A program made the translations under genes and the position numbers. A stretch of DNA of 64,000 nt from Cryobacterium breve (GTDB taxonomy: Bacteria > Actinomycetota > Actinomycetes > Actinomycetales > Microbacteriaceae). Where the stretch lies: the NCBI RefSeq assembly GCF_004402375.1, contig NZ_SOGJ01000011.1:186001-250000 (forward strand). Reading direction: 5' to 3'. The notes under the pieces were generated by a model. It had not been told where the DNA came from. It saw nothing but the letters and a program-made list of their open reading frames with translations, and searched no databases. Shown here piece after piece: positions 1 through 64,000 of this stretch; the stretch's first letter is position 1; each line of letters opens with the position of its first letter.

Positions 1-1
1 C

Positions 2-190
2 CGTCTGCTCGGCGAGCGCGGCATCCGTCACACGACGTGGTCGGGCTGGCTTGCCCTCGACGCACACGAACGGGCGCTCGGCGACGCCGACGAGTCCGCC
101 GTGCTGCGCGAACGCGTGAAGGTCGTGCCTCGGGGGGAGCAGGTGGATATCGCTTCCGAGGCCGTGCTGGTGACCACGTGGCGTAGGTGA
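2..190 (+). CDS. Ferredoxin-NADP(+) reductase-like protein, C-terminal fragment
   Basis: Open from the window edge to a TGA at 188-190, giving 62 C-terminal residues; the 5' part lies outside the window. The sequence (RGIRHTTWSGWLALDAHE, then a short acidic loop, then RERVKVV) resembles the C-terminus of FprA-type FAD-dependent ferredoxin/NADP reductases, which move electrons between NADPH and ferredoxin in the cytosol. The FAD and NADP motifs are not visible, so the family call rests on this tail only. The stop overlaps the GTG of the next small ORF (GTGA). Confidence 0.6.
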   Translation, partial: RLLGERGIRHTTWSGWLALDAHERALGDADESAVLRERVKVVPRGEQVDIASEAVLVTTWRR

Positions 191-321
191 TCGCGTTGCC
201 CTGCGACGTGGGCTGCTATCCCGAGTCGGACACTTTCGGAGAGGCCGCGGGGATCGGCGTGCAGGCCGTCGACCATCCTCTCATCGCCGCACTGCCCGAT
301 CAGGTTTCCGAGCAGCGCTGA
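187..321 (+). CDS. Small hypothetical protein (44 aa), coupled to the upstream reductase
   Basis: GTG start at 187 overlaps the TGA of the reductase gene in a GTGA junction, the usual sign of translational coupling. Most third codon positions are G or C, as in real genes of this genome. The product contains CDVGCYPESDTFGEA and ends DHPLIAALPDQVSEQR. It has no signal peptide or membrane segment and I do not recognise a family. It could be a genuine microprotein or a tail left by a frameshift; the start is inferred from the overlap only. Confidence 0.4.
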   Translation: MIALPCDVGCYPESDTFGEAAGIGVQAVDHPLIAALPDQVSEQR

Positions 322-364
322 TCGCGGCCCGCGCAAGCCCCCAGACAACCGTCCGGTCCGGGTT

Positions 365-370
365 TAAGGT
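365..370 (+). promoter_or_regulatory. -10 element TAAGGT of the Csp gene
   Basis: TAAGGT ends 6 nt before the ATG at 377, placing the transcription start on or next to the A of the start codon. This suggests a leaderless mRNA, although AAGGT could also act as a weak Shine-Dalgarno sequence. No convincing -35 box is visible. Confidence 0.4.
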
Positions 371-376
371 GTCGGC

Positions 377-757
377 ATGGCAGTCAGAACGGGATCCGAC
401 AGCGAGCGCACCGCGGTCAACCGGTGCGTCGCCGCGTGCGACGCACTGGTGACGGTGAGCGAGGACTGCGCGGACGCCTGCCTGCGAACCGACGGCAACG
501 GTGACGTCACCCGCTGCTTCCTCGCCGACCTGGACTGCATTGAGGTGTGCTCGTCGACGACCCGGGTGTTGTCGTGGCATGCCCGCTGGGACGGCCCGAC
601 GACCGTCGCCCTTCTGGAGACCTGCCGTGAGGCTGCCCGGGCATCGATGCTGGCCTGCGAGTCCATGGCCCGGCTTCATCCGGCCTGGCAGACCTGCACC
701 ATGGCCTGCCGCCGGGTCGACGATGCCTGCGAGCGGCTCCTGGCCATGCTGCGTTAG
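377..757 (+). CDS. Cytosolic four-helix copper-storage protein (Csp3-like, DUF326)
   Basis: This 126-residue protein has twelve cysteines (C17, 21, 31, 35, 47, 54, 58, 83, 94, 107, 111, 118), mostly spaced as CxxxC or along one helix face. That is the hallmark of DUF326/Csp four-helix bundles that store many Cu(I) ions inside the bundle. There is no Tat or Sec signal, so it belongs with cytosolic Csp3-type proteins rather than exported Csp1. Histidines H68 and H101 could line the mouth of the bundle. It converges on smc with a 24-nt gap. Copper binding is family knowledge; no CsoR-like operator was recognised upstream. Confidence 0.85.
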   Translation: MAVRTGSDSERTAVNRCVAACDALVTVSEDCADACLRTDGNGDVTRCFLADLDCIEVCSSTTRVLSWHARWDGPTTVALLETCREAARASMLACESMARLHPAWQTCTMACRRVDDACERLLAMLR

Positions 758-781
758 TCGGTGGCCAGCACGGACGACATG

Positions 782-3700
782 TCAGGATGCCTGTTCGTCA
801 TCTTTCGCGATGCGCTGCCCGACCACGGCCGAGACCCCATCGAGACGCATCGACACCCCGTAGAGGGCATCCGCGATCTCCATCGTGCGCTTCTGGTGCG
901 TGATCACAATGAGTTGGCTGGTGGCGCGCAGGTCCTCGAAGATGGTCAACAGCCGCCCGAGGTTGGCGTCGTCGAGGGCGGCCTCCACCTCGTCCATGAT
1001 GTAGAACGGGCTCGGTCGGGCCTTGAAGATGGCGATCAGCAGGGCCACCGCGGCGAGCGAGCGCTCCCCGCCTGACAGCAGCGAGAGCCGCTCGATCTTC
1101 TTGCCGGCGGGCTTGACCGATACCTCAATGCCGGTCGTGAGCAGGTTGTCGGGATCGGTGAGGCGGATGCTGCCGCTCCCGCCCGGGAACAGCACCGGGA
1201 ACACCTCGGCGAACGCCGCCTGGGTGTCGTCGAAGGCACTGCCGAAGATGACGCCCATCTTCTCGTCGATCTCCTCGATGATGGTGAGCAGGTCGAGGCG
1301 CGTGTTCGTCAGGTCGGTGAGCTGCTCCGTGAGGAAGCGGTGCCGCTGCTCGAGTGCAGCGAACTCCTCGAGGGCGAGCGGGTTCACCCGGCCGAGCTGG
1401 GCGTACCGGCGTTCGGCGACTCCGAGGCGGCGCTGCTGGTCGTCCCGGTCGAAGCAGATGGGTTCGGCACTCGGTTCGGCGTTCGGGATGGGCTGGTCGG
1501 GCCCGTACTCGGCCACGAGCACGTCTTCGGTCAGGCCGAGGTCGCTGACGGCGCGTTCGAGCAGCCCGGACAGGTGCAGCTTCTTCTCGTAGATGGCCAG
1601 TTCCAAACCGTGCACGGTCTCGGTGACGGCCTGCAGCCGGGCGCGTAGGGTGTTGTCCTCCCGGCGCAGCGCCGCCAGTTCCTCGTTCTGGCTGCTGCGC
1701 TCGGCCTCGGCAGCGGCCAGACGCGTCCGGGCCTCGCTGACGGAGGCGTCGACCGAGGCGAGCACCAGTGGAAGCGCCTCGGCCACCCGGCTCGCGGCAT
1801 CCACCTGGCGTCGACGGATGACCGCACGTCGTGCTGCCTCGTCTGCCGCCGCACGTTCGGCATGCTGCTGCTTCGCGAGCGCATCGGCGCGCGCCTGACC
1901 GGCGCGCACGCGTTCGCGGGCGGTCTCAGCCTGCAGTCGGGCTTCAACCTCGGTTTCCCGGGCGCTCTCAAGGGCAGCGTCAAGCACGTCGCGTAATCCG
2001 GTGTCCAGCACCGGGCGCGGCCGGGCCCGATGCTCATCACGCTCGGCGCGGGCCTTCTCGCTCGCCGCCTCCGCGACGGCGACGGCCTCCCCCTGTTGCA
2101 GGAGCGCGAAGGTGAGCCGGTTCAGCTCGGCGGTGGCGGCCTCGAGCTGTACGGTGGCGCGGTTGGTCTTTTCGGCCTGCACCGTTGTGCGCGATTCGAA
2201 TTCGCGCACCCGGGCGGCGGCGGCCTGCGCCTGCGTCGTGCGGGTGGACAACAGCGTGCGAGCGTCGGCGAGGTCGGCGACGACCTGCTCGATCCGGGTG
2301 CGCACGGCAGAGAGGGAGTCGGCGGCCGCGTCGCGGCCGGCCACCAGTTCGAGCCGGCTGCGGCGCGCGCCGGAGCCACCGCGCAGCACGGAGTCCCCCA
2401 GCACGTCCCCGGCTCGGGTGATGACCGTGAGCGGTACGTCAGAGGACAGTGCACGGCCGTCCAACACAGCGCGGGCGGCGTCGATATCCTCGGCGATCAC
2501 CGTGTGCCGGAGCAGGCCGAGCACTCCGGCGGGCGCGTCGATCACCACGTCGGCCCACAGCAGCCCCGGTTGCGCGGAGAGATCGTGGCGGGCGCTCGCG
2601 GCGGGCGGGCCGGCATCAGTCGCAGCCGCCCTCGAAGCACTGTCGTCGCTCGCGCCGACGCCGGTCGCGCCGGCCACGATCAACTCGACGCGGCCGAGGT
2701 CGTCGGCGCGCGCCCGCACGATGGCAGCGATTGCCGCCTGCCGGGTGTCGGCGAGCACCGCGTCTGCGAGTGAGCCGAGGGCGGCGGCGATGGCAGCTTC
2801 GAAGCCGGGCCGCACGCGCACGTGTTCGGCCACGAGACCACGGATGTCCGCGGGTGCCGCCGCGAGAAGGGCTGACGAGCCGTCCTTCTGGTCCAGGGCG
2901 AGGGACAGCGCCCCCGCGCGCGCAGCGAGGGCGTCGCGTTCACGTTCGTCGAGATGCAAGGCCTCGCGCAGGCGCTCGACATCAGTCTCGGACTGGGTGA
3001 CAGCGGCCCTGGCGCGAGCGGCAGCCTCTGCCGGGTGACTCTCGCCGGCCTGGGCGGCGGTCGCGGCGAGGGCCGCCGCATCTGCGGCGAGTCCGGCCAG
3101 GTTCGCCTCGGCCGTCTCTACTCGGCCGCGGGCGGCGTCGAGGGCGTTCTGCTGACGCAGCACCTCGCCGCGCACGGACGCCAGGCGACCGGCCGCGGTT
3201 TCGGCCGCTCCGGAAAGTTGCGACAGTTGCAGGTCGTGCCGGGAGACCAGCACGGCCTGGGCGGCGATCTGCTCGTCGATGGCGTCGAGGTGACGTCGGG
3301 CCTCGGCGGTCTGCGTACGGGCTGCGGCCCAGGCGGAGTCGGCCACGTCGATGCGGCTCCGTAACGCGTCGATCTCGGACGCGGCATCCGTAAGCATGGC
3401 CGTGGTCACACTGGGGCCGACATCGGAAGTCTCGGCCTGCGAACCGAGCAGGGCCAGCCGTTGGTTCGCGAGCGTGTACAGGCCGCGCAAGCGTTCCTGC
3501 ACGGATTCGAGGCCGAAACTCGTGCGCCGGGCCTGGTCGACGGCGTCGCCGACCTGCTCCTGCTCAAGCCGCTGCAGGCGGCGCTGCCGCGTCTCGAGCT
3601 GTTCGGTCAGCACGAGCCGTTCGGCGTGCCGCTCGCTCTCGGTGCGGCCGTGCGCGTCGAGCGCGGTGCGCACCGTGACCACGTCGTCGGCAAGCAGCCG

Positions 3701-4381
3701 GGCCCGCGCGTCGCGGGCCACTGCGGCGATGGTCTGCGCCTCCCGGGCGATGTCTGCCTGGCGCCCGAGCGGTTTGAGCTGCCGGCGGATCTCCCCGGCC
3801 AGATCACTCAACCGGGTGAGGTTGGCCTGCATGCCGTCGAGCTTGCGGAGGGTCTTCTCCTTGCGCCGGCGGTGCTTGAGGATGCCGGCGGCCTCCTCGA
3901 TGAACCCGCGCCGCTCCTCGGGGCTGGCGCGCAGCACCGCGTCAAGCTGCCCCTGCCCCACGATCACGTGCATCTCCCGGCCGAGGCCGGAATCGCTCAG
4001 CAGCTCCTGCACGTCGAGCAACCGGCAGGTTCGCCCGTTGATCGCATATTCGCTCGCACCAGTGCGAAAGAGGGTGCGCGCGATGGTGACCTCGGTGTAG
4101 TCGATCGGTAGCGCGCCATCCGTGTTGTCGATGGTCAGTGTCACGGCCGCCCGGCCGAGCGGTCCTTTGGTGGACGTGCCCGCGAAGATGACGTCCTCCA
4201 TCTTGCCGCCGCGGAGGGTCTTGGCGCCCTGCTCGCCCATAACCCAGGCGAGTGCGTCGACGACGTTGGACTTGCCCGAGCCGTTGGGGCCGACCACGCA
4301 CGTGACGCCGGGTTCGAAGGCGAACGTGGTGGGGTGGGCGAACGATTTGAAGCCTTTGAGGGTGAGGCTCTTCAAGTACAC
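782..4381 (-). CDS. smc: Chromosome segregation protein SMC
   Basis: Condensin ATPase that compacts and segregates the chromosome with ScpAB. The product has 1199 residues, normal for bacterial SMC. The N-terminus reads VYLKSLTLKGFKSFA and the Walker A GPNGSGKS is at residues 31-38. Long Arg/Glu/Ala-rich coiled coils flank a hinge near residues 530-680, and the C-terminal head has the signature LLSGGERSLAAVALL and Walker B FYIMDEVEAALDD. GTG at 4381 is chosen because GAAAGGGGG lies 7 nt upstream and the conserved family start follows it; an open frame extends 33 codons further but is not conserved-looking. It is normally followed by ftsY, which is absent here. Confidence 0.97.
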   Translation of the reverse strand: MYLKSLTLKGFKSFAHPTTFAFEPGVTCVVGPNGSGKSNVVDALAWVMGEQGAKTLRGGKMEDVIFAGTSTKGPLGRAAVTLTIDNTDGALPIDYTEVTIARTLFRTGASEYAINGRTCRLLDVQELLSDSGLGREMHVIVGQGQLDAVLRASPEERRGFIEEAAGILKHRRRKEKTLRKLDGMQANLTRLSDLAGEIRRQLKPLGRQADIAREAQTIAAVARDARARLLADDVVTVRTALDAHGRTESERHAERLVLTEQLETRQRRLQRLEQEQVGDAVDQARRTSFGLESVQERLRGLYTLANQRLALLGSQAETSDVGPSVTTAMLTDAASEIDALRSRIDVADSAWAAARTQTAEARRHLDAIDEQIAAQAVLVSRHDLQLSQLSGAAETAAGRLASVRGEVLRQQNALDAARGRVETAEANLAGLAADAAALAATAAQAGESHPAEAAARARAAVTQSETDVERLREALHLDERERDALAARAGALSLALDQKDGSSALLAAAPADIRGLVAEHVRVRPGFEAAIAAALGSLADAVLADTRQAAIAAIVRARADDLGRVELIVAGATGVGASDDSASRAAATDAGPPAASARHDLSAQPGLLWADVVIDAPAGVLGLLRHTVIAEDIDAARAVLDGRALSSDVPLTVITRAGDVLGDSVLRGGSGARRSRLELVAGRDAAADSLSAVRTRIEQVVADLADARTLLSTRTTQAQAAAARVREFESRTTVQAEKTNRATVQLEAATAELNRLTFALLQQGEAVAVAEAASEKARAERDEHRARPRPVLDTGLRDVLDAALESARETEVEARLQAETARERVRAGQARADALAKQQHAERAAADEAARRAVIRRRQVDAASRVAEALPLVLASVDASVSEARTRLAAAEAERSSQNEELAALRREDNTLRARLQAVTETVHGLELAIYEKKLHLSGLLERAVSDLGLTEDVLVAEYGPDQPIPNAEPSAEPICFDRDDQQRRLGVAERRYAQLGRVNPLALEEFAALEQRHRFLTEQLTDLTNTRLDLLTIIEEIDEKMGVIFGSAFDDTQAAFAEVFPVLFPGGSGSIRLTDPDNLLTTGIEVSVKPAGKKIERLSLLSGGERSLAAVALLIAIFKARPSPFYIMDEVEAALDDANLGRLLTIFEDLRATSQLIVITHQKRTMEIADALYGVSMRLDGVSAVVGQRIAKDDEQAS

Positions 4382-5128
4382 CGGTTCGCCCCCTTTCGTC
4401 GCTCGTCGGGTTTCGTCGCTCGTCGGACCGCGGACGCCCGACGAGCCGCCCCCGCTAACGGTACCGGACACCGCCGGCACCGCCCGGTAGGCGCGGTCCC
4501 TGACGAATTCGACGGATCAGGCGATCGGAGGGCAGGGGCAGGGGCAGGGAACGGCACGTCAGCGGTGGGTCCGGTGGCAGTGCGGCTGCGCCGTCTGGCC
4601 CAGGCCGTCATGGAGGTCGTGGATCCACCTGAACTTCTCGACGTGCACGATCGTGCAGCCTGGTAGCCCGGTAGCCCGCTGTGTGCGTCTGACCGAGCTG
4701 GACCGGCGGCCCGCACAGTGCGCTTCCTCGAGTCAGGTCAGCGCTGACGAACGCGCGGGAACGCCGAATTACCGCAACCAAACAAGCTGATTAGACCCAC
4801 ATTCCGGCAGGTCGGAAGATGGGCAAACGTGCAGGCGAAATGGGAGACACGGCTACTTCGAGCCTGATTGGATGAAATCAACTCAATCTCAGGAGACAAC
4901 GTGGTCTGCACAGAACTTGTTCATCTCGCACGGCCGGCGACACCGTGCGCCCGGGCCAGCTTCCCGATTTAAGAGCCACCTCCGAGCACGTCCACCTGGG
5001 CCGACGGCAACCGTGCGGCCTCCCCTCTGGCGAGCCGCGTCTAACAGTGGCCCCGGGCACCGGGCATTTCCGCGTGCCTCTCACACCGCTGTTCATCGAC
5101 CGCCAGACCAATATGTAGGAGCAAGTCA
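4382..5128. other. Intergenic region between divergent smc and the membrane hydrolase gene
   Basis: No convincing gene is seen in about 750 nt. On the minus strand a TACCGT hexamer (plus ACGGTA, 4458-4463) could be the smc -10 box, giving a leader of about 70 nt. A short G-rich run of GGGGCA repeats sits near 4531-4548. From about 4740 the sequence is richer in A and T than the surrounding genes, which fits promoter DNA for the hydrolase, but no clear -35/-10 pair stands out. Confidence 0.5.
4394..4426 (-). repeat. 17-nt direct repeat in the smc 5' untranslated region
   Basis: TTTCGTCGCTCGTCGG occurs at 4394-4409 and again at 4411-4426 on the plus strand, one base apart. It lies just upstream of the smc Shine-Dalgarno sequence, and the first copy contributes to its purine run. 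It is probably a local duplication; no function is evident. Confidence 0.6.
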
Positions 5129-6985
5129 GTGAAACAATCCTTTTTTCGGAAGAACGCCTTTTGGTTGGCGCTCTCCCTCATCCTCTGCTTCGTCTCCGCA
5201 CTGGGGGCGTCCCTGGTGCAGACGGTGGGAGGAACGGTAGCCGTCAAGGACATGAGATGGGAGACCGCGTCCGGAATGAGTATGAGCGCCCTGCTCTACA
5301 AGCCCGACTCGGCCACGGCAACCAGCAAAGCGCCCGTGATCATCACGAGCCACGGTTGGTGGAACAACCGCGAGATGCAGGATGCGAACTCCGTCGAACT
5401 CTCTCGACGCGGCTTCGTCGTCATCTCGATTGACATGTACGGCCACGGCAACTCGGACTATCTCACCCGGGGCGAGGAGGCCAAGGGAGGCACCGGCATG
5501 TATGACGCAGTTCAGCTGGCCGCCGACCTTCCCTATGTCGACGCTGCCAGGATCGGCACGACCGGCCACTCGAACGGGGCCCGTGCCGCCAACTTCTCGG
5601 TGGCACTCGACAACGACGCCGACGAACCCTTGATCGCGGCCGTCCTCCTGGTCGACAATGACGGGGTCTATCGCGACCCGGAAGCCGACAACGAGTACTT
5701 CAACCTCTACGGCACCCGAGACGTCGGCATCGTCGCCGACCAGTACGACGAGTTTTTCTTTCGCAGCTACGACGCCGACGGTGTCGCGCTCACCGCGCCC
5801 CGCGACTTCATCACCACCTCCAACGCGCAGTCGTTCCTGCAGGCGGGCACCGACCCGGTTCCCACTGACCAGCGCAAGGCCGGCGAGGTCTACACAGACA
5901 CAATCGACGGCAGGGCCGCCATGCGGGTGATCTACACGCCTGCCGAGACGCACCCCTGGGGGCCCTTCTCGCAGACCACCACGGGAACCGTGGTCTCCTT
6001 CTTCGACGACGCCCTCGGTGAGCCGACGGCCATCGCCGCTGGGTCCCAGGTCTGGCAGTTCAAGGCGCTCTTCAACGGTCTGGGTCTGGTCGGGTTCGCC
6101 ATCTTCCTCGTCGCCTTCACGCGGGCGCTGCTCGAAACTCGCGCCTTCGCATCCCTTCGCTCCACCACCGCGACCATGACCATCGCCCCCGCCGGCAGAA
6201 CGGGGCTCGCCTGGTTCTGGGGCGGCCTGGTGCTGTCGACGATCGTGTCCATCTGGAGTTACGTCGCGTTGAGCCAGAGTCCGGCCATGGCGACGATCGC
6301 CTTCAACCTCGCACCGTCGGTGTTCACCCAGGGAGCAGTGGCGTTCATCGCCATCTGGGCGGCGCTCAACGGATTCGCAGCCCTGGTCATCATGGCCGTC
6401 TCCTACGTGGTCTTCGGCCGCAAATCCGGGCTCGACTTGCGGCTGGCCGGCGTTCTCCCCGGGTGGAGGACGTTCTTCCACGGGCTGGGCCTTGCCCTCG
6501 CCGTGGCGGTGGCCGCATTCTCGATCATCTTCGTCGTGGACTACTTCTTTCAGACCGACTTCCGGCTCTGGGTGCTGGCCGTCAAGGCCTTCACCCCGGA
6601 CAAGCTGGCCATCGCCCTGCTGTATCTGCCGTTCTTCGCCGTCTACTACGTGCTGAACTCGGTAGCCATCAACAGCTTCAATCGGTTCACAATGCTGAAA
6701 AAGGAATGGGTGAATACGGCGATCCTCGCCCTCTTCAACGCGCTCGGCCCGATCATCCTGGTTGTCGCCCAGTACACCACCTTCTTCGTCACCGGAGAGC
6801 TGATCCCTGGCTTCGGCGGTATCTTCAGCATTTGGCTGATCCCGGTGATCGTCTTCCTCGCAGTCACGGCCGTGATCAGCCGAAAGATCTACCGTGCCAC
6901 CAACAACCCGTATATCGGCGGTTTCCTCAACGCTCTCGTGGTGACCGTGATCGCCGTGACCAACACGCTGACCTTCACCAGCTAG
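5129..6985 (+). CDS. Alpha/beta hydrolase with a C-terminal polytopic membrane domain
   Basis: This 618-residue protein starts with GTG at 5129 behind AGGAG (5117-5121). Residues 1-30 form a signal anchor. Residues 40-300 are an alpha/beta hydrolase fold with the oxyanion motif SHGWW (74-78) and nucleophile elbow GHSNGA (Ser148). From about residue 310 there are eight or nine hydrophobic helices ending at NTLTF. The catalytic domain is therefore probably outside the membrane; substrate is unknown (lipid, peptide or ester). It sits on the opposite strand between mutM and smc, splitting a usually co-oriented cluster, and has its own upstream region. Hydrolase fold is secure; function is not. 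Confidence 0.8.
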   Translation: MKQSFFRKNAFWLALSLILCFVSALGASLVQTVGGTVAVKDMRWETASGMSMSALLYKPDSATATSKAPVIITSHGWWNNREMQDANSVELSRRGFVVISIDMYGHGNSDYLTRGEEAKGGTGMYDAVQLAADLPYVDAARIGTTGHSNGARAANFSVALDNDADEPLIAAVLLVDNDGVYRDPEADNEYFNLYGTRDVGIVADQYDEFFFRSYDADGVALTAPRDFITTSNAQSFLQAGTDPVPTDQRKAGEVYTDTIDGRAAMRVIYTPAETHPWGPFSQTTTGTVVSFFDDALGEPTAIAAGSQVWQFKALFNGLGLVGFAIFLVAFTRALLETRAFASLRSTTATMTIAPAGRTGLAWFWGGLVLSTIVSIWSYVALSQSPAMATIAFNLAPSVFTQGAVAFIAIWAALNGFAALVIMAVSYVVFGRKSGLDLRLAGVLPGWRTFFHGLGLALAVAVAAFSIIFVVDYFFQTDFRLWVLAVKAFTPDKLAIALLYLPFFAVYYVLNSVAINSFNRFTMLKKEWVNTAILALFNALGPIILVVAQYTTFFVTGELIPGFGGIFSIWLIPVIVFLAVTAVISRKIYRATNNPYIGGFLNALVVTVIAVTNTLTFTS

Positions 6986-6995
6986 CGCGTTCCGG

Positions 6996-7032
6996 CCGGT
7001 CGCGGTCTGCCAGACCAGGCACCCACGACCGG
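6996..7032. terminator. Possible shared terminator hairpins between the hydrolase gene and mutM
   Basis: An outer 7-bp inverted repeat (CCGGTCG at 6996-7002, CGACCGG at 7026-7032) encloses a small GGTCT/AGACC hairpin (7004-7016). The position between two convergent genes suits termination in both directions, but there is no T tract. Confidence 0.35.
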
Positions 7033-7088
7033 CAGGGCCGGCGAGGTTCGGTGGAGAACACCACAGCTCTCGCGCCAGCGGCAGCGCG

Positions 7089-8039
7089 TCAGCGCAGCCG
7101 CTGGCAGCGGGGGCACAGGTGCGAACCACGATTCATGAACTGCTCCCGCACGAGCGGCGTGCCGCAGCGCGGACAGGGCGACCCCTGCCGGCCGTAGGCG
7201 TTCAGGCTGTGCGAGAAGTACCCGGACTGTCCGTTCACGTTCACGTACTGGGCATCGAAACTGGTGCCGCCCTCGGCCAGGGCGCGGTTCAGGATGCTGC
7301 GCACCGCTGCGAGCAGCGCCCGCCCCTTCGCCGGCGTCAGGGAGTGAGCCGGCTGCTCGTAGTGCACCCGGGCCGCGAAGAGGGCCTCGTCGGCGTAGAT
7401 GTTGCCGATTCCGCTAATCAGGGTCTGGTCAAGCAGGGCTCGCTTGATCCCGGTCTTCTTATGGGCCAGGGCCGCCAGGAACAGCGGCGCCGAGAAGCCC
7501 GGATCCAGCGGGTCGCGGGCGATATGCGCCACCTGGGACGGGATCAGGCCGGGCCAAGCCGGGCTCGCACCAGCCAGGCCGGGCGCACCGCCCACGCCGG
7601 AGGCATCGCCCACGAGCCCGGAATACCCGGCAACAAGCCCGTCGCGCGTGGGCTGCATCGTATCCACGGCCATGCTGCCGAAGATGCGCTGGTCGACGAA
7701 GTCGACCCACAGTTCGCCGTGTTCCTGATGCTCGATCTGCAGACGGATGCGCAGTTGCCGGTCCGTGTCCGAGCCGGGGCTGCGCAGCAGCACCTGGCCG
7801 CTCATCCCGAGGTGCACCACCAACGCTCGCCCGGAATCCAGCGGCAGCCAGAGGAACTTGCCTCGACGCACTGCCGCAAGCACGGCCCGACCCTGCAGCA
7901 GGTCAGCGAACGGCGCGCTCGCAGGGTCATGCCGACGCAGTGATCGGCGTTCGAAGACCTCGACGCCGGCGATCACGGCTCCGGTCACCGCAGGCGCCAG
8001 ACCGGCACGAACAACTTCAACTTCAGGCAGTTCCGGCAT
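7089..8039 (-). CDS. mutM: Formamidopyrimidine-DNA glycosylase (MutM/Fpg)
   Basis: Base-excision repair glycosylase/AP lyase that removes 8-oxoguanine and formamidopyrimidines. It begins MPELPEVE, giving the catalytic Pro after Met removal and the following Glu. The H2TH region includes ISGIGNIYADEALF, and the C-terminus carries a CPRCG...CPRCQ zinc finger. At 316 residues it is longer than the usual 270; the extra length is partly a Gly/Ala/Pro-rich insertion near residues 130-165. Start ATG at 8039 has GAGAGG 5 nt upstream. It lies 32 nt after rnc on the same strand and they are probably cotranscribed. Confidence 0.97.
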   Translation of the reverse strand: MPELPEVEVVRAGLAPAVTGAVIAGVEVFERRSLRRHDPASAPFADLLQGRAVLAAVRRGKFLWLPLDSGRALVVHLGMSGQVLLRSPGSDTDRQLRIRLQIEHQEHGELWVDFVDQRIFGSMAVDTMQPTRDGLVAGYSGLVGDASGVGGAPGLAGASPAWPGLIPSQVAHIARDPLDPGFSAPLFLAALAHKKTGIKRALLDQTLISGIGNIYADEALFAARVHYEQPAHSLTPAKGRALLAAVRSILNRALAEGGTSFDAQYVNVNGQSGYFSHSLNAYGRQGSPCPRCGTPLVREQFMNRGSHLCPRCQRLR

Positions 8040-8071
8040 TCGAGCCTCTCAGCGACACGACCGACAGCAGC

Positions 8072-8758
8072 TCAGGACGTACTGAGGCGCGTCCAGGCAT
8101 CGAGCGCGGCAGCCATCTCGGCGTGCTTCTTGCTCGTGCCCTCGCCGACGGCCGTGACCTTGCCGACGGTTACGGTGGCGATGAAAACCTTGGAGTGGTC
8201 GGGGCCGCTCTCGGCGATGGAATACACCGGAGCCCCGGAGCCCAGTCGCGCCGCGGCTTCCTGCAGGCTCGTCTTGGGGTCCATGGAGATACCGAAGTGC
8301 CCGGGATCGCGCACGAGCGGCTCGATCAGGCGCATCACCAGCGCGGTCGCCGTCTCTCCGCCGGAATCGAGGTAGACGGCGCCGATGAGGGCCTCGACGG
8401 TGTCGGCGAGGATCGACGACTTGTCGCGACCACCGGTGAGAATCTCGCCCCGGCCGAGTCGCACGTAGTCACCCAATTCGATGCCTCGCGCGATGCCCGC
8501 GAGGGCAACGCTCGACACCAGGCTGGCCCGGCGCTTGGCGAGGTCACCCTCGTCGAGCAGCGGGTACTCCCGGTAGAGCATGACCGTCACGGCCTGCCCC
8601 AGGATCGAGTCGCCCAAGAATTCCAGGCGCTCGTTCGTGGGTACGCCGCCGTGCTCGTACGCGTACGAGCGGTGGGTGAGCGCCAGTTCCAGCAGGGCCG
8701 GATCGATCTGCACCCCGAGGGTCGCCAGCAGGACTGACCTGTCGGGCGCGATACTCAT
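8072..8758 (-). CDS. rnc: Ribonuclease III
   Basis: Double-strand-specific endoribonuclease for rRNA and mRNA processing. The 228-residue product has the catalytic signature NERLEFLGDSILG near residue 45, the second acidic cluster DTVEALIGAVYLD near residue 120, and a C-terminal double-stranded RNA-binding domain with KTSLQEAAA and KKHAEMAAA. ATG at 8758 is chosen because MSIAPDRS starts the family-like sequence; the frame stays open 27 codons upstream but that part is a Cys/Arg-rich translation of a tandem repeat. The upstream ribosome-binding site is weak (GGCGGG). Confidence 0.95.
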   Translation of the reverse strand: MSIAPDRSVLLATLGVQIDPALLELALTHRSYAYEHGGVPTNERLEFLGDSILGQAVTVMLYREYPLLDEGDLAKRRASLVSSVALAGIARGIELGDYVRLGRGEILTGGRDKSSILADTVEALIGAVYLDSGGETATALVMRLIEPLVRDPGHFGISMDPKTSLQEAAARLGSGAPVYSIAESGPDHSKVFIATVTVGKVTAVGEGTSKKHAEMAAALDAWTRLSTS

Positions 8759-8771
8759 GAGCGCCCGCCGA

Positions 8772-8831
8772 GAACACGCCTGCCGGCAACACTGATGCCG
8801 ACAACACTGAAGCCGAAAACACTGATGCCGC
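8772..8831 (-). repeat. Degenerate 15-nt tandem repeat upstream of rnc
   Basis: Three clear 15-nt units based on CAACACTGATGCCGA (8787-8801, 8802-8816, 8817-8831), preceded by a weaker one (8772-8786). They fill much of the rpmF-rnc spacer and translate in frame with rnc without a stop, which makes the rnc start look misleadingly early. The repeats could influence rnc translation, but no function is shown. Confidence 0.65.
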
Positions 8832-8923
8832 GACTCCACGGAGCGGAATCCGCATTGGGGTTCCCCGGCATCCGTCGGCGCGGCATCAGACGATCAAGCA
8901 CAGCCCGATCAAACTCAGACGAA

Positions 8924-9127
8924 TTAAACGTCGGCGACCTTACGGCCCTTGTATTCCATGAACAGTGCCGTGCCGGCGGCGTCGGTGACGACCTTGGCGC
9001 GGTGCGGCAGGCTGTAGACAACTTTGCCGTTTTCCATGGTCTTGACCAGGGTGGGAGCCTCGGCCTTCCAGCAGGAACGACGTGAGCGGGTGTTGGAGCG
9101 TGATTGCTTGCGCTTCGGGACTGCCAT
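8924..9127 (-). CDS. rpmF: 50S ribosomal protein L32, zinc-independent form
   Basis: Small large-subunit ribosomal protein of 67 residues beginning [18 protein letters not shown]. The usual two CxxC pairs that bind zinc are missing; a single Cys (C19) remains and the C-terminal half reads SLPHRAKVV then [10 protein letters not shown]. It is therefore the C-minus type known from many Actinobacteria. It follows the DUF177 gene after 2 nt, the standard rpmF neighbour, and probably shares its transcript. Confidence 0.95.
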
Positions 9128-9129
9128 GA

Positions 9130-9702
9130 CTACTTCTCTTCTCTATCCGTTTCAGCCTGGATGTCTTCATCCGTGCCGCTGCTTTCGGAAGCTTGGAATT
9201 TCATGAGCGCGGCCCACCGGGGATCGCGCTTTTCTTCGGGTACGAATTCAGGGGCTTCGGCAAGCCGCTCGCCGGTCTCGGGGTCGAGACCTGGGCAATC
9301 CGGCCGGCAAACCGGCTGGAACGGCAGTGATAAAACCACCGCATCCCTGATCAGAGGTTCAAGATCCACGTGGTCATCTTGAACTTCACTTTCATAAGCT
9401 TCGTCTAGAGAGTACGCGAAAAGCTCGTGAAACTCGACTTGGACCGGCAACTCGACGTCGATCAGGCATCTCCCGCACTCCCCGGCGGCGATTCCCGACA
9501 CCTGGGCCGACACGAGAATGCCCTCGTGCAGGGTCTCCAGACGCAGATTCGCGATCAGGGTCGAACCCGCCCTGACGGCGACCAGGCTTTCGCCGAGGTC
9601 TTCCGGGACGGCGATTTCGAGGTGCCGTTCGTGCATTGTTCCCGGACGATTGATCAGGTCGCGCACATCGACCTTGTACGGGGTCTTCTTAAACTTACTC
9701 AC
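9130..9702 (-). CDS. DUF177 (YceD-like) family protein
   Basis: This 190-residue protein matches the DUF177/YceD family that nearly always precedes rpmF. The core has the family pair [12 protein letters not shown] and, further on, [14 protein letters not shown], four cysteines that may bind metal. In plants and Escherichia coli the family is tied to 23S rRNA maturation. GTG at 9702 ([16 protein letters not shown]) is chosen from the conserved N-terminus and because TAGAAT ends 8 nt upstream, with no Shine-Dalgarno sequence, so the transcript is probably leaderless. The C-terminus is acidic and low-complexity. Confidence 0.85.
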
Positions 9703-9710
9703 GGTGGGAG

Positions 9711-9716
9711 ATTCTA
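9711..9716 (-). promoter_or_regulatory. -10 element TAGAAT of the DUF177-rpmF transcript
   Basis: TAGAAT on the minus strand ends 8 nt before the GTG at 9702. Its first three bases are also the stop codon of the upstream transglutaminase gene, so the promoter is built into the end of that gene. No clear -35 box. Confidence 0.5.
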
Positions 9717-12110
9717 CGCGTTCGCGGCTGGGTGCTCCGTTCGTTGCTCGCCCTGTCGCCACAGCGACGCCGGCAACAGCACCGCCTGCACCCGCACACG
9801 CCATCGCGACCCCGAACGAATGCCGCGCAACACCACGTCGAGGTCGGCCGCCAGGAGCGCCGTGCGAGCCGAGTCCCCCGTGCCCACTGAACGGGCGTAC
9901 CGGCTGCGCTCCGCCGCAACGAGGAGCCGGTCCAGGGCCTCGACCACGCTCTCCGGATCCGTGTCTCCGACCGCTCCCGGCCGGGTGCCGACGAGCCGAC
10001 GCAGGCGGGCCGTCAGCTCGCGCGGCGTCTCGGTGTCCCGCACCTCGACACCGTGATCCACGGCCGTGTCGCTGACCTCCCGCCACGCCTCGCCCGCCCC
10101 GCCCGGCCCGAAGACTATGACCCGACGCCGCAACCGGCGACGGATCACCCGCACGGCGGCCGGCACCAGGAGCAGGGCGATCGCACCGACGAGGAGCAGG
10201 CCGAGACGCAGCAGGCCACCGGCATCCTCTTCAAGCGTTCCGGCGCCCTGGACCCCGCCTGCGGCGTTCTGCCTGCCGGCGTCTTCGGGCCGTGGCGCAC
10301 CCGACGGAGCGACCTGGCCTGCTTCGCTGATCGGGGCCGCGGCGCTCGTCTCCCGCGCGTAGTCGGGCACGCTGCCGCGGCCGGGCGTCGGCTCGAACGG
10401 CACCCATCCCACGCCCTCGAAGTAGACCTCCGTCCAGGCGTGCAGGTCGTGGGTGTCGACGCTGTACCGGCCGATCCCGGCGATGGAGCTCGACGCCGAC
10501 AGCGCCCCGGGCAGGTAGCCGATCGCGATCCGGGCGGGGATGCCGACCGAGCGGGCCATCACGGCCATCGCCGAGGAGAAGTGCACGCAGTACCCGCTCT
10601 TCACCTCGAGGAATGTGCTGACGACGTCGACGCCCCCACCGTCATAGTCAGCCTCGACGGGAGCCTCGGTGTCGTAGCTGAACTCCGTTCCGCGCAGATA
10701 CTCCTGCAGGGCGAGCGCCGCGTCGTAGGCCGATTCGGTGCCTGCGGTGACCTCCCGCGCGGTGTCACCGATCAGGGCCGGGGTTTGAGGCGGCAGTTCG
10801 AGGCTGTTCCTGACGCCGGCCGGATAGTCGGCCTCTGCCTGCCGCAGCTGGTCGGCCGTCGGTGCAAGCATGAGCGCCGTCACGGTGTATTCCTGCCCGC
10901 GAGTCGTATCGCCTGGGCTGGCAATGGACCCGCTGACACCATTCCAGTACCAGAAGCCGAGCAGCCCGGTCACCGAGCGGGCCGGCGCCGGGGCCGGCAG
11001 CCACCGGGTCGCCAGATCGTCGATGCCGATGGTCGTGATGGTCTCGCTGGTCGCGATTTCCGGCGACAGACCGGGCGGCAGGGCGATGTCGTCGACGGTG
11101 TTCTCCCGGTCCCCCTCGGCCAGTCGGGCCGTCCAGTTGCGACCGGAGAATTCGTCGAGGGTCAGCATCCGCAGATAGGGCGGCCGCGTCGCCGTCGTGC
11201 GGTAGTGCAGCACGGGCTCGGCGTCCGGCCGCCGCAGATCCTGGCCGAGGTTGATCATCGGACTGACACCGTTGGCGAAGAGCAGGCTGCCGCCCAGGCG
11301 AGCACCGGCAAGGCCGCCGCCGGGCAGAGCAGGCATGACGACGCTGGCCACGATCGCGGCCACGATCGCAATGCTGCCCACGACGATCGTTCCCCCGGGG
11401 GCGACGGGCACCCACTGCCGCCCGGGCGGGAAGGCCGTGCTGCCGGCTTCGCGCATCCGGATCTCGACCCGCAGGAGCAACAGGTAGGCGACGGCGGTGA
11501 AAACGAGGGCGGGCAGGTTCGCCTCAGCGTCGAGGACCAGGCCTGGCACGAGCAGCGGCACCAGTATGGGCAGTCCGGCGAGCGCAGGCACCCGCAGCAC
11601 GACCGCGAGCGTGTCGATCAGGATCGCGATCACGCCGGCGCCCACACCGAGCAGGAACAGGATGCCGGCGGTCGCCTCTGCGGGCGTGGACTGCTGCTCG
11701 ATGGAGAGCGCGCCGGAGAGCACCAGATCGCGGAAGCGGTCGAGGGTCGCGCCGGTGGGAATCACCAGGACCCAACCGGTGCCCGCGCCGAAGAGCAGGG
11801 TCAGGGTGGCCACGAGCAGCGCGAACCCGGCGAGGGGGCCGAGGTACCCGGGCAGCCCGGCCCGACGCAGCCCGGCACTGCCGAGCAGCACCACGACGGC
11901 GGAGATGGCCATCAGCCACCACCAGTCGGTTCCCGACAGAAGCGGGGCGAGGGCGCCGCCGGCCACGGCCAGCATCAGCAGGAGCGCACCCGCGAGGGGC
12001 CACTGCGCCTGGGCGATGCGCGCGGCCCGGGCGGTCGGACCGGGCTGCACGACACCGGAACTGACGCCGGCGGGCGGGCCGAGTGTGGTGGTGGGCTCAG
12101 ACGGCGTCAT
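9714..12110 (-). CDS. Transglutaminase-like membrane protein (TgpA/DUF3488 type), cassette 1
   Basis: This 798-residue membrane protein has about six N-terminal hydrophobic helices (residues 30-250), an extracytoplasmic transglutaminase core, one more helix near residue 650, and a cytosolic DUF4129-like tail. The core keeps the papain-type residues: Cys508 in KSGYCVHF and His557 in HDLHAWTEV. The third position, usually Asp in GWxxxDPT, is Glu573 (PFEPTPG). It is the last gene of coaD-MoxR-DUF58-transglutaminase and overlaps the DUF58 gene by 14 nt. Such proteins are thought to process or crosslink envelope proteins; the substrate is unknown. ATG at 12110 chosen for this overlap. Confidence 0.85.
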   Translation of the reverse strand: MTPSEPTTTLGPPAGVSSGVVQPGPTARAARIAQAQWPLAGALLLMLAVAGGALAPLLSGTDWWWLMAISAVVVLLGSAGLRRAGLPGYLGPLAGFALLVATLTLLFGAGTGWVLVIPTGATLDRFRDLVLSGALSIEQQSTPAEATAGILFLLGVGAGVIAILIDTLAVVLRVPALAGLPILVPLLVPGLVLDAEANLPALVFTAVAYLLLLRVEIRMREAGSTAFPPGRQWVPVAPGGTIVVGSIAIVAAIVASVVMPALPGGGLAGARLGGSLLFANGVSPMINLGQDLRRPDAEPVLHYRTTATRPPYLRMLTLDEFSGRNWTARLAEGDRENTVDDIALPPGLSPEIATSETITTIGIDDLATRWLPAPAPARSVTGLLGFWYWNGVSGSIASPGDTTRGQEYTVTALMLAPTADQLRQAEADYPAGVRNSLELPPQTPALIGDTAREVTAGTESAYDAALALQEYLRGTEFSYDTEAPVEADYDGGGVDVVSTFLEVKSGYCVHFSSAMAVMARSVGIPARIAIGYLPGALSASSSIAGIGRYSVDTHDLHAWTEVYFEGVGWVPFEPTPGRGSVPDYARETSAAAPISEAGQVAPSGAPRPEDAGRQNAAGGVQGAGTLEEDAGGLLRLGLLLVGAIALLLVPAAVRVIRRRLRRRVIVFGPGGAGEAWREVSDTAVDHGVEVRDTETPRELTARLRRLVGTRPGAVGDTDPESVVEALDRLLVAAERSRYARSVGTGDSARTALLAADLDVVLRGIRSGSRWRVRVQAVLLPASLWRQGEQRTEHPAANA

Positions 12111-13695
12111 GAACGGGCCGCTTCTCACCGATGAACTCCGCCCACGCAAGCGGGATGTCCCTGGCCTGCCGCAACCCGATGCAGCGCCAGCCAGCCTCGC
12201 GGAGCAGGCGCACGGCATCCCTGTCGACCGTGTCCAGCATGAACGCCACCGCTGGGCGGCTCTGACTCACGAGGTTCGCGAGCCCGGCCACGTCTCGGGC
12301 GTCGACGGAAACCAGCACGGCGAAGGTGGGCAGCGGACCGCCGGGCGGCATCAACGGGCTCGGGGTCCCGGCCGACCCGGTGTCGCGCGGGGAAGGTGGG
12401 CCGGTCTGGGCGTTGCCACTGGCGTCACCGGTCCCAGGTGTTCCGCGGCGTCCAGAAATCCGAGGAATCCCGGGGCTCTCGATCGCGGCGCCCGCGGGGC
12501 CAGGGTCCTCCCGGGATGCCCGGGCATCCCGGGCATCCCGGGCAGATTGCTCCGGGTCCTCCCAGAGCCCGGCGGTGTCCACGGGCACCACGCGGGCCAG
12601 CCCCGCGAGTAGGAGCACGGCGCCGCCCGGGGACCGGAAGACCGCCGGCGCCTCCCCGCGCAAGCCGCCGCGGCCGAGCTCGCCGCCATCGCCCGACTGG
12701 CTCGGTTCGGACGGGCCGGCGCCCGACTGGCCCGGCCGCAACTGGCTCGGGCCCAGCTCGACCAGGTCAACCTGGTAGCCGGCCTCGAGCAGGTGCACGC
12801 CCACGGATGCCGTCAACTCGACGGCCACCTCGAAGGCCTGCTCGACGCGCGTACGGTCCAGGCGCTGGTCATCGGTGTCCCCGCCGGTGCCGGCGGGGAC
12901 GCGACGGCCACGTAGCGCAGTGTCGAGCACGAGTCGGGCACCCGGATTGCTCTGCTCTTCTTCCTGGCGCACCATGATCTCGCCCAGCCGGGCCGTGGCC
13001 GGCCAGTTCACCCGGCGCAACGGGTCACCGGGCCGGTACTCGCGCGCAATCAGCGGATCGGCGTTGTGATGGAGCCGCCGGAGCCGCTCCGGGACCTCGC
13101 CGTCGTTCAGCGCCCTGGCAAGGGTGGGTCCGGTCAACGGGGTGGCCCGGGGCGTCACCACGAGGTCGTGGGGTTCCCCCACCGCCCACTCGCCGGCGGC
13201 AAGGCCGAACGGGTCCGAGCGCCCGATCAGAACCGGCCCCGACGCGTAGACCCCGCGCCGGGGCACCGTGCTCCGGTACTGGAACGACAGCGCGTCGGTC
13301 CCTGCCCCCTGCCCACCCTGAGAGCCGCCCATCCCGGGCAGCGCCGTGCTGTCCGGCACCGTCAGTCCCGCAGCCGCGGTGTCCCGCACGCGAAGACCCG
13401 TCACGGGCCGGGAGGAGAGGTTGCGGAGACTGAGCACCACGACGGCCTCGCCGCCCGCCGGCACCACCGGTGGGCGCAGCATCCGGGTCACCCGCAGGCG
13501 CACCGGACGCACGGAGACATACACGACGGCGGCCAGCGGCAGTGCGAGGAGCAGCCCGGCGATGAATAGGAGATCGCGGTGGTTGACGATCAGGGCGAGG
13601 AGCAGCAGACCGGCGCCCAGAATGAGGAACATCCCTCCCCGGACGGTGAGCCGAGGTAACCAGAACGCCCCACCGCGCCGCCAATTCGCTGGCAT
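12097..13695 (-). CDS. DUF58 domain protein, cassette 1
   Basis: This 532-residue protein has two N-terminal transmembrane helices (about residues 20-65), a beta-rich region, then the DUF58 signature YRPGDPLRRVNWPATARLG and MVRQEEE. DUF58 proteins resemble von Willebrand A folds and typically sit next to MoxR ATPases, which are believed to remodel or load them. Residues about 300-430 are a Pro/Ser/Arg-rich linker encoded by sequence with repeated CCCGGGCATC blocks, followed by a shorter conserved C-terminus. It starts 4 nt after the MoxR stop. Molecular role unproven. Confidence 0.85.
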   Translation of the reverse strand: MPANWRRGGAFWLPRLTVRGGMFLILGAGLLLLALIVNHRDLLFIAGLLLALPLAAVVYVSVRPVRLRVTRMLRPPVVPAGGEAVVVLSLRNLSSRPVTGLRVRDTAAAGLTVPDSTALPGMGGSQGGQGAGTDALSFQYRSTVPRRGVYASGPVLIGRSDPFGLAAGEWAVGEPHDLVVTPRATPLTGPTLARALNDGEVPERLRRLHHNADPLIAREYRPGDPLRRVNWPATARLGEIMVRQEEEQSNPGARLVLDTALRGRRVPAGTGGDTDDQRLDRTRVEQAFEVAVELTASVGVHLLEAGYQVDLVELGPSQLRPGQSGAGPSEPSQSGDGGELGRGGLRGEAPAVFRSPGGAVLLLAGLARVVPVDTAGLWEDPEQSARDARDARASREDPGPAGAAIESPGIPRISGRRGTPGTGDASGNAQTGPPSPRDTGSAGTPSPLMPPGGPLPTFAVLVSVDARDVAGLANLVSQSRPAVAFMLDTVDRDAVRLLREAGWRCIGLRQARDIPLAWAEFIGEKRPVHDAV

Positions 13696-13699
13696 GGCG

Positions 13700-14761
13700 T
13701 CAGGTGCGCCTGGGGGCGCCGACAGGCACAGGAATGGAGGCGACGATCCGGCGCACGATGTCGTCGATCACGGGACCACTGTCCTGATGGTGACCGAGCA
13801 CGCGGCTGCTGGGCACCAGCCGGTGCCCGAGCACGGCCACCGCCAGCGAGTCGACGTCGTCGGGCAGCACGTAGTCCCGGCCGTGCAGCGCCGCCCGTGC
13901 CTTGGCCGCGCGGATAAGCTGCAACGTGGCGCGGGGGCTGGCACCGAGGCGCAGGTCGCGATCGTCCCGGGTGGCGCGCACGAGGGCGACCGTGTACTCC
14001 TTGACCGCCGCGGAGGCGAAGACATTCCGTACGGCCGACATCATGCCGCGCAGCTCGGACCCGGTGACAACAGCGTCGATCCCGTCCAGCGGGCTGGAGG
14101 TGTCTCGGGCATCCAGCATCCTCATTTCGGACTCGGTGTCGGGGTATCCCATCGAGATGCGGGCCATGAACCGGTCCCTTTGCGCCTCCGGAAGGGCGTA
14201 GGTGCCCTCCATCTCGATCGGGTTCTGGGTGGCCACGACCGTGAACGGCAACGGCAACGGATAGGTGGTGCCGTCAACCGTGACCTGGCGTTCCTCCATG
14301 CACTCCAGCAGCGCGGACTGCGTCTTCGGGCTTGCCCGGTTGATCTCGTCGCCGATCACGATATTGGCGAAGATGGCTCCCGGCTTGAACTCGAAGCGGC
14401 GGTCGACCTGGTTGAACACCGACACGCCCGTCACATCGGAGGGCAACAGGTCGGGCGTGAATTGGATGCGACTGACCGTACAGTGCACGGACTTGGCCAG
14501 CGCCTTGGCCAGCATGGTCTTCCCCACGCCCGGAACGTCTTCGATCAGGAGATGACCCTGGGCCAGCAACACCGTGAGGGCGGTGCTCACGGCCGAGCGC
14601 TTGCCGTCGATGACGGCCTCCATGTTGCGGATGATCGCCCGCGCCGCCGCCTCAACGGCCGTGAGCTCCATCGGGGTCTCGTCATCAGAGCCGACGACAG
14701 GCCCGCCCGCGGCTCCGGCGAGCGCCGGGACTGTCACCGCACGAACGGGCGAGGCGCTCAC
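13700..14761 (-). CDS. MoxR-family AAA+ ATPase, cassette 1
   Basis: AAA+ ATPase of 353 residues with Walker A GVGKT (78-82), Walker [19 protein letters not shown], the family motif [24 protein letters not shown] and sensor residues. MoxR proteins act as chaperone-like ATPases for a partner encoded nearby, here DUF58. GTG at 14761 overlaps the coaD stop as GTGA, and coupling to coaD makes it the likely start; ATG at codon 31 is an alternative. The gene ends 4 nt before DUF58. It is paralogous to the MoxR gene at 31875-32843. Confidence 0.9.
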
Positions 14762-15246
14762 ACGGGTGCCTTCTGCAGGAACTCCGCAACGGCTCGCGGG
14801 ACGTACGGGGTGATGTCGCCGCCGAGGGCGGCGACCTGACGCACCAGGGAGCTGGACACATGTGCGTTGGCCGGGTCGGGCAACAGGAAGACCGTCTCCA
14901 CGGCGGCGAGGTTGCGGTTCACGATCGCCATCGGGGTCTCGTAGGCAACGTCGATCTGGGAGCGGATGCCCTTGATCAGCACGCTGGCCCCGACCTCGAG
15001 GCAATAGTCCACGAGCAGCCCCATGCTCCAGGAGGAAACCACGATGTTGTCCGGCAGCCCGGCATCCGCGATGGACCGTTGCAGCAGGGCGACCCTCTGC
15101 GTAATCGGCAGCAGCGCCGTCTTGCCGGGGTTGTGCACGACGAGCACATGCAGTTCGTCGAAGAGACCAGCCGCCCGTGCGATCACGTCGAGATGACCCC
15201 GGGTGACGGGGTCGAAGGAACCAGGTACGACGGCGATCCTGCGCAT
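14758..15246 (-). CDS. coaD: Phosphopantetheine adenylyltransferase
   Basis: Penultimate step of coenzyme A synthesis: 4'-phosphopantetheine plus ATP gives dephospho-CoA. The 162-residue length is typical. It has the nucleotidyltransferase motif [14 protein letters not shown] at the N-terminus and a C-terminal [14 protein letters not shown] region in place of the usual ISSSxVRE. ATG at 15246 is set by the conserved start [19 protein letters not shown] ends 7 nt upstream, implying a leaderless mRNA. Its last bases overlap the MoxR start by 4 nt, so cassette 1 is translationally tied to coaD. Confidence 0.97.
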
Positions 15247-15253
15247 AGCGCTC

Positions 15254-15259
15254 ACCCTA
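15254..15259 (-). promoter_or_regulatory. -10 element TAGGGT of coaD (and cassette 1)
   Basis: TAGGGT (plus ACCCTA) lies 7 nt before the coaD ATG, the spacing expected for transcription starting at the start codon. No Shine-Dalgarno sequence is present. Confidence 0.45.
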
Positions 15260-15306
15260 GCCCGAGAGCGTGAACGGTGCCTGTACATGGGCTGATCTCG
15301 GGCCCG

Positions 15307-17502
15307 TCAGGACTTGGTCAGCGAGGCCCGTTCCGCGTCGTCGAGGCGGCGGCGCACCGCTTCGCGCAGCGCCGGTACGCTCTCCAGGCGCGGGTCGTGA
15401 TCGCTCAGTCGCTGCGCGTGGCCACGGGCCTCCCCGATCAGATCGCCGTCGGTAGCCACCCGCAGTAGGCGCAGCGAGGACCGGCCCCCGGACTGGTTGT
15501 TGCCGAGCACATCGCCTTCCCGGCGCAGCTCCAGGTCGACCTGGGCCAGTTCGAATCCGTCGAGGGTGGCCGCCACCGCCTCGACCCGCTCGCGCGCGAT
15601 GGTCTCCGCTTCCGCGGTTGTGACCAGCAGACAGAGCCCCGGAACGCCGCCGCGGCCCACGCGACCGCGCAGCTGGTGCAGCTGGGAGACACCGAACCGG
15701 TCGGCATCCAGCACCACCATGGCGGAGGCGTTGGGCACGTCGACGCCGACCTCGATCACGGTCGTCGCGACGAGCACATCGATCTGCCCGGCGGCAAAGG
15801 CCCTCATGGTCTGGTCCTTCTCTTCGCTCGTCATTCGCCCGTGCAGCGGCTCGATACGAGCCGAGGCGAGGGCCGGGTTGCGACGCAGTTCGGCAAGCAC
15901 CACTTCGACGGATGCCGGCGCGGCCGCCTCGGGATCGACCTCCGCCCCCTCTTCAAGCTGTTTCGGGGCGATGGCCGGGCAGACCACGAACCCCTGACGC
16001 CCCAGGGCGAGTTCTTCGGCCAGCCGGGTCCACACCCGGGTCACCCAGCTCGGCTTCTCGACGAGCGGCACGACGAACGTCTCGATGCCCTGCCTCCCCT
16101 CCGGCAGCTCGGCGATCGTGCTCACATCGAGGTCGCCGAACACCGTCATGGCCACCGTGCGCGGGATAGGGGTGGCGGTGAGCACCAGCACATGCGGCGG
16201 CACGGCCCCCTTGAGCCGCAGCGCCTCGCGCTGGTCCACGCCGAAACGGTGCTGTTCGTCGACGACGACCAGGCCGAGATCGAAGAACGTGACCTTGTCG
16301 CCGAGCAGAGCGTGTGTGCCGATTACGATCTTCGCCTGCCCGGACACCACCCGGAGCAGAGCCTTGCGGCGCTCCGCCACCGGCAGCTGCCCGGTGAGCA
16401 GGGTAGGCATCAACTCGGCCGACAGCTCCGGTCCAAGGGAGCGCACGATCGAGCGCAGGTGTTGGGCGGCCAGAACCTCGGTGGGAGCCAGGAACGCGGA
16501 CTGGCCGCCCGAATCGGCGACGGCGAGCATGCCGCGCAGGGCCACCACGGTCTTGCCGGAGCCGACCTCCCCCTGCACGAGCCGGTTCATCGGCGCGGTC
16601 TGGGCCATGTCGGCGGCCACCTCCGCGGCCACACCCCGCTGGTCGGCGGTGAGCGTGAAGGGAAGGGCGGCGTCGAATCGCTCGAGTAGGCCGGCGGGCG
16701 CCGGCACGCGTGCAGTGGACTGCTGCTGGCGAGCGATGAGCCTCTGCTGCACCAGTGCGCTCTGCAGCACGAAGGCCTCCGTGAACCGCAGGGTGTCCCG
16801 GGAGCGGCGCCAATCCGAATCGGTTTCCGGGCGGTGGATCAGTTCCAGGGCGCGGCCCTGGGGCAGCAGTCCGCGCTCGCCGCGCAGCTCCGACGGGATC
16901 GGGTCGGGCACGTGGCCCACACTGTCGAGCAGGATCGCGATGGTCTGCGCGATCTGCCAGCTGGCCATGGTGTTGGTGGCCGGGTAGATGGCGACGGGCT
17001 GCTCGATCCAGAGTTTGGCGGCCGCGGCATCCGTCGGCATCTCGGGCTCATCGTCGGCGCCGGGGCCGAAGAGCTTGTAGGTCGGGTGCGTGAGCTGCAG
17101 GTGGCCGCGGTAGTCGGAGACCTTGCCCGCGAACATGCCACGCATGCCGGGTTGGAGCTGCCTTGCCCGCCAGGACTGGTTGAACCAGGTGAGGCTGAGG
17201 ATGCCGCGGCCGTCAGAGATCTTGACCTCGACGATGGATCCCTTACGGGCCTTCATCGGGCGTTCCTCGACACTGCGAATCTCGGCGACGATCGTCACGT
17301 TCTCGTCAAGCGGCAAGAGGCTGATCGACGAGAGCTCGCCGCGGCGGGCGTAGCGGCGCGGGTAGTGACTGAGCAGGTCACCGACGGTATCCACGCCGAA
17401 GGCCTTGCCCAGGGCGACGGCGGTCTTGCCGCCCACCACATTGGCGAGTTTGCTGTCGAGGGTCACCGGGGCGAGTTTTTCGGCAGCCTCCGAATCGGTC
17501 AT
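15307..17502 (-). CDS. recG: ATP-dependent DNA helicase RecG
   Basis: Branch-migration helicase that reverses stalled replication forks and processes Holliday junctions. The 731-residue protein has an N-terminal OB/wedge domain (SHYPRRYARRGELSS, VSDYRGHLQLTHPTYK), Walker A GEVGSGKT, DEQH box VVVDEQHRFGV, motif III TATPIPRT, and the C-terminal helicase half ending QLRGRVGRGG. Length and motifs are complete. ATG at 17502 has TACGAT 6 nt upstream and no Shine-Dalgarno sequence, so it is probably leaderless. coaD follows after 60 nt with its own promoter. Confidence 0.97.
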   Translation of the reverse strand: MTDSEAAEKLAPVTLDSKLANVVGGKTAVALGKAFGVDTVGDLLSHYPRRYARRGELSSISLLPLDENVTIVAEIRSVEERPMKARKGSIVEVKISDGRGILSLTWFNQSWRARQLQPGMRGMFAGKVSDYRGHLQLTHPTYKLFGPGADDEPEMPTDAAAAKLWIEQPVAIYPATNTMASWQIAQTIAILLDSVGHVPDPIPSELRGERGLLPQGRALELIHRPETDSDWRRSRDTLRFTEAFVLQSALVQQRLIARQQQSTARVPAPAGLLERFDAALPFTLTADQRGVAAEVAADMAQTAPMNRLVQGEVGSGKTVVALRGMLAVADSGGQSAFLAPTEVLAAQHLRSIVRSLGPELSAELMPTLLTGQLPVAERRKALLRVVSGQAKIVIGTHALLGDKVTFFDLGLVVVDEQHRFGVDQREALRLKGAVPPHVLVLTATPIPRTVAMTVFGDLDVSTIAELPEGRQGIETFVVPLVEKPSWVTRVWTRLAEELALGRQGFVVCPAIAPKQLEEGAEVDPEAAAPASVEVVLAELRRNPALASARIEPLHGRMTSEEKDQTMRAFAAGQIDVLVATTVIEVGVDVPNASAMVVLDADRFGVSQLHQLRGRVGRGGVPGLCLLVTTAEAETIARERVEAVAATLDGFELAQVDLELRREGDVLGNNQSGGRSSLRLLRVATDGDLIGEARGHAQRLSDHDPRLESVPALREAVRRRLDDAERASLTKS

Positions 17503-17508
17503 GCTTCG

Positions 17509-17514
17509 ATCGTA
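17509..17514 (-). promoter_or_regulatory. -10 element TACGAT of recG
   Basis: TACGAT (plus ATCGTA) ends 6 nt before the recG ATG, consistent with a leaderless transcript. Confidence 0.45.
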
Positions 17515-17621
17515 GGCGGCACCTCGGACAGGCGGCGCCGGGCCGCCGTCGGTTCGCCTGCCGGTTCGCCATCAGAACCGCCGCGGAGCCGGGGCGCCGG
17601 GGGCGATAAACTCGAGGGGTT

Positions 17622-18200
17622 ATGACGCGAATCGTTGCCGGGTTTGCCGGTTCCCTGCCCTTGGCGGTGCCCAAGTCCGGCACCCGCCCCACCAGCGACC
17701 GCGTGCGGGAGGCGATCTTCTCCGCGCTCGACGCGCGCGACATCATCCGAGGCTCCCGGGTGCTCGACCTGTACGCCGGCTCGGGCGGGCTGGGCCTGGA
17801 AGCCGCCAGCCGGGGAGCGCGAATCGTGACGCTCGTCGACAACAACTTCGGCGCAGCGCAGATGTGCCGCAAGAACACCGAAGCCGTGCTGCGCTCCGCG
17901 CCCAAGCGGGACGCTCCGAAGATCACGGTGAGCAGCCAGGCCGTGCAGTCGTTCCTCGCTGCCACCGGCGAGGGCTTCGACCTGGTCTTCATCGACCCGC
18001 CGTACGACCTCACCGAGACCGAACTAGGCCATAATCTCGTTGCCCTTGCGCCGCTGCTCGACCCGGACGCACTCATCATCGTCGAGCGCAGTTCGCGTTC
18101 CCCCGAGCCGCTCTGGGGCCCAGGACTGGGATCAGACCGTCGCAAGGACTACGGCGACACGACCGTCTGGTACGCCTCCCCCGTGCTGTCCGCCGTCTGA
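17622..18200 (+). CDS. rsmD: 16S rRNA (guanine966-N2)-methyltransferase RsmD
   Basis: SAM-dependent methyltransferase of 192 residues that modifies G966 of 16S rRNA during 30S assembly. It shows the family start TRIVAGFAGSLPLAVP, the RPTSDRVREAIFSAL block, SAM-binding LDLYAGSGGLGLEA and catalytic DPPY (FIDPPYDLTE). ATG at 17622 is preceded by GAGGGG 2 nt away (too close) and by TAAACT 9 nt away, so leaderless or near-leaderless initiation is possible. Divergent from recG; ends before a strong terminator shared with thiL. Confidence 0.95.
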   Translation: MTRIVAGFAGSLPLAVPKSGTRPTSDRVREAIFSALDARDIIRGSRVLDLYAGSGGLGLEAASRGARIVTLVDNNFGAAQMCRKNTEAVLRSAPKRDAPKITVSSQAVQSFLAATGEGFDLVFIDPPYDLTETELGHNLVALAPLLDPDALIIVERSSRSPEPLWGPGLGSDRRKDYGDTTVWYASPVLSAV

Positions 18201-18221
18201 GTCGCGGCTGCTCGCGGCGCA

Positions 18222-18269
18222 CCCTGTGGAAGCGGGCGCACGCTCTAGCATGCGCCCGCTTCCACAGGG
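18222..18269. terminator. Bidirectional terminator between rsmD and thiL
   Basis: A perfect 19-bp inverted repeat, CCCTGTGGAAGCGGGCGCA (18222-18240) and its complement (18251-18269), with a 10-nt loop. It sits between two convergent genes. There is no T run, so it is of the GC-rich actinobacterial type. Confidence 0.8.
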
Positions 18270-18284
18270 CGCGCCACGACTGGT

Positions 18285-18309
18285 GGCGACGCCCTCTGGT
18301 GGCGTCGCC
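18285..18309 (-). terminator. Second hairpin downstream of thiL
   Basis: GGCGACGCC (18285-18293) pairs with GGCGTCGCC (18301-18309) over a 7-nt loop, just beyond the thiL stop. It may add to termination of thiL transcripts; no T tract. Confidence 0.45.
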
Positions 18310-18315
18310 CGACCC

Positions 18316-19323
18316 TCAGGCGACGGCGCCGTCCCAGCCGCGGTAGGGGTCCCAGCCGGCCTGGTCGTGGGGGCGACCGTCCACCAGGACCCGGCCGGCG
18401 GCATCCGTCACCACGCCGAGGGCGCGGAAGCCGGCCGGGAGCGCGGCCCCGGGCGGGAACGTGGCGAGCAGACCGTGGTCCTCGCCGCCGCCGAGGGCGC
18501 GCTCGACGTTTTCGCCGAGCGCCGACCGGGCGAAGTCGATGCCCACGCCACTGGCCCGGGCGAGGCGTCCGGCGTCGATGGCGAGGCCGTCGGACACGTC
18601 GAGCATGGCGGTCGCACCCGCGGCGGCAGCGGCCGGGCCGCGGTCGATGGGGGGCACGGGGGCGAGCTGCGCGGCGACCGCCTCGGGATGCTGCGCCCTC
18701 AGCGCCCGAGCGAGCGCGGCATCCGGCGTGCCGTTTGCGTCCACAGCGAGCCGAAAGAGCAGGTCCAATCCCTCAGCGGCCTCTCCGAGGCGCCCGGCCA
18801 GAGCCACAACGTCGCCTGACCGCGCCCCGGAACGCAGCACAGGCTCGCGCCCCTCGAGGTCACCGAAGGCCGTCACGGCGAGGGTGAGAGCGTCTGAGGC
18901 GGACAGGTCGCCGCCGACGACCCCACAGCCGGGTGCCAAAGCCTCACAGCAGTCGCGCAGACCGTCGGCGATGCCCTCGATCACTGAGATCGGCGTTGAC
19001 GGCGGGGCGGCGATCGCCACCACCAGGGCGGTGGGCCGGGCCCCCATGGCGGCGACGTCGGACAGGTTCGTCGCGGCAGCCTTCCAGCCGAGGTCGTGCG
19101 GGCTGGACCAGGCGAGCCGGAAGTCGGGGCCCTGGATCATCATGTCCGTGGTGACCACGTAGCGCCCGTCCGGGGCCCGCATCACGGCAGCGTCGTCGCC
19201 GGGGCCGAGGAGCTGGGCGGAAGCGTCCGGCAGCCGCGGGAAGATTCGGGCGAGAACCTCCCCCTCACTGAGGTCGGCCAGCGTTTCACTCGTGGGGAGC
19301 ATTGCGCCCGCAGAATTCGTCAT
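18316..19323 (-). CDS. thiL: Thiamine-monophosphate kinase
   Basis: Phosphorylates thiamine monophosphate to the active cofactor thiamine diphosphate. The 335-residue protein has the ThiL landmarks: GPGDDAAVM near residue 43, TTDMMIQGPDF, AATNLSDVAAMGARP, GGDLSASD, and SDGLAIDAGRLAR. Other AIR-synthase-like kinases share the fold, but the motif order fits ThiL. ATG at 19323 is separated by 24 nt from the divergent DUF3515 gene, and TACCGT ends 7 nt upstream, implying a leaderless mRNA. It ends near a bidirectional terminator. Confidence 0.95.
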   Translation of the reverse strand: MTNSAGAMLPTSETLADLSEGEVLARIFPRLPDASAQLLGPGDDAAVMRAPDGRYVVTTDMMIQGPDFRLAWSSPHDLGWKAAATNLSDVAAMGARPTALVVAIAAPPSTPISVIEGIADGLRDCCEALAPGCGVVGGDLSASDALTLAVTAFGDLEGREPVLRSGARSGDVVALAGRLGEAAEGLDLLFRLAVDANGTPDAALARALRAQHPEAVAAQLAPVPPIDRGPAAAAAGATAMLDVSDGLAIDAGRLARASGVGIDFARSALGENVERALGGGEDHGLLATFPPGAALPAGFRALGVVTDAAGRVLVDGRPHDQAGWDPYRGWDGAVA

Positions 19324-19330
19324 GCATCAA

Positions 19331-19340
19331 ACGGTAGCCT
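19331..19340. promoter_or_regulatory. Overlapping divergent -10 elements of thiL and the DUF3515 gene
   Basis: ACGGTAGCCT contains TAGCCT on the plus strand (19335-19340) and TACCGT on the minus strand (19336-19331); the two hexamers share the central TA. Each ends exactly 7 nt from its ATG (19348 and 19323). The whole divergent control region is therefore 24 nt, and both mRNAs should be leaderless. Confidence 0.6.
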
Positions 19341-19347
19341 GATTGCA

Positions 19348-19863
19348 ATGACCCCCAACATCCGCTCCCTCCGCACCGGCATCGCGCTCACGCTCGTCGC
19401 CGGCTCCGTGCTCCTCACCGGCTGCACGGCGATCGTGCCGCTGGAACCGGCCGCGGATGCCGTCAATCCCACCTGCGCGAGCCTCATCGTTCGTCTGCCG
19501 ACCACTGTGGCCTCGCTGCCGGAGCGCGAGACGAACGCGCAGGCGACCGGCGCCTGGGGCACGCCGAGCGCGGTCCTGCTGCACTGCGGTGTGACCGTGC
19601 CCGAGCCCACGACGCTCCCCTGCCTCACGATCAACGGCATCGACTGGATCGAGGACGATTCGGATGCCCCGCTCTACCGGTACACCACCTACGGCCGCGA
19701 CCCGGCGACCGAGCTGGTCATCGACTCGGACAAGGTCAGTGGATCGACGGTGCTCGTGGACCTGGCGCAGGCCGTGGGGAACATCCCCGCGACGGGAAAG
19801 TGCCTCGGCGCCGCGGATCTGCTGCTGCCGACGGACGGTGAGACGCTGGCGCCCGCGCCGTAG
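19348..19863 (+). CDS. DUF3515 family lipoprotein
   Basis: This 171-residue protein has an N-terminal lipoprotein signal with lipobox LLTGC (Cys near residue 27), so it should be exported and lipid-anchored on the outer face of the membrane. The mature part has paired cysteines (PTCASLIV, LHCGVTV, LPCLTI, GKCLGAAD) and WGTPSAVLL, as in the DUF3515 family that is commonly found beside thiL in Actinobacteria. Function unknown. ATG at 19348 sits 7 nt after TAGCCT. Confidence 0.85.
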   Translation: MTPNIRSLRTGIALTLVAGSVLLTGCTAIVPLEPAADAVNPTCASLIVRLPTTVASLPERETNAQATGAWGTPSAVLLHCGVTVPEPTTLPCLTINGIDWIEDDSDAPLYRYTTYGRDPATELVIDSDKVSGSTVLVDLAQAVGNIPATGKCLGAADLLLPTDGETLAPAP

Positions 19864-20108
19864 TCCACGCCCCCCGCACCCGCGGCGAGAGGACGATTCT
19901 GGGGGTGGCGGCATCCGGTACGCCCTCACAGACGTCGTTTCGGCAAGGATACGAGCCTGTTCGGCCGACCGCAGGCACGGGTTTGTCAAGTGTTACGTCT
20001 CGCCGCGTCATGCCAGGACGTCTGGGAGCAGCGCAGCCGGACGACACGTAACGTCGCCGGGGAGTCGCCGTCAGCTGGCGTGCGGCCGCAGATGGACGGG
20101 GACACGAC

Positions 20109-21167
20109 ATGCTTCTCACCGGACTCGGCCTGGGCATCGCCCTGGGCTTCGCCATGCAGCGGGGCAGGTTCTGCGTCACCGGCGCGTTCCGAGACCTCTG
20201 GATCACGGGCAGCACTCGCTGGCTGACGGCCTTCCTGATCGTCATCGCCGTGCAGAGCGTGGGCGTCTTCGCCCTTGACACGGCCGGTGTCATCACCCTC
20301 GACCCCCAGCCGTTCGCCTGGGTGGCCACGATCATCGGCGCGTTCATCTTCGGGTTCGCCATCGTGCTGGCCGGCGGATGCGCAACGGGAACCTACTATC
20401 GGGCCGGCGAGGGTCTGGTGGGCAGTTGGTTCGCCCTGATCTTCTACGCCCTCTTCTCCGCCATCTCGAAAACGGGCGCCCTGTCCACGCCGGTCGCGGC
20501 GCTGCGCGGAATCACCCTGGAGGCTTCCACGATCCACGGTGTCCTCGGCGTCTCACCGTGGGCGCTGGTCGCGGTACTGGTCACCGGCGTCGGCCTTCTC
20601 GCCCGGCATCACCTGCGGCTGAGGTCTCCCCTGCCGCTCGTGTCCCTGCCGGCGCGCACCAGCGGCATCCGGCATCTCCTGTTCGAGAAGAAATGGGGTG
20701 CTTTCACCACCGCCCTGATCATCGCACCGCTCGCCATCCTCGCCTGGCCGCTCAGCTGGGCAACCGGGCGCGAATCCGGGCTCGGCATCACCGGGCCGTC
20801 CTCGAACATCGTCAACTATCTCGTGCGCGGCGATCCGCAGCTCATCGACTGGGGTGTGTACCTGGTGATCGGCATCCTGCTCGGCTCGTTCATCGCTGCC
20901 AAGGCCAGCGGGGAGTTCCGGGTGCGGCTGCCCGACGTCACCACCACCATCCGGAGCATCGTCGGCGGGGTACTGATGGGCGTCGGGGCGAGCCTGGCCG
21001 GCGGCTGCACGATCGGCAACGGCATGGTCGACACCGCCACCTTCGGCCTCCAGGGCTGGGTGTCGCTGGTCTTCATGATCATCGGCACCGGCGCAGCCAC
21101 GCGCCTCTTCATCACCGGATCCGCGCGGGTCGGAGTCTCCCCCGTCCGCGTCCCGGCCGACCGTTAG
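20109..21167 (+). CDS. YeeE/YedE (TsuA-like) thiosulfate/sulfur-compound transporter
   Basis: Polytopic membrane protein of 352 residues with the duplicated YeeE/YedE fold. Each half carries the family glycine-cysteine motif: LAGGCATGTYYRAGEG in the first and LAGGCTIGNGMVD in the second, plus QRGRFCVTGAFRD at the N-terminus. In TsuA these cysteines relay thiosulfate across the membrane. It lies 33 nt upstream of a TusA-family gene, the typical YeeE-YeeD pairing. ATG at 20109 has ACGGGGAC upstream. The exact substrate (thiosulfate or another sulfur species) is inference. Confidence 0.85.
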   Translation: MLLTGLGLGIALGFAMQRGRFCVTGAFRDLWITGSTRWLTAFLIVIAVQSVGVFALDTAGVITLDPQPFAWVATIIGAFIFGFAIVLAGGCATGTYYRAGEGLVGSWFALIFYALFSAISKTGALSTPVAALRGITLEASTIHGVLGVSPWALVAVLVTGVGLLARHHLRLRSPLPLVSLPARTSGIRHLLFEKKWGAFTTALIIAPLAILAWPLSWATGRESGLGITGPSSNIVNYLVRGDPQLIDWGVYLVIGILLGSFIAAKASGEFRVRLPDVTTTIRSIVGGVLMGVGASLAGGCTIGNGMVDTATFGLQGWVSLVFMIIGTGAATRLFITGSARVGVSPVRVPADR

Positions 21168-21200
21168 CCACCCAGTAGAACCAACAGAAAGAAGCCCGAT

Positions 21201-21428
21201 ATGGCACAGTACACACTCGAAACCGACGGTCAGGTCTGCCCGTTCCCACTCGTCGAGGCCGGCGACGCGATCGCGAAGCTCAACTTCGGCGACCAGCTCA
21301 CCATCAACTTCGACTGCACCCAGGCAACGGATGCCCTGCCGCGCTGGGCGGCGGAGAACGGCTACCCGGTCACCCATTTCGACCGTGTCGGCGACGCCCA
21401 GTGGACCATCACGGTGCAGAAGGCCTAG
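21201..21428 (+). CDS. TusA-family sulfur carrier (YeeD/TsuB-like)
   Basis: Small 75-residue cytosolic protein with the TusA motif VCPFPLVEAGDAI (CPxP, catalytic Cys14) and the alpha/beta fold of sulfur carriers. Paired with the upstream YeeE-type transporter, it probably accepts or channels the imported sulfur. A second Cys (FDCTQA) is present. AGAAAGAAG precedes the ATG at 21201. The two genes appear to form an operon ended by the palindromic element at 21514-21590. Confidence 0.88.
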   Translation: MAQYTLETDGQVCPFPLVEAGDAIAKLNFGDQLTINFDCTQATDALPRWAAENGYPVTHFDRVGDAQWTITVQKA

Positions 21429-21439
21429 CCCGCGCGGTC

Positions 21440-21490
21440 GGCGCTGCGGCACGGCCGGCGCTGCGGCACGGCCGGCGCTGCGGCACGGCC
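21440..21490. repeat. Three perfect tandem copies of a 17-nt unit
   Basis: CGGCGCTGCGGCACGGC is repeated exactly three times head to tail (21440-21456, 21457-21473, 21474-21490) and followed by a partial fourth copy (CGGC). It begins 12 nt after the TusA-family stop codon. The lack of drift suggests a recent expansion; copy number may vary between strains. Confidence 0.85.
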
Positions 21491-21513
21491 GGCTAGACCG
21501 ACCGGTCGAACCA

Positions 21514-21590
21514 ATTCGACGGTGATTTTGGGTCAAAGACTCGTTTTTGAGCCCAAACGCCCTGTCTTGAGCAAGATCTCCGTCGAATTC
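21514..21590. terminator. Nested inverted repeats between convergent TusA-family and ddl genes
   Basis: Outer 10-bp arms AATTCGACGG (21514-21523) and CCGTCGAATT (21581-21590) enclose an inner pair TTGGGTCAAA (21529-21538) / TTTGAGCCCAA (21547-21557) with one bulge. It is AT-richer than the flanks. Position favours a bidirectional terminator, though a dispersed palindromic repeat is also possible. Confidence 0.55.
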
Positions 21591-21597
21591 GTTCGGG

Positions 21598-22716
21598 CTA
21601 GATCGCTAGGCGCAGGGCTACCGGCGCGGAATGGCGGGCCAGGGCCACCTCGATCAGCTCGTCGATCAGCTGGGGATACGTGAAGCCGCTGGCCAGCCAG
21701 CACGACGGGAACATCGAGATCGGGGTGAACCCGGGCATGGTGTTGATCTCGTTGATCACCCAGCCGTCGGCGGTGAGAAAGAAGTCGACCCGCGCCAAGC
21801 CGGCGCCGTCGATGGCGTCGAAGGCGCGAATGGCGAGGGCCTGCATCTCGGCCAGTTCCACCGGCGTGAGGGCGGCCGGGCAGACCAGCTCGATGCCGTC
21901 CGCGCCGAGGTACTTGGCGTCGAAGTCGTAGAAGTCGCGGCCGGTGACCCTCACCTCGCCGGCGACGGATGCCCGCGTCGCCTCCCCAGGACGTCCCTGC
22001 AGCACCGCAATCTCGAGTTCGCGCCCCGACAGGCCGGCCTCGATGAGAACCTTGCTGTCCTCAAGCAGGGCAACGCGCATCGCCTCGGCGAGCTGGTCCA
22101 GGTTCGACACTCGGCTGACACCGACGCTCGACCCCGCCCGGGCGGGCTTCACGAACACGGGCATCCCGAGTTCCTCGGCCGCCGCGAACGCCAGGCCGGG
22201 AGCCTCGTCCCAGTCGGTGGCGGTGACGGTGCGCCAGGGGGCGACCGGCAGGGCCGCCTGCTGGAAGACGGTCTTGGTGAAGTGCTTATCCATGCCCAGC
22301 GCCGACGCGAGCACGCCTGAGCCCACGTAGGGCAGTCCCACGAGTTCGAGCAACCCCTGCACCGTGCCGTCCTCACCGAACGGGCCGTGCAGGATCGGGA
22401 GGACCAGGTCGACGTTGCCGAGGGAGCGATGGCCGGTGACGTCGGTGACCGTCAGCTGGCGGCTGAGGCTGCTTTCCGGCCACCGGATGCGGCTGCCGTT
22501 GTCGAAGACCTCGGGCAGCTGCTCGGCGTCCAGTCTGAACCGGGCCGGGTCATCCGCTTCGAGCACGAAGGCTCCCTCGCGGGTGATGCCGATCGGAATG
22601 ACGTTGTAGCGCTCGCGGTCAATTGCCGCCAGGACGCCGCCCGCTGTGGCGCAACTGATCGAATGTTCGCTTGACCGACCCCCAAAGAGCAGCGCTACCG
22701 TGAGCTTGTTCGTCAT
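21598..22716 (-). CDS. ddl: D-alanine--D-alanine ligase
   Basis: ATP-grasp ligase that makes the D-Ala-D-Ala dipeptide for peptidoglycan. The 372-residue protein has LFGGRSSEHSISCATAGG at the N-terminus, HGPFGEDGTVQGLLE, PYVGSGVLASALGMDK, FVKPARAGSSVGVSRV, and the metal-binding INEINTMPGFTPISMFP near the C-terminus. ATG at 22716 has AAGGAC 6 nt upstream; a TTG directly before it is less likely. Its first 98 nt overlap the gpsA 3' end in another frame. Last gene of the leuC-to-ddl run. Confidence 0.97.
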   Translation of the reverse strand: MTNKLTVALLFGGRSSEHSISCATAGGVLAAIDRERYNVIPIGITREGAFVLEADDPARFRLDAEQLPEVFDNGSRIRWPESSLSRQLTVTDVTGHRSLGNVDLVLPILHGPFGEDGTVQGLLELVGLPYVGSGVLASALGMDKHFTKTVFQQAALPVAPWRTVTATDWDEAPGLAFAAAEELGMPVFVKPARAGSSVGVSRVSNLDQLAEAMRVALLEDSKVLIEAGLSGRELEIAVLQGRPGEATRASVAGEVRVTGRDFYDFDAKYLGADGIELVCPAALTPVELAEMQALAIRAFDAIDGAGLARVDFFLTADGWVINEINTMPGFTPISMFPSCWLASGFTYPQLIDELIEVALARHSAPVALRLAI

Positions 22717-23746
22717 CAATCGTCCTTTCGCCCTGCGGCTCGGCTGAGTCCGTTGTCAGGTGCGGGGCGAGGTCCCGCGGTTTCAGAGTACCGGCAAGCA
22801 CCTGGCGGACCTGCTCGACGATAGGCATGTCCACCCCCTTGGCACGGGCCAGTTCGAGAATGGGGCCGACGGATGCGAGACCCTCCGTGGTCTGCTGCAT
22901 CTGCTTCACGACGTCAGCGATGCCGTAGCCCTGGCCGAGCAGACGGCCTGCCGTGTTGTTGCGGCTGAGCGGCGACTGGCAGGTTGCGATGAGGTCGCCC
23001 AGGCCGGCCAAACCGGCCAGCGTTTCCGGATGCGCACCGTAGGCCACCGCGAAATCGGTCATTTCCACCAGACCACGGGTGATGATCGACGCCTTCGTGT
23101 TCTCGCCGTAGCCGACGCCGTCGACGATGCCGATGGCGACAGCGATCAGGTTCTTCAGCACGCCGCCGAATTCGGTGCCGATGACATCCGTGTTGACGTA
23201 GGAGCGGAAGTAGCGGTTGCGGGCCAGCATGGCCACCGCCTGCGCGGTCTCCAGGCTGTTCGAGGAGACCACGGCGGCCGTTGGCTGTTCCTTGGCGATC
23301 TCAAGGGCCAGGTTGGGGCCGGAGATTGCGGCGATGAGGTCCGGGTCGATCGGGAGCAACTCGGCGATGATCTGACTCATCCGCAGACCGGACCCACGCT
23401 CGACGCCCTTCATCAGCGACACCACGATGGCGCCGGGCGCCAAAAACGGCTCGGCCAGGATCAGATTCTCGCGCAACGACTGGCTCGGCACCGACACAAA
23501 CACCTGCTCGGCGCCGGCCAGTGCCAGGTCGAGCCTGGACGTGGCGCGGAGGCCGACCGGCAAGTTGATGCCGGGAAGGTAGTCGCTGTTGCGCCTGGCC
23601 TCGGTGATTTCCCGGGCGAGCTCGGGACGCCGTGCCCAGAGCACGACGTCGGCCCCCCCGTCGGACAGGATCTTGGCAAACGTTGTGCCCCAGCTCCCGG
23701 CGCCGAGGACGGCGACCCGCTTGCCCGGCTGGACCTTAGGCTTCAA
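22619..23746 (-). CDS. gpsA: Glycerol-3-phosphate dehydrogenase [NAD(P)+]
   Basis: Reduces dihydroxyacetone phosphate to sn-glycerol-3-phosphate for phospholipid synthesis. It shows VAVLGAGSWGTTFAKIL (dinucleotide fold), GPNLALEIAKEQPTAAVV, TEFGGVLKNLIAVAIGIVDG (catalytic Lys) and GLGDLIATC. No ATG or GTG fits the conserved start; TTG at 23746, overlapping the plsC end by 11 nt, is the best candidate. At 375 residues it is about 35 longer than usual because the C-terminal tail (after GTLKPRDL) runs 98 nt into ddl. The tail is polar and looks unconserved. Confidence 0.92.
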   Translation of the reverse strand: MKPKVQPGKRVAVLGAGSWGTTFAKILSDGGADVVLWARRPELAREITEARRNSDYLPGINLPVGLRATSRLDLALAGAEQVFVSVPSQSLRENLILAEPFLAPGAIVVSLMKGVERGSGLRMSQIIAELLPIDPDLIAAISGPNLALEIAKEQPTAAVVSSNSLETAQAVAMLARNRYFRSYVNTDVIGTEFGGVLKNLIAVAIGIVDGVGYGENTKASIITRGLVEMTDFAVAYGAHPETLAGLAGLGDLIATCQSPLSRNNTAGRLLGQGYGIADVVKQMQQTTEGLASVGPILELARAKGVDMPIVEQVRQVLAGTLKPRDLAPHLTTDSAEPQGERTIDDEQAHGSAALWGSVKRTFDQLRHSGRRPGGN

Positions 23747-24557
23747 AACGGCCGGTCTCTTTCTGATCGTGCTCGGCGGGGTTCCAGCGCTTGTCCGGCG
23801 CGGTCTCACCCCGAAGTTCTTCGAGCAGTTGGGTGATGGCGGCCATGACAAGCGTGGTGGCCTCGTTGAGAGTCCCCGGGTCGAGGTTGCGTCCCCGGAA
23901 CTGGGCGAGGTCGAGCGGCTCGCCGATCTTGACGAGGACGGTCTTGCGTGGGAACAGGCTCAGCCTCTTCGAATACCGAGGCATGATCTCCTGCGCTCCC
24001 CAGTGGGCGACCGGCACGATCGGAATGCCCCGCTCGAGTGCGATCCGCACGGCGCCGGTCTTGCCGCGCATCGGCCACAGGCCCGGGTCGCGAGTCAGCG
24101 ACCCTTCCGGGTAGACGACGACCATCTGGCCACGTTCGACCAGCCGCTGGGCCGCCTTCACTGGCTCACTGCCGCGCACGCTTCCGCCACGCTGCACCGG
24201 GATCTGTCCCGACTTCTGCAGCATCCACCCGATCACCGGGATGGTGAAGACGGATGCCTTGGCCATGAATCGGGGCGCGCGCCCCAGCTTCCAGCTGACC
24301 ACCCCCATCAGAACGGGGTCGATTTCGCTGAAATGGTTGGGCGCCATCACGAACGCTCCAGCGCGGGGGAACTTATCGGCGTCGGTGATCTTGAACCGCA
24401 CGGCGAGATTGATCACCGGAAGGATCATCAGTGCCAGAGCCCAGAAAATCGACGGCGTTCTCGTCTCCGAACGCCGTCGGCCCTGGGTCACGGCTGAACC
24501 GGACACGTCGGTCTGGGGCGCTGGATCGGACACGGGCGCTGGATCTGATGCTGGCAC
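23736..24557 (-). CDS. plsC: 1-acyl-sn-glycerol-3-phosphate acyltransferase (PlsC family)
   Basis: Membrane acyltransferase that acylates lysophosphatidic acid. The 273-residue product has an N-terminal Pro/Asp-rich stretch, one hydrophobic helix (about residues 35-55), the catalytic NHFSEIDP (HX4D-like, with the His-Asp pair) and the substrate motif VYPEGSLTRDPG. GTG at 24557 follows the murA stop by 7 nt. Placing it before gpsA groups two steps of phosphatidic acid synthesis with cell-wall genes murA and ddl. Confidence 0.9.
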   Translation of the reverse strand: MPASDPAPVSDPAPQTDVSGSAVTQGRRRSETRTPSIFWALALMILPVINLAVRFKITDADKFPRAGAFVMAPNHFSEIDPVLMGVVSWKLGRAPRFMAKASVFTIPVIGWMLQKSGQIPVQRGGSVRGSEPVKAAQRLVERGQMVVVYPEGSLTRDPGLWPMRGKTGAVRIALERGIPIVPVAHWGAQEIMPRYSKRLSLFPRKTVLVKIGEPLDLAQFRGRNLDPGTLNEATTLVMAAITQLLEELRGETAPDKRWNPAEHDQKETGRFEA

Positions 24558-24564
24558 GGCCCCA

Positions 24565-25989
24565 TTATCCTTCGAGATCGAAGTCAGCCCCCAACAGTTG
24601 CAGCTTGGTGATGAAGTTCTCGTAGCCACGGCTGATGATTCCAACATTGCTGACGGTCGACGTGCCCGAGGCGGTCAGGGCCGCGATCAGGTGGCTGAAA
24701 CCGCCGCGCAGGTCGGGAACCTCGATGTCGGCCCCGTGCAACTTCGTCGGCCCGGTGATGACGGCCGAGTGGTTGAAGTTCCGCTGGCCGAACCGGCAGG
24801 GATGCCCGCCGAGGCATTCCCGGTGGATCTGGATGGTCGCGCCCATCTCCACGAGGGCATCGACGAAGCCGAAGCGCTGCTCATAGACAGTCTCGTGCAC
24901 GATCGAGACGCCGTGGGCGTGGGTGAGGGCGATCACGAGTGGCTGCTGCCAGTCCGTCATGAAGCCGGGGTGGACATCCGTTTCGATGATGACGGGCTTG
25001 AGGTCGCCGCCCGGGTGGTAGAAACGGATGCCGTCGTCTTCGATGTCGAAAGCCCCGCCGACCTTGCGGAACACGTTCAGGAACGTGAGCATCTCGGGCT
25101 GGCGCGCGCCGCCGACGAAGATGTCGCCGTCGGTGGCCAGGGCCGCGGCGGCCCAGCTGGCGGCCTCGTTCCGGTCGAACAGGGCGCGGTGGTTGTAACC
25201 TTCGAGGCGCTCGACGCCCTCGATCCGAATCACGCGGTCGGTGTCGACCGTGATGATGGCACCCATCTTCTGCAGAATGTTGATGAGGTCCATGATCTCG
25301 GGCTCGATCGCGGCGCCTTTGAGCTCGGTGATGCCCTCCGCGCGCACGGCGGTGAGAAGCACCTGTTCGGTGGCGCCGACGCTCGGATAGGGCAGTGACA
25401 CTTTGGTGCCCTTGAGGCCGTTCGGGGCGGACATCCGGATGCCGCTCGGCTGCTTCTCGACGACGGCGCCGAACTTGCGCAGCACGTCCAGGTGATAGTC
25501 GATCGGGCGGTCGCCGATGCGGCAGCCACCGAGGTCGGGGATGAACGCCTCGCCGAGGCGGTGCAGCAGCGGGCCGCAGAACAGGATCGGGATGCGCGAG
25601 GATCCGGCGTGCGCGTCGATCGCGGCGAAGTGCGCGCTCTCCACGTCGACCGGGTCGAGCAGCAATTCGCCCGGCTCGGCTCCGTCGGTGACCTTGACGC
25701 CGTGTACCTCGAGCAGCTGGCGCACGATACGCACGTCGCTGATGTTCGGCACGTTCTTGAGCGTGCTGGGGCTTTCGCCCAGAAGCGCCGCGACCATGGC
25801 CTTGGTGACCAGGTTCTTGGCGCCCTTGAGCTCGATCCGACCGACGAGCGGGATGCCGCCGCGGATGGTGATCCGGTCGCTCTGCAGCCCCACGGCCGCC
25901 CCCCAACTCTGTGCATTCTCGCGATTCTGCGCGTCTTCCTTGCTCTGACCGTTTTCACGATTCTGAGTGATTTCGCTGATTGTGCTCAC
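24565..25989 (-). CDS. murA: UDP-N-acetylglucosamine 1-carboxyvinyltransferase
   Basis: First committed step of peptidoglycan synthesis, transferring enolpyruvate from PEP. The 474-residue protein has [16 protein letters not shown], the loop [13 protein letters not shown] carrying the catalytic Cys targeted by fosfomycin, and C-terminal [16 protein letters not shown] at 25989 overlaps the leuD stop (GTGA). Compared with the usual start there is an N-terminal extension of about 30 residues containing QNREN twice (residues 9-13 and 21-25), a low-complexity duplication. Fosfomycin sensitivity is expected from the Cys but not proven. Confidence 0.96.
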
Positions 25990-26594
25990 AAACCTACCTG
26001 CCTTGCCGGGAGAGTCCGGGGCCGCCATGGCTCCCGATGGGATTCGAATTCTGCGATCCGCGCTTCATCGCGCAGGGTGAGTCCGATGTCGTCGAGGCCT
26101 TCGAGGAGGCGCCATCGGGTGTAATCGTCAATCTCGAAGGGAACGGTGAGGGCGCCGACGCGGGCGGTGCGGGAGACGAGGTCAACCGTGAGTTCGATGC
26201 CGGGGCAGGCCTCGATCACGTCCCACAGGCGCTGGGCGTCGGCTTCCGAAATCTGGCCGGCGAGCAGACCCTGTTTGCCGGAGTTGCCGCGGAAGATGTC
26301 GCCGAAGCGGGGGCTGAGCACCACGTCGAAGCCGTAGTCCCGTAGAGCCCAGACGGCATGCTCCCGAGAGGAGCCCGTACCGAAATCGGCACCGGCCACG
26401 AGAACGCGGGCGCCCTCGAAGGCAGGGTCGTTGAGCACGAAAGCCGGGTCGGCGCGCCAGCGGGCGAAGAGGGCGTCTTCGAATCCGGTCTTGGTGACGC
26501 GCTTGAGGTAGACGGCCGGGATGATCTGGTCGGTATCAACGTTGGAGCGGCGCAGGGGTAGTGCGATGCCGGTGACGGTTGTGAACTTTTCCAC
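25986..26594 (-). CDS. leuD: 3-isopropylmalate dehydratase small subunit
   Basis: Swivelling subunit of isopropylmalate isomerase in leucine synthesis. The 202-residue product shows [37 protein letters not shown] and [18 protein letters not shown] at 26594 lies 2 nt after the leuC stop, with GGAG 11 nt upstream inside leuC. Its stop overlaps the murA start by 4 nt, so leucine and murein genes share a transcript. Confidence 0.96.
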
Positions 26595-26596
26595 TG

Positions 26597-28042
26597 CTAT
26601 TTGTCTCCATCCTGGGCGAGGTCCCACGGGCTCGATAGCGTACCGCGGATCGCGGTGGCCGCCGCGACCAGCGGGGACACGAGGTGCGTGCGTCCCCCCT
26701 TGCCCTGGCGGCCCTCGAAATTGCGGTTGCTGGTGGACGCGCACCGCTCGCCGGGGGCCAGCTGGTCGGGGTTCATGCCCAGGCACATCGAGCAGCCGGC
26801 GAAGCGCCACTCTGCGCCGAACTCGGTGAAGATCTTGTCAAGGCCTTCCGCCTCGGCTTCGATCCGTACGCGTGCGGAGCCGGGCACCACGAGCATCCGT
26901 ACACCCGGGGCCAGGGTGCGACCCTGCACGATCGCAGCCGCGGCGCGCAGGTCTTCGACCCGGCTATTGGTGCAGGAACCGAGGAAGACGGTGTCGACTC
27001 GGATGTCCTTCATCGGGGTGCCGGCCGCGAGGTCCATGTATTCGAGGGCGCGTTCGGCGGCGGAGCGGTCGTTGTCGTCCTCGATGACGGACGGGTCAGG
27101 CACCGACTCGCTCAACGAGACGCCCTGGCCGGGATTGGTGCCCCAGGTCACGAAGGGTTCCAGCGTGTCGGCGTCGAGGAAGACCTCGGCGTCGAACTCG
27201 GCGCCGTCATCGGTCGCAAGGGTGTCCCAGTAGGCGACCGCGTCGTGCCAGTCCTGGCCTTCGGGGGCGTGGGCGCGACCCTTGAGATAGTCGTAGGTGG
27301 TCGCATCCGGGGCCACCATGCCCGCGCGCGCGCCGGCCTCGATCGACATGTTGCAGATGGTCATGCGACCCTCCATGGACAGCGCGCGGATGGCGCTGCC
27401 TCGGTATTCGAGCACGTAGCCCTGCCCGCCGCCGGTGCCGATCTTCGCGATCACGGCGAGAATTATGTCCTTTGCCGTCACGCCGGGGCGGAGAGTGCCC
27501 TCCACGGTGACAGCCATGGTCTTGAACCGCTTGAGCGGCAGCGTCTGGGTGGCCATGACGTGTTCCACCTCGCTGGTTCCGATGCCGATCGCCATGGCCC
27601 CGAAGGCGCCGTGGGTAGAGGTGTGCGAGTCACCACAGACCACGGTGATGCCAGGCTGGGTCAGACCCAGCTGCGGTCCGACGACGTGCACGATGCCCTG
27701 CTCGATGTCCCCGAGGGAATGCAGGCGGATGCCGAACTCCTCACAGTTTCGACGGAGTGTCTCGATCTGCGTGCGGCTGGTGAGATCGGCGATGGGCTTG
27801 TCGATCGCCAGGGTCGGAGTGTTGTGGTCTTCCGTCGCGATGGTGAGATCGGGGCGGCGAACCGGGCGACCGGCCTGGCGGAGTCCATCGAAGGCCTGCG
27901 GACTGGTGACCTCGTGCACGAGATGCAGGTCGATGTAGATGAGGTCGGGGGTGCTGCCGTCGCCCTCGGTGACAAGGTGCTTGTCCCAAACTTTTTCGGC
28001 CAGAGTGCGCGGTCGGGTGCCGGTGCGTGATGCGTCAGTCAT
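26597..28042 (-). CDS. leuC: 3-isopropylmalate dehydratase large subunit
   Basis: Aconitase-family [4Fe-4S] enzyme that interconverts 2- and 3-isopropylmalate. The 481-residue protein has [28 protein letters not shown] and [13 protein letters not shown], supplying the three cluster cysteines, and [23 protein letters not shown] at 28042 has GAGGAAG 9 nt upstream. The 113-nt leader upstream encodes a Leu-rich peptide and a hairpin, so expression is probably controlled by leucine supply. Confidence 0.97.
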
Positions 28043-28088
28043 GTGTGTGCGTCTTCCTCAACGATGGGTGATCAGCCAACAAGAACCG

Positions 28089-28127
28089 CCACGACGAGGG
28101 AGGCCTCAGAACTGGGACTCGTCGCGG
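28089..28127 (-). promoter_or_regulatory. Attenuator hairpin in the leuC leader
   Basis: In the minus-strand RNA, CCGCGACGAG (28127-28118, within the leader peptide codons) pairs with CTCGTCGTGG (28098-28089) over ten positions with one G-U, around a 19-nt loop holding the leader stop codon. A ribosome stalled at the Leu codons would cover the 5' arm. Whether control is at transcription or translation is not clear, as no T tract follows. Confidence 0.5.
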
Positions 28128-28156
28128 CAGAGAAGAGGGAGTCGACCGAGCAGCAC
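28106..28156 (-). CDS. Leucine-rich leader peptide of leuCD (16 aa)
   Basis: A 17-codon frame starting GTG at 28156 reads MLLGRLPLLCRDESQF and stops at 28106-28108. Five of sixteen residues are leucine (codons CTG, CTC, CTC, CTT, CTC), as in leu attenuator peptides. The -10 box TAGCCT ends 6 nt before the GTG, so the peptide is probably translated from the very 5' end of the mRNA. Its last codons form the 5' arm of a 10-bp hairpin. No other function is likely. Confidence 0.65.
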   Translation of the reverse strand: MLLGRLPLLCRDESQF

Positions 28157-28162
28157 CCCAAT

Positions 28163-28168
28163 AGGCTA
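28163..28168 (-). promoter_or_regulatory. -10 element TAGCCT of the leuCD-murA operon
   Basis: TAGCCT (plus AGGCTA) is 6 nt upstream of the leader peptide GTG. No good -35 hexamer is seen. Confidence 0.5.
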
Positions 28169-28196
28169 ACACTGTGCGTGTGCGAGCTTGGCTGGC

Positions 28197-28214
28197 GACC
28201 CTCATCTGAGGGTC
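28197..28214. terminator. Hairpin downstream of the cassette 2 transglutaminase-like gene
   Basis: GACCCTC (28197-28203) and GAGGGTC (28208-28214) form a 7-bp stem with a 4-nt loop. It lies 27 nt past the stop of the minus-strand gene at 28241. TTTT follows on the plus strand only, so as a terminator for the minus-strand operon it lacks a U tract. Confidence 0.5.
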
Positions 28215-28240
28215 TTTTCGGCTGTGTCCACCTCGCCACT

Positions 28241-30580
28241 CTATCCGCGGCGCGACGTCGAAAGGTCGACTCGGCTCCAGTCCCGGCGGGTTCGCACGCG
28301 GAACCGACTCAACATCCTGCGCAGACGGCCCACGCCGACTTCCGCAAGGCGCAGCGATTCCAGCGCGTCGGCCCAGCTCTGCTCGACCACGTCGTCCCCG
28401 ATGGGCTGACCGTTGAAAACGGCGCGGTCGACGAGTTCGGCCAGGGGTGTTAGGCGGATGCTCGCCGCGGCCGGCCCGACCTGACGGTCCAGCTGGGCCT
28501 CGACGTCCGCGGCGACGAGCAGGCGCGTCGTACCGCGCGGCACCTCGAAACCGAGTTCCGCATATCCGTCGGTCACCTCGTCCCAGGCCCCGGCAACACG
28601 GGTGTCTCCTCTGCCCAGACCACGGCGTTTCCGCCGGCGGCGTGCCTTGATGGCGCCGATGACGAGCACCGGTCCGAGAATCAACAGGAGCGGGATCCCG
28701 ACGGTTCCGCCCAGCAGCCATGCCCAACCGGGCAGCACGAAGGCCCTGTCCTTATCGTCCTTCTTGGTGTCGTCAATCTCGACGGCGGTCAGCAAGTTGT
28801 CGGACTGGTTGTCGGAACGGGGCGGCTGGCGAACCTGCGGCTGCGGCACGGATTTGGGCTTGGGGGTCTGGTCCTGGGGAACATCCGTCTGGTCGGGGGT
28901 GGGGAAGAACGGAACCCAGCCCACATCATCGAATGCGACCTCCACCCACGCCGTCACGTCGGAACCGGTCACCTCCACGCTCGCGGCCCCGTCGGGAACC
29001 TCCGGGGCGAAGCCCATGACCACCCGCGCGGGGAGGTTGAGGCTGCGCGCCATCAGCGCCATGGCTGCAGCGTACTGCTCCTGGTCGCCCACCATCTGGC
29101 TTCGGGTGAAGAGCTCGTCGATGCGGTCGGCGCCGTGACCGGCCCGGGAGGGGATGCCGTCGGAGGCGAGTCCGTGGCTGAGAAAGCCCTGAGTCTTCAA
29201 CGCCTTCTGGATCGCCCGGAGCTGGTCGATGGGCGTCCCGATGGCGCCGGTGTATTCGAGCGCCTTGGCTACCACGACATCCGGAATGTTCTCGGCGGGC
29301 GGCAGGGTGAGGGCCGCCACGGGCACATCCACGAGGTCCTCATCCGTGAACGGCTGCTGCACCGCGGCGCTGGTCGTGTATCGGTAGCCGCTCTTCACGC
29401 CGCTGGTGAGCACGGCCGTGCCCGTTCCGGCGTTGTAACGCAGGTTCTCGGCCTGGGCGCTGCTCGCCTGGTCGTCGAAGTCGACGGTGGTCGGATACCC
29501 CACGCCGGGGAGCCAGACATCCGTGTACCCGGACCCGGTGATCGTGACGGTGCTGGAGCGAACGGATGTGATCAGCGGGGTGTCGGGGATCGTGCGCCCA
29601 ACAAGGCGGAACCCGGCCGAGGCGCTCTCCGCGCCGTCGACGCCGGCCACGTTCCACAGCTTTCCGTCGTAGGCGTCCATGCTGGCCAGGCGCACCATCT
29701 GCCCGGTCTCCAGACCCTCGACGGTGAAGAGAGGCGTGTCGGCGAGGGTCTTCGTGTACTGGCGGAAGCCGGCAAGCGGGCTCGGGAACTGCAGAGGGTC
29801 GAACGGCGGCTGGATCTCCTCTCGCAGCACAAAACGCTCGGCCTGCACGGGGGCGAGCACCGACCCGGCCAGAGAACCGATCAGGATCGTGCCGAGAATG
29901 AGCGTCCCGGTGCCGACCAGCTTGCGGCTCAGCAGCCGGTTCGTGCCGAGCGTAGAGGACTTCTCCAGCTGTGAGCGGCGCCAGCCCAGCCAGACTAGGG
30001 CGATCACGCCGAAAGCGATGCCGCGGATGCCGGCGTAGAAGGTCTCATCCGTTCCCATCAGGATGCCGGCCACGTAGAGCACGACCGGCCCGACCAGGAG
30101 GCCGCTGGCGCGCCACACCGTGCGCGGGCGGCGCGGTAGCCAGCGCACCGCGAGCATGGTGCCGACGAGGGCGATCAGCCAGACCGCGAAGTAGGGCAGC
30201 ACGGGCATGTAGTACGGCGCCTCGACCGGGGTGCCGAGCGTGACGATGTCCGCCCAGCCGAACACGGCACCGATCGCGAGGCCGGCCACGGAGGTCAGAC
30301 CGGGGAGGACGAACAGCACGCCCTGGTCGGGCATGGTGAACGGGGTGCCGAGCAGGAAGTAGGCGAGGATCGCGGCGAGGACGCTGACCAGGACGCTCAG
30401 TCGGAGCGCATAGCCCAGAAGCGCGATGCCGGTACCGACGATCAGGCCGCCCAGACCCGCGAGCAGGAAGTTGTAGTCGCCGAACGAGGTTTCGAAGCCC
30501 AGCACGCCGAGCAGGGACAGGGCGCTGAGCACGGCCACGTCGGACCAGGCGCGCTGGGGCACGGAGCGGAGTCGGTTCAT
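28241..30580 (-). CDS. Transglutaminase-like membrane protein with lost catalytic residues, cassette 2
   Basis: This 779-residue protein has the same plan as the protein at 9714-12110: about seven N-terminal helices, an outside transglutaminase-fold domain, one helix near residue 625 and a cytosolic tail. The catalytic positions are replaced: aligned on the block MALMARSLNLPAR, Cys becomes Gln500 (VGDQEQY), His becomes Thr543 (SDVTAWVEV), and the acid becomes Phe559 (WVPFFPTPD). It is therefore probably a pseudo-enzyme with a binding or scaffold role. ATG at 30580 overlaps the DUF58 stop (ATGA). It ends the kinase-linked operon. Confidence 0.85.
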   Translation of the reverse strand: MNRLRSVPQRAWSDVAVLSALSLLGVLGFETSFGDYNFLLAGLGGLIVGTGIALLGYALRLSVLVSVLAAILAYFLLGTPFTMPDQGVLFVLPGLTSVAGLAIGAVFGWADIVTLGTPVEAPYYMPVLPYFAVWLIALVGTMLAVRWLPRRPRTVWRASGLLVGPVVLYVAGILMGTDETFYAGIRGIAFGVIALVWLGWRRSQLEKSSTLGTNRLLSRKLVGTGTLILGTILIGSLAGSVLAPVQAERFVLREEIQPPFDPLQFPSPLAGFRQYTKTLADTPLFTVEGLETGQMVRLASMDAYDGKLWNVAGVDGAESASAGFRLVGRTIPDTPLITSVRSSTVTITGSGYTDVWLPGVGYPTTVDFDDQASSAQAENLRYNAGTGTAVLTSGVKSGYRYTTSAAVQQPFTDEDLVDVPVAALTLPPAENIPDVVVAKALEYTGAIGTPIDQLRAIQKALKTQGFLSHGLASDGIPSRAGHGADRIDELFTRSQMVGDQEQYAAAMALMARSLNLPARVVMGFAPEVPDGAASVEVTGSDVTAWVEVAFDDVGWVPFFPTPDQTDVPQDQTPKPKSVPQPQVRQPPRSDNQSDNLLTAVEIDDTKKDDKDRAFVLPGWAWLLGGTVGIPLLLILGPVLVIGAIKARRRRKRRGLGRGDTRVAGAWDEVTDGYAELGFEVPRGTTRLLVAADVEAQLDRQVGPAAASIRLTPLAELVDRAVFNGQPIGDDVVEQSWADALESLRLAEVGVGRLRRMLSRFRVRTRRDWSRVDLSTSRRG

Positions 30581-31878
30581 CCGTTGACCCGTCGCAGCAG
30601 GCTGGGCAGGTCGGCGAGCTCGCCGACCGAGAGCACGGTGAGTCCGGACACGTTCGCGAGCCGGGGCGGGGATCCTTGCTCGATCCGGAACGCGAGCGTC
30701 TTCGTGTCCTGCCCGAACAGAGTCTGGGCGGCGCGGAACTGGGCCAGTCCGAGCAGCGAGCCGGCCACCATCATGACGACGCTGGGCGCCGGCAGGGTGC
30801 GGGTGGCGTCCCGGGTGAAGTCGCGCAGGGTCGGGTAGCGGCCGCTGACCGGCTGGATCCGGCAGGAGTCGTCGAGGAGGGACACGGGCGTCTTCGTCAT
30901 GAGCAGCCGGCCCTCGGTGACCACGCTGACCCTGGTACCGTCGCGGATGACCTGCAGGGCCAGGGACGCCATGACGGAGACGCCGAGTTCGAATTCCTCC
31001 TCGGAGGCGTACGTCGTGGTCTCGGCACTGTGCACGATGGTCAGCTGGGACCGGCGGGTCTCCTCGAACTGGCGCACCATTAGCTGGCCGGTACGCGCGG
31101 AGGTGCGCCAGTGCACATTGCGCAGGGCGTCGCCGGGCACGTAGGCGCGCAGTGCGTGGAAGGAGATGTCGTTGTTGGTGATCGTGCGGGTGATCTCGCC
31201 CTCGAGGTCGCGAACGAGGCCCGCGGCCGAGGAACGCAGCCGAATGGTCACCGGGTGCACGAACAGTTCGACCGGGTCGGTCCAGCGCACCGTGCGGCGC
31301 AGCAGCCCCAGCTGGTCACCGCGCACCGACACGGCCGGGCCGGCCACGATGACGGCCCGGCGATGCGTGGGCACGGCGAACAGTTCCTCATGCTCGGCCG
31401 CCGGCGCAAGACCCGGGATCATGAATTCGGCGACCCCGGAGCCCACCGGAAGCTCGATCCGCACGGGAAGCAGGCCCTTCTCACCGGAGTTGGCCACCGT
31501 CAGCTGGCCCAGGGCGCGCTCCCCCGCGACGACCCGGTGTGGGTTCAGGGCCACCTGGACCGCATAGGTGGCTCGGCCGAAGATGAAGCCGACCGCCACC
31601 AGGAGTGCCGCCAGGAGCGTGGTCGCCAGGTAGGTGAACTCGCTCCAGCCGGTCACCGCGCTGATCAGGAAGGCGACGGCGGATGCAGCGAGCGTGAGCC
31701 GGCCGACCGGACCCACGACATCCGTCACGGGTGTGCAGAACCGCCAACCGCGCCGGGCGAGCTGGCCCGCCAGCCGGCCGATGGTGCGCGCGGAATCGCC
31801 GATGGACCGCCGGACGCTGCCGCCGGCGTGGGCCGCCGGGCTGATGCGGCGGGGGGCCCTCTCGGCGATGCGCGTCAT
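30577..31878 (-). CDS. DUF58 domain protein, cassette 2
   Basis: The 433-residue protein has two transmembrane helices (about residues 62-100), a beta-rich extracytoplasmic or cytosolic section, and the DUF58 signature YVPGDALRNVHWRTSARTGQ with MVRQFEETRRSQ. The C-terminal part continues as a von Willebrand A-like fold. It overlaps MoxR upstream and the transglutaminase-like gene downstream by 4 nt each (ATGA), implying fixed stoichiometry. It lacks the long Pro/Ser linker of its paralogue in cassette 1. Confidence 0.87.
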   Translation of the reverse strand: MTRIAERAPRRISPAAHAGGSVRRSIGDSARTIGRLAGQLARRGWRFCTPVTDVVGPVGRLTLAASAVAFLISAVTGWSEFTYLATTLLAALLVAVGFIFGRATYAVQVALNPHRVVAGERALGQLTVANSGEKGLLPVRIELPVGSGVAEFMIPGLAPAAEHEELFAVPTHRRAVIVAGPAVSVRGDQLGLLRRTVRWTDPVELFVHPVTIRLRSSAAGLVRDLEGEITRTITNNDISFHALRAYVPGDALRNVHWRTSARTGQLMVRQFEETRRSQLTIVHSAETTTYASEEEFELGVSVMASLALQVIRDGTRVSVVTEGRLLMTKTPVSLLDDSCRIQPVSGRYPTLRDFTRDATRTLPAPSVVMMVAGSLLGLAQFRAAQTLFGQDTKTLAFRIEQGSPPRLANVSGLTVLSVGELADLPSLLRRVNG

Positions 31879-32843
31879 GCGGCGCGGTAGGCGGGCGGTC
31901 CGACCTCGACCAGGATGCGGTTGACGATGTCCTCGGCGGAGACGCCGGCGAAATCGGCCTCCGGGTCGACCATGATGCGGTGTGCGAGCACGGGCACAGC
32001 CAGGTTCCGGATGTCGTCGGGGGTCACGTAGGTGCGGCCCTGGGACAGCGCCCAGGTCTTCGCCGCGCGAGCGAGGGAGAGCGCGCCTCGCATGCTGACC
32101 CCGAGCGTCGACGACGCGTCGGTGCGCGTGGCGGTGACGATCTCGTTCAGGTAGCCGAGCACGGATGCGTCGACAAAGACCTCGGAGGCCAGCTGCACCA
32201 TCGAGTTCACCGAGCTGGAGTCGATGATCGGTGTGATCTTCGAGTCCCTCGCCCGGTTGGACGAGTCGAGGAGCAGGGCCACGGCGGTGTCGTGGTCGGG
32301 GTAGCCGAGGGAGGTCTTGATCAGAAAACGGTCGAGCTGCGCCTCCGGCAGCGTGTACGTGCCGGCCTGTTCAACCGGGTTCTGGGTGGCGATGACCATG
32401 AACGGGCTGCCGACCTCATGGCTCACGCCGTCGACGGTGACACGCCCCTCCTCCATCACCTCGAGCAGTGCGGACTGCGTCTTCGGGCTGGCCCGGTTGA
32501 TCTCGTCGGCCAGGACGATGGAGGCGAAGATCGGGCCCCGGTGGAACTCGAACACCCCCTTGCCCTGGTCGTAGATCGTGACACCGGTCACGTCGGAGGG
32601 CAGCAGGTCCGGCGTGAACTGGATGCGCGAGTTGCTGCCGTCAAGGGTCTTGGCCAGAGCCTTGGCGAGCACGGTCTTGCCGGTGCCGGGGAAATCCTCC
32701 AGCAGCACGTGGCCGCCCGTGAGCATGGCGGCGACTACGAGGCGCACCACGTGGTCCTTGCCGAGAATCGCCTCGTTGACGTTGCCGACGAGGCGGCCGA
32801 ACGCCTCTGTGAACCAGTCGGCCTGCTCCTGTGTTACTGCCAT
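31875..32843 (-). CDS. MoxR-family AAA+ ATPase, cassette 2
   Basis: 322-residue AAA+ ATPase with Walker A GTGKT in LLEDFPGTGKTVLAKAL, Walker [23 protein letters not shown] and VIATQNPVEQAGTYTLPEAQLDRF. It is very similar to the MoxR protein of cassette 1. ATG at 32843 is chosen from the family start; the open frame upstream is His/Asp-rich and unlikely to be coding. It lies 61 nt downstream of the giant Ig-like gene and overlaps DUF58 by 4 nt. It probably remodels the DUF58/transglutaminase-like membrane complex. Confidence 0.92.
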   Translation of the reverse strand: MAVTQEQADWFTEAFGRLVGNVNEAILGKDHVVRLVVAAMLTGGHVLLEDFPGTGKTVLAKALAKTLDGSNSRIQFTPDLLPSDVTGVTIYDQGKGVFEFHRGPIFASIVLADEINRASPKTQSALLEVMEEGRVTVDGVSHEVGSPFMVIATQNPVEQAGTYTLPEAQLDRFLIKTSLGYPDHDTAVALLLDSSNRARDSKITPIIDSSSVNSMVQLASEVFVDASVLGYLNEIVTATRTDASSTLGVSMRGALSLARAAKTWALSQGRTYVTPDDIRNLAVPVLAHRIMVDPEADFAGVSAEDIVNRILVEVGPPAYRAA

Positions 32844-32904
32844 TCTCGCAATTCCATCCCTGTGTTCATGGTCGTGGTGGTGGTCGTCGGCGCCTGGCCG
32901 GACA

Positions 32905-35900
32905 TCACATGGCATTCCATTGCGCCCCGGTGATGGTGTTGCTGTAGAAGACCGCGCCGTCGCTCACCCGGGTGAGGCGCACAACGATCGACTCATCGGG
33001 CGGCCTCGTCCCGAGCACATTCGAGGTCAGCATTTGCCCGCTGGCGCCCAGCGTGTACGTGCTCTCTGAGACATTGCCCCAGCTGTTGATGGTCGTGATC
33101 AGGTAGCTGCCCGGCGTGAAGTTTGCGTAGTTCAGCCCGACCTTGTGGCAGGTCGACGCAGACGAACAGCCGGCGACGGATGCCCCGGGCCCCTTGTACA
33201 TCGTCGCGCTGGGCGGCGGCGGCGGTGGTGGTGCGGGCTGAGGTGTGGCGACATTCGACTGGGTCCACCCACTGCAACCGCGGGCATTGCACGCCTGCAC
33301 CTGGTACTGGTACGGGGTGTTCACCGCGCCCGTTGCCGTGGCAGAGCGGCCACCGTTGGTGCTGCCGGTCCCGTTGCTGCCCTGGATCCATTGGTAGTTG
33401 TAGCTCGTGACACCGCGGCCTCCATCGCTCGACGGCGCGGACCAGCTCAGACTCAAGGCGCCGGTTCCCTGACCTGGGGCGTCCAGGTTTGCGGAGGACG
33501 GCGAGCCCGGCACGCCGAAGGGCATGACGGTGTTGCTGCCGACGGAGGAGCTCGAGCGCCCTATCGCGTTCCGGGCGACGACCGTGAACGAGTAGTTTGT
33601 GCCGTTCGTGAGGCCGCCGATGGAGTGCGTCCCGGCTGCTCCCACGTTCTTCTGCCCCCCGCCGGTCCAGTAGATGGTGTACTCGATGATCGGCGAGTTG
33701 TTAGAGGCCGGGGCGTTGAAGGTCACGCTGGCGCTGCCGTCCCCTTCGACGGCGGACGGCTTGCCGGGGGCATCCGGTTCGTTGCGGATGACGAGCCTGA
33801 CGCGACCCTGCGTCTCCCGGGCCGTGTCCTTGGTGGCGTCCTGGATCCGGTAGACCACCGTCAGGGTTCCGGTCGCCCCGGAACCGGTGTTGATGGTCAC
33901 GCCGGACGCGGTATGGCTGACCGTGGCGGTGCCGACCTGCTGTTCGATGGTGGCCCCGGTCACCGTGAGGGGTTTGCCATCCTGCGCGTACGGGTTGTAG
34001 TCATTCTCCAGCACGGGGATGGGGATGGACTGGCTCGGCCGGGTCTCGATGCCCTGGCCGTTCGGCCCCGAATCGTCGACGGCCTGTGGCTTGGCCCGAG
34101 TCGACGACACGACGGTCACGGTGACCGACCCCGGAATGGTGAATTCCTTGTAGGTGACGGTGAAATTGAGGGTGACCTTCGTGCCCGGCTGCACACCGAG
34201 CGGCGCCGAGACCACAAGGGTCCCTCCGCTGAGTGTCGCCTCGACATCCGCGCTCGTTCCCGTGAGCGAACCGTAGCTCAGCTCCTCCACGATCTGCGGG
34301 TTGGGGTGCCCGCTCGAGGTGCGCAGGTTGACGTCGAGCGTCGGTTCACCGGCCTCGATCGTCACGTTCGGCGGTGTGAATGTGGGGGCCACGTCCTCTG
34401 AGTTCGGGTCTCCGACGGTGACCGGGATGGTCAGGGTCGCCTGGTTCCCGTCCGGATCCGTGGCGGAACTGCCGTCGGTGACGACGAAGGTGACGGATGC
34501 CGGCCCGCGGTAGTCCGTCGCGCCCGAGAATCCCAGGGTCACCGGGTCCAGTAGCGAAGCAGACCCGTTGGCGTTGGTGGCCGTCGCGGAGAGGATGGTG
34601 GCCGGTCGCCCCGAAGGAACCGCTACGATATCGGCGAGGTTCCAGGTCTTCGAGTCGTTCATCCGCACGAGCTGCTCCGGCAGTGGTTTCAAGAACGGCG
34701 GAGGGAAGGCCTGCTCGTCGGCCGGCTTGTCCTCCTCGTCGGCGCCCGGTTTCGCCGGCACGACGATGAACGCCGTGGCGCTGAGCTTGTCCACGTCGTT
34801 GGTGAGGCGGTAGGCAATGGCCTGCCGCGCGTTGGTGGGGGTGACCTTGACGGTTCCATCGGGCAGAATCATTCCGGATGCCGCGTTCGGGCCCTCGAGG
34901 CTGACGACGAGGTCTTCGATCAGGCCGCTGGGGTTTTCGGCCCGGTCACGCACCTTAACATCGACGGTCGCCGCCGTGAGAACGTCCTTCGGCTCGATGA
35001 TGTGGTCGATCGCACTCGGGTACTGCGCCTTGGCGTCAGCGGTCACCTTCACCTGCACGAAGGCCGTGGCCGCGCCGCCGTGGCCGTTGGTGATCTCGTA
35101 CCGAATCGTGTACGTGCCCTCCACATCGGGAGCGTCGATGATGATTCGGCTTCCCTTGACGGTGGCGACGAGGTCCTCGGCGACCTCCGGAAGCTTCTTC
35201 GAGAGGGTGAGCTTGTACCCGTTCGGATCAGAATCATTCAGAACCACGGGAACCGACCCGGTGCGGCCCGGCTTGATCTCGATCGCGTCATCGACGGCGT
35301 TGGGCGGCAACAGTGCCACCGGCCGCGGAATCACGCCAATCCGCACGGTTCCGAGCGCCGTTCGGCCATATGTGTCCGCCACCTCGTAGGTGAAGGTGTC
35401 CGTGCCGGCTGTGCCGGGGTAGGCCTGGTAGTAGAAGAAGTCGCTGCCCTGCTTGGTGATGCGACCGAGGCCCGGCGGCGTCGTCACGTTGGTCAGATAC
35501 ACGGAGTCGCCGTCCGGGTCGATCCCGTCCAGCGGAACCTGTACCTTGATGCTCGAGTCGGCAAACGTTCGCACGGTCAACGGCAGCGGCGTAGGAGCCT
35601 GATTGTTCGCCTTGTCCGGTCCGATCACGGTGAACCGCACAACCGCGGACGCCGTTTCCAAATAGGGGTCCGTGATCGCGTAGCCGACACTGTAGGAGCC
35701 CGGTTCCCTCGGCGCCTGGAAGCGTACCTGCTTGCCGGTTGCGAAGGCCAGTCCACCGGTGTTCCCGGTGTCGACCAGGTCCGGTGACAGGGTCATCGTC
35801 GCGGAGTCGGGATGGAAGTCGTTGTCGAGAACGGAGACGCTCACGATGTCCCCGGCGCGCACGCTGACGGAGTCGTCGACGGCCACTGGGGGCTGGTGCT

Positions 35901-38232
35901 TCACGAGTGGCGGCACGGGCACGACGGTGACACCTGCCGTGGAGGTGGCCTGCCCGTCACTGATCGTGTAGGTGAACTGCACCTGCTGGGTCAGGGCCGC
36001 CGAGGCCGTGACCCGCAGGACGGTGTTGGTCAGGATTTCAACGGAGACCAGGTCCTGAGCACCCTCAGCGTTCACGGACTGGACCGCCAGGACCCTCCCG
36101 CCGGGCGAGACGTCATTGTTCAGCACAGGCAGGGAGAGAGGTTCGCCGGCGCGCAGGTAGGCGGTGTCCTTGACCGCGATCGGCGGCAACAGCTCGATCG
36201 GGTTTTCCTTGACGTCCACCCGGATGAGGCCGACGCTCGACGCGGCTCCGGAACCGAGGCTGTAGGTGAAGACATAGCTGCCGGCCGTGGGTGCGGACAC
36301 CGCCACGGTGCCGCGGTCGAGGTTGATGACCGCGGAGACGGTATCGGGAACGTCGTTGACCCCGATCAGGGCCAGCGGCTCGCCGGACGGGGACACGTCA
36401 TTGTCCAGCGGTTCGATGAGGACCGTCTCCCCGACGAAGGCGGTCGCGAAATCCGGGGTGCCGACCGGGTTGAGGCTGCCGACGGCTTGGACGTCGACGG
36501 TGAGTACGCCCGTTGCGGTGAGTGTGCCGTCCGACACGACGAATTGCACCTCCTTGACTCCGAGTTCGGCGGTGCGGCTCTCGAAGGTTATGAACCCCTC
36601 CGGTCCGAACCGCACCCCGTCGCCGGTGGTGGGCGATGCCGAAACGAGGTAGATGTCGTCGCCGTCCGGATCGATCCAGTCGCTCAGCACGTTGTAGCTG
36701 ACGAGCTGGCCCTGCTCGACCGAGACGGCGCCGGCCCGGTGCGACAACGGAGCCTCGTTGAGCTCGAACGGTCGCAACGTGAGGTTGACGCTCGCCTCGG
36801 CTACGGCCCCGCGTCCATCGGCGACCGTGTAGCGGAAGCTCACGGTTCCCGCGAGTCCGGGTGCCGGCGTGAACTGCAGCGCACGCCCGCCGTCGATGTA
36901 GTCCAGGCTGCCCTGCGAGTCGGAGAAACCGTTGGTGTTGACCACCGTCAGAACGTCGCCGTCCGGGTCGGTGTCGTTCTCGAGCACGGACAGCACGGTG
37001 GACTTGCCGGGGCGCACACCGTAGGTGTCGTCGTTCGCCACGGGTGCCCGGTTCTGCGGCGTGCGTTCGGCGAGGGTGTCCTCGAACGACTGCTGCGAGG
37101 CCTTCTCATCGCCCTCTTCGGAGTCTTCCTCCTGGGGCGGGGTCACCTCGTCCCAGTTCTCGACCAGGCGCATGTTGGCGTCGACGAGCCACACGTTTCC
37201 GTTGGAGAGATTGTTGAGGGCGATCACGTTCCGGTTCACCCGGAATTCCAGCGTCGAACCCTGCGTCGGCTGGGCGATGGTCTGGATTGTGGGTTGTTCG
37301 TCGGTGCAGGCGGCGAGGTAGGACTGGGCGCCTGCCCAAGCTGCGTGGCCGCATCCGTTCAGCCAGACCGGTGCCGACACGTCCTTGGGATCGGTGAGTG
37401 CCGCGTCGATCCCCGCCGGAATCTCCACGGTCTCCCCACCGTCGAGGGAAACCTGGAGCAGGGAATCCCCCGTGGCGAGCACGACGAACGCGTTCTCCGC
37501 TCCGCTCTGCTGCAGCTTGAGCGCTGGGCCAGGAAGCTCGATGGTTCCACCGCCGACAATGAGCCGGTTCTGCTTGGTGTCGAGCACGACGGGAGTCTCA
37601 CCGACCGCGGCGATCTGGTGCGCACTCAGGGTAGGGAGGTCGCTGCGCTGCGGCACGCTGCCCGGCTTCTCGATCGTGACGAGTTTCTTCTTCGCGGGCG
37701 ATGTTCCGAACACGGCGCCGTTCTGGGACACGGCCACGTGGCCGCCCTTGCCGAGCGTGACGACAGGGTCCGTCGTCTTCGGGTCGAAATTCAGGTCCTG
37801 GGCCGCGTTGATCACCCAGACCGCACCGGTGCCGGGTGAGTGGACCGCGATGGTATCGCCGCCGTAGGCGACCTCGGACCCCACCGGCAGATCGACGCGC
37901 TGACCGAGGGTGGTGAAGGCCGGGTCGATCCGTTCGAGGGATCCGACACTCTGGTCGAAGAGGAAGACGTCATCGCCGTCTTGCAGCACGTCGAAGGCGT
38001 TGGAGGAGGTGTTCACCGACCCGTTGAGCTCTTCGATCTGGCGGTTGAGCCGGCCGGCGAGCAGCTGTTTCCCGTTCGTCACCCACACGTCCGTGGCAAC
38101 GAGGTCGACGTCGGTGACCGGGAATCCCTGATGCAGCACCGCGAACGTCACCGGCACACCGGCCAGGACCACCATCGCCATCACGGAGGCCGAGGCTGTG
38201 CGGGCACGAAGCCACGAGCTGAAGGTGCCCAA
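32905..38232 (-). CDS. Giant membrane-anchored Ig-like/fibronectin type III repeat protein
   Basis: 1775 residues. Residues 10-35 are a membrane anchor. About 40-340 look like a beta-propeller (repeated short strands such as VWVTNGKQLL, DDVFLFDQS, GAVWVINAA). An acidic linker follows, then about eleven cadherin/Big_9-like modules of 90 residues, several with PVAVDD...VLxND..P-G-type motifs, from about 395 to 1490. Two fibronectin III domains, a proline run, and a C-terminal domain with one Cys pair complete it. TTG at 38232 is supported by AAGGGG 6 nt upstream. It probably forms a long surface or wall-spanning rod that senses or organises the envelope with the linked kinase. Confidence 0.88.
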   Translation of the reverse strand: MGTFSSWLRARTASASVMAMVVLAGVPVTFAVLHQGFPVTDVDLVATDVWVTNGKQLLAGRLNRQIEELNGSVNTSSNAFDVLQDGDDVFLFDQSVGSLERIDPAFTTLGQRVDLPVGSEVAYGGDTIAVHSPGTGAVWVINAAQDLNFDPKTTDPVVTLGKGGHVAVSQNGAVFGTSPAKKKLVTIEKPGSVPQRSDLPTLSAHQIAAVGETPVVLDTKQNRLIVGGGTIELPGPALKLQQSGAENAFVVLATGDSLLQVSLDGGETVEIPAGIDAALTDPKDVSAPVWLNGCGHAAWAGAQSYLAACTDEQPTIQTIAQPTQGSTLEFRVNRNVIALNNLSNGNVWLVDANMRLVENWDEVTPPQEEDSEEGDEKASQQSFEDTLAERTPQNRAPVANDDTYGVRPGKSTVLSVLENDTDPDGDVLTVVNTNGFSDSQGSLDYIDGGRALQFTPAPGLAGTVSFRYTVADGRGAVAEASVNLTLRPFELNEAPLSHRAGAVSVEQGQLVSYNVLSDWIDPDGDDIYLVSASPTTGDGVRFGPEGFITFESRTAELGVKEVQFVVSDGTLTATGVLTVDVQAVGSLNPVGTPDFATAFVGETVLIEPLDNDVSPSGEPLALIGVNDVPDTVSAVINLDRGTVAVSAPTAGSYVFTYSLGSGAASSVGLIRVDVKENPIELLPPIAVKDTAYLRAGEPLSLPVLNNDVSPGGRVLAVQSVNAEGAQDLVSVEILTNTVLRVTASAALTQQVQFTYTISDGQATSTAGVTVVPVPPLVKHQPPVAVDDSVSVRAGDIVSVSVLDNDFHPDSATMTLSPDLVDTGNTGGLAFATGKQVRFQAPREPGSYSVGYAITDPYLETASAVVRFTVIGPDKANNQAPTPLPLTVRTFADSSIKVQVPLDGIDPDGDSVYLTNVTTPPGLGRITKQGSDFFYYQAYPGTAGTDTFTYEVADTYGRTALGTVRIGVIPRPVALLPPNAVDDAIEIKPGRTGSVPVVLNDSDPNGYKLTLSKKLPEVAEDLVATVKGSRIIIDAPDVEGTYTIRYEITNGHGGAATAFVQVKVTADAKAQYPSAIDHIIEPKDVLTAATVDVKVRDRAENPSGLIEDLVVSLEGPNAASGMILPDGTVKVTPTNARQAIAYRLTNDVDKLSATAFIVVPAKPGADEEDKPADEQAFPPPFLKPLPEQLVRMNDSKTWNLADIVAVPSGRPATILSATATNANGSASLLDPVTLGFSGATDYRGPASVTFVVTDGSSATDPDGNQATLTIPVTVGDPNSEDVAPTFTPPNVTIEAGEPTLDVNLRTSSGHPNPQIVEELSYGSLTGTSADVEATLSGGTLVVSAPLGVQPGTKVTLNFTVTYKEFTIPGSVTVTVVSSTRAKPQAVDDSGPNGQGIETRPSQSIPIPVLENDYNPYAQDGKPLTVTGATIEQQVGTATVSHTASGVTINTGSGATGTLTVVYRIQDATKDTARETQGRVRLVIRNEPDAPGKPSAVEGDGSASVTFNAPASNNSPIIEYTIYWTGGGQKNVGAAGTHSIGGLTNGTNYSFTVVARNAIGRSSSSVGSNTVMPFGVPGSPSSANLDAPGQGTGALSLSWSAPSSDGGRGVTSYNYQWIQGSNGTGSTNGGRSATATGAVNTPYQYQVQACNARGCSGWTQSNVATPQPAPPPPPPPSATMYKGPGASVAGCSSASTCHKVGLNYANFTPGSYLITTINSWGNVSESTYTLGASGQMLTSNVLGTRPPDESIVVRLTRVSDGAVFYSNTITGAQWNAM

Positions 38233-38335
38233 CCGTTACCCCTTGCTCACTTGCAAATCCCCCGGAAGCAGCCTTTACGGACCTCGCTCAGCATCCAAAC
38301 TAACATGTCCGCCGAAAGCGGAACGCCGGGATGGG

Positions 38336-39967
38336 TCAGCGGTCGCAGACCCGATTCGCCTCGGAGAGCTTGCCGTCGCTGCGTTGCAGGTAGAGGTCGA
38401 TGCAAACCCGTTCCCCCGGAGTGACTTGGTCCACGGCGATGTCGGCGGACGAGCTCAACTGGGGCTGGTTCGGGGCTTCAGCGCGTGCCCACCGGTACAC
38501 ATCGTTGTCCTGCGGGTCAGGGTTGGTCACCGAAAATGTGACGACGGTGCCATCGACGGAGGTGGCCGTTCCCTCGAGGGTCAACAGGGGCACCCCCGCC
38601 ACTACGTCGGCGTTGCCGGCGGGGCTGGATGGTCTCGTGGTCGGAGTGAGACCGGGGGCCGTGCTCCCCGTCACGAATGCCGCAGCGAGGACTGCGGCGA
38701 CCAGCACGACGCCGGCGGCAGCGGATATTCCGACGATGAGCCCGCGGCGCCCGGGCTGCGGAGCGGCGTCCTCGGGCGCGGACTCTGCCTCGAGTGCGAC
38801 GGCTGCGGGCACTGCGACCGGTGGGCCCCGGAGCACGGTGGCTTCGGCGGGAGACGCCGACGACGTCGGCTCCGGCCGGTGATTGACGACGAAGGCTCCG
38901 CGGACCGGGGTCCCCGGGGCGGTTCCGGCGCGTGTCGCCGCGGACGGAACCATGGGCCGGGCGGGCCGCGTCGGCTGCGCCGCGATCGTGACCACCGAGC
39001 GCGCGCGGGTCTCGTTCTCCCCGGCACCGGTGGACGCAGAGGGCTCGGCCAGGGTCAGGCGGGGAACCTCGATGGCCGTGGCGGAGTACCCAAGCTCCAG
39101 CTCGATGCGCTGCAGTGCACGGGCGAAGTCGACGGCGCTGGAATAGCGGCTGGCACGGTCGGTGGACATGCCCTTGGCTAGCACGGCGAGCAGGGAAGCG
39201 GGCATGTCACTCCGGCCGATCGGCGTGATCACGCCGCGTTCGATCCGGCCGATCAGGTCGAGGGTGCCGTTGGACCGCCCGCCGATCTCGAACGGGGTGC
39301 GGCCGGCGAGGAGTGTGTGCAGGGTGGCGGCCAGGGAGAACACGTCACTGCGCACATCCGGCGTCGGGGCGTCCTCGAACATCTCGGGTGGCGACCACGG
39401 CACGCTGAGGCCCACGTCCTGGGTCTCGTCAGCGCCGTGGCCGGTGCCCGCGGCGGCGCCCCGGTGCAGACTGGTTTGGTCGAGGGTGGTCGAAATGCCG
39501 AAGTCGGTGAGGGCAGGGCCGCCGAAATCGTTGGTCAGCACGTTCGCGGGCTTGATGTCTCGGTGCAGAATTCCGGCGGTGTGCGCCGTCGCGACGGCAC
39601 CGGCAAGGCGCACCCCGATCCGCAGCGTGTCTTCCACCGTGAGCGGTTCCCGCTTGTACCGCTCCGAGAGGCTCGGGCCGGCACAGTACTCCATGACGAG
39701 GAACGGGCGCCCGTCGCCCGCGACACCGGCGTGATAGATGGTCACGATCGACGGATGCGTGGACAGCTGCGCCATCAGGTTCGCCTCATCGACGAAGCGG
39801 GCCTTGGTCAAATCGTTGAGCTGCTCGGTCAGCAGCACCTTGACGGCCACCCGGCGACGCGGCAGTTGCTGGTCATAGAGGAAGACGTCCGAGAACCCGC
39901 CCGACCCCAACGTCGACACGAACTCGTAGCCGGGCAGCTCGGGCGGCGAGGAGACGGCGCTGCTCAC
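38336..39967 (-). CDS. Membrane-spanning Ser/Thr protein kinase
   Basis: PknB-like kinase of 543 residues. The glycine loop is LGSGGFSDVF (20-29), catalytic Lys43, HRDIKPANVL (135-144) and DFG (155-157). A Pro/Ala-rich juxtamembrane segment precedes one helix near residues 415-440. The small outside domain (about 100 residues) has two cysteines (GERVCIDLY, NRVCDR), not PASTA repeats. GTG at 39967 overlaps the FHA gene stop (GTGA). It probably phosphorylates the FHA protein or cassette partners and is opposed by the PP2C upstream. Confidence 0.93.
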   Translation of the reverse strand: MSSAVSSPPELPGYEFVSTLGSGGFSDVFLYDQQLPRRRVAVKVLLTEQLNDLTKARFVDEANLMAQLSTHPSIVTIYHAGVAGDGRPFLVMEYCAGPSLSERYKREPLTVEDTLRIGVRLAGAVATAHTAGILHRDIKPANVLTNDFGGPALTDFGISTTLDQTSLHRGAAAGTGHGADETQDVGLSVPWSPPEMFEDAPTPDVRSDVFSLAATLHTLLAGRTPFEIGGRSNGTLDLIGRIERGVITPIGRSDMPASLLAVLAKGMSTDRASRYSSAVDFARALQRIELELGYSATAIEVPRLTLAEPSASTGAGENETRARSVVTIAAQPTRPARPMVPSAATRAGTAPGTPVRGAFVVNHRPEPTSSASPAEATVLRGPPVAVPAAVALEAESAPEDAAPQPGRRGLIVGISAAAGVVLVAAVLAAAFVTGSTAPGLTPTTRPSSPAGNADVVAGVPLLTLEGTATSVDGTVVTFSVTNPDPQDNDVYRWARAEAPNQPQLSSSADIAVDQVTPGERVCIDLYLQRSDGKLSEANRVCDR

Positions 39968-41127
39968 CGGTCCTCGCCCACCGTGATCGTCACGCCGCCG
40001 CCCAGGTCGATTACGGTTCCCACCAGAACAGAGGCCGCTTCCCCCGTCCGCAGCTTCTGCGGCGGCCGGCCGGGCAGCACGATGACCGTGCCGTTGCGGG
40101 AGAGCAGGTCGGTCACGACCACGGTGTCCCCCTCCACGGTGACCCGCACATGGTTGCGGGAGATGTCCTGGTCGGCTCCCCCGAGACTCACCAGCCGCGG
40201 AAGCTGTCCGCCGGGAACCTGGTTCACGCTGGGCGCGCGGCCGATCACGACGGGCTGGTGGCCGAGCGTCTCACGGCCGCCGCCCGGTAGGAGTAGGAAA
40301 AGGGTGGACGCCGTGGGATGGGTGGCGACGGATGCGGTTCCCGCGACTCTGGCAGCGTCCCGGAATATGCGGAGGTCCCCGCTCATGACCGTCAGCCCGT
40401 CATGGTGGTCGGAGTCCACCGACTCGGGCGCCACCCGGTGGGGCTTCCGAGCGACGCTCACGACGGTCTGATCGGCGACAGTGTCGATCCCGAACGCCGA
40501 CGCGCTGATGGTGACGTCGCTGATCGTGTTCTGGCTTGGCGACACCACCGGGGACGGCGCTGTGCTCGATAACCCGGGCACGGGCCCGATCCGCCCCGGA
40601 GCGGCGACGACGGGCGCGGGGACGACGGGCGCGACCTGTGCGGGCGCAACGTGTGCACGCATGACCTGGGACATCCGTGTCACCACCGTCAGGTGGCGGG
40701 CACGCACTACGCCTGCCACGAGCGGCAAGGTCGTTCCGGCGCCGCGCTGGTCGGCCCCGGCCCCGCATTCGACCTGGAACTGACCTACGCCCGTGAAAGA
40801 CTGTTCACGCCAGGTGGCGACGCCGGCACCGGACAGATCCTCGGGGCCGGTGCTGGTGGTCAGGCGGAGGGACACGTCACCTCGCACGATGGCGTTCACG
40901 CTTGCCCCGACGGACGGGTTTCCCTGCCAGGTCACCAACACGAACGACGGTGCAGTGAACAGGCCACGCGCCGTGAGTCCGTCGAGCATTCCCTGCACGC
41001 CGCCGTCGAGACTGTCCCAGAGCCGACCAGCCTGATCGGATGAGCCGTCAGAGCGAACCACAACGAGCTGTCCGTCCAGCGTTGCCGCAAGCCAGTCCCC
41101 CGACTCGTCGCATTCATACGAGAGCAT
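39964..41127 (-). CDS. FHA domain protein
   Basis: The 387-residue protein has no signal peptide. The N-terminal 150 residues are a conserved but unnamed module; the middle is Pro/Ala-rich (about 160-200). The C-terminus is an FHA domain: VVIGRAPS, DQDISRNHVRVTVEGD and TDLLSRNGTVI, with the Arg, Ser-Arg-Asn-His and Asn residues that read phosphothreonine. It sits between PP2C and the kinase and is a likely adaptor that recruits phosphorylated partners. It starts 7 nt after the PP2C stop. Confidence 0.9.
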   Translation of the reverse strand: MLSYECDESGDWLAATLDGQLVVVRSDGSSDQAGRLWDSLDGGVQGMLDGLTARGLFTAPSFVLVTWQGNPSVGASVNAIVRGDVSLRLTTSTGPEDLSGAGVATWREQSFTGVGQFQVECGAGADQRGAGTTLPLVAGVVRARHLTVVTRMSQVMRAHVAPAQVAPVVPAPVVAAPGRIGPVPGLSSTAPSPVVSPSQNTISDVTISASAFGIDTVADQTVVSVARKPHRVAPESVDSDHHDGLTVMSGDLRIFRDAARVAGTASVATHPTASTLFLLLPGGGRETLGHQPVVIGRAPSVNQVPGGQLPRLVSLGGADQDISRNHVRVTVEGDTVVVTDLLSRNGTVIVLPGRPPQKLRTGEAASVLVGTVIDLGGGVTITVGEDR

Positions 41128-41134
41128 CTGTCAT

Positions 41135-42016
41135 CTACCCCTGGCTTCTTGGCCTCGTGTCTTCGAGATGCTCATGCACCCCTGTCGCTCGCTCACTCGT
41201 ATTCGCGGGGTCGTCCTGCTCCGGATTCCCGAGCACCGACTCCACGTACACGACCGTAACGTTATCGTGCCCACCCCGGGCCAGTGCCGCGTCGACGAGG
41301 ACATCGGCCAGAGACCGGTCCGGCTCCGCATTCCCGTCGTACGACGCGAGGAGCGCTTCGATCTCACCGGTGCCGAGTTCCTTGGTCAGTCCGTCCGAAC
41401 AAATCAGGAACGAGTGCCGGCCGGCAGCCGGAAGAAGCCACACATCGGCGTCCACGGACTCGTCGGCCCCGATCGCACGCGTGATCACGTTGCGTTCCGG
41501 ATGCTGCTCCGCTTCATCTTGGGAGATGAGTCCTGCGTCGACCAGTTCCTGCACCGCGGAGTGGTCGACGCTCAGCTGCACCAGCGTGCGCCCGTCCCAG
41601 GTGTAGACCCGGGAGTCGCCGATGTTGAAGGCCATCCAGTGAAAGCCCACGTCGTCTCCGGCGTCGACGAATGCCACGCCGGCGAGGGTGGTTCCGGACA
41701 CGGCGGTGCCGTAGTCGTCGACGGCGCTCAGGTCCCGCACGGCGTCGTTCGACGAGTGGATCGCGTCAAGGATCCGCTCCGGCGTCGAAGGCGCGTCACG
41801 CGCGATGTGCTCGTCGAACACGCGCGCGACGGTCTGACTCGCCGCATCGCCGTGCGCGTGTCCGCCCATGCCGTCGGCGACGAAGAAGACCGGCGCCTGC
41901 GCAATGAAACTGTCCTCGTTCACCTTTCGTTCCCGGCCCACGTCACTGCGCGCGCTGAACACGAATCGCACGCGGGTCGTTGGGAGTACCAGTTCGCTCA
42001 CACTCAGCGCGGCCAC
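41135..42016 (-). CDS. PP2C-family Ser/Thr protein phosphatase
   Basis: Metal-dependent (PPM) phosphatase, 293 residues, soluble. Motifs: ARSDVGRERKVNEDSF, FVADGMGGHAHGDAAS (metal-binding Asp-Gly-Met-Gly-Gly), NIGDSRVY, LICSDGLTKEL and GGHDNVTVVYVE. It should reverse the linked kinase. GTG at 42016 is chosen because GGAG lies 5 nt upstream; GTG at 42001 is an alternative. It follows terC after 46 nt, so it may be under the same manganese riboswitch, notable because PP2C enzymes need Mn2+ or Mg2+. Confidence 0.9.
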   Translation of the reverse strand: MAALSVSELVLPTTRVRFVFSARSDVGRERKVNEDSFIAQAPVFFVADGMGGHAHGDAASQTVARVFDEHIARDAPSTPERILDAIHSSNDAVRDLSAVDDYGTAVSGTTLAGVAFVDAGDDVGFHWMAFNIGDSRVYTWDGRTLVQLSVDHSAVQELVDAGLISQDEAEQHPERNVITRAIGADESVDADVWLLPAAGRHSFLICSDGLTKELGTGEIEALLASYDGNAEPDRSLADVLVDAALARGGHDNVTVVYVESVLGNPEQDDPANTSERATGVHEHLEDTRPRSQG

Positions 42017-42062
42017 GTCTGCTCCAGTGTTCTCACTTGCCTGCGGTGCAGGGCGACGGATG

Positions 42063-43088
42063 TCAATCCTCGACGAAGTGCGGAATTTCCTCGGCGAGGG
42101 TGTGCCCGCGCCGGCGCGCATCCCGTCGAGCCTTGATCAGACTGGCAACGGTGGCCACGGCCATGGAGACGATGATCACACCCAGCGAGGTCCAGGTGTC
42201 GATCTCCGGCGCCCACGCCACTCCCTCGCCACCGTTGATGAAGAAAACCTCATTGGTGTGCAGAGCGTGGAATACGAGCTTGACGCCGATGAAGAACAAG
42301 ATGAAGGCGATGCCGTACTTGAGGTACTCGAGGCGTTCGAGCAGCCCGCCGAGCAGGAAGTAGAGCTGGCGCAGACCCATCAGGGCGAACACGTTCGCGG
42401 TGAACACGATGAAGGGGCTCTGCGTGATCCCGAAGATCGCCGGGATCGAGTCAAGCGCGAAGACCAGGTCGGTGGTTCCGATCGCAAGCAGCACGATCAA
42501 CATCGGGGTGAACACCTTCTTGCCGTCAACCAACGTGCGCAGTTTGGAGCCGTCGAACGACGAGGAGATATTCATGTGCTTGCGCAGGTAGCGGATCAGG
42601 CCGTTGTCGGCCTCATCAACGTCCGGTTCCTTTGCCAGGGCCTGGTGTACCGCCGTGTAGAGCAGAAAAGCACCGAATATGTAGAAGATCCAGCTGAAGT
42701 TCTCAATCAGCTGCGCGCCCAGCAGGATGAAGATGCCGCGCAGCACGAGGGCGATGATGATGCCCACGATGAGCACTTCCTGCTGGTACTTCCGTGGCAC
42801 GGAGAACCTCGCCATGATGATGACGAAGACGAAGAGGTTGTCGATGCTCAGGCTGTATTCGGTGAGCCAGCCGGCGAGGAACTGCCCCGCGTGTTCGGCG
42901 TCGCCCAGCACCAGCATGAGCAGGGCGAAGACCAGGGCCAGAGCCACATAGAAGGCCACCCACAGGCTGGCCTCTCGCATGGAGGGCACGTGAGGGCGCT
43001 TGAAGACGATGAGGAGGTCGGCAAGCAGGATGAGCGTCAGGACGACGAGCGACCCAATCTCAAACCAGAGCGGAAGAGCGAGATCCAT
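42063..43088 (-). CDS. TerC/Alx-family membrane protein (probable Mn2+ exporter)
   Basis: 341 residues with about nine hydrophobic helices and the TerC signatures LTEYSLSIDNLFVFVII and DLVFALDSIPAIFGIT, whose acidic residues are proposed metal ligands. Family members Alx and TerC move manganese or support metal loading of exported enzymes. ATG at 43088 is preferred over a TTG 18 nt upstream; AAAGG lies 10 nt before it and can pair with a nearby CCTT. The leader contains a yybP-ykoY-like manganese riboswitch, which supports the Mn assignment. Confidence 0.9.
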   Translation of the reverse strand: MDLALPLWFEIGSLVVLTLILLADLLIVFKRPHVPSMREASLWVAFYVALALVFALLMLVLGDAEHAGQFLAGWLTEYSLSIDNLFVFVIIMARFSVPRKYQQEVLIVGIIIALVLRGIFILLGAQLIENFSWIFYIFGAFLLYTAVHQALAKEPDVDEADNGLIRYLRKHMNISSSFDGSKLRTLVDGKKVFTPMLIVLLAIGTTDLVFALDSIPAIFGITQSPFIVFTANVFALMGLRQLYFLLGGLLERLEYLKYGIAFILFFIGVKLVFHALHTNEVFFINGGEGVAWAPEIDTWTSLGVIIVSMAVATVASLIKARRDARRRGHTLAEEIPHFVED

Positions 43089-43136
43089 GCGGGTAGAGCC
43101 TTTCAATGAAGGGGATGCTGGAGGCAGCAGGAAACC

Positions 43137-43255
43137 TGAAAGTCTCTCCCGTATCGATATGTCGACACCGCCGTGCCGGGGCCCCTGCGATGCGGCCCGT
43201 GTTGACGTTCACGGCGAAGTGCCCGGAACGGGCACAGGGATACTCCCTTTCACTC
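43137..43255 (-). promoter_or_regulatory. yybP-ykoY-type manganese riboswitch
   Basis: The minus-strand leader has the class landmarks in order: GTGAAAGGGAGTA (43253-43241), a GTGCCCG...CGGGCAC stem, the loop sequence CGTCA inside CCGTGAACGTCAACACGG, and a closing AGAGACTTTCA (43147-43137). TGAAAG and CTTTCA form the basal P1 stem. These match the two metal-binding loops of the Mn2+ riboswitch class, which often controls TerC/Alx genes. Downstream, CCTT can mask the AAAGG ribosome site, suggesting translational control. Confidence 0.75.
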
Positions 43256-43260
43256 GGTGG

Positions 43261-43266
43261 AGTCTA
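43261..43266 (-). promoter_or_regulatory. -10 element TAGACT of the terC transcript
   Basis: TAGACT (plus AGTCTA) ends 8 nt before the riboswitch P1 stem, so transcription would start at its first bases. The -35 region is unclear. Confidence 0.45.
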
Positions 43267-43281
43267 CCGGGGGTCCCGCTT

Positions 43282-43320
43282 AAAGAAAGACACCCGACCC
43301 CCTTCGAAAAGGGAATCGGG
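43282..43320 (-). terminator. Intrinsic terminator of tRNA-Glu
   Basis: In RNA from the minus strand, CCCGATTCCCTT (43320-43309) pairs with AAGGGGGTCGGG (43304-43293) across a TTCG tetraloop with two G-U pairs, followed by TGTCTTTCTTT. It starts 8 nt after the tRNA 3' end and separates it from terC. Confidence 0.8.
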
Positions 43321-43328
43321 CTTTATTG

Positions 43329-43401
43329 TGACCCCAGCGGGATTCGAACCCGCGTTACCGCCGTGAGAGGGCGATGTCCTAGGCCGCTAAACGATGGGGC
43401 C
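43329..43401 (-). tRNA. tRNA-Glu (anticodon CTC)
   Basis: 73 nt on the minus strand. The acceptor stem GGCCCCA pairs with TGGGGTC, the anticodon loop reads CCCTCTCAC with anticodon CTC, and the T arm is GCGGGTTCGAATCCCGC. The discriminator is A; CCA is not encoded. It follows a short leader from a CATATT box and is ended by a UUCG hairpin terminator. Confidence 0.97.
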
Positions 43402-43417
43402 GTTTTGCAACTCACCT

Positions 43418-43423
43418 AATATG
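43418..43423 (-). promoter_or_regulatory. -10 element CATATT of tRNA-Glu
   Basis: CATATT (plus AATATG) lies 16 nt upstream of the mature tRNA 5' end, implying a leader of about 10 nt. The -35 box is not clear. Confidence 0.4.
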
Positions 43424-43457
43424 CCACACGCCCGCAGGGAAAACCAAACTGAGCGTG

Positions 43458-44357
43458 TCAGGCGTGCACGAGGAGGGCTCCGGGAACCACGTCGATCTGC
43501 ACGGGCAGGGTGCCGACCCGCTCTCCGTCGGCGTAGGCGACGACTCGGTCGGCCTCGATCCGGATGCTGCGACACCGGGTGATCTCGACCTGCGGAAGGG
43601 TCGTATGCGTTCCGGAGAATACTTTCGGGAACACGCGGAGCAAACCCACCCGCGACAGCGGGGAGACAATGAACAGGTCAAGAAACCCGTCGTCGAGCAC
43701 TGCTCTCGGGGCGATCCGCATGCCGCCGCCGATCGACGCGTTGTTGGCGACCGAGACCAACATGGCACGCACTCGGTGCTGGTTTCCGTCGACGGTCAGG
43801 CGGTACGCGATTGGCCGAAAGGTCGCGAGCACCAGAAGCATAGCCAGGGTGTACCGGCTCTTCCCCCGCGGCCGGCGCATGCGGTTGGCCCGCTCGTTCA
43901 CCACGGCGTCGAAGCCGGCGGACAGCACGCCCGCGAACCAGATCGTGGTGTCGCCGCGGTGCACGCGGGCGGCGTCGATGGCGCGGGGCGGTCTGCTGAG
44001 GGCGTCGAGCAGATGCCGGATGGCGGCATCCGTGTCGTCGACCGGGATGCCGAGCCCGCGGGCTAAATCGTTGCCCGTGCCGCACGGCACGATGGCCAGC
44101 GGACGTCGCGTTCCGGCCAGGAGATTGGTGCCGAGGCTGACCATGCCGTCGCCACCGACGACGACGAGAACGTCAACCTCCTGGACCAGCGCGGCCTGCA
44201 CGTCCACGCGGAGAGCCTCGAAGCCGGATGCGCTCAGGCCGGTCACCCGGTGTCCGGCTCGGTCCAGAGCTGCGACGACCCGAGGACCGACGTCTCGGCG
44301 ACGGCTGAAGGACGCGGCTGGATTGATGGCGACAACGATGTGGAGAGGGAAAGACAC
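43458..44357 (-). CDS. Diacylglycerol/lipid kinase family protein
   Basis: DagK-like kinase of 299 residues that would phosphorylate diacylglycerol or a related lipid at the inner leaflet. Motifs: INPAAS near the start, VVVGGDGMVSLGTNLL (GGDGT-like, here GGDGM), VPCGTGNDLARGLGI, and C-terminal DGERVGTLPVQIDVVPGALLV. The Thr to Met change in GGDGT is unusual but seen in distant members. GTG at 44357 has CATACT 6 nt upstream, possibly leaderless. The tRNA-Glu promoter lies just beyond its stop. Confidence 0.9.
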   Translation of the reverse strand: MSFPLHIVVAINPAASFSRRRDVGPRVVAALDRAGHRVTGLSASGFEALRVDVQAALVQEVDVLVVVGGDGMVSLGTNLLAGTRRPLAIVPCGTGNDLARGLGIPVDDTDAAIRHLLDALSRPPRAIDAARVHRGDTTIWFAGVLSAGFDAVVNERANRMRRPRGKSRYTLAMLLVLATFRPIAYRLTVDGNQHRVRAMLVSVANNASIGGGMRIAPRAVLDDGFLDLFIVSPLSRVGLLRVFPKVFSGTHTTLPQVEITRCRSIRIEADRVVAYADGERVGTLPVQIDVVPGALLVHA

Positions 44358-44413
44358 CGCTCAAGTATGTCGCCAGCTTGCAGCTCACCAGGATTAAGGA
44401 TTAGCTCGAACCC

Positions 44414-45052
44414 ATGAAACTCACGAAACTCGAGCATGCGGCGCTGATCTTCGACAAAGGCGGGCGCAGACTGTTCGTTGATCCCGGTTCGTTCACGAGC
44501 CCGTTGACGGACACAGCCCGGGCTGCCGCCATCGTGATCACCCACGAACACCCTGACCACTGGACTCCGGAACAGTTGGACCGCATCATCGCGCTGAACC
44601 CCGATATCCCGATCTTCGCTCCGGCCGGCGTCGCCGCCGCCGCGGTCGGCTATCCCGTGACAGTCGTCGCAGCCGGCGATACCGTGGTGGCCGAGCCGTT
44701 CACCCTGCGTTTCTTCGGCGGCACCCACGCCGTCATCCACGAGACGATTCCGGTGATCGACAACCTCGGCGTGCTGGTCGACGAGGAGCTCTACTACGGC
44801 GGCGACTCGTTCATTCTTCCGGAGGGCGTGACCGTGCAGACCCTCGCCGTGCCTGCCGGCGCACCGTGGCTCAAGATCAGTGAGGTCATGGACTATGTGC
44901 TCGCACTCAAGCCACGCCGCACCTTCCCGACGCACGAAATGGGGCTCTCCCGGGGGGGCAAAGACCTCTCCAACGCCAGGATCAAATGGGCCACCGAGCA
45001 GAACGGCGGCGAGTTTTTGCCGCTCGAGCCGAACGAGTCCCTCGACCTGTAG
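44414..45052 (+). CDS. Metallo-beta-lactamase-fold hydrolase (UlaG/UPF0173-like)
   Basis: 212-residue cytosolic protein with the metal motif THEHPDHWTPEQ near residue 43, FFGGTHAVIH, YYGGDSFILP and a final THEMGLS, giving the histidine/aspartate set for one or two metal ions. UPF0173 proteins hydrolyse unknown phosphoester or lactone substrates. ATG at 44414 is divergent from the lipid kinase with a 56-nt gap. No Shine-Dalgarno sequence at normal distance; a TTAGCT 7 nt upstream hints at leaderless initiation. Confidence 0.85.
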   Translation: MKLTKLEHAALIFDKGGRRLFVDPGSFTSPLTDTARAAAIVITHEHPDHWTPEQLDRIIALNPDIPIFAPAGVAAAAVGYPVTVVAAGDTVVAEPFTLRFFGGTHAVIHETIPVIDNLGVLVDEELYYGGDSFILPEGVTVQTLAVPAGAPWLKISEVMDYVLALKPRRTFPTHEMGLSRGGKDLSNARIKWATEQNGGEFLPLEPNESLDL

Positions 45053-45321
45053 TGGTTGACACTCGTTTCGGGGGGTGACTCTGTAGGAATCCCACAAGGT
45101 TGACGGGTCCAGCGCGTCATGTGTTGGCCTCAGCCCTGAACTTTTGCGTGCCTTCGATTCTGCACCTGCCCCACTGCTACGTTCGTGACACTTCGGCGCG
45201 CCACCGTGCCGCGCGGCCTTCGACCAGTGGCCGCCACGCCGAGGTCTGACCGCCCACCGCACACACACCACACGAGTTCCGGCATGCCCGCATGCCTGCT
45301 CGCGTCTTCCGAGGAGCCTCA

Positions 45322-46992
45322 ATGATGAGATCTGACCGTGCCCTGTCCCGCCGAAGCACTCTCGGCATCCGTTCTACCGTGACCGGGCTCAGCCTGATGC
45401 TGGTCCTGCTGCTGACCTTCTTCTTCCTGACCACCGGGCGGCTGGCCGGCGGCGCCGAAGAACTCTCCACCGGAGCCGTCAAGGTGGAGGCAGGCTCCCT
45501 GAAAGTCGCCGGCGGCGCTGCGAAGCTGGCCGTGGGAGCCGAGACGCTATCGGAGGGCGCGGCCGCCGCGGCCGCCGGGGCCACCAACCTCCAGGCCGGG
45601 GCGACCCGGGCCAACACGGGCGCCGGCAGCCTGGCAACGGGTGCGGCGAGCGCCTCAGCCGGAGCGGGCACCCTCCTCGAGGGAGCACTCACGAGCGTCA
45701 GCGGCAGCACCAGACTGGTGCTCGGCGCTGAGTCTGCCGCGCGGGGAGCGGAGACACTGGCCGCCGGCGCCACCACCGCCGCCACCGGAGCAAATACTCT
45801 CGCTACGGGTGCCGGAGCGGCCGCGACCGGCGCGGCGACTCTCGCCGCCGGAGTCGCCACGGCCGGCACCGGTGCCACGAAGGTCGCTACGGGCGCGACA
45901 AAGGTAGCCGCGGGTGCGGCAACCCTGGCCACCGGTGCCGGCCAGCTCGCCCTCAAATCTACGACGGCTCGCGACGGCTCGGCCCTGCTCGCGGATGGAA
46001 CGGCCTTCGCCGCCCAGGGTGCGGACCAAGCGAGGCGCGGGGCCGAGACCCTCGCGTTGGGGGCTTCCGGGCTCACCGCCGGAGCCAGCAACGTCGCTGC
46101 CGGAGCGACGAAGCTGGATGCAGCCCTCGCCACCCTCACCGGTCAGGTCGAGGCGGACACGATCTCCCAGGAAGCGCTCCTCGCTACCCTCAAGGGGCTG
46201 AGCTCCGCCGCCGGCGCCCTGCACACGGGCACCACAGGGGTCGAGTCCGGCGCAGTTGCCCTCAGGGACGGATCCACCGCCCTCCGGGACGGATTGACGC
46301 CGCTGAGCGCGGGCACCGCGCTGCTTCAGGCGAAGTCCGTAGAACTGCGCGACGGGCTCACAGCCCTCGCCGCCGGCGCAGCCAAGTTGTCCGGCGGAGC
46401 CGACACGGTGGCCGCGGGGACAGGCGCCGTCGCGTCGGGGGCCGCGGAACTCCAGGTCGGCACGCAGGCACTCACCGCTGGTTCCGCGCGGGTCGCGGCC
46501 GGCACCAGCGCCGTCTCCACCGGTGCGAGTTCCCTCCAGGCCGGCACTGGCCGGGTGGCGGCCGGCGCCTCGTCGTTGTCCACGGGAGCGACGACCCTGG
46601 CGACGGGCGCCGTGAGCCTCGCCGACGGCGCAACGCGCATCTCGGTCGGCGCCGGCTCCCTGGCCGACGGCACGCAGACCCTTGCTGCCGGCGCATCCAC
46701 CCTGGTCACGGGTACCACCGCGCTCGAAACCGGATCCACTGCCCTCGCCGCCGGCACGGAGAAGGTGTCGGCCGGTTCCGGAACTCTTCTCAACGGCGCG
46801 AACACGCTCGCGGCAGGCACAGCCGAGCTGAGCGCCGGAAATGCCAAGGTGGCCGCGGGTTCAGGCAAGCTGGCCGATGGGGCCGAGACGGTGAGCTTCA
46901 ATAGAGCGGCTCCCGGCATCATCATCCTGGTCGGGCTGCTCCTGGCGGGGGCGGCCGCCTGGCTGATCCGCCGCCTGAGAATGGCTCGTTGA
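45322..46992 (+). CDS. Membrane-anchored Gly/Ala heptad-repeat protein (YhgE/Pip-type repeats)
   Basis: 556 residues. A transmembrane helix lies at about 20-40 and a second at about 530-550 (APGIIILVGLLLAG). Between them some 480 residues repeat a seven-residue unit like GAxxLAx (for example GAETLAAGATTAATGANTLA), nearly 65 times. Similar repeats occur in YhgE/Pip and phage tail-like proteins and predict a long alpha-helical coiled coil outside the membrane, tethered at both ends. ATG at 45322 follows GAGGAG by 5 nt. The usual ABC-2 permease domains are absent. Function unknown. Confidence 0.82.
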   Translation: MMRSDRALSRRSTLGIRSTVTGLSLMLVLLLTFFFLTTGRLAGGAEELSTGAVKVEAGSLKVAGGAAKLAVGAETLSEGAAAAAAGATNLQAGATRANTGAGSLATGAASASAGAGTLLEGALTSVSGSTRLVLGAESAARGAETLAAGATTAATGANTLATGAGAAATGAATLAAGVATAGTGATKVATGATKVAAGAATLATGAGQLALKSTTARDGSALLADGTAFAAQGADQARRGAETLALGASGLTAGASNVAAGATKLDAALATLTGQVEADTISQEALLATLKGLSSAAGALHTGTTGVESGAVALRDGSTALRDGLTPLSAGTALLQAKSVELRDGLTALAAGAAKLSGGADTVAAGTGAVASGAAELQVGTQALTAGSARVAAGTSAVSTGASSLQAGTGRVAAGASSLSTGATTLATGAVSLADGATRISVGAGSLADGTQTLAAGASTLVTGTTALETGSTALAAGTEKVSAGSGTLLNGANTLAAGTAELSAGNAKVAAGSGKLADGAETVSFNRAAPGIIILVGLLLAGAAAWLIRRLRMAR

Positions 46993-47010
46993 CCGACGAC
47001 AAGCAGCTAG

Positions 47011-47040
47011 CGGGGCCCGGATCAGTTGATCCGGGCCCCG
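47011..47040 (+). terminator. Intrinsic-type terminator after the heptad-repeat gene
   Basis: CGGGGCCCGGATC (47011-47023) and GATCCGGGCCCCG (47028-47040) form a perfect 13-bp stem with loop AGTT, 18 nt after the stop codon. Only a short T-containing tail follows. Confidence 0.8.
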
Positions 47041-47131
47041 CCTTGCCCGTTTCGGTCCGATAGTGAGGCCGCGACTGTACTCTGTGCTTGCACACAGCCT
47101 GCCCGCATCTCCCCCAGAAGGATGCCGACTC

Positions 47132-47299
47132 CCATGGCAGTTCTTCGAAAACCTGCCCGGACTGCAGGTGGTGCAGTTCGCACTCAGCTCAATCGCCGTC
47201 ATCATCGGAGTCGTCATGCTGATGGCCTTCCTCGCCGGGACCCTCCCGACCCGGGCCACGGCCAGACAGAACCCGGTCGCCGCCCTGCGCTACGAGTGA
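47132..47299 (+). pseudogene. C-terminal fragment of an FtsX-like ABC permease
   Basis: The frame encodes PWQFFENLPGLQVVQF, a hydrophobic helix (SSIAVIIGVVMLMAFLAG) and the typical FtsX/MacB end RATARQNPVAALRYE with TGA at 47297-47299. It is only about 56 residues of a family normally of 380 or more, and the rest of the gene and its ATPase are absent. It is a leftover of a deleted ABC exporter. Confidence 0.75.
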
Positions 47300-47756
47300 C
47301 AGGTGACAGGCCGCTCACTGATGAACGTGCGCCCGGTCGGTGAGGTCCACGGCAGCGTGTCGCCTTGAAGGTGCGCGTGAGTCCACCGATTCTCCGACTT
47401 CAGCGCATGGTCGGCCGGACACAAATGCGCGAGGTTGTCGTACGCGGTGACCCCTTCAAATGTCAGTCGAGGCTGTGGTCGAGGTCGGAATTAGCTGCCG
47501 AGCGGCGGAATCCCGGCCACCGGCAGGTTTCTTCCTGCACCCGCACATACCGGCTGAGGTCTGTCGCACCGTGTACCGGGCGCGCCCGATCGAGAGGACG
47601 ACCCCGGTCTCCGGGTGCGTCTGGACTCCGATCGGCTCGGCGCCCGCGCCACGATCTCGCGGGCGGTGTCGGGGGCGATCGGCCCATTTCCTCGTGGTGG
47701 CCGGGCTCCTCCGAGCGACCCAGGAGCATCGTCACCGACACCGACACCGATAACTG
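47290..47756 (-). pseudogene. Decayed 13E12/DUF222-type HNH endonuclease gene
   Basis: Three minus-strand frames carry successive pieces of the C-terminal half of a 13E12-repeat HNH protein: GPIAPDTAREIVARAPS, then THPETGVVLSIGRARYTV, then LSRYVRVQEETCRWPGFRR with ANSDLDHSLD ending in TGA, then FEGVTAYDNLAHLCPADHAL with SPTGRTFIS. The HNH core (CRWPG, SDLDH, HLCPADH) is recognisable but split by at least three frameshifts, so it is inactive. The N-terminal DUF222 part is missing. It abuts the FtsX fragment, marking a decay site. Confidence 0.75.
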
Positions 47757-47803
47757 CCCGAGGTCGGATGTCCCGGCGGACGAGCCACCGCCGGGAGACG
47801 CCG

Positions 47804-48922
47804 CTAGGTGGTGATGAGGTCGCGCCAGTCGGCCAGCGGCAAACCGTGGGCCTCGGAGACGGAACGGTTCGTAACCCGACCGGCGGCGACGTTCAGGCCG
47901 AGGGCCAGTGCGTCGTCGCGCTCGAGCGCGGCCTTCACACCCAAGTTGGCGAGCGACAGGGCATACCTCAGCGTGACGTTCGTCAGCGCGTAAGTCGACG
48001 TGTTCGGCACGGCGCCGGGCATGTTCGCTACGCAGTAGAAGATCGAGTTATGCACGCGGTAGGTCGGGTCCTCATGCGTGGTCGCATGGGTGTCCTCGAA
48101 GCAGCCGCCCTGGTCAACGGCGATGTCCACCAGCACGGAGCCGCTCTTCATCCGCGCCACGAGTGCGTTGGTGACGAGTTTCGGGGCCTTGGCTCCCGGG
48201 ATCAGAACGGAACCGATCACCAGGTCGGCGTCCGTCAGCGCGATCTCGATCTCGTAGGAGTTGGATGCGACGGTCTTCAGGCGACCCTGGTACTGCGCGT
48301 CGAGCTGGCGTAGGCGGTCGATGTTGATGTCGAGGATGGTGACGTCAGCTCCCAGGCCCATGGCCATGGCGGCCGCGTTGGTGCCCGCGACGCCGGCGCC
48401 CAGTACGACGACCTTCGCGGGGCGCACACCGGGCACACCGCCCAGCAGCACACCCTTGCCGCCGGCCGGGGCCATCAGGGACTGCGCGCCGACCTGCACG
48501 GCCAGCCGGCCGGCGACCTCGCTCATCGGTGCCAGCAGCGGCAGGGCACGGTTGGCGGTTTGCACGGTCTCATAGGCGATGGCGGTGACGCCGGCCTCGG
48601 CCAGGGCGCGGGTGAGGTCAGGCTCTGCGGCCAGGTGCAGGTAGGTGAAGAGAATCAGACCCGTGCGGAAGCGGTGGTACTCGGCGGCGACCGGCTCCTT
48701 GACTTTCAGCACCATGTCGGCGCGGGCCCAAACCTCGTCGGCGGACTCCACCAGCTCGGCACCGGCCAAGTGGTACTCGTCGTCGTTGATATGGGAGCCG
48801 AGGCCGGCGCCCTTCTCGATCAGAACGGTGTGGCCGGCGGCCAGAAACTCGTGAACGCCCGAGGCGGTGATTGCGACGCGGAATTCGTTGTTCTTGATTT
48901 CCTTGGGTACACCGATGATCAT
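47804..48922 (-). CDS. ald: Alanine dehydrogenase
   Basis: NAD-dependent interconversion of L-alanine with pyruvate and ammonia. The 372-residue product has MIIGVPKEIKNNEFRVA, the substrate Lys region ADMVLKVKEP, MSEVAGRLAVQVGA, the dinucleotide fold VVVLGAGVAGTNAAAMA and the C-terminal NMPGAVPNTSTYALTN. ATG at 48922 has GGAG 6 nt upstream. It is divergent from a PucR-type regulator, with a perfect palindrome between them, and a CycA-type permease follows the regulator, so the locus probably handles alanine use. Confidence 0.97.
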   Translation of the reverse strand: MIIGVPKEIKNNEFRVAITASGVHEFLAAGHTVLIEKGAGLGSHINDDEYHLAGAELVESADEVWARADMVLKVKEPVAAEYHRFRTGLILFTYLHLAAEPDLTRALAEAGVTAIAYETVQTANRALPLLAPMSEVAGRLAVQVGAQSLMAPAGGKGVLLGGVPGVRPAKVVVLGAGVAGTNAAAMAMGLGADVTILDINIDRLRQLDAQYQGRLKTVASNSYEIEIALTDADLVIGSVLIPGAKAPKLVTNALVARMKSGSVLVDIAVDQGGCFEDTHATTHEDPTYRVHNSIFYCVANMPGAVPNTSTYALTNVTLRYALSLANLGVKAALERDDALALGLNVAAGRVTNRSVSEAHGLPLADWRDLITT

Positions 48923-48977
48923 GGCCGACTCCGTTGCTTGTTGTGCTCAGTGGACGTATGACAGGGCCCCGACCCGA

Positions 48978-49006
48978 ATTCGACTCCGAACCAGTGGCGG
49001 GGTCAA
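48978..49006 (-). promoter_or_regulatory. Candidate ald promoter
   Basis: TTGACC (49006-49001) and TCGAAT (48983-48978) on the minus strand are spaced by 17 nt, giving a 5' leader of about 48 nt for ald. Confidence 0.45.
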
Positions 49007-49190
49007 GACTAAATCCACGAATCCGGTCGGGGTCGAGCCGCGCGGACATACGCGAGCTCCCGCAGTCGGCGATGGCGGAGCGAAAGGGATGTTCCGGGCC
49101 GAAATACCGGCCCCATTCAGGTCTTTTACTGCCACCCCTTGCACCGACCTGGCACTCGACCGCGGGCTCCCGGAACGGAAAACCGATTTG

Positions 49191-49212
49191 TCACTCGACA
49201 AATGTCGAGTGA
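49191..49212. promoter_or_regulatory. Perfect 22-bp palindrome between ald and the PucR-type gene
   Basis: TCACTCGACA (49191-49200) and TGTCGAGTGA (49203-49212) flank AA. It lies 62 nt before the regulator start and 268 nt from ald. The core TCGACA-NN-TGTCGA recurs upstream of cycA at 52223-52236, and a half site (GCACTCGAC) is at 49152-49160. It is likely an operator for the regulator encoded beside it. Confidence 0.65.
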
Positions 49213-49261
49213 GAAACCGTCAAACGTCGCCTGATGTCCGTTTCGGGTCTGTTCCGGCCCC

Positions 49262-49267
49262 TAGCAT
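49262..49267 (+). promoter_or_regulatory. -10 element TAGCAT of the PucR-type regulator gene
   Basis: TAGCAT ends 7 nt before the ATG at 49275, fitting a leaderless transcript. The palindromic operator is centred about 67 nt upstream of it. Confidence 0.5.
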
Positions 49268-49274
49268 TGAGCCA

Positions 49275-50498
49275 ATGAAAACCGCGGAAGTCGAAGACCT
49301 GGTCGAACACTTAGCGGCCCGTCTCGACCGCGCGCTCTCGCTGGAGGACCTCGACGGCGGCCTGCTGGCCTACAGCCGCGACCAACCACTCGCCGACAGC
49401 GTGCGGGTCAATTTCCTGCTTAGCAAGAAGGTCCCTGCCGACGTCAGCGCCTGGCAACTGCAACACGGCATCAACACGGCGGTGCGCCCCGTGGTCGTTC
49501 CCGCCAACGCCGCATTGGGTATGCTCGGCCGGGTCTGCGTGCCACTCATGGTGCGGGGGTTCCGGGTGGGCTACCTGTGGGCGATGCAGGGGTCGCACGA
49601 CGACTCGCCGGAGGAGATCCTCCGTGAGCTGCCGGCTGTACGCGGCAAGCTGGACCGGCTCGCCGAGACGCTGCTCGACACGAACACCGCCGAGTCCGAG
49701 CACCGCCGCCAGCGGGAAGCACGGTTCCTCGCCGCCTGCCACGCGGGGACATCCGCTATCGATGACATCGCGGGCTGGCCGCAGATCCACGCGACCGGAC
49801 CCTGGCACCTCGCCACACTGATGCCCCGCCCCGACGAGCATCACGCCGGGGAGGGCACGCCCGACCCTGAGGCCGGCGTTCTGCTGCAGCGCATCTCGGC
49901 CCTGCACGCCACGGTCGGAATCGATGCGGCCCGGTTCAGCGCCGGCACCGAGACCCACGCGATCGTGCTGCTCCGGGATTCCCCGGGCAAGGTTGCCCAC
50001 ACCGAGATCCTGCACCGGTACCGGGCTGAACTCGCCCGGCGCGGCGGCACCCCCGAACGTCCCGATCTGATGGGGTTCAGCGAGGTCTTCACCGACCTCC
50101 GGCGGCTCCCGGATGCCTACGTCCAGTCACGCAAAGCGGTGCAGGCCGCCGCCGTCGACGCCAGGTTGGGCACCATCGCCGACTTCCGCCAGATCGGCGT
50201 CTACCAGTTCCTCGCGGCCAGCAGCCGCAACCTTTCCCCCGTCGAATCGGTCTACTTCGCCGAGCTGCGGGACTTCGACGTCAACCACGAACTGCTGCCC
50301 ATGCTGGAGCTGCTCTACGACACCGACGGGTCGGTTCAGGATGTCGCGGCGGTCCTGCACCTGCACCGCAGCAGCATCTACAACCGGCTGGCGAAGATCC
50401 GCACGCTGATCGGAGCCGACCCGCTGGGTGGCCAGGTTCGGCTGGAACTGCACCTGGCCATGAAGGCCGACCGCTGGTCGCGCCGGCCCCGGATCTAG
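49275..50498 (+). CDS. PucR/CdaR-type transcriptional regulator
   Basis: 407 residues with an N-terminal sensory part (about 1-150, including ADSVRVNFLLSKKVPADVSAWQ), a GGDEF-like middle region, and a C-terminal PucR helix-turn-helix: LLYDTDGSVQDVAAVLHLHRSSIYNRLAKIRTLIG. This family often activates neighbouring amino-acid or purine catabolic genes. Being divergent from ald and adjacent to cycA, it is the likely regulator of both. ATG at 49275 is 7 nt after TAGCAT, so the mRNA is probably leaderless; a longer open frame upstream is not supported. Confidence 0.88.
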   Translation: MKTAEVEDLVEHLAARLDRALSLEDLDGGLLAYSRDQPLADSVRVNFLLSKKVPADVSAWQLQHGINTAVRPVVVPANAALGMLGRVCVPLMVRGFRVGYLWAMQGSHDDSPEEILRELPAVRGKLDRLAETLLDTNTAESEHRRQREARFLAACHAGTSAIDDIAGWPQIHATGPWHLATLMPRPDEHHAGEGTPDPEAGVLLQRISALHATVGIDAARFSAGTETHAIVLLRDSPGKVAHTEILHRYRAELARRGGTPERPDLMGFSEVFTDLRRLPDAYVQSRKAVQAAAVDARLGTIADFRQIGVYQFLAASSRNLSPVESVYFAELRDFDVNHELLPMLELLYDTDGSVQDVAAVLHLHRSSIYNRLAKIRTLIGADPLGGQVRLELHLAMKADRWSRRPRI

Positions 50499-50523
50499 CC
50501 CCAGGGCCAGCTCCGCTCCAGCG

Positions 50524-52011
50524 CTAGCTCCGCAAGAGCGCGGCCTTTTCGGCGCGGGCCTCGGACTTCCATTCTTCGATCCTGGCCTGCTGAAGGGGCG
50601 CCCTGCGGTTGACGTGCCAGGCGGCGCCGAGCGACAGGAACCAGAGCGGGGCTACGACCAGGGCGAGGCGGGTGTCCTCCGCCTGGCCCAGTGCCCAGAG
50701 CATGAAGGCGAAGAAGACCAGCACGACCCAGGGCATGAACCGGGCCCCGGGCATCCGGTATGCGGACGCCGCGTGCAGTTGCGGACGGCGGCGGAGGAAG
50801 GCGAGGTAGCTGACCATGATGATCGACCAGACGAACATCGTCAGCACCGATGCGACCGAGGTGACGAGCGTGAACGCCCCCATGAAGGAATCCCCGGTGT
50901 AGAGCAGAACCAGCCCGGCAAGCAGGAAGATGCAGGAGAAGAGCAGGGCATTCTGCGGCACCTTGCGGCGACTCAGGGTGCCGAACGCCTTCGGGGCATT
51001 GCCGTCCTGCGCGAGGCCGTAAACCATCCGAGAGGTGGAGTAGATTCCGGAGTTGGCGCTCGACGCGGCGGAGGTGAGCACGACCAGATTGACGACGATG
51101 GCCGCAACCCCGAGCCCCGCGAGGGCGAACATGCCGATGAATGGGCTGCTGCCAGGGTCGATAGTGCGCCACGGGTTGACTGACATGATGACGACCAGGG
51201 CACCCACGTAAAAGAGCAGCAGTCGCAGCGGAATGGTGTTGATGGCCCGAGGCAGGTTTGTCTCGGGATCCTTGGTCTCCGCGGCCGCGGTTCCGACGAG
51301 TTCGATGCCGGCGAAGGCGAAGATGGCGATCTGGAAGCCGAGCACGAATCCGGCCACGCCGTGCGGGAACATGCCGCCGTCGTTCCACATGTTCTCGAAA
51401 CCGGCCACGGCGCCCGAGGGCGAGGTGAAGCGGGTGGCGATCATCACGAGGCCGGTGCCGATCAGAGCCAGGATGGCGATGACCTTGACCAGGGCGAACC
51501 AGAACTCTGCCTCACCGAACGCCTTGACGCTCGGCAGGTTGAGCACGATCAGCACGACCGGTGTGAGGAGGGCCGGGATCCACAGCGGCGTGCCCGGTGC
51601 CAGCACGTCGACGTAGCCGGAGATGGCCACGATGTCGGCCACGCCGGTGACCACCCAGAACGCCCAATACGACCAGCCGGTGAAGAAACTCGCCCAGGGG
51701 CCGAGCAGGTCGCCAGCGAAGTCGCTGAACGACTTGTAGTTGAGGTTGGACAGCAGGATCTCGCCCATGGCCCGCATCACGAAAAAGAGCATGAAGCCGA
51801 TGATCATGTAGACGAAGATCACGGCCGGCCCGGCAAGGGAGATGGTTTTTCCGGCGCCCATGAACAGGCCGGTTCCGATAGTGCCGCCGATGGCGAGCAT
51901 CTGGATGTGCCGCCGGCTGAGAGATCGGGCGAGGTTCGGCTCCGCGTGGGAATCTCGGGTCACGGAACCAGTGCTCGTGGTTCCGGTCTTTGCGGTGGTG
52001 CGTTCAGGCAT
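50524..52011 (-). CDS. cycA: D-serine/D-alanine/glycine permease (CycA-like)
   Basis: APC-superfamily secondary transporter of 495 residues with twelve predicted helices. Stretches such as RRHIQMLAIGGTIGTGLFMG, AGPAVIFVYMIIGFMLFFVM, NYKSFSDFAGDLLGPWASFF and ELVGTAAAETKDPETNLPRA follow Escherichia coli CycA closely. It imports D-alanine, glycine and D-serine. ATG at 52011 is preceded by GAGGAAG. It converges on the regulator gene, and the shared palindrome upstream supports joint control with ald. Confidence 0.93.
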   Translation of the reverse strand: MPERTTAKTGTTSTGSVTRDSHAEPNLARSLSRRHIQMLAIGGTIGTGLFMGAGKTISLAGPAVIFVYMIIGFMLFFVMRAMGEILLSNLNYKSFSDFAGDLLGPWASFFTGWSYWAFWVVTGVADIVAISGYVDVLAPGTPLWIPALLTPVVLIVLNLPSVKAFGEAEFWFALVKVIAILALIGTGLVMIATRFTSPSGAVAGFENMWNDGGMFPHGVAGFVLGFQIAIFAFAGIELVGTAAAETKDPETNLPRAINTIPLRLLLFYVGALVVIMSVNPWRTIDPGSSPFIGMFALAGLGVAAIVVNLVVLTSAASSANSGIYSTSRMVYGLAQDGNAPKAFGTLSRRKVPQNALLFSCIFLLAGLVLLYTGDSFMGAFTLVTSVASVLTMFVWSIIMVSYLAFLRRRPQLHAASAYRMPGARFMPWVVLVFFAFMLWALGQAEDTRLALVVAPLWFLSLGAAWHVNRRAPLQQARIEEWKSEARAEKAALLRS

Positions 52012-52222
52012 GGGTCCACTTCCTCAAAACGGCACAGACGCAGCCACCCAGAGGACGACCGTGTCAACCGCGCTGGGGACGTCACGGTTGTGAGGCCCGA
52101 TCAGCGCGGTTCTGAATTGCAACGGTAGTGCCTCGAACGGGGGCCCCGAACCAGAACGACCCCCGCGGTTGGCCTCCGCCCCGCTCCCCCGACCGCGGCG
52201 CATGCGTGCCGGCCAGCCGGGA

Positions 52223-52236
52223 TCGACAGCTGTCGA
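52223..52236. promoter_or_regulatory. Palindrome TCGACAGCTGTCGA upstream of cycA
   Basis: A perfect 14-bp palindrome 212 nt upstream of the cycA ATG, in a 299-nt non-coding stretch (52012-52310). It matches the core of the 49191-49212 palindrome (TCGACA-NN-TGTCGA). Possible second operator of the PucR-type regulator. The stretch also holds TTGACA on the minus strand (52067-52062) without an obvious -10. Confidence 0.5.
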
Positions 52237-52310
52237 GCATCCGTGTCGGAAAGATCGTCGGCTGTTCGGGAACCCTGGATCGATAGAAGACCAGTCCAGA
52301 CCAGGACAGT

Positions 52311-53202
<892 letters not shown>

Positions 53203-53216
<14 letters not shown>

Positions 53217-54186
53217 CGAAACCTTCTCCGGTCAGTGCCACGAAGCGTTCTTCCAGGCTGGATTCCTCGATCAGGAAACCGCGCACGCGAACACCGCCGG
53301 CCACGAGGGCCGCGATGATGGTCTCCGGCTGGCCGGTCAGGCCGGTCAACAGGTCTCGGGGCAGCGGAGCCGCGACCCACGGGTCCTGTTCGGGCACGTC
53401 GCTCTGCACCGGGGTGAGGCCGAGTCGGGTCAGCACGGCGGATGCCGCGGCGGCATCCGGTGTGCGCACGCGCACCCGCGTCTGGCCGACGTGACGCAGG
53501 TCGGCCAGCGTGCCCTGGGCCACGAGGTTGCCGCCGCTCATCACCGCGGCGTGGGTGCACATCTGCTCCACCTCGGCGAGCAGGTGGCTCGAGACGAAAA
53601 CCGTGGTGCCCTCGGCCGCAAGCGACCGCACCAGGCTGCGCACCTCGCGGGTGCCCTGCGGGTCGAGCCCGTTGGTGGGCTCGTCGAGCACGAGCAGTTC
53701 CCTCGGCTGCAACAGCGCGTTGGCGATGCCGAGTCGCTGCTTCATTCCGAGCGAGTAGGCAGCCACCTTTTTGCCGGCGGCGTGAGTGAGTCCCACCCGC
53801 GCCACGGCCTGCTCGACCCGCGCGGCGCGCGTGCGGGACGGGGCGTTGCGGTCGGCCGTGTCGAGCCGGCGTAGGTTGGCGGCCCCGGAGAGGAACGGGT
53901 AGAACGCGGGCCCCTCCACGAGTGCCCCGACGCGGGGAAGCACGTCGTGAAGACTGTCGGGCATGCTCTGGCCCAGAACACGAATCTGGCCGCCGCTGGC
54001 CTGGGTCAGGCCGAGCAGCATGCGAATGCTGGTGGTCTTGCCAGAGCCGTTGGGGCCGAGAAACCCGAAGACCGACCCGCGCGGAACGGCCAGGTTTATT
54101 TCGTTCACGGCGATCTGCCCGCCGAAGCGCTTGGTGAGACCCCGGCTCTCGATCGCAAGATCGGGAGCCGGGGTGACGGATGTCAC
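53203..54186 (-). CDS. ABC transporter ATP-binding protein
   Basis: 327-residue ATPase with Walker A FLGPNGSGKTTSIRML, Q loop LTQASGGQI, signature YSLGMKQRLGIANALL (LSGGQ position reads SLGMK, as in many drug/bacitracin exporters), Walker B LLVLDEPTNGLDP and H loop VFVSSHLL. It partners with the permease encoded next. GTG at 54186 lies 13 nt after the LolA-like gene stop; no strong ribosome site is seen, so translation may be coupled. Confidence 0.92.
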
Positions 54187-54199
54187 TGTGTCGTGATCA

Positions 54200-55372
54200 T
54201 TAGGCGTCGGCGGCGGCCTGGAGCAGCTCCACCGGAACGGATCCGGCGAAGACACGACCGTCGTCAGCCAGGAACACGTTGACGAGAGCGGTGGAGAAAA
54301 GCTGCCCACCGTCGACCGCAGTCGCAAGTTCCGACAGCATCGGGTTGGCACTGAGTTCGGATGGAACGGATGCCGCGGGCACCTCCACGATGGCGTCCCA
54401 GCCGGTTCCCGTCACGACGGGAAGGTTCTCGGCCGGGATCTCGGGCTTGGGCTGATCGGCAGGCATCTCGGGCATGACCGGCAGGGCGACCTCTTCAACG
54501 GTGGCGCCGGCCGGTGGGGTGAAGTCGAACAGGTCGGCAGACGGTGTGCTGAAGTCGACGTCGGTGAAGCCGACCTGGAAGGCCGGGTCGTCCTGACCGT
54601 CGGCACGCACGGTGACCTGCAACGGCACGCCCGTCTCGGAGTCGACGGAGATGGACACCGATTCGACGAGGGTCTGGGTGGCCTTGGGAGTGAGCACCAG
54701 CTCGTAGGCGGTGCGTCCGGCCACCGTGCCGTCGGTGCCGACCGAGACGGTGGTGCTCGGGTCGATCTCGCTGAGGAAGCGGTCGGCGACCTGCGAGGGC
54801 GTCGAGAGGTCGGCGGGGGCGGTGGCTGCCATCTCGGCGATCTTCGCCTGAGCGGCGGCCCGGGCTTCGGCGGGGATGGCCAGGTGGCTGGCGGTGTTCG
54901 TCTCGGAGTCGTAGGTCCAGACTTCCGTGCCGTTACTCACCACGTTGCGCTCGGCCATACGGTCTTGGATCTGCACGCGGGCCTTCGCGGGGCCGTCGGC
55001 ATCGCTGCCGTCGACGTAGACCCTGGCCGTGTGGGCTCCGCTGAAGAGTTCCATGACGGATGCGAGAACGCCTGTTGCCGCAGCCCCGGTCTCAGCCGTG
55101 CCCTCCGGCGCGGACTCGGACGTCGACTCCTCCATGGACCCGGACATGCCGGCGCCGAGGTCGATGTCGGGCAGGCCCAACTCAGCGGTCTTCTCGACGG
55201 TTCCGGAGAAGGCGTTCACGGTGCTGTCGCTAACCATCAGGAGGACCTGCTCGGGCGTCTTGTCGGGCAAGTCGACGGCCGCACCGGCCTGCAGCGGCAC
55301 AGCGAGCACGCCGGCGACGATGACGACGGGAACGACGATGGCGGGGAACCACTTGACTGAATTGCGTGACAT
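54200..55372 (-). CDS. Exported LolA-like/DUF2092-type protein
   Basis: 390 residues with a Sec signal (residues 1-33, ending LQAGAA) and no lipobox. The mature part contains TEVWTYDSETNTASHL and GRTAYELVLTPKA...VSISVDSETGVPLQV, the strand pattern of LolA/LolB-like lipoprotein-carrier folds seen in actinobacterial sigma-regulatory or lipid-binding proteins. It heads an operon with an ABC exporter, so it may accept or sense the exported molecule. ATG at 55372 preferred over a TTG 6 nt upstream. Function inferred only from fold and context. Confidence 0.75.
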   Translation of the reverse strand: MSRNSVKWFPAIVVPVVIVAGVLAVPLQAGAAVDLPDKTPEQVLLMVSDSTVNAFSGTVEKTAELGLPDIDLGAGMSGSMEESTSESAPEGTAETGAAATGVLASVMELFSGAHTARVYVDGSDADGPAKARVQIQDRMAERNVVSNGTEVWTYDSETNTASHLAIPAEARAAAQAKIAEMAATAPADLSTPSQVADRFLSEIDPSTTVSVGTDGTVAGRTAYELVLTPKATQTLVESVSISVDSETGVPLQVTVRADGQDDPAFQVGFTDVDFSTPSADLFDFTPPAGATVEEVALPVMPEMPADQPKPEIPAENLPVVTGTGWDAIVEVPAASVPSELSANPMLSELATAVDGGQLFSTALVNVFLADDGRVFAGSVPVELLQAAADA

Positions 55373-55488
55373 GATCAACGACCTGTTCCGAAACGATTCA
55401 TACTATGATGCTACGCCGAGGCTCTGACAGTGGGCTTGGAATCCCGCTGGGAGGTTGCCCACAAACAGCGGCGCGGAGCCGGGCACGC

Positions 55489-55815
55489 CTAGCCGAAGAG
55501 TTCGCCCAGCCAGTTGTCCTTCTTCTTGGGCCGATACCCGTCACGATTGTCGTAGCCACGGTCCCGGTCGTCGTGGCTCCGATCACGGTCGCCGTATTGC
55601 GGCGCGCGGGTGCGCGGGTCCGGGTATTGCTGCACCGGTGTGGCGGCAACCGGCTGGACCGGTGCAGCCTGAGCGAATTCCTTTTCGGCCCGGTCGAGGA
55701 TCTTGTCCAGCTCGCCTCGGTCGAGCCACACGCCGCGGCAATCGGGGCAGTAGTCGATTTCCACGCCACTGCGTTCAGTCATGACGAGGGTGGTTGAGTC
55801 GTTGGGGCACTTCAT
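55489..55815 (-). CDS. TFIIB-type zinc-ribbon protein
   Basis: 108 residues. The N-terminal 45 residues are a zf-TFIIB zinc ribbon: MKCPNDSTT and YCPDCRGVWLDRGELDKIL, supplying three cysteines plus a likely fourth ligand. The C-terminal half is low-complexity, rich in Arg, Asp and Tyr (RDRSHDDRDRGYDNRD). ATG at 55815 is fixed by GGAGGA 5 nt upstream. Family members are small regulators or nucleic-acid-binding proteins of unknown role. Confidence 0.85.
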   Translation of the reverse strand: MKCPNDSTTLVMTERSGVEIDYCPDCRGVWLDRGELDKILDRAEKEFAQAAPVQPVAATPVQQYPDPRTRAPQYGDRDRSHDDRDRGYDNRDGYRPKKKDNWLGELFG

Positions 55816-55996
55816 GGGATCCTCCGGGACGTCGTGGGGTTCCGATCCTAGACAGCCAGACCGAGCTGATCCTGAGAGCCGCCGGGGACAGCGGTCGCCC
55901 CGGTGGGCAGTGGGGCGATTCCGGTTGGATCGGCGGCGCCATCCGCAACGAACGAATCGCGGGCAACGGTTGGCCGGGCACGGATGACTCCGCTCC

Positions 55997-56254
55997 CTAG
56001 TCTGCTGAGGCGTGTGGTGTCGCCCAATCCATGGAGTGCCGTACCTGGGTGGCAGTGAGGCGTGTGGTGCCGCCGCAGTTGGTGCATTCGTTGGCGTAAG
56101 ACTTCGCCAGAGGGAACAGAGGAACAAAGAACAGCGTGAATTTCGTGGACTTTTTCAGCACTTGCTGCTGTGCGAGAACCCCGCAGTATCCGCACACGAA
56201 CGAGACAACGTTTATCACCGCACGATGGGCACGGGTGCCGAAGAGAAGGAACAC
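55997..56254 (-). CDS. Zinc-ribbon domain protein (zinc_ribbon_15 type)
   Basis: 85 residues starting GTG at 56254: FLLFGTRAHR, VCGYCG, KFTLFFVPLFPLAKSY, CTNCGGTTRL. The two CxxC pairs form a zinc ribbon, and the hydrophobic FFVPLFP stretch between them is typical of this small family. GGGGAAG precedes the start. It begins 3 nt after the SRPBCC stop, so the two are probably cotranscribed. Role unknown. Confidence 0.8.
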   Translation of the reverse strand: MFLLFGTRAHRAVINVVSFVCGYCGVLAQQQVLKKSTKFTLFFVPLFPLAKSYANECTNCGGTTRLTATQVRHSMDWATPHASAD

Positions 56255-56257
56255 GAT

Positions 56258-56800
56258 CTACTTCCCCAGCGTCGCAGTGTGGTCGGGCATATTGGGAATG
56301 CTCTGGGCAGCTTCCGCCTTTTTCGACTTCGACACTGTGGTCGTTCCTGGCACCTGGGGGACCTTCCCGGCGCCGCCCTCAGCAAGGAATGCCAGCCGCC
56401 GCAGAGTCTCCACGTTGCGCATCCGGATCGCCGAGTCGCGAAGGAATAGGGGCACGAACCGGCCGGGGCCGGCGGTGGCGTCCTCGGTGATGCGCACGAT
56501 GCATCCGTTGCCTCGCGCTCTAACGTCGAGGGCCACATGGGCCTCGCCGACCGGCCAGCCACGCGCCCTGAAGAGCGCATGCCGGGGTGGGTCCCACTCC
56601 AAAGCAGACGTGGAATCGTCGATCAGGGCCGGCCAGACACCCACCGAGTGATGGATGCCGCTTCCTGCTTCCGGCCACGTCGCATCGACAGCCCGCATGC
56701 GGGAGGCTCCGACCACCCAGCTCGGGTAGAGCCAGCCATCGGCCAAAACCGCGAAGACGTTCTCGGGCGGGCAGTTCATGGTGTGGTGGTTAACGGCCAC
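56258..56800 (-). CDS. SRPBCC family protein
   Basis: 180 residues; the first 140 fit the START/polyketide-cyclase fold that binds hydrophobic ligands: NCPPENVFAVLADGWLYPSWVVGASRM, SVGVWPAL, and a C-terminal helix region ending NVETLRRLAFL. The last 35 residues are Lys/Thr-rich. GTG at 56800 has AGGTGA 4 nt upstream, and the gene follows the oxidoreductase stop by 4 nt. The pairing suggests a shared lipid or isoprenoid substrate, but this is inference. Confidence 0.82.
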   Translation of the reverse strand: MAVNHHTMNCPPENVFAVLADGWLYPSWVVGASRMRAVDATWPEAGSGIHHSVGVWPALIDDSTSALEWDPPRHALFRARGWPVGEAHVALDVRARGNGCIVRITEDATAGPGRFVPLFLRDSAIRMRNVETLRRLAFLAEGGAGKVPQVPGTTTVSKSKKAEAAQSIPNMPDHTATLGK

Positions 56801-56804
56801 AGTG

Positions 56805-58319
56805 TCACCTATTCTGGTCGGTCGTCATCTGGTCGGTCGATTTCTGGTCTGTCGGGGAAAGATCGGGCGCGGTGTGCACCCCGAGGTCGTGGCGAAGAGC
56901 ACTCAGCGCCGCGTGCCAGCCGGCCAGACCATGCACGCCCGGGCCCGGCGGTGTAGACGACGAGCATAGATACACCCCTCGCAAGGGAGTGCGCCAGGGG
57001 TCCGGGGACAGGACCGGCCGCCGGAGGAGTTGGGTCAGACTCACCTCGCCGGCCGAGATGTCCCCGCCGATGTAGTTGGGATTGAGCTGTTCCATATTCG
57101 TGGCGGTGCGACCCGTGCTGGCCAGGATCGTGTCGCGGAATCCCGGGGCGTACCGCTCGATCTGGCGCACGATCGCGTCGGTCTGGTCGATGGTGGAACC
57201 GCGTGGAACATGGGTGTACGCCCAGAGGGTGTGCTGACCGGCCGGAGCGCGACTAGGGTCGATGCCGCTGGGCTGGGACACGAGAACATAGGGCTCCTCG
57301 GCATGACCTCCGCGTGCGACGGCGTTCTCGGCCCGCCGCATCTGCGCCCGGGTGCCACCCACGTGCACGGTGCCCGCCGCCCGCAACTCGGTGGCCTGCC
57401 AGGGCACCGGATCCGAGATGGCGAAGTCGACCTTGGCGACGCCGTTGCCGTAGCGGAAGGCGCGAAGCTTTCTCGCGTAGGCATCGGGCAGCTCGCCCTC
57501 GGCGAGCCGCAGCAGCGCCCGAGGCGTCAGGTCCAGCATCACCACCCGGGCCGGTGGCAGGTCGTTCAGCCGCCGAACCTCGGTCGACGTGACGATCTCG
57601 CCACCGTGAGCGAGCAGATCGTCGACCAGCGCGGCCACGATCGCGCCGCTGCCGCCCACCGGGATCGGCCAACCGCCGGCGTGGGCATACGTGGCAAGAG
57701 TGAGACCGGCACCGGACGTGGCGATGCTGGGCAGGGCCCTGATCGTGTGCGCACCGACGCCGGTGAGCAGGGCGGGCGCGATCTCACCGGAGAAACGCAG
57801 GTCCCAGAGCGGACTGCCTTGTTCGAGTGCGCGCAAGCCGAAGCGCAAAGCGGTGGCCGGGTGCTGTGGCAGCCGCAGAAGCTGCGCACCGGTGAACTCG
57901 GCCACCTGCTCAGCATGAGACACGAGGGGCGCGAACAACCGGTTCCAGGCCGGTCCGTCTCGGCCCAGCTCGGCGACGGTCCGCGTCAGGCTGCGATAGG
58001 CGAGGCCCGCGGTGCCGCCCGGCAACGGGTGGCCGTAGGAGACCTCCGGAACGACCAATTCGATCCGATCCGCGAGCCCGAACCGTTGAAAGAACTGGGA
58101 AGCCAAGGCAAGCGGGTGCACGGCGGAGCAGACGTCGTGGTGGAAGCCCGGCAGGGTTAGTTCCGCTGTGGCGGCGCCGCCACCAACGCCGGCGGACTTT
58201 TCGTAGACGCGCACGGAGAGCCCGGCTCTGGCCAGGGTCACCGCCGCGGCCAGGCCATTCGGCCCGGAGCCGACCACGATCGCGTCGACGTCCGTCACTT
58301 TTCGCTGCCCAGTCACCAT
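56805..58319 (-). CDS. Phytoene desaturase-like FAD-dependent oxidoreductase
   Basis: 504-residue flavoprotein with the N-terminal dinucleotide fold AIVVGSGPNGLAAAVTLARAG followed by VYEKSAGVGGG, the middle block VGGSGAIVAALVDDLLAHGGEI, and a C-terminal FAD loop YLCSSSTPPGPGVHGLAG. It belongs to the carotenoid desaturase/isomerase and amine-oxidase superfamily. No other carotenoid genes are here, so the substrate is open. ATG at 58319 follows GGGGGA. It is divergent from the HTH gene with a 252-nt spacer that holds the HTH operator near its far end. Confidence 0.85.
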   Translation of the reverse strand: MVTGQRKVTDVDAIVVGSGPNGLAAAVTLARAGLSVRVYEKSAGVGGGAATAELTLPGFHHDVCSAVHPLALASQFFQRFGLADRIELVVPEVSYGHPLPGGTAGLAYRSLTRTVAELGRDGPAWNRLFAPLVSHAEQVAEFTGAQLLRLPQHPATALRFGLRALEQGSPLWDLRFSGEIAPALLTGVGAHTIRALPSIATSGAGLTLATYAHAGGWPIPVGGSGAIVAALVDDLLAHGGEIVTSTEVRRLNDLPPARVVMLDLTPRALLRLAEGELPDAYARKLRAFRYGNGVAKVDFAISDPVPWQATELRAAGTVHVGGTRAQMRRAENAVARGGHAEEPYVLVSQPSGIDPSRAPAGQHTLWAYTHVPRGSTIDQTDAIVRQIERYAPGFRDTILASTGRTATNMEQLNPNYIGGDISAGEVSLTQLLRRPVLSPDPWRTPLRGVYLCSSSTPPGPGVHGLAGWHAALSALRHDLGVHTAPDLSPTDQKSTDQMTTDQNR

Positions 58320-58552
58320 CTCATCCCCCACTCGTTCTCGGAAGAGTTTCCCCGTCGGCCCTGACATCGTTCACAGGAACCAGGTCGCCGGCGGCCGCCC
58401 CACGCCCCACGTCGATGACGACGCCACGCCTGCTTCCGACGCAAAGCCGCGGAGCCGCGCCGCCGAGCCGGAGGCATGCGGATGGGTGCCGACACTCGGG
58501 CACACTGGGCCCACTCGCGTCCTTCTGAATCGAACCCGTCGTCGCCCACTAT

Positions 58553-58570
58553 CGTCAACTAGTATTGACG
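58553..58570. promoter_or_regulatory. Operator O1 and leaderless promoter of the small HTH gene
   Basis: CGTCAACTAGTATTGACG is an 18-bp inverted repeat (CGTCAAC-N4-ATTGACG, one mismatch). The -10 hexamer TAGTAT (58560-58565) lies inside it and ends 6 nt before the ATG at 58572. Binding would block the promoter, implying autorepression. Confidence 0.7.
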
Positions 58571-58571
58571 A

Positions 58572-58787
58572 ATGCAGGCGGAGCGATTGAAGACACTGGT
58601 CGGAGCGATGGACGGCAAGGGACCAGCTGAGGCACTGCAAATCATTGCCGAGCTCCATCGAGAGGTGGGGCGCAGTGAGGCAGGCCTCGTTCGCAGTGCC
58701 CGTCAGGCCGGGCTGTCTTGGGAAGCCATTGCCCAGTGCCTCGGCGTCACCAAGCAGGCTGTCCACAAAAAGTACGGCAAACGGTAG
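58572..58787 (+). CDS. Small helix-turn-helix regulator (71 aa)
   Basis: A 71-residue soluble protein. The C-terminus LSWEAIAQCLGVTKQAVHKKYGKR (from about residue 47) is a helix-turn-helix resembling sigma region 4; the N-terminal 45 residues form two helices, probably for dimerisation. Its promoter and the next gene carry the same palindrome, CGTCAAC-N4-GTTGACG, so it is the likely repressor of itself and the serine hydrolase. Start ATG is 6 nt after TAGTAT (leaderless). Stop at 58785-58787. Confidence 0.8.
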   Translation: MQAERLKTLVGAMDGKGPAEALQIIAELHREVGRSEAGLVRSARQAGLSWEAIAQCLGVTKQAVHKKYGKR

Positions 58788-58952
58788 CACGCAGTCAGAG
58801 AGCCACGCCAGCACCGAGGATCACACCGCCTCGTCGAAATGCATGGACGGTTCAGGACCCGACTGTTCAGCGATGACTTCTATGCGTTTTCGCCTCAGCC
58901 TGCTGCACCATCACTTCGCAGCGAGACTGCGGTGCCACCGAATCAACATTTG

Positions 58953-58970
58953 CGTCAACCAACGTTGACT
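58953..58970 (+). promoter_or_regulatory. Operator O2 overlapping the -35 box of the serine hydrolase gene
   Basis: CGTCAACCAACGTTGACT matches CGTCAAC-N4-GTTGACG with one end mismatch. Its right arm contains TTGACT (58965-58970), the presumed -35 hexamer. Confidence 0.7.
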
Positions 58971-58994
58971 TTTGGCGAATGGATCACCTATGGT
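58965..58994 (+). promoter_or_regulatory. Promoter of the serine hydrolase gene
   Basis: TTGACT (58965-58970) and TATGGT (58989-58994) spaced by 18 nt. Transcription would start near 59001, just before operator O3, leaving a leader of about 57 nt. Confidence 0.6.
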
Positions 58995-59008
58995 CAGACT
59001 ATAGGCAT

Positions 59009-59026
59009 CGTCAACAAAGGTTGACG
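59009..59026 (+). promoter_or_regulatory. Operator O3 downstream of the serine hydrolase promoter
   Basis: CGTCAACAAAGGTTGACG is a perfect 7-4-7 inverted repeat. It lies at about +9 to +26. Its centre is 56 nt from that of O2, so both could be bound at once around the promoter. Confidence 0.75.
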
Positions 59027-59057
59027 AACAACGAGAACGTGCGGAAAGAGAGCCTTC

Positions 59058-60044
59058 GTGACGATTGGGTGGAGTGGGGATGCTGAACTTGTTCGCGCTG
59101 TGGGCCGCGTCTTCCGTTCGACCGGAGCAGCAGCAGTGGCAGTGATCACCCCTCAGGGCGGATTGACCGCAACGGTGGGTGCGGACCACCATGCCACCTT
59201 CGAGATCGGCTCGATCTCGAAGGCACTCACGGGCATGTTGTATCGGGACGCGACCGAGCGCAGTCTCGTCTCGCAGACGACGGACCTTTGCGACTTGCTT
59301 TCGCTCGAGGGCCGTGGAGAGGTCGGCTCAGTGCGCCTGAGTTCCCTGGCCATTCACCGTTCCGGCCTTCCGGGCTTACCTCCCGGGATGCATCCACTTC
59401 GCCGCACCGTCGACTTCTGGTCCCGAGGGCACAACCCTTACGGTGATTCGCTCGCTGATCTCCTCGAACAGACTCGCAACGTGCGAGTTGGCTCCCCCCG
59501 ACCCAGGTACTCGAACCTCGGTTTTCAGTTGCTCGGGCACGCCGTGGCGCAAGCCGCCGGGACTACCTATGAACGACTCCTGCAGTCTGTCCTGGGCGAG
59601 GGATTCTCGACGCCCATTCGACCTGAGGACCTTGGGCCGATGGCTCTGACGGGGTTCAGCCGATTCGGACGCCCACTGCCCGCTTGGGTAGGTGAGGGGC
59701 TCGCGCCTGCAGGAGGTGTCCGCGCGACGATAGGCACGATGCGCGGCTTCCTCAGCTCGATCCTCGACGGATCAACTCGGGGTCTATCCGCGCTCGAGCC
59801 GGTCTCACAATTCTCGTCCAGGGTCGGTATCGGTGCAGGGTGGATCACCCTTGAGTTCCAGGGCCGCGCAATCACCTGGCACAACGGCAGTACCGGGGGG
59901 TTCAGCAGCTGGATCGGCCTCGACCGAGATGCGGGCGTCGGAGTTGTTGTGCTCGCGGCAGTCCATGGATCTGTCGACAGGCAGGGATTTCGCCTCCTAA
60001 CGGAGTTCGCCCGATCCCGGGGCCGAACAACCGCCACCGGCTGA
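59058..60044 (+). CDS. Class C beta-lactamase-family serine hydrolase
   Basis: 328 residues. SxxK motif is SISK (Ser52, Lys55), the second motif is YSN (RPRYSNLGF) and the third is HNGSTGG in place of KTG, as in DD-peptidase-like and esterase-like relatives rather than true AmpC. There is no signal peptide, so it should act in the cytosol, unlike secreted beta-lactamases. GTG at 59058 follows GGAAAGAGAG. Operators O2 and O3 place it under the small HTH regulator. The substrate is unknown; antibiotic resistance should not be assumed. Confidence 0.85.
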   Translation: MTIGWSGDAELVRAVGRVFRSTGAAAVAVITPQGGLTATVGADHHATFEIGSISKALTGMLYRDATERSLVSQTTDLCDLLSLEGRGEVGSVRLSSLAIHRSGLPGLPPGMHPLRRTVDFWSRGHNPYGDSLADLLEQTRNVRVGSPRPRYSNLGFQLLGHAVAQAAGTTYERLLQSVLGEGFSTPIRPEDLGPMALTGFSRFGRPLPAWVGEGLAPAGGVRATIGTMRGFLSSILDGSTRGLSALEPVSQFSSRVGIGAGWITLEFQGRAITWHNGSTGGFSSWIGLDRDAGVGVVVLAAVHGSVDRQGFRLLTEFARSRGRTTATG

Positions 60045-60159
60045 CGATTGGCGTGCAGCATGATCGAGAGAGCAGCCAAAGACCTCCCCGGCACGGTATC
60101 CTCGACGCTGCTCCCGTCTGACAAGACGCTGCTCTGCTCGAGCACCACCCCCGAGTCCC

Positions 60160-60181
60160 CACAGCCACAGCATTGGCTGTG
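60160..60181 (+). terminator. Hairpin downstream of the serine hydrolase gene
   Basis: CACAGCCA (60160-60167) pairs with TGGCTGTG (60174-60181) over a 6-nt loop, followed by CCTTTCTGC. It lies 115 nt past the stop. Confidence 0.45.
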
Positions 60182-60229
60182 CCTTTCTGCTCCCTGCGGC
60201 GACCCTGTGTGATCGCTCCTTCGATTCTC

Positions 60230-60252
60230 TCAGTGGACGCCATCTCCACTGA
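60230..60252. repeat. 8-bp inverted repeat between the hydrolase and sigma factor genes
   Basis: TCAGTGGA (60230-60237) and TCCACTGA (60245-60252) separated by 7 nt. It could be a terminator for either convergent gene or a protein-binding site. Confidence 0.4.
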
Positions 60253-60413
60253 CGAGTAGTGAACTCATCCTGGGCCGTCGGATGCGTGGCAAAGAATCCG
60301 ACCACAGACTCGCGTGACTGAGCGGCCAAGATGCAGCCGGCCGAGGAATACCTGCGTTCTCGGCACGTTCCGGATTGCGCTGCGCGACACCGTGTCACGC
60401 GGCGCGCGTCGGG

Positions 60414-61430
60414 TCACTCTCGCAGGTAGAGCTCGAGCGCCGGCGTGCGCATCATCGCCAAGGCTCGCTTCTCAATCTGGCGAATTCTTTCTCGGGTCAC
60501 ACCTTCCCGGACGGCGATTTGATCGAGGGTGCGAGGTTGATCACCGTTCAACCCGAACCGGGACTCCAGGATCATGCGCTCACGTGTGGGCAGCGCATCA
60601 AGGTGAAAAGTGATGTCAGAGCGGCGCAGGGCAAGCGCCGCATATTCCTCTGGCTGGGGCAGGTCGTCGTCCATGATCAGCTCCGAGATGTCGGCTAAGC
60701 CCTCCCCGAGCGGGGTCTGATAAGAGATGGGCTCGACGTCCCAATCGAGAAATGCCCGCACGTCGGCCATCGGTGCACGGCAGGCCTCGGCAAGCTCCGC
60801 CAGGGTGGGCTCGCGGTGCAGGGAGCCGGTCAGGTCGCTGCGGATGCGTTTGATCTTGTTGAGCTTCTCCACTGCGTGCAACGGGATCCGGATGGTTCGA
60901 GCAGCACCAACCATGCCGCGGTGGATGGACTGCCGGATCCACCAGACTCCATAGGTAGAGAATTTGAACCCGGTTGTGTAGTCAAATTTTTCCACGGCAC
61001 GCAGCAGGCCGAGGTTACCGTCCTGGATGAGGTCCATGATCGGAATCCGGCGGCCGGAGTAGTGCTTGGCGACGCTGACCACCAGGCGCAAGTTGGCCTC
61101 AATAAACCGTGTTTTCGACCGGTCACCGTCCCGAACCAGCCAGATGAGGTCCCGGGTCAGAGCCGGATCGGCGACACCCCGGGCGAGACGAGCGGCCGCG
61201 ATCAGGCCCACCTCCATCCGCCGACCCAGGTTAATCTCATCCGCCGCGGTGAGAAGATCCACCCGTCCGATTTTTCGCAGGTAGAAACCGAACGTGTCCG
61301 TTGCGCCCCGAGCAACTCGTGCCAGCGAGGGACGAGGCACGGATACGGGTGGGGCTGCGGTCCAGGCAGGTTGAGCCGATTCGGAGTCAGACACCTCCAC
61401 GGCCACGGCGTCTTCGTCCGGCGCACTCAC
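60414..61430 (-). CDS. RNA polymerase sigma-70 family factor (group 2, SigB/HrdB-like)
   Basis: 338 residues with regions 1.2 to 4.2 of primary-type sigma factors: DLLTAADEINLGRRME, ANLRLVVSVAKHYSGRRIPIMDLIQ..., FKFSTYGVWWIRQSIHRG, region 3 EPTLAELAEACRAP, and region 4.2 VTRERIRQIEKRALAMMR. Region 1.1 is short and unlike the acidic domain of the principal sigma, so this is probably an alternative growth-phase or stress sigma. GTG at 61430 is the best start; ribosome site is weak. It stands alone on the minus strand. Confidence 0.92.
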   Translation of the reverse strand: MSAPDEDAVAVEVSDSESAQPAWTAAPPVSVPRPSLARVARGATDTFGFYLRKIGRVDLLTAADEINLGRRMEVGLIAAARLARGVADPALTRDLIWLVRDGDRSKTRFIEANLRLVVSVAKHYSGRRIPIMDLIQDGNLGLLRAVEKFDYTTGFKFSTYGVWWIRQSIHRGMVGAARTIRIPLHAVEKLNKIKRIRSDLTGSLHREPTLAELAEACRAPMADVRAFLDWDVEPISYQTPLGEGLADISELIMDDDLPQPEEYAALALRRSDITFHLDALPTRERMILESRFGLNGDQPRTLDQIAVREGVTRERIRQIEKRALAMMRTPALELYLRE

Positions 61431-62003
61431 CGGGTGACCGACCTACTCGTGATGCTGACCACAGCACTCGCCGTCGACAGCACATACGGACTCGCCAGCG
61501 GCCGCGTCACAGCCGTCCCATGCAAACGTCATCGATCTGCTGGACGAACCCCAGCAAAACCAGGGCATGATTTGGCGTTCGTCTGCGACGCTGGATCAGC
61601 CAGGACATCGGAGAAACCTCGGTGCCGCTCACTCCGCAACGGGGGCTGAGGGAATCGTCGCTACCAAACATGGAAACCTAACCAAACATTTATGAGAAGA
61701 CGTTACACACTCGAAGCGGCCTCCTCTAGAGGCAAAATCGCGTTGAGTTGGGCCGAAAGTCGTACCCCTGGCAGCATGCGCATAATTCCGATCCTTAGCC
61801 CTGCAGCTTGCCTAGAATTTGGTCGTTTGAATTCACCATTCGCTCGCAGCCAGCGAAATGAGTCCGTTGCAGGCCTCCCTGTCCGGCGCGTGTGCGGGCG
61901 ATGGCAGCCTGCGATGCGGAGTGAGTAATCCGCCAGACGTTGACGGGGTCGGATACACCCCACCTACTCAACCCCCACCACGAGAAACGCAGATCACCTG
62001 TCG
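61431..62003. other. Intergenic region upstream of the sigma factor gene
   Basis: About 570 nt without a secure gene. A 54-codon minus-strand frame (61507-61671, product ending LVLLGFVQQIDDVCMGRL) has moderate G/C at third positions and could be a small gene, but no family is recognised. The stretch 61680-61860 is clearly AT-richer than the genome around it and contains short palindromes (CCTCTAGAGG). No sigma consensus was identified with confidence. Confidence 0.45.
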
Positions 62004-62717
62004 CTATATGACGAGGGTGTGGTCGACGAGGCCTTGGGCGACCTGGGACAGCAACAGGTGATTGCTGCGAGCGTGATTCCTGAGCATCGCGAATGCCTCC
62101 TCAAGGGAGATTCCGCGGGAATAGGAAATCACGCCTTTGGCTTGCTCAATGACCACTCGTGAGTTCAACGCGGTCAGCAAGTGCTCCCGTACCGAATTGC
62201 TCTCCCTCAGGGTGCGTTCCTGCAAAATCCCGATCGTAGCGACATCGGCCAAGGCCTGAGCCGCGCGAACATCCTGTGGACGCAGGGCGCCGGGCACAGT
62301 TGACAACAAATTGAGGGCACCAATGGTTGTCTCACGCAGCCGTAACGGAATCGCATGTACCGCCGCGAAACCCTGCTCCCGTGCGCTATTTTGAAACCGC
62401 CGCCACTCGGGCGGGCTATCCTCTATGTTGGGCAGGGATACGACCATCCCGGCGGAGAAACACTCCACACACGGGCCCGCCCGAGCGCTCAGCTGCATCA
62501 CCTCGACAAGCCAGCTTGCTTCACTGGTCGAGGCGACGACCTCGAGCTCGCCATCCGCGTCCGCCAAGAGAATGCCTGCTGCCGCAATGTCCAAAATTCT
62601 GGCACAACTTTCCACCAGTGTTTGTAGGAGCTCCACTACGTCGTAATCGGCAATCAGGGTGTCGGCGAGGGTCGCAAACGCATCGATCAGGCGGTCTTCT
62701 CTCGTCCCATCAATCAT
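62004..62717 (-). CDS. GAF-ANTAR domain regulator
   Basis: 237 residues: an N-terminal GAF domain (about 10-165, with AGPCVECFSAGMVVSLPNIED and AREQGFAAVHAIPLRL) and a C-terminal ANTAR RNA-binding domain (about 175-235, LNSRVVIEQAKGVISYSRGISLEEAFAMLRNHARS). ANTAR proteins prevent transcription termination by binding paired hairpins in leaders; the GAF part probably senses a small signal. ATG at 62717 overlaps the upstream gene by 8 nt. It is the last gene of a MarR-GAF-ANTAR operon. Confidence 0.92.
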   Translation of the reverse strand: MIDGTREDRLIDAFATLADTLIADYDVVELLQTLVESCARILDIAAAGILLADADGELEVVASTSEASWLVEVMQLSARAGPCVECFSAGMVVSLPNIEDSPPEWRRFQNSAREQGFAAVHAIPLRLRETTIGALNLLSTVPGALRPQDVRAAQALADVATIGILQERTLRESNSVREHLLTALNSRVVIEQAKGVISYSRGISLEEAFAMLRNHARSNHLLLSQVAQGLVDHTLVI

Positions 62718-63075
62718 GAGGCGCGTCGATCTGATTGTCGTTTACCGCAAGACTTCCTCGCCGGTCGATGATCTCCTCCGCGATCTCCTGCACAGATCGA
62801 ACTCCGGCGACTCGGGAGGGTGCCATCACCAGAAGATATGCGAATACCGCACGAAGGTCCTCGGCAATGACCGCCGGCGAAAACGCAGGCCACACCCGGC
62901 GCTGCCGATCACGGATGTTCGGCTCAAGAACCGGAGCGCCGGTCTCCAGAGCCTCCCTCCATGGGCACTCACCACGATCAATCTGGAGCGCCTCCAGCCG
63001 AAACGACCGGGCATCGCTCGCACACATCAATTCACCAGGCAGAGGGCCACCGAATGAGTTCTGGACGTCAGCCAC
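62710..63075 (-). CDS. Truncated GAF-domain protein
   Basis: 121 residues, of which about 35-90 match the middle of a GAF domain of the GAF-ANTAR type: GECPWREALETGAPVLEPN, WPAFSPAVIAEDLRAVFAYLL. The N-terminal helix and second half of the domain and any ANTAR part are missing, yet the frame is intact and overlaps both neighbours by 8 nt. It may be a degraded paralogue kept for coupling or a small sensor. GTG at 63075 is assumed; ATG at 63027 is an alternative. Confidence 0.6.
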   Translation of the reverse strand: MADVQNSFGGPLPGELMCASDARSFRLEALQIDRGECPWREALETGAPVLEPNIRDRQRRVWPAFSPAVIAEDLRAVFAYLLVMAPSRVAGVRSVQEIAEEIIDRRGSLAVNDNQIDAPHD

Positions 63076-63562
63076 GCTTCACAGCCGAGATGTGAGTTCC
63101 AGCGAGTCCGTCTTCCAGATCATGACCAAGGGCTGACGCAATCCTGAGCAGCCGCACCTCCGGCAGCTCCTGATCCGCGCGGGACATCTTCCTCTGAGCT
63201 TCGCCGATGCGCGCTCGAAAGTCGCCGTGGAGGCTCTCCATCAGCGTTTCGCCCGTCCCGGTAGGCTCCAGGAATAGGCTGCGCCGGTCCTCCGGGTTGG
63301 CCGCCCTGCGGGCAATGACCCGAGCAACCAACCGGTCAGAGATAGCAGTCACCGCACCGGTCGTGAGATCCATGGAACCGGCCAACATCTTCGGTTTCAC
63401 CCGGCCCGCTCCCGAAATCCGAAATCCGATCCGAATTTCCGAGCCCGTGAAGCTCGACCTCGCCGCCATCCCGGCACGCGCCTCGTCCATCGCTCGAAGG
63501 AACACGACCACGGCAGCAGCAACGCCCTCGAGGACGTGAACTGAGCCGCTTCCCTTGGCCAT
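63068..63562 (-). CDS. MarR-family transcriptional regulator
   Basis: 164 residues with a winged helix-turn-helix: KMLAGSMDLTTGAVTAISDRL (recognition region), then VIARRAANPEDRRSLFLEPT, the beta wing with the conserved Asp-Arg-Arg. MarR proteins usually repress their own operon and respond to a small phenolic or oxidant. ATG at 63562 is fixed by GGGAG 6 nt upstream; a longer frame is not conserved-looking. It heads an operon with two GAF genes, overlapping the first by 8 nt. Confidence 0.88.
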   Translation of the reverse strand: MAKGSGSVHVLEGVAAAVVVFLRAMDEARAGMAARSSFTGSEIRIGFRISGAGRVKPKMLAGSMDLTTGAVTAISDRLVARVIARRAANPEDRRSLFLEPTGTGETLMESLHGDFRARIGEAQRKMSRADQELPEVRLLRIASALGHDLEDGLAGTHISAVKRG

Positions 63563-63661
63563 GATTTCTCCCGACATCAACGTCAAGTACCCAGCTGGAT
63601 TCGCGGCGCTGCCGTCATCACAACCGACTGCCACCACCGACCACTGCCGAATAGATCCACG

Positions 63662-63691
63662 TTTGAGTAGTTCGATGTACAAACTATCAAA
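63662..63691 (-). promoter_or_regulatory. Imperfect palindrome, probable MarR operator
   Basis: TTTGAGTAGTTCG (63662-63674) and its near complement CAAACTATCAAA (63680-63691) form an inverted repeat with one insertion and one mismatch. It lies 100 nt upstream of the MarR ATG, next to a minus-strand TAATCT (63700-63695) that may be the -10 box. AT-rich against a GC-rich background. Confidence 0.5.
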
Positions 63692-63697
63692 TGTAGA

Positions 63698-63982
63698 TTA
63701 CGCGCCGCCGCCACTTTTCCGCGTCAACTTCCGAAATCTGATGAACCACAACGTAGGAGCCTTCATGGCGCGCTGACAGAAAATGACCCATGTATCAACC
63801 CATACCGGTGTCAGCGGACACGACTCCTCACCGTGAAGGCCTTCAGCTGCGAGGATTTTTGAGACCGGACACCGTCTCGAAATACGGTGATTCCCAGGCA
63901 GATGCGTCACATCCGCCACGGTGGGAGCCACCTGCGGAACCGAGGTGAGGCAGCAGAGAATATCGGTGAGGGCCACAGTCAC
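63698..63982 (-). CDS. Hypothetical protein near the window edge
   Basis: A 94-codon minus-strand frame (MTVALTDILCCLTSVPQ...). Third-position G/C is high in the first half but falls later, and the end overlaps the presumed MarR promoter. No family recognised. It may be spurious; the rest of 63563-64000 shows nothing else besides the MarR control region. Confidence 0.2.
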   Translation of the reverse strand: MTVALTDILCCLTSVPQVAPTVADVTHLPGNHRISRRCPVSKILAAEGLHGEESCPLTPVWVDTWVIFCQRAMKAPTLWFIRFRKLTRKSGGGA

Positions 63983-64000
63983 GACTCCGTCGCCAGAACG

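What the first reader, a model, noticed from the sequence alone, without database searches (positions are those of the whole stretch)
58553..60044. Self-contained regulon: small HTH protein, serine hydrolase and three CGTCAAC-N4-GTTGACG sites
Three 18-bp inverted repeats with the same half-sites and 4-nt spacer occur within 475 nt: one in the HTH promoter, two around the hydrolase promoter. Nothing similar was noticed elsewhere in the window. The HTH protein is the obvious binder. A cytosolic beta-lactamase-like enzyme under a dedicated 71-aa repressor is unusual.
Basis: partly seen in the sequence, partly recalled or inferred. Interest (0 to 1): 0.8.

Follow-up and report, generated by a model that had tools for sequence, protein, structure and literature searches.

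The report
Small repressor guarding a serine hydrolase
A 71-residue DNA-binding protein and a beta-lactamase-like enzyme in a Cryobacterium genome share three copies of one DNA switch, with the same half-sites as the switch of the mycobacterial drug-sponge gene clpC2, which suggests that a family of small repressors guards detoxification-type genes in many actinobacteria.

Summary
Three CGTCAAC-N4-GTTGACG-type sites (one perfect, two with one mismatch) lie over the promoters of a 71-aa HTH gene and a PF00144 serine hydrolase. At up to one mismatch the genome has one further match, inside a coding region. The genus is Cryobacterium, by contig match of relatives.

The pair belongs to a widespread class. 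Of the 80 best-matching named HTH homologues kept, 78 have the operator upstream; 73 have two copies, 27-29 nt apart in 70. In 59 of 73 the upstream copy offers a -35 and the downstream copy a -10, 17-18 nt apart. Direct partners: ABC exporter (42), Clp_N protein (9), hydrolase (3), none of these (26).

The half-sites equal the published operator of mycobacterial ClpC2, an HTH-Clp_N fusion whose N-terminal HTH matches this family. Its solved N-terminal fragment ends just before the recognition helix, so that HTH, not the C-terminal domain as published, probably reads the operator.

Best explanation: the HTH protein represses itself and the hydrolase, as ClpC2 represses itself. Binding, inducer and substrate are untested.

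The parts
58553..58570 (.). operator O1 (CGTCAACTAGTATTGACG), 1 nt before the HTH start codon
   Evidence: in an alignment of 8 genomes the operator stays and the flanks diverge
58560..58565 (+). putative -10 TAGTAT inside O1; ATG 6 nt after its end, so a leaderless mRNA is likely
   Evidence: sequence; in 46 of 73 tandem pairs of homologues the downstream operator holds TAnnnT at this place; inference
58572..58787 (+). 71-aa HTH protein, proposed repressor
   Evidence: ORF; four-helix AlphaFold2 model, mean pLDDT 88.3; profile of 26 family members hits RelI E 2.9e-10 and the ClpC2 N-terminal chain E 0.011
58752..58778 (+). codons of the recognition helix, residues 61-69 (KQAVHKKYG)
   Evidence: helix H61-69; Q62, A63 and H65 invariant in the 54 rows of A2
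58953..58970 (.). operator O2 (CGTCAACCAACGTTGACT), overlaps the putative -35 of the hydrolase promoter
   Evidence: kept in 5 same-genus genomes, not in G502
58965..58970 (+). putative -35 TTGACT
   Evidence: sequence; inference
58989..58994 (+). putative -10 TATGGT, 18 nt after the -35; TATGGT or TACGGT in 5 same-genus genomes
   Evidence: alignment; inference
59009..59026 (.). operator O3 (CGTCAACAAAGGTTGACG), 56 nt after O2, just past the inferred transcription start
   Evidence: kept in 6 of 6 aligned promoters
59058..60044 (+). 328-aa PF00144 serine hydrolase, no N-terminal signal sequence by eye
   Evidence: Pfam Beta-lactamase E 1.7e-26
59211..59222 (+). SxxK motif (S52-I-S-K55)
   Evidence: translation; S52 and K55 invariant in the 4 hydrolases of A3
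59508..59516 (+). YSN motif (Y151-S-N153)
   Evidence: invariant in the 4 rows of A3
59880..59888 (+). HNG motif (H275-N-G277), in the place of KTG (role recalled, not tested)
   Evidence: invariant in the 4 rows of A3

Best explanation
A dimer of the 71-aa HTH protein binds the CGTCAAC-N4-GTTGACG palindromes and represses its own promoter (O1 covers the -10) and the hydrolase promoter (O2 covers the -35, O3 lies just after the start). An unknown signal releases it, and hydrolase and repressor are then made together. It works like ClpC2 of mycobacteria, in which the same kind of HTH is fused to a drug-binding Clp_N domain; here the effector is a cytosolic PF00144 hydrolase that most likely destroys or modifies a small molecule or peptide. 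Shown: the sites, their conservation, their link to this HTH family and to this hydrolase, and the HTH homology with ClpC2. Inferred: binding by this protein, repression rather than activation, dimerisation, the promoter elements. Not known: inducer and substrate.
For: 78 of the 80 named HTH homologues kept carry the operator (at most 2 mismatches) between 150 nt before and 30 nt after the start of the match, 77 with at most 1 mismatch, against 26 sites with at most 2 mismatches in 463 kb elsewhere in the same loci. A search by DNA alone found the exact 18-mer in 15 of 396 phylum genomes (own included); of the 15 loci, 8 (own included) have a clear HTH of this family within 1.5 kb, 2 a distant one (L037, L038), 5 none; the reversed control pattern occurs in 4 of 396. 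A search by hydrolase alone: 11 of 19 genomes (own included) have the operator upstream, 5 as an HTH-hydrolase pair with tandem operators and 5 with tandem operators and no HTH in the locus. G502: HTH and hydrolase about 167 kb apart, each with its operator. G008: HTH and hydrolase at most 52 nt apart, one operator before the HTH and none between. Among 182 distinct HTH rows, 125 of 144 close members have at least 11 of 12 half-site bases, all 125 with spacer 4 (114 of 133 without the rows fetched by the motif itself); 10 of 10 ClpC2-type fusions have spacer 5. All 8 members with T or S in place of A63 have GTCAG in 3 of their 4 scored half-sites; of 119 others 1 counts as GTCAG. ClpC2 autorepression through such sites, relieved by cyclomarin A, is published (PMC10030653; abstract, passages and sections 7, 11, 13 read).
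Against: No binding or expression data. O1 is single in the window, where 73 of 80 homologues have two copies. Eight of the 19 hydrolase homologues (L228, L237-L239, L242-L244, L062) and 22 of the 30 hydrolase loci fetched have no operator with at most 1 mismatch, so control by this family is not general for the hydrolase. Five of the 15 exact-motif loci have no HTH of this family nearby. 19 of 144 close HTH members do not reach 11 of 12 matches. The covariation rests on few events: 3 independent pairs on the best tree (1 on well-supported branches), concordant but too few for significance. In ClpC2 a C-terminal double mutant also lowers DNA binding (PMC10030653), so its HTH may not act alone.
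Confidence: 0.82

Rival explanations
1. The HTH protein is an activator of the hydrolase, or acts both ways, rather than a pure repressor.
For: O2 lies over and upstream of the -35, a possible place for an activator. The model resembles Fis, which can activate (activation recalled; Z 6.0, rmsd 4.6, a common helical arrangement).
Against: O1 covers the -10 of the HTH gene and O3 lies past the inferred start. In 59 of 73 tandem pairs the two operators hold a -35-like TTGAC and a TAnnnT 17-18 nt on. ClpC2 with the same half-sites is a repressor (PMC10030653).
Confidence: 0.1
2. Another protein reads the sites and the HTH gene is only one of its targets.
For: In five hydrolase loci (L234-L236, L240, L241) the operator stands without an HTH in the locus, so the binder must there be encoded elsewhere.
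Against: The operator goes with this HTH family over many genera. Spacer length follows the HTH subfamily. In the window's genome the family profile finds only this HTH and one distant 269-aa frame, which has no Pfam match, Clp_N included.
Confidence: 0.06
3. A toxin-antitoxin pair: the HTH protein is an antitoxin like RelI and the hydrolase a toxin.
For: RelI is the best solved relative by profile (E 2.9e-10).
Against: The partner is a PF00144 enzyme, not a RelE-type toxin, and occurs without an adjacent HTH. HTH homologues stand beside ABC exporters, Clp_N proteins or neither. For RelI the authors report no evidence of DNA binding and no inverted repeats (PMC13284704).
Confidence: 0.03
4. 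The palindromes are chance or a by-product of TTGAC promoter hexamers.
For: GTTGAC contains the -35 consensus.
Against: Perfect left arms in all three sites, one spacer, conservation with diverged flanks, and one other near match in the genome.
Confidence: 0.01

Closest known systems
ClpC2 (Rv2667) of mycobacteria, autorepressor and cyclomarin sponge (PMC10030653; PDB 8ADA, 8AD9)
   Same: Same half-sites CGTCAAC/GTTGACG; leaderless promoter with operators over -35 and -10 as in the wider family here; homologous HTH (hhalign probability 97.5, E 5e-12 over 36 columns).
   Different: Spacer 5 against 4. ClpC2 is fused to Clp_N; the window HTH stands alone and its partner is a hydrolase. The published work places DNA binding in the C-terminal domain.
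RelI antitoxin (Rv2664, PDB 9SDC; PMC13284704)
   Same: Small HTH protein related by profile (E 2.9e-10).
   Different: Paired with the RelS toxin; no operator reported. None of the 28 distant relatives reaches 11 of 12 half-site bases in the stretch searched.
PF00144 serine hydrolases (class C beta-lactamases, AmpH-type peptidases, esterases)
   Same: Pfam E 1.7e-26; SxxK, YSN and HNG motifs.
   Different: No signal sequence by eye; below the curated cut-off of each NCBIfam model listed (best 49.3 of 266 bits; 25 of 32 listed).
BlaI/BlaR1 control of beta-lactamase (recalled, not searched)
   Same: A dedicated repressor of an enzyme of beta-lactamase fold, with operators at both genes (recalled).
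   Different: Different HTH family, membrane sensor and different operator (recalled).
Cluster A mycobacteriophage immunity repressor (PDB 7R6R; PMC9283540)
   Same: Its HTH shares the GVTRQAV turn (E 0.013; alignment); there R45 and Q46 contact guanines (passages read).
   Different: Monomer with a second DNA-binding domain and an asymmetric site.

Membership tests
ClpC2-type HTH / operator class | HTH homologous to the ClpC2 N-terminal region | tested here: met
   hhalign probability 97.5, E 5e-12, 42% identity over 36 columns; 8ADA E 0.011 with profile A1
ClpC2-type HTH / operator class | operator half-sites CGTCAAC and GTTGACG at its own promoter | tested here: met
   (O1 has one mismatch); the published form is CGTCAAC-n5-GTTGACG
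ClpC2 proper | operator spacer of 5 | tested here: not met
   spacer 4 in the window and in 125 of 125 stand-alone HTH rows with at least 11 matches; spacer 5 in 10 of 10 ClpC2-type rows
ClpC2 proper | fused Clp_N domain | tested here: not met
   no Clp_N match for the 71-aa protein; Clp_N present in 10 of 10 ClpC2-type fusions
ClpC2 proper | binds cyclomarin A and is released from DNA by it | not testable with these tools
   -
RelI antitoxin | adjacent RelS/RelE-type toxin gene | tested here: not met
   the next gene is a PF00144 hydrolase; the upstream gene, divergent, is a 520-aa FAD-type oxidoreductase
PF00144 serine hydrolase family | Pfam Beta-lactamase profile above gathering score, with SxxK and YxN | tested here: met
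   93.6 bits against a cut-off of 27; motifs
class C beta-lactamase | curated NCBIfam class C model cut-off | tested here: not met
   34.7 bits against 415
known anti-phage defence proteins | PADLOC profile match | tested here: not met
   no match for either protein at E 0.01
Fis-like fold | structural match clearly above background | tested here: inconclusive
   best Z 6.0, rmsd 4.6 over 65 residues; Foldseek found nothing at E 0.001 or better

The most novel reading that the evidence does not exclude
The window holds a drug-inducible resistance cassette of the ClpC2 class in which the sponge is replaced by an enzyme: the stand-alone HTH is released from its operators by a peptide-type natural product (or by disturbed Clp proteolysis), and the cytosolic PF00144 hydrolase destroys the compound. 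In actinobacteria the same repressor family drives three answers, namely sequester (Clp_N), export (ABC exporter) and hydrolyse (PF00144), through operators built into leaderless promoters. In ClpC2 the operator is read by the N-terminal HTH, contrary to the published C-terminal assignment.
Probability: 0.3. Interest if true: 0.8.

Novelty: new variant of a known kind. Interest (0 to 1): 0.62.

Why it matters
The operator of mycobacterial ClpC2 becomes the signature of a class of small regulators without the Clp_N domain. That gives a direct test of which part of ClpC2 reads DNA: both solved fragments (4-72 and 94-252) lack the recognition helix. It also gives a search handle (HTH plus CGTCAAC-N4/5-GTTGACG) for regulons that pair one repressor family with a sponge, an exporter or a hydrolase, a likely entry to unrecognised responses to natural products in actinobacteria.

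Tried and rejected
Hydrolase structure: the AlphaFold2 model from 4 sequences was poor (mean pLDDT 53.6), so no fold search was made with it. HTH fold search: Foldseek had no match at E 0.001 or better and VIA-align gave Fis at Z 6, so the ClpC2 link rests on sequence profiles, not on structure; 8ADA and 9SDC are not among the 50 rows shown by either search (the library ends in April 2026). PDB sequence search with the hydrolase: nothing at E 1e-10 or better. Single-sequence PDB search with the HTH: apart from RelI (E 0.0008) the rows below E 0.01 are designed proteins, discarded as composition matches.

ClpC2 dimer salt bridge D46-R57: R57 falls on R44 of the window HTH (at least 90% conserved in A2), but D46 has no clear counterpart in the profile alignment, so a shared interface is not claimed. 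Covariation of residue 63 with the half-site is suggestive but not significant once relatedness is counted. The 19 of 144 close members without 11 of 12 matches include two GTCAG variants (L255, L271) and variants such as AGCAAC-N4-GTTGAC (L016, L017, L148); the latter were not analysed. The third perfect operator of G502 (L167) overlaps a called 69-aa ORF and was not explained. L038 (distant HTH) has an exact operator before its longer ORF that lies outside the stretch searched. The control windows (2,880 windows, 32 with at least 11 matches) come from the same loci and contain real operators; they are an upper bound. Partner counts used tblastn seeds drawn from the same loci; one further Clp_N partner that it missed (L146) was found by Pfam and added; the other 26 loci without a partner were not rechecked in this way. 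Similar fused frames in G325, G165 and G241 (246, 259, 243 aa) were listed but not fetched.

Papers: searches listed no paper (by title and abstract start) on the stand-alone HTH with this operator or on the HTH-hydrolase pair; only open-licence PMC papers are held. PMC10030653: outline, abstract, passages and sections 7, 11 and 13 read. PMC13284704: outline, abstract, passages, section 22 and part 1 of 2 of section 27 read. PMC12913811 and PMC9283540: passages only. Other papers: search listings only.

Full report
Observation. In the window other matches need 3 mismatches, and the total at that tolerance is at chance level. In the whole genome (3,521,602 bases) the core with at most one mismatch has 4 places: the three here and one inside a serine hydroxymethyltransferase gene; the reversed control has 2. 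The genus is Cryobacterium by inference: two same-genus genomes have contigs of the same length as named records, G008:C38 as Cryobacterium cryoconiti (184,381) and G457:C33 as Cryobacterium sp. N22 (782,934).

Promoter anatomy. O1 ends 1 nt before the HTH start codon and contains TAGTAT, a good -10 with the ATG 6 nt after it: a leaderless transcript with the operator inside the promoter (inference). For the hydrolase, O2 supplies TTGACT as -35, TATGGT follows after 18 nt, and O3 lies just past the inferred start; O2 and O3 are 56 nt apart (55 in G007). In an alignment of 6 hydrolase promoters O3 is kept in all and O2 in the 5 same-genus genomes but not in G502; in 8 HTH promoters O1 is kept; the flanks diverge.

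The HTH family and its operator. HTH homologues at 86-99% identity occur in G012, G008 and G007, and at 73% in G029. 78 of 80 have the operator with at most 2 mismatches between 150 nt before and 30 nt after the start of the match, 77 with at most 1 (the rest are L118, L134 and, at 2 mismatches, L148); elsewhere in the same loci there are 26 sites with at most 2 mismatches in 463 kb, which include real operators such as those of L081. 73 of 80 have at least two copies; the last two are 27-29 nt apart in 70. A start codon in frame lies 2-4 nt after the downstream 16-mer in 58 of 75. In 59 of 73 pairs a TAnnnT in the downstream copy lies 17 (32) or 18 (27) nt after the TTGAC hexamer of the upstream copy; 10 have none there and 4 other distances. 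So in most of these homologues the operators are built into the promoter, as reported for clpC2.

Independent directions. By DNA alone: the exact 18-mer is in 15 of 396 phylum genomes (own included); 8 loci (own included) have a clear HTH of this family within 1.5 kb, 2 a distant one (L037, L038), 5 none (L035, L036, L039, L045, L046); the reversed pattern is in 4 of 396. By the hydrolase alone, in 120 relatives: 31 genomes match at E 1e-20; of 30 loci fetched, 8 have the operator with at most 1 mismatch, among them all 7 with a hydrolase at least 73% identical (own included) and G037 at 52%. By the hydrolase alone, in 296 class genomes at E 1e-60: 19 match (own and G029 also among the 120); 11 (own included) have the operator: 5 as an HTH-hydrolase pair with tandem operators (L229-L233), 5 as a hydrolase with tandem operators and no HTH in the locus (L234-L236, L240, L241); 8 have none. 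In L230 the two genes overlap by 4 nt.

Natural experiments. In G502 the HTH and the hydrolase lie about 167 kb apart, each with its own operator. In G037 the hydrolase has tandem operators and the HTH is on another contig of the draft. In G008 the HTH and hydrolase lie at most 52 nt apart, with a single operator before the HTH and none between the genes. Within the genus the called neighbours of the module differ between G000/G012, G008 and G007.

Partners. Directly downstream of the 80 HTHs: ABC exporter 42 (one further, distant match in L080 not counted), Clp_N protein 9 (8 by tblastn, L146 by Pfam), hydrolase 3, none of these 26, of which 19 are L082-L100, Arthrobacter and relatives. Pfam confirms representatives: ABC_membrane plus ABC_tran, Clp_N, Beta-lactamase.

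Link to ClpC2. The published clpC2 operator is CGTCAAC-n5-GTTGACG, often in tandem over the -35 and -10 of a leaderless promoter; ClpC2 represses itself and cyclomarin A relieves this (PMC10030653). Ten fused HTH-Clp_N open frames of 240-256 aa fetched from genomes of one family (f19, mycobacterial by resemblance) have tandem sites with spacer 5; Pfam finds Clp_N in all ten. Stand-alone HTHs with at least 11 of 12 matches all have spacer 4 (125 of 125, out of 144 close members; 114 of 133 when rows fetched by the motif are left out); the 28 more distant relatives have no such site in the stretch searched. The ClpC2 N-terminal region matches the window family (probability 97.5, E 5e-12, 36 columns). 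In the profile search the deposited ClpC2 N-terminal chain (8ADA) ends at V72, which aligns with V59 of the window HTH; the recognition helix follows at once in the ten fusions (TKQAAQKRF-type), so by this alignment it is absent from both solved fragments, 4-72 and 94-252. The paper assigns DNA binding to the C-terminal domain, from a conserved charged surface and the R185A/R189A mutant (weaker binding; 2.0-fold derepression of the M. smegmatis counterpart), while R57A in the N-terminal part gave 4.6-fold. R57 aligns with R44 here, at least 90% conserved. Since stand-alone HTHs without Clp_N have the same half-sites, I conclude that the HTH probably reads the operator; the C-terminal domain may modulate. 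Han et al. 2026 already note an HTH region in ClpC2 through RelI (PMC13284704).

Specificity. Among 127 rows with a usable site, the 8 with T or S instead of A at position 63 have GTCAG in 3 of 4 scored half-sites each; of 119 others, 1 counts as GTCAG. Same-genus pairs differ in both (L020/L252; L255/L250). On a tree there are 3 residue changes, 4 base changes and 3 independent pairs, concordant but too few for significance. In the cluster A phage repressor, whose GVTRQAV turn resembles this one, R45 and Q46 at the start of the recognition helix contact guanines; K61 and Q62 would be the equivalents (inference).

The enzyme. PF00144 with S52-x-x-K55, Y151-S-N153 and H275-N-G277, no signal sequence by eye, far from curated beta-lactamases. 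The substrate is unknown; a detoxifying role is inferred only from the company the repressor family keeps (sponge, exporter).

Verdict. A real, small regulon, self-contained as far as the genome scan shows; a new variant of the ClpC2 type of control. Its main general interest is the likely reassignment of the DNA-reading part of ClpC2 and the wide operator class.

Noticed in passing
L209-L212, L218-L223: Fused HTH-Clp_N (ClpC2-type) proteins with tandem GTCAAC-N5-GTTGAC; by alignment both solved ClpC2 fragments miss the recognition helix.
   Followed up: yes
L014:476-1465: The Clp_N partner is fused to a Polyketide_cyc2/AHSA1-like domain, perhaps another ligand-binding form of the sponge.
   Followed up: no
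L016, L017, L148: HTH homologues with variant sites such as AGCAAC-N4-GTTGAC, a possible second specificity class.
   Followed up: no
L167 (G502:C1:1714401): A perfect operator away from both HTH and hydrolase; a possible third regulon member in that genome.
   Followed up: partly
G457 (L180, L185, L193, L196): Cryobacterium sp. N22 carries four HTH paralogues of this family, three of them beside operator-like sites.
   Followed up: partly
L082-L100: Arthrobacter-type HTHs have the operator, mostly in tandem, but no adjacent exporter, Clp_N or hydrolase was found; their targets, if any, are unlinked.
   Followed up: no
window 60414-61430: A 338-aa ORF that looks like a sigma-70-type factor (by eye, no search) lies just downstream on the minus strand, with no near match to the operator beside it.
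   Followed up: no
L032 (G000:C35): A distant HTH relative (QAAQQRF type, 269-aa frame) in the window's genome, without the operator and without a Pfam match.
   Followed up: partly
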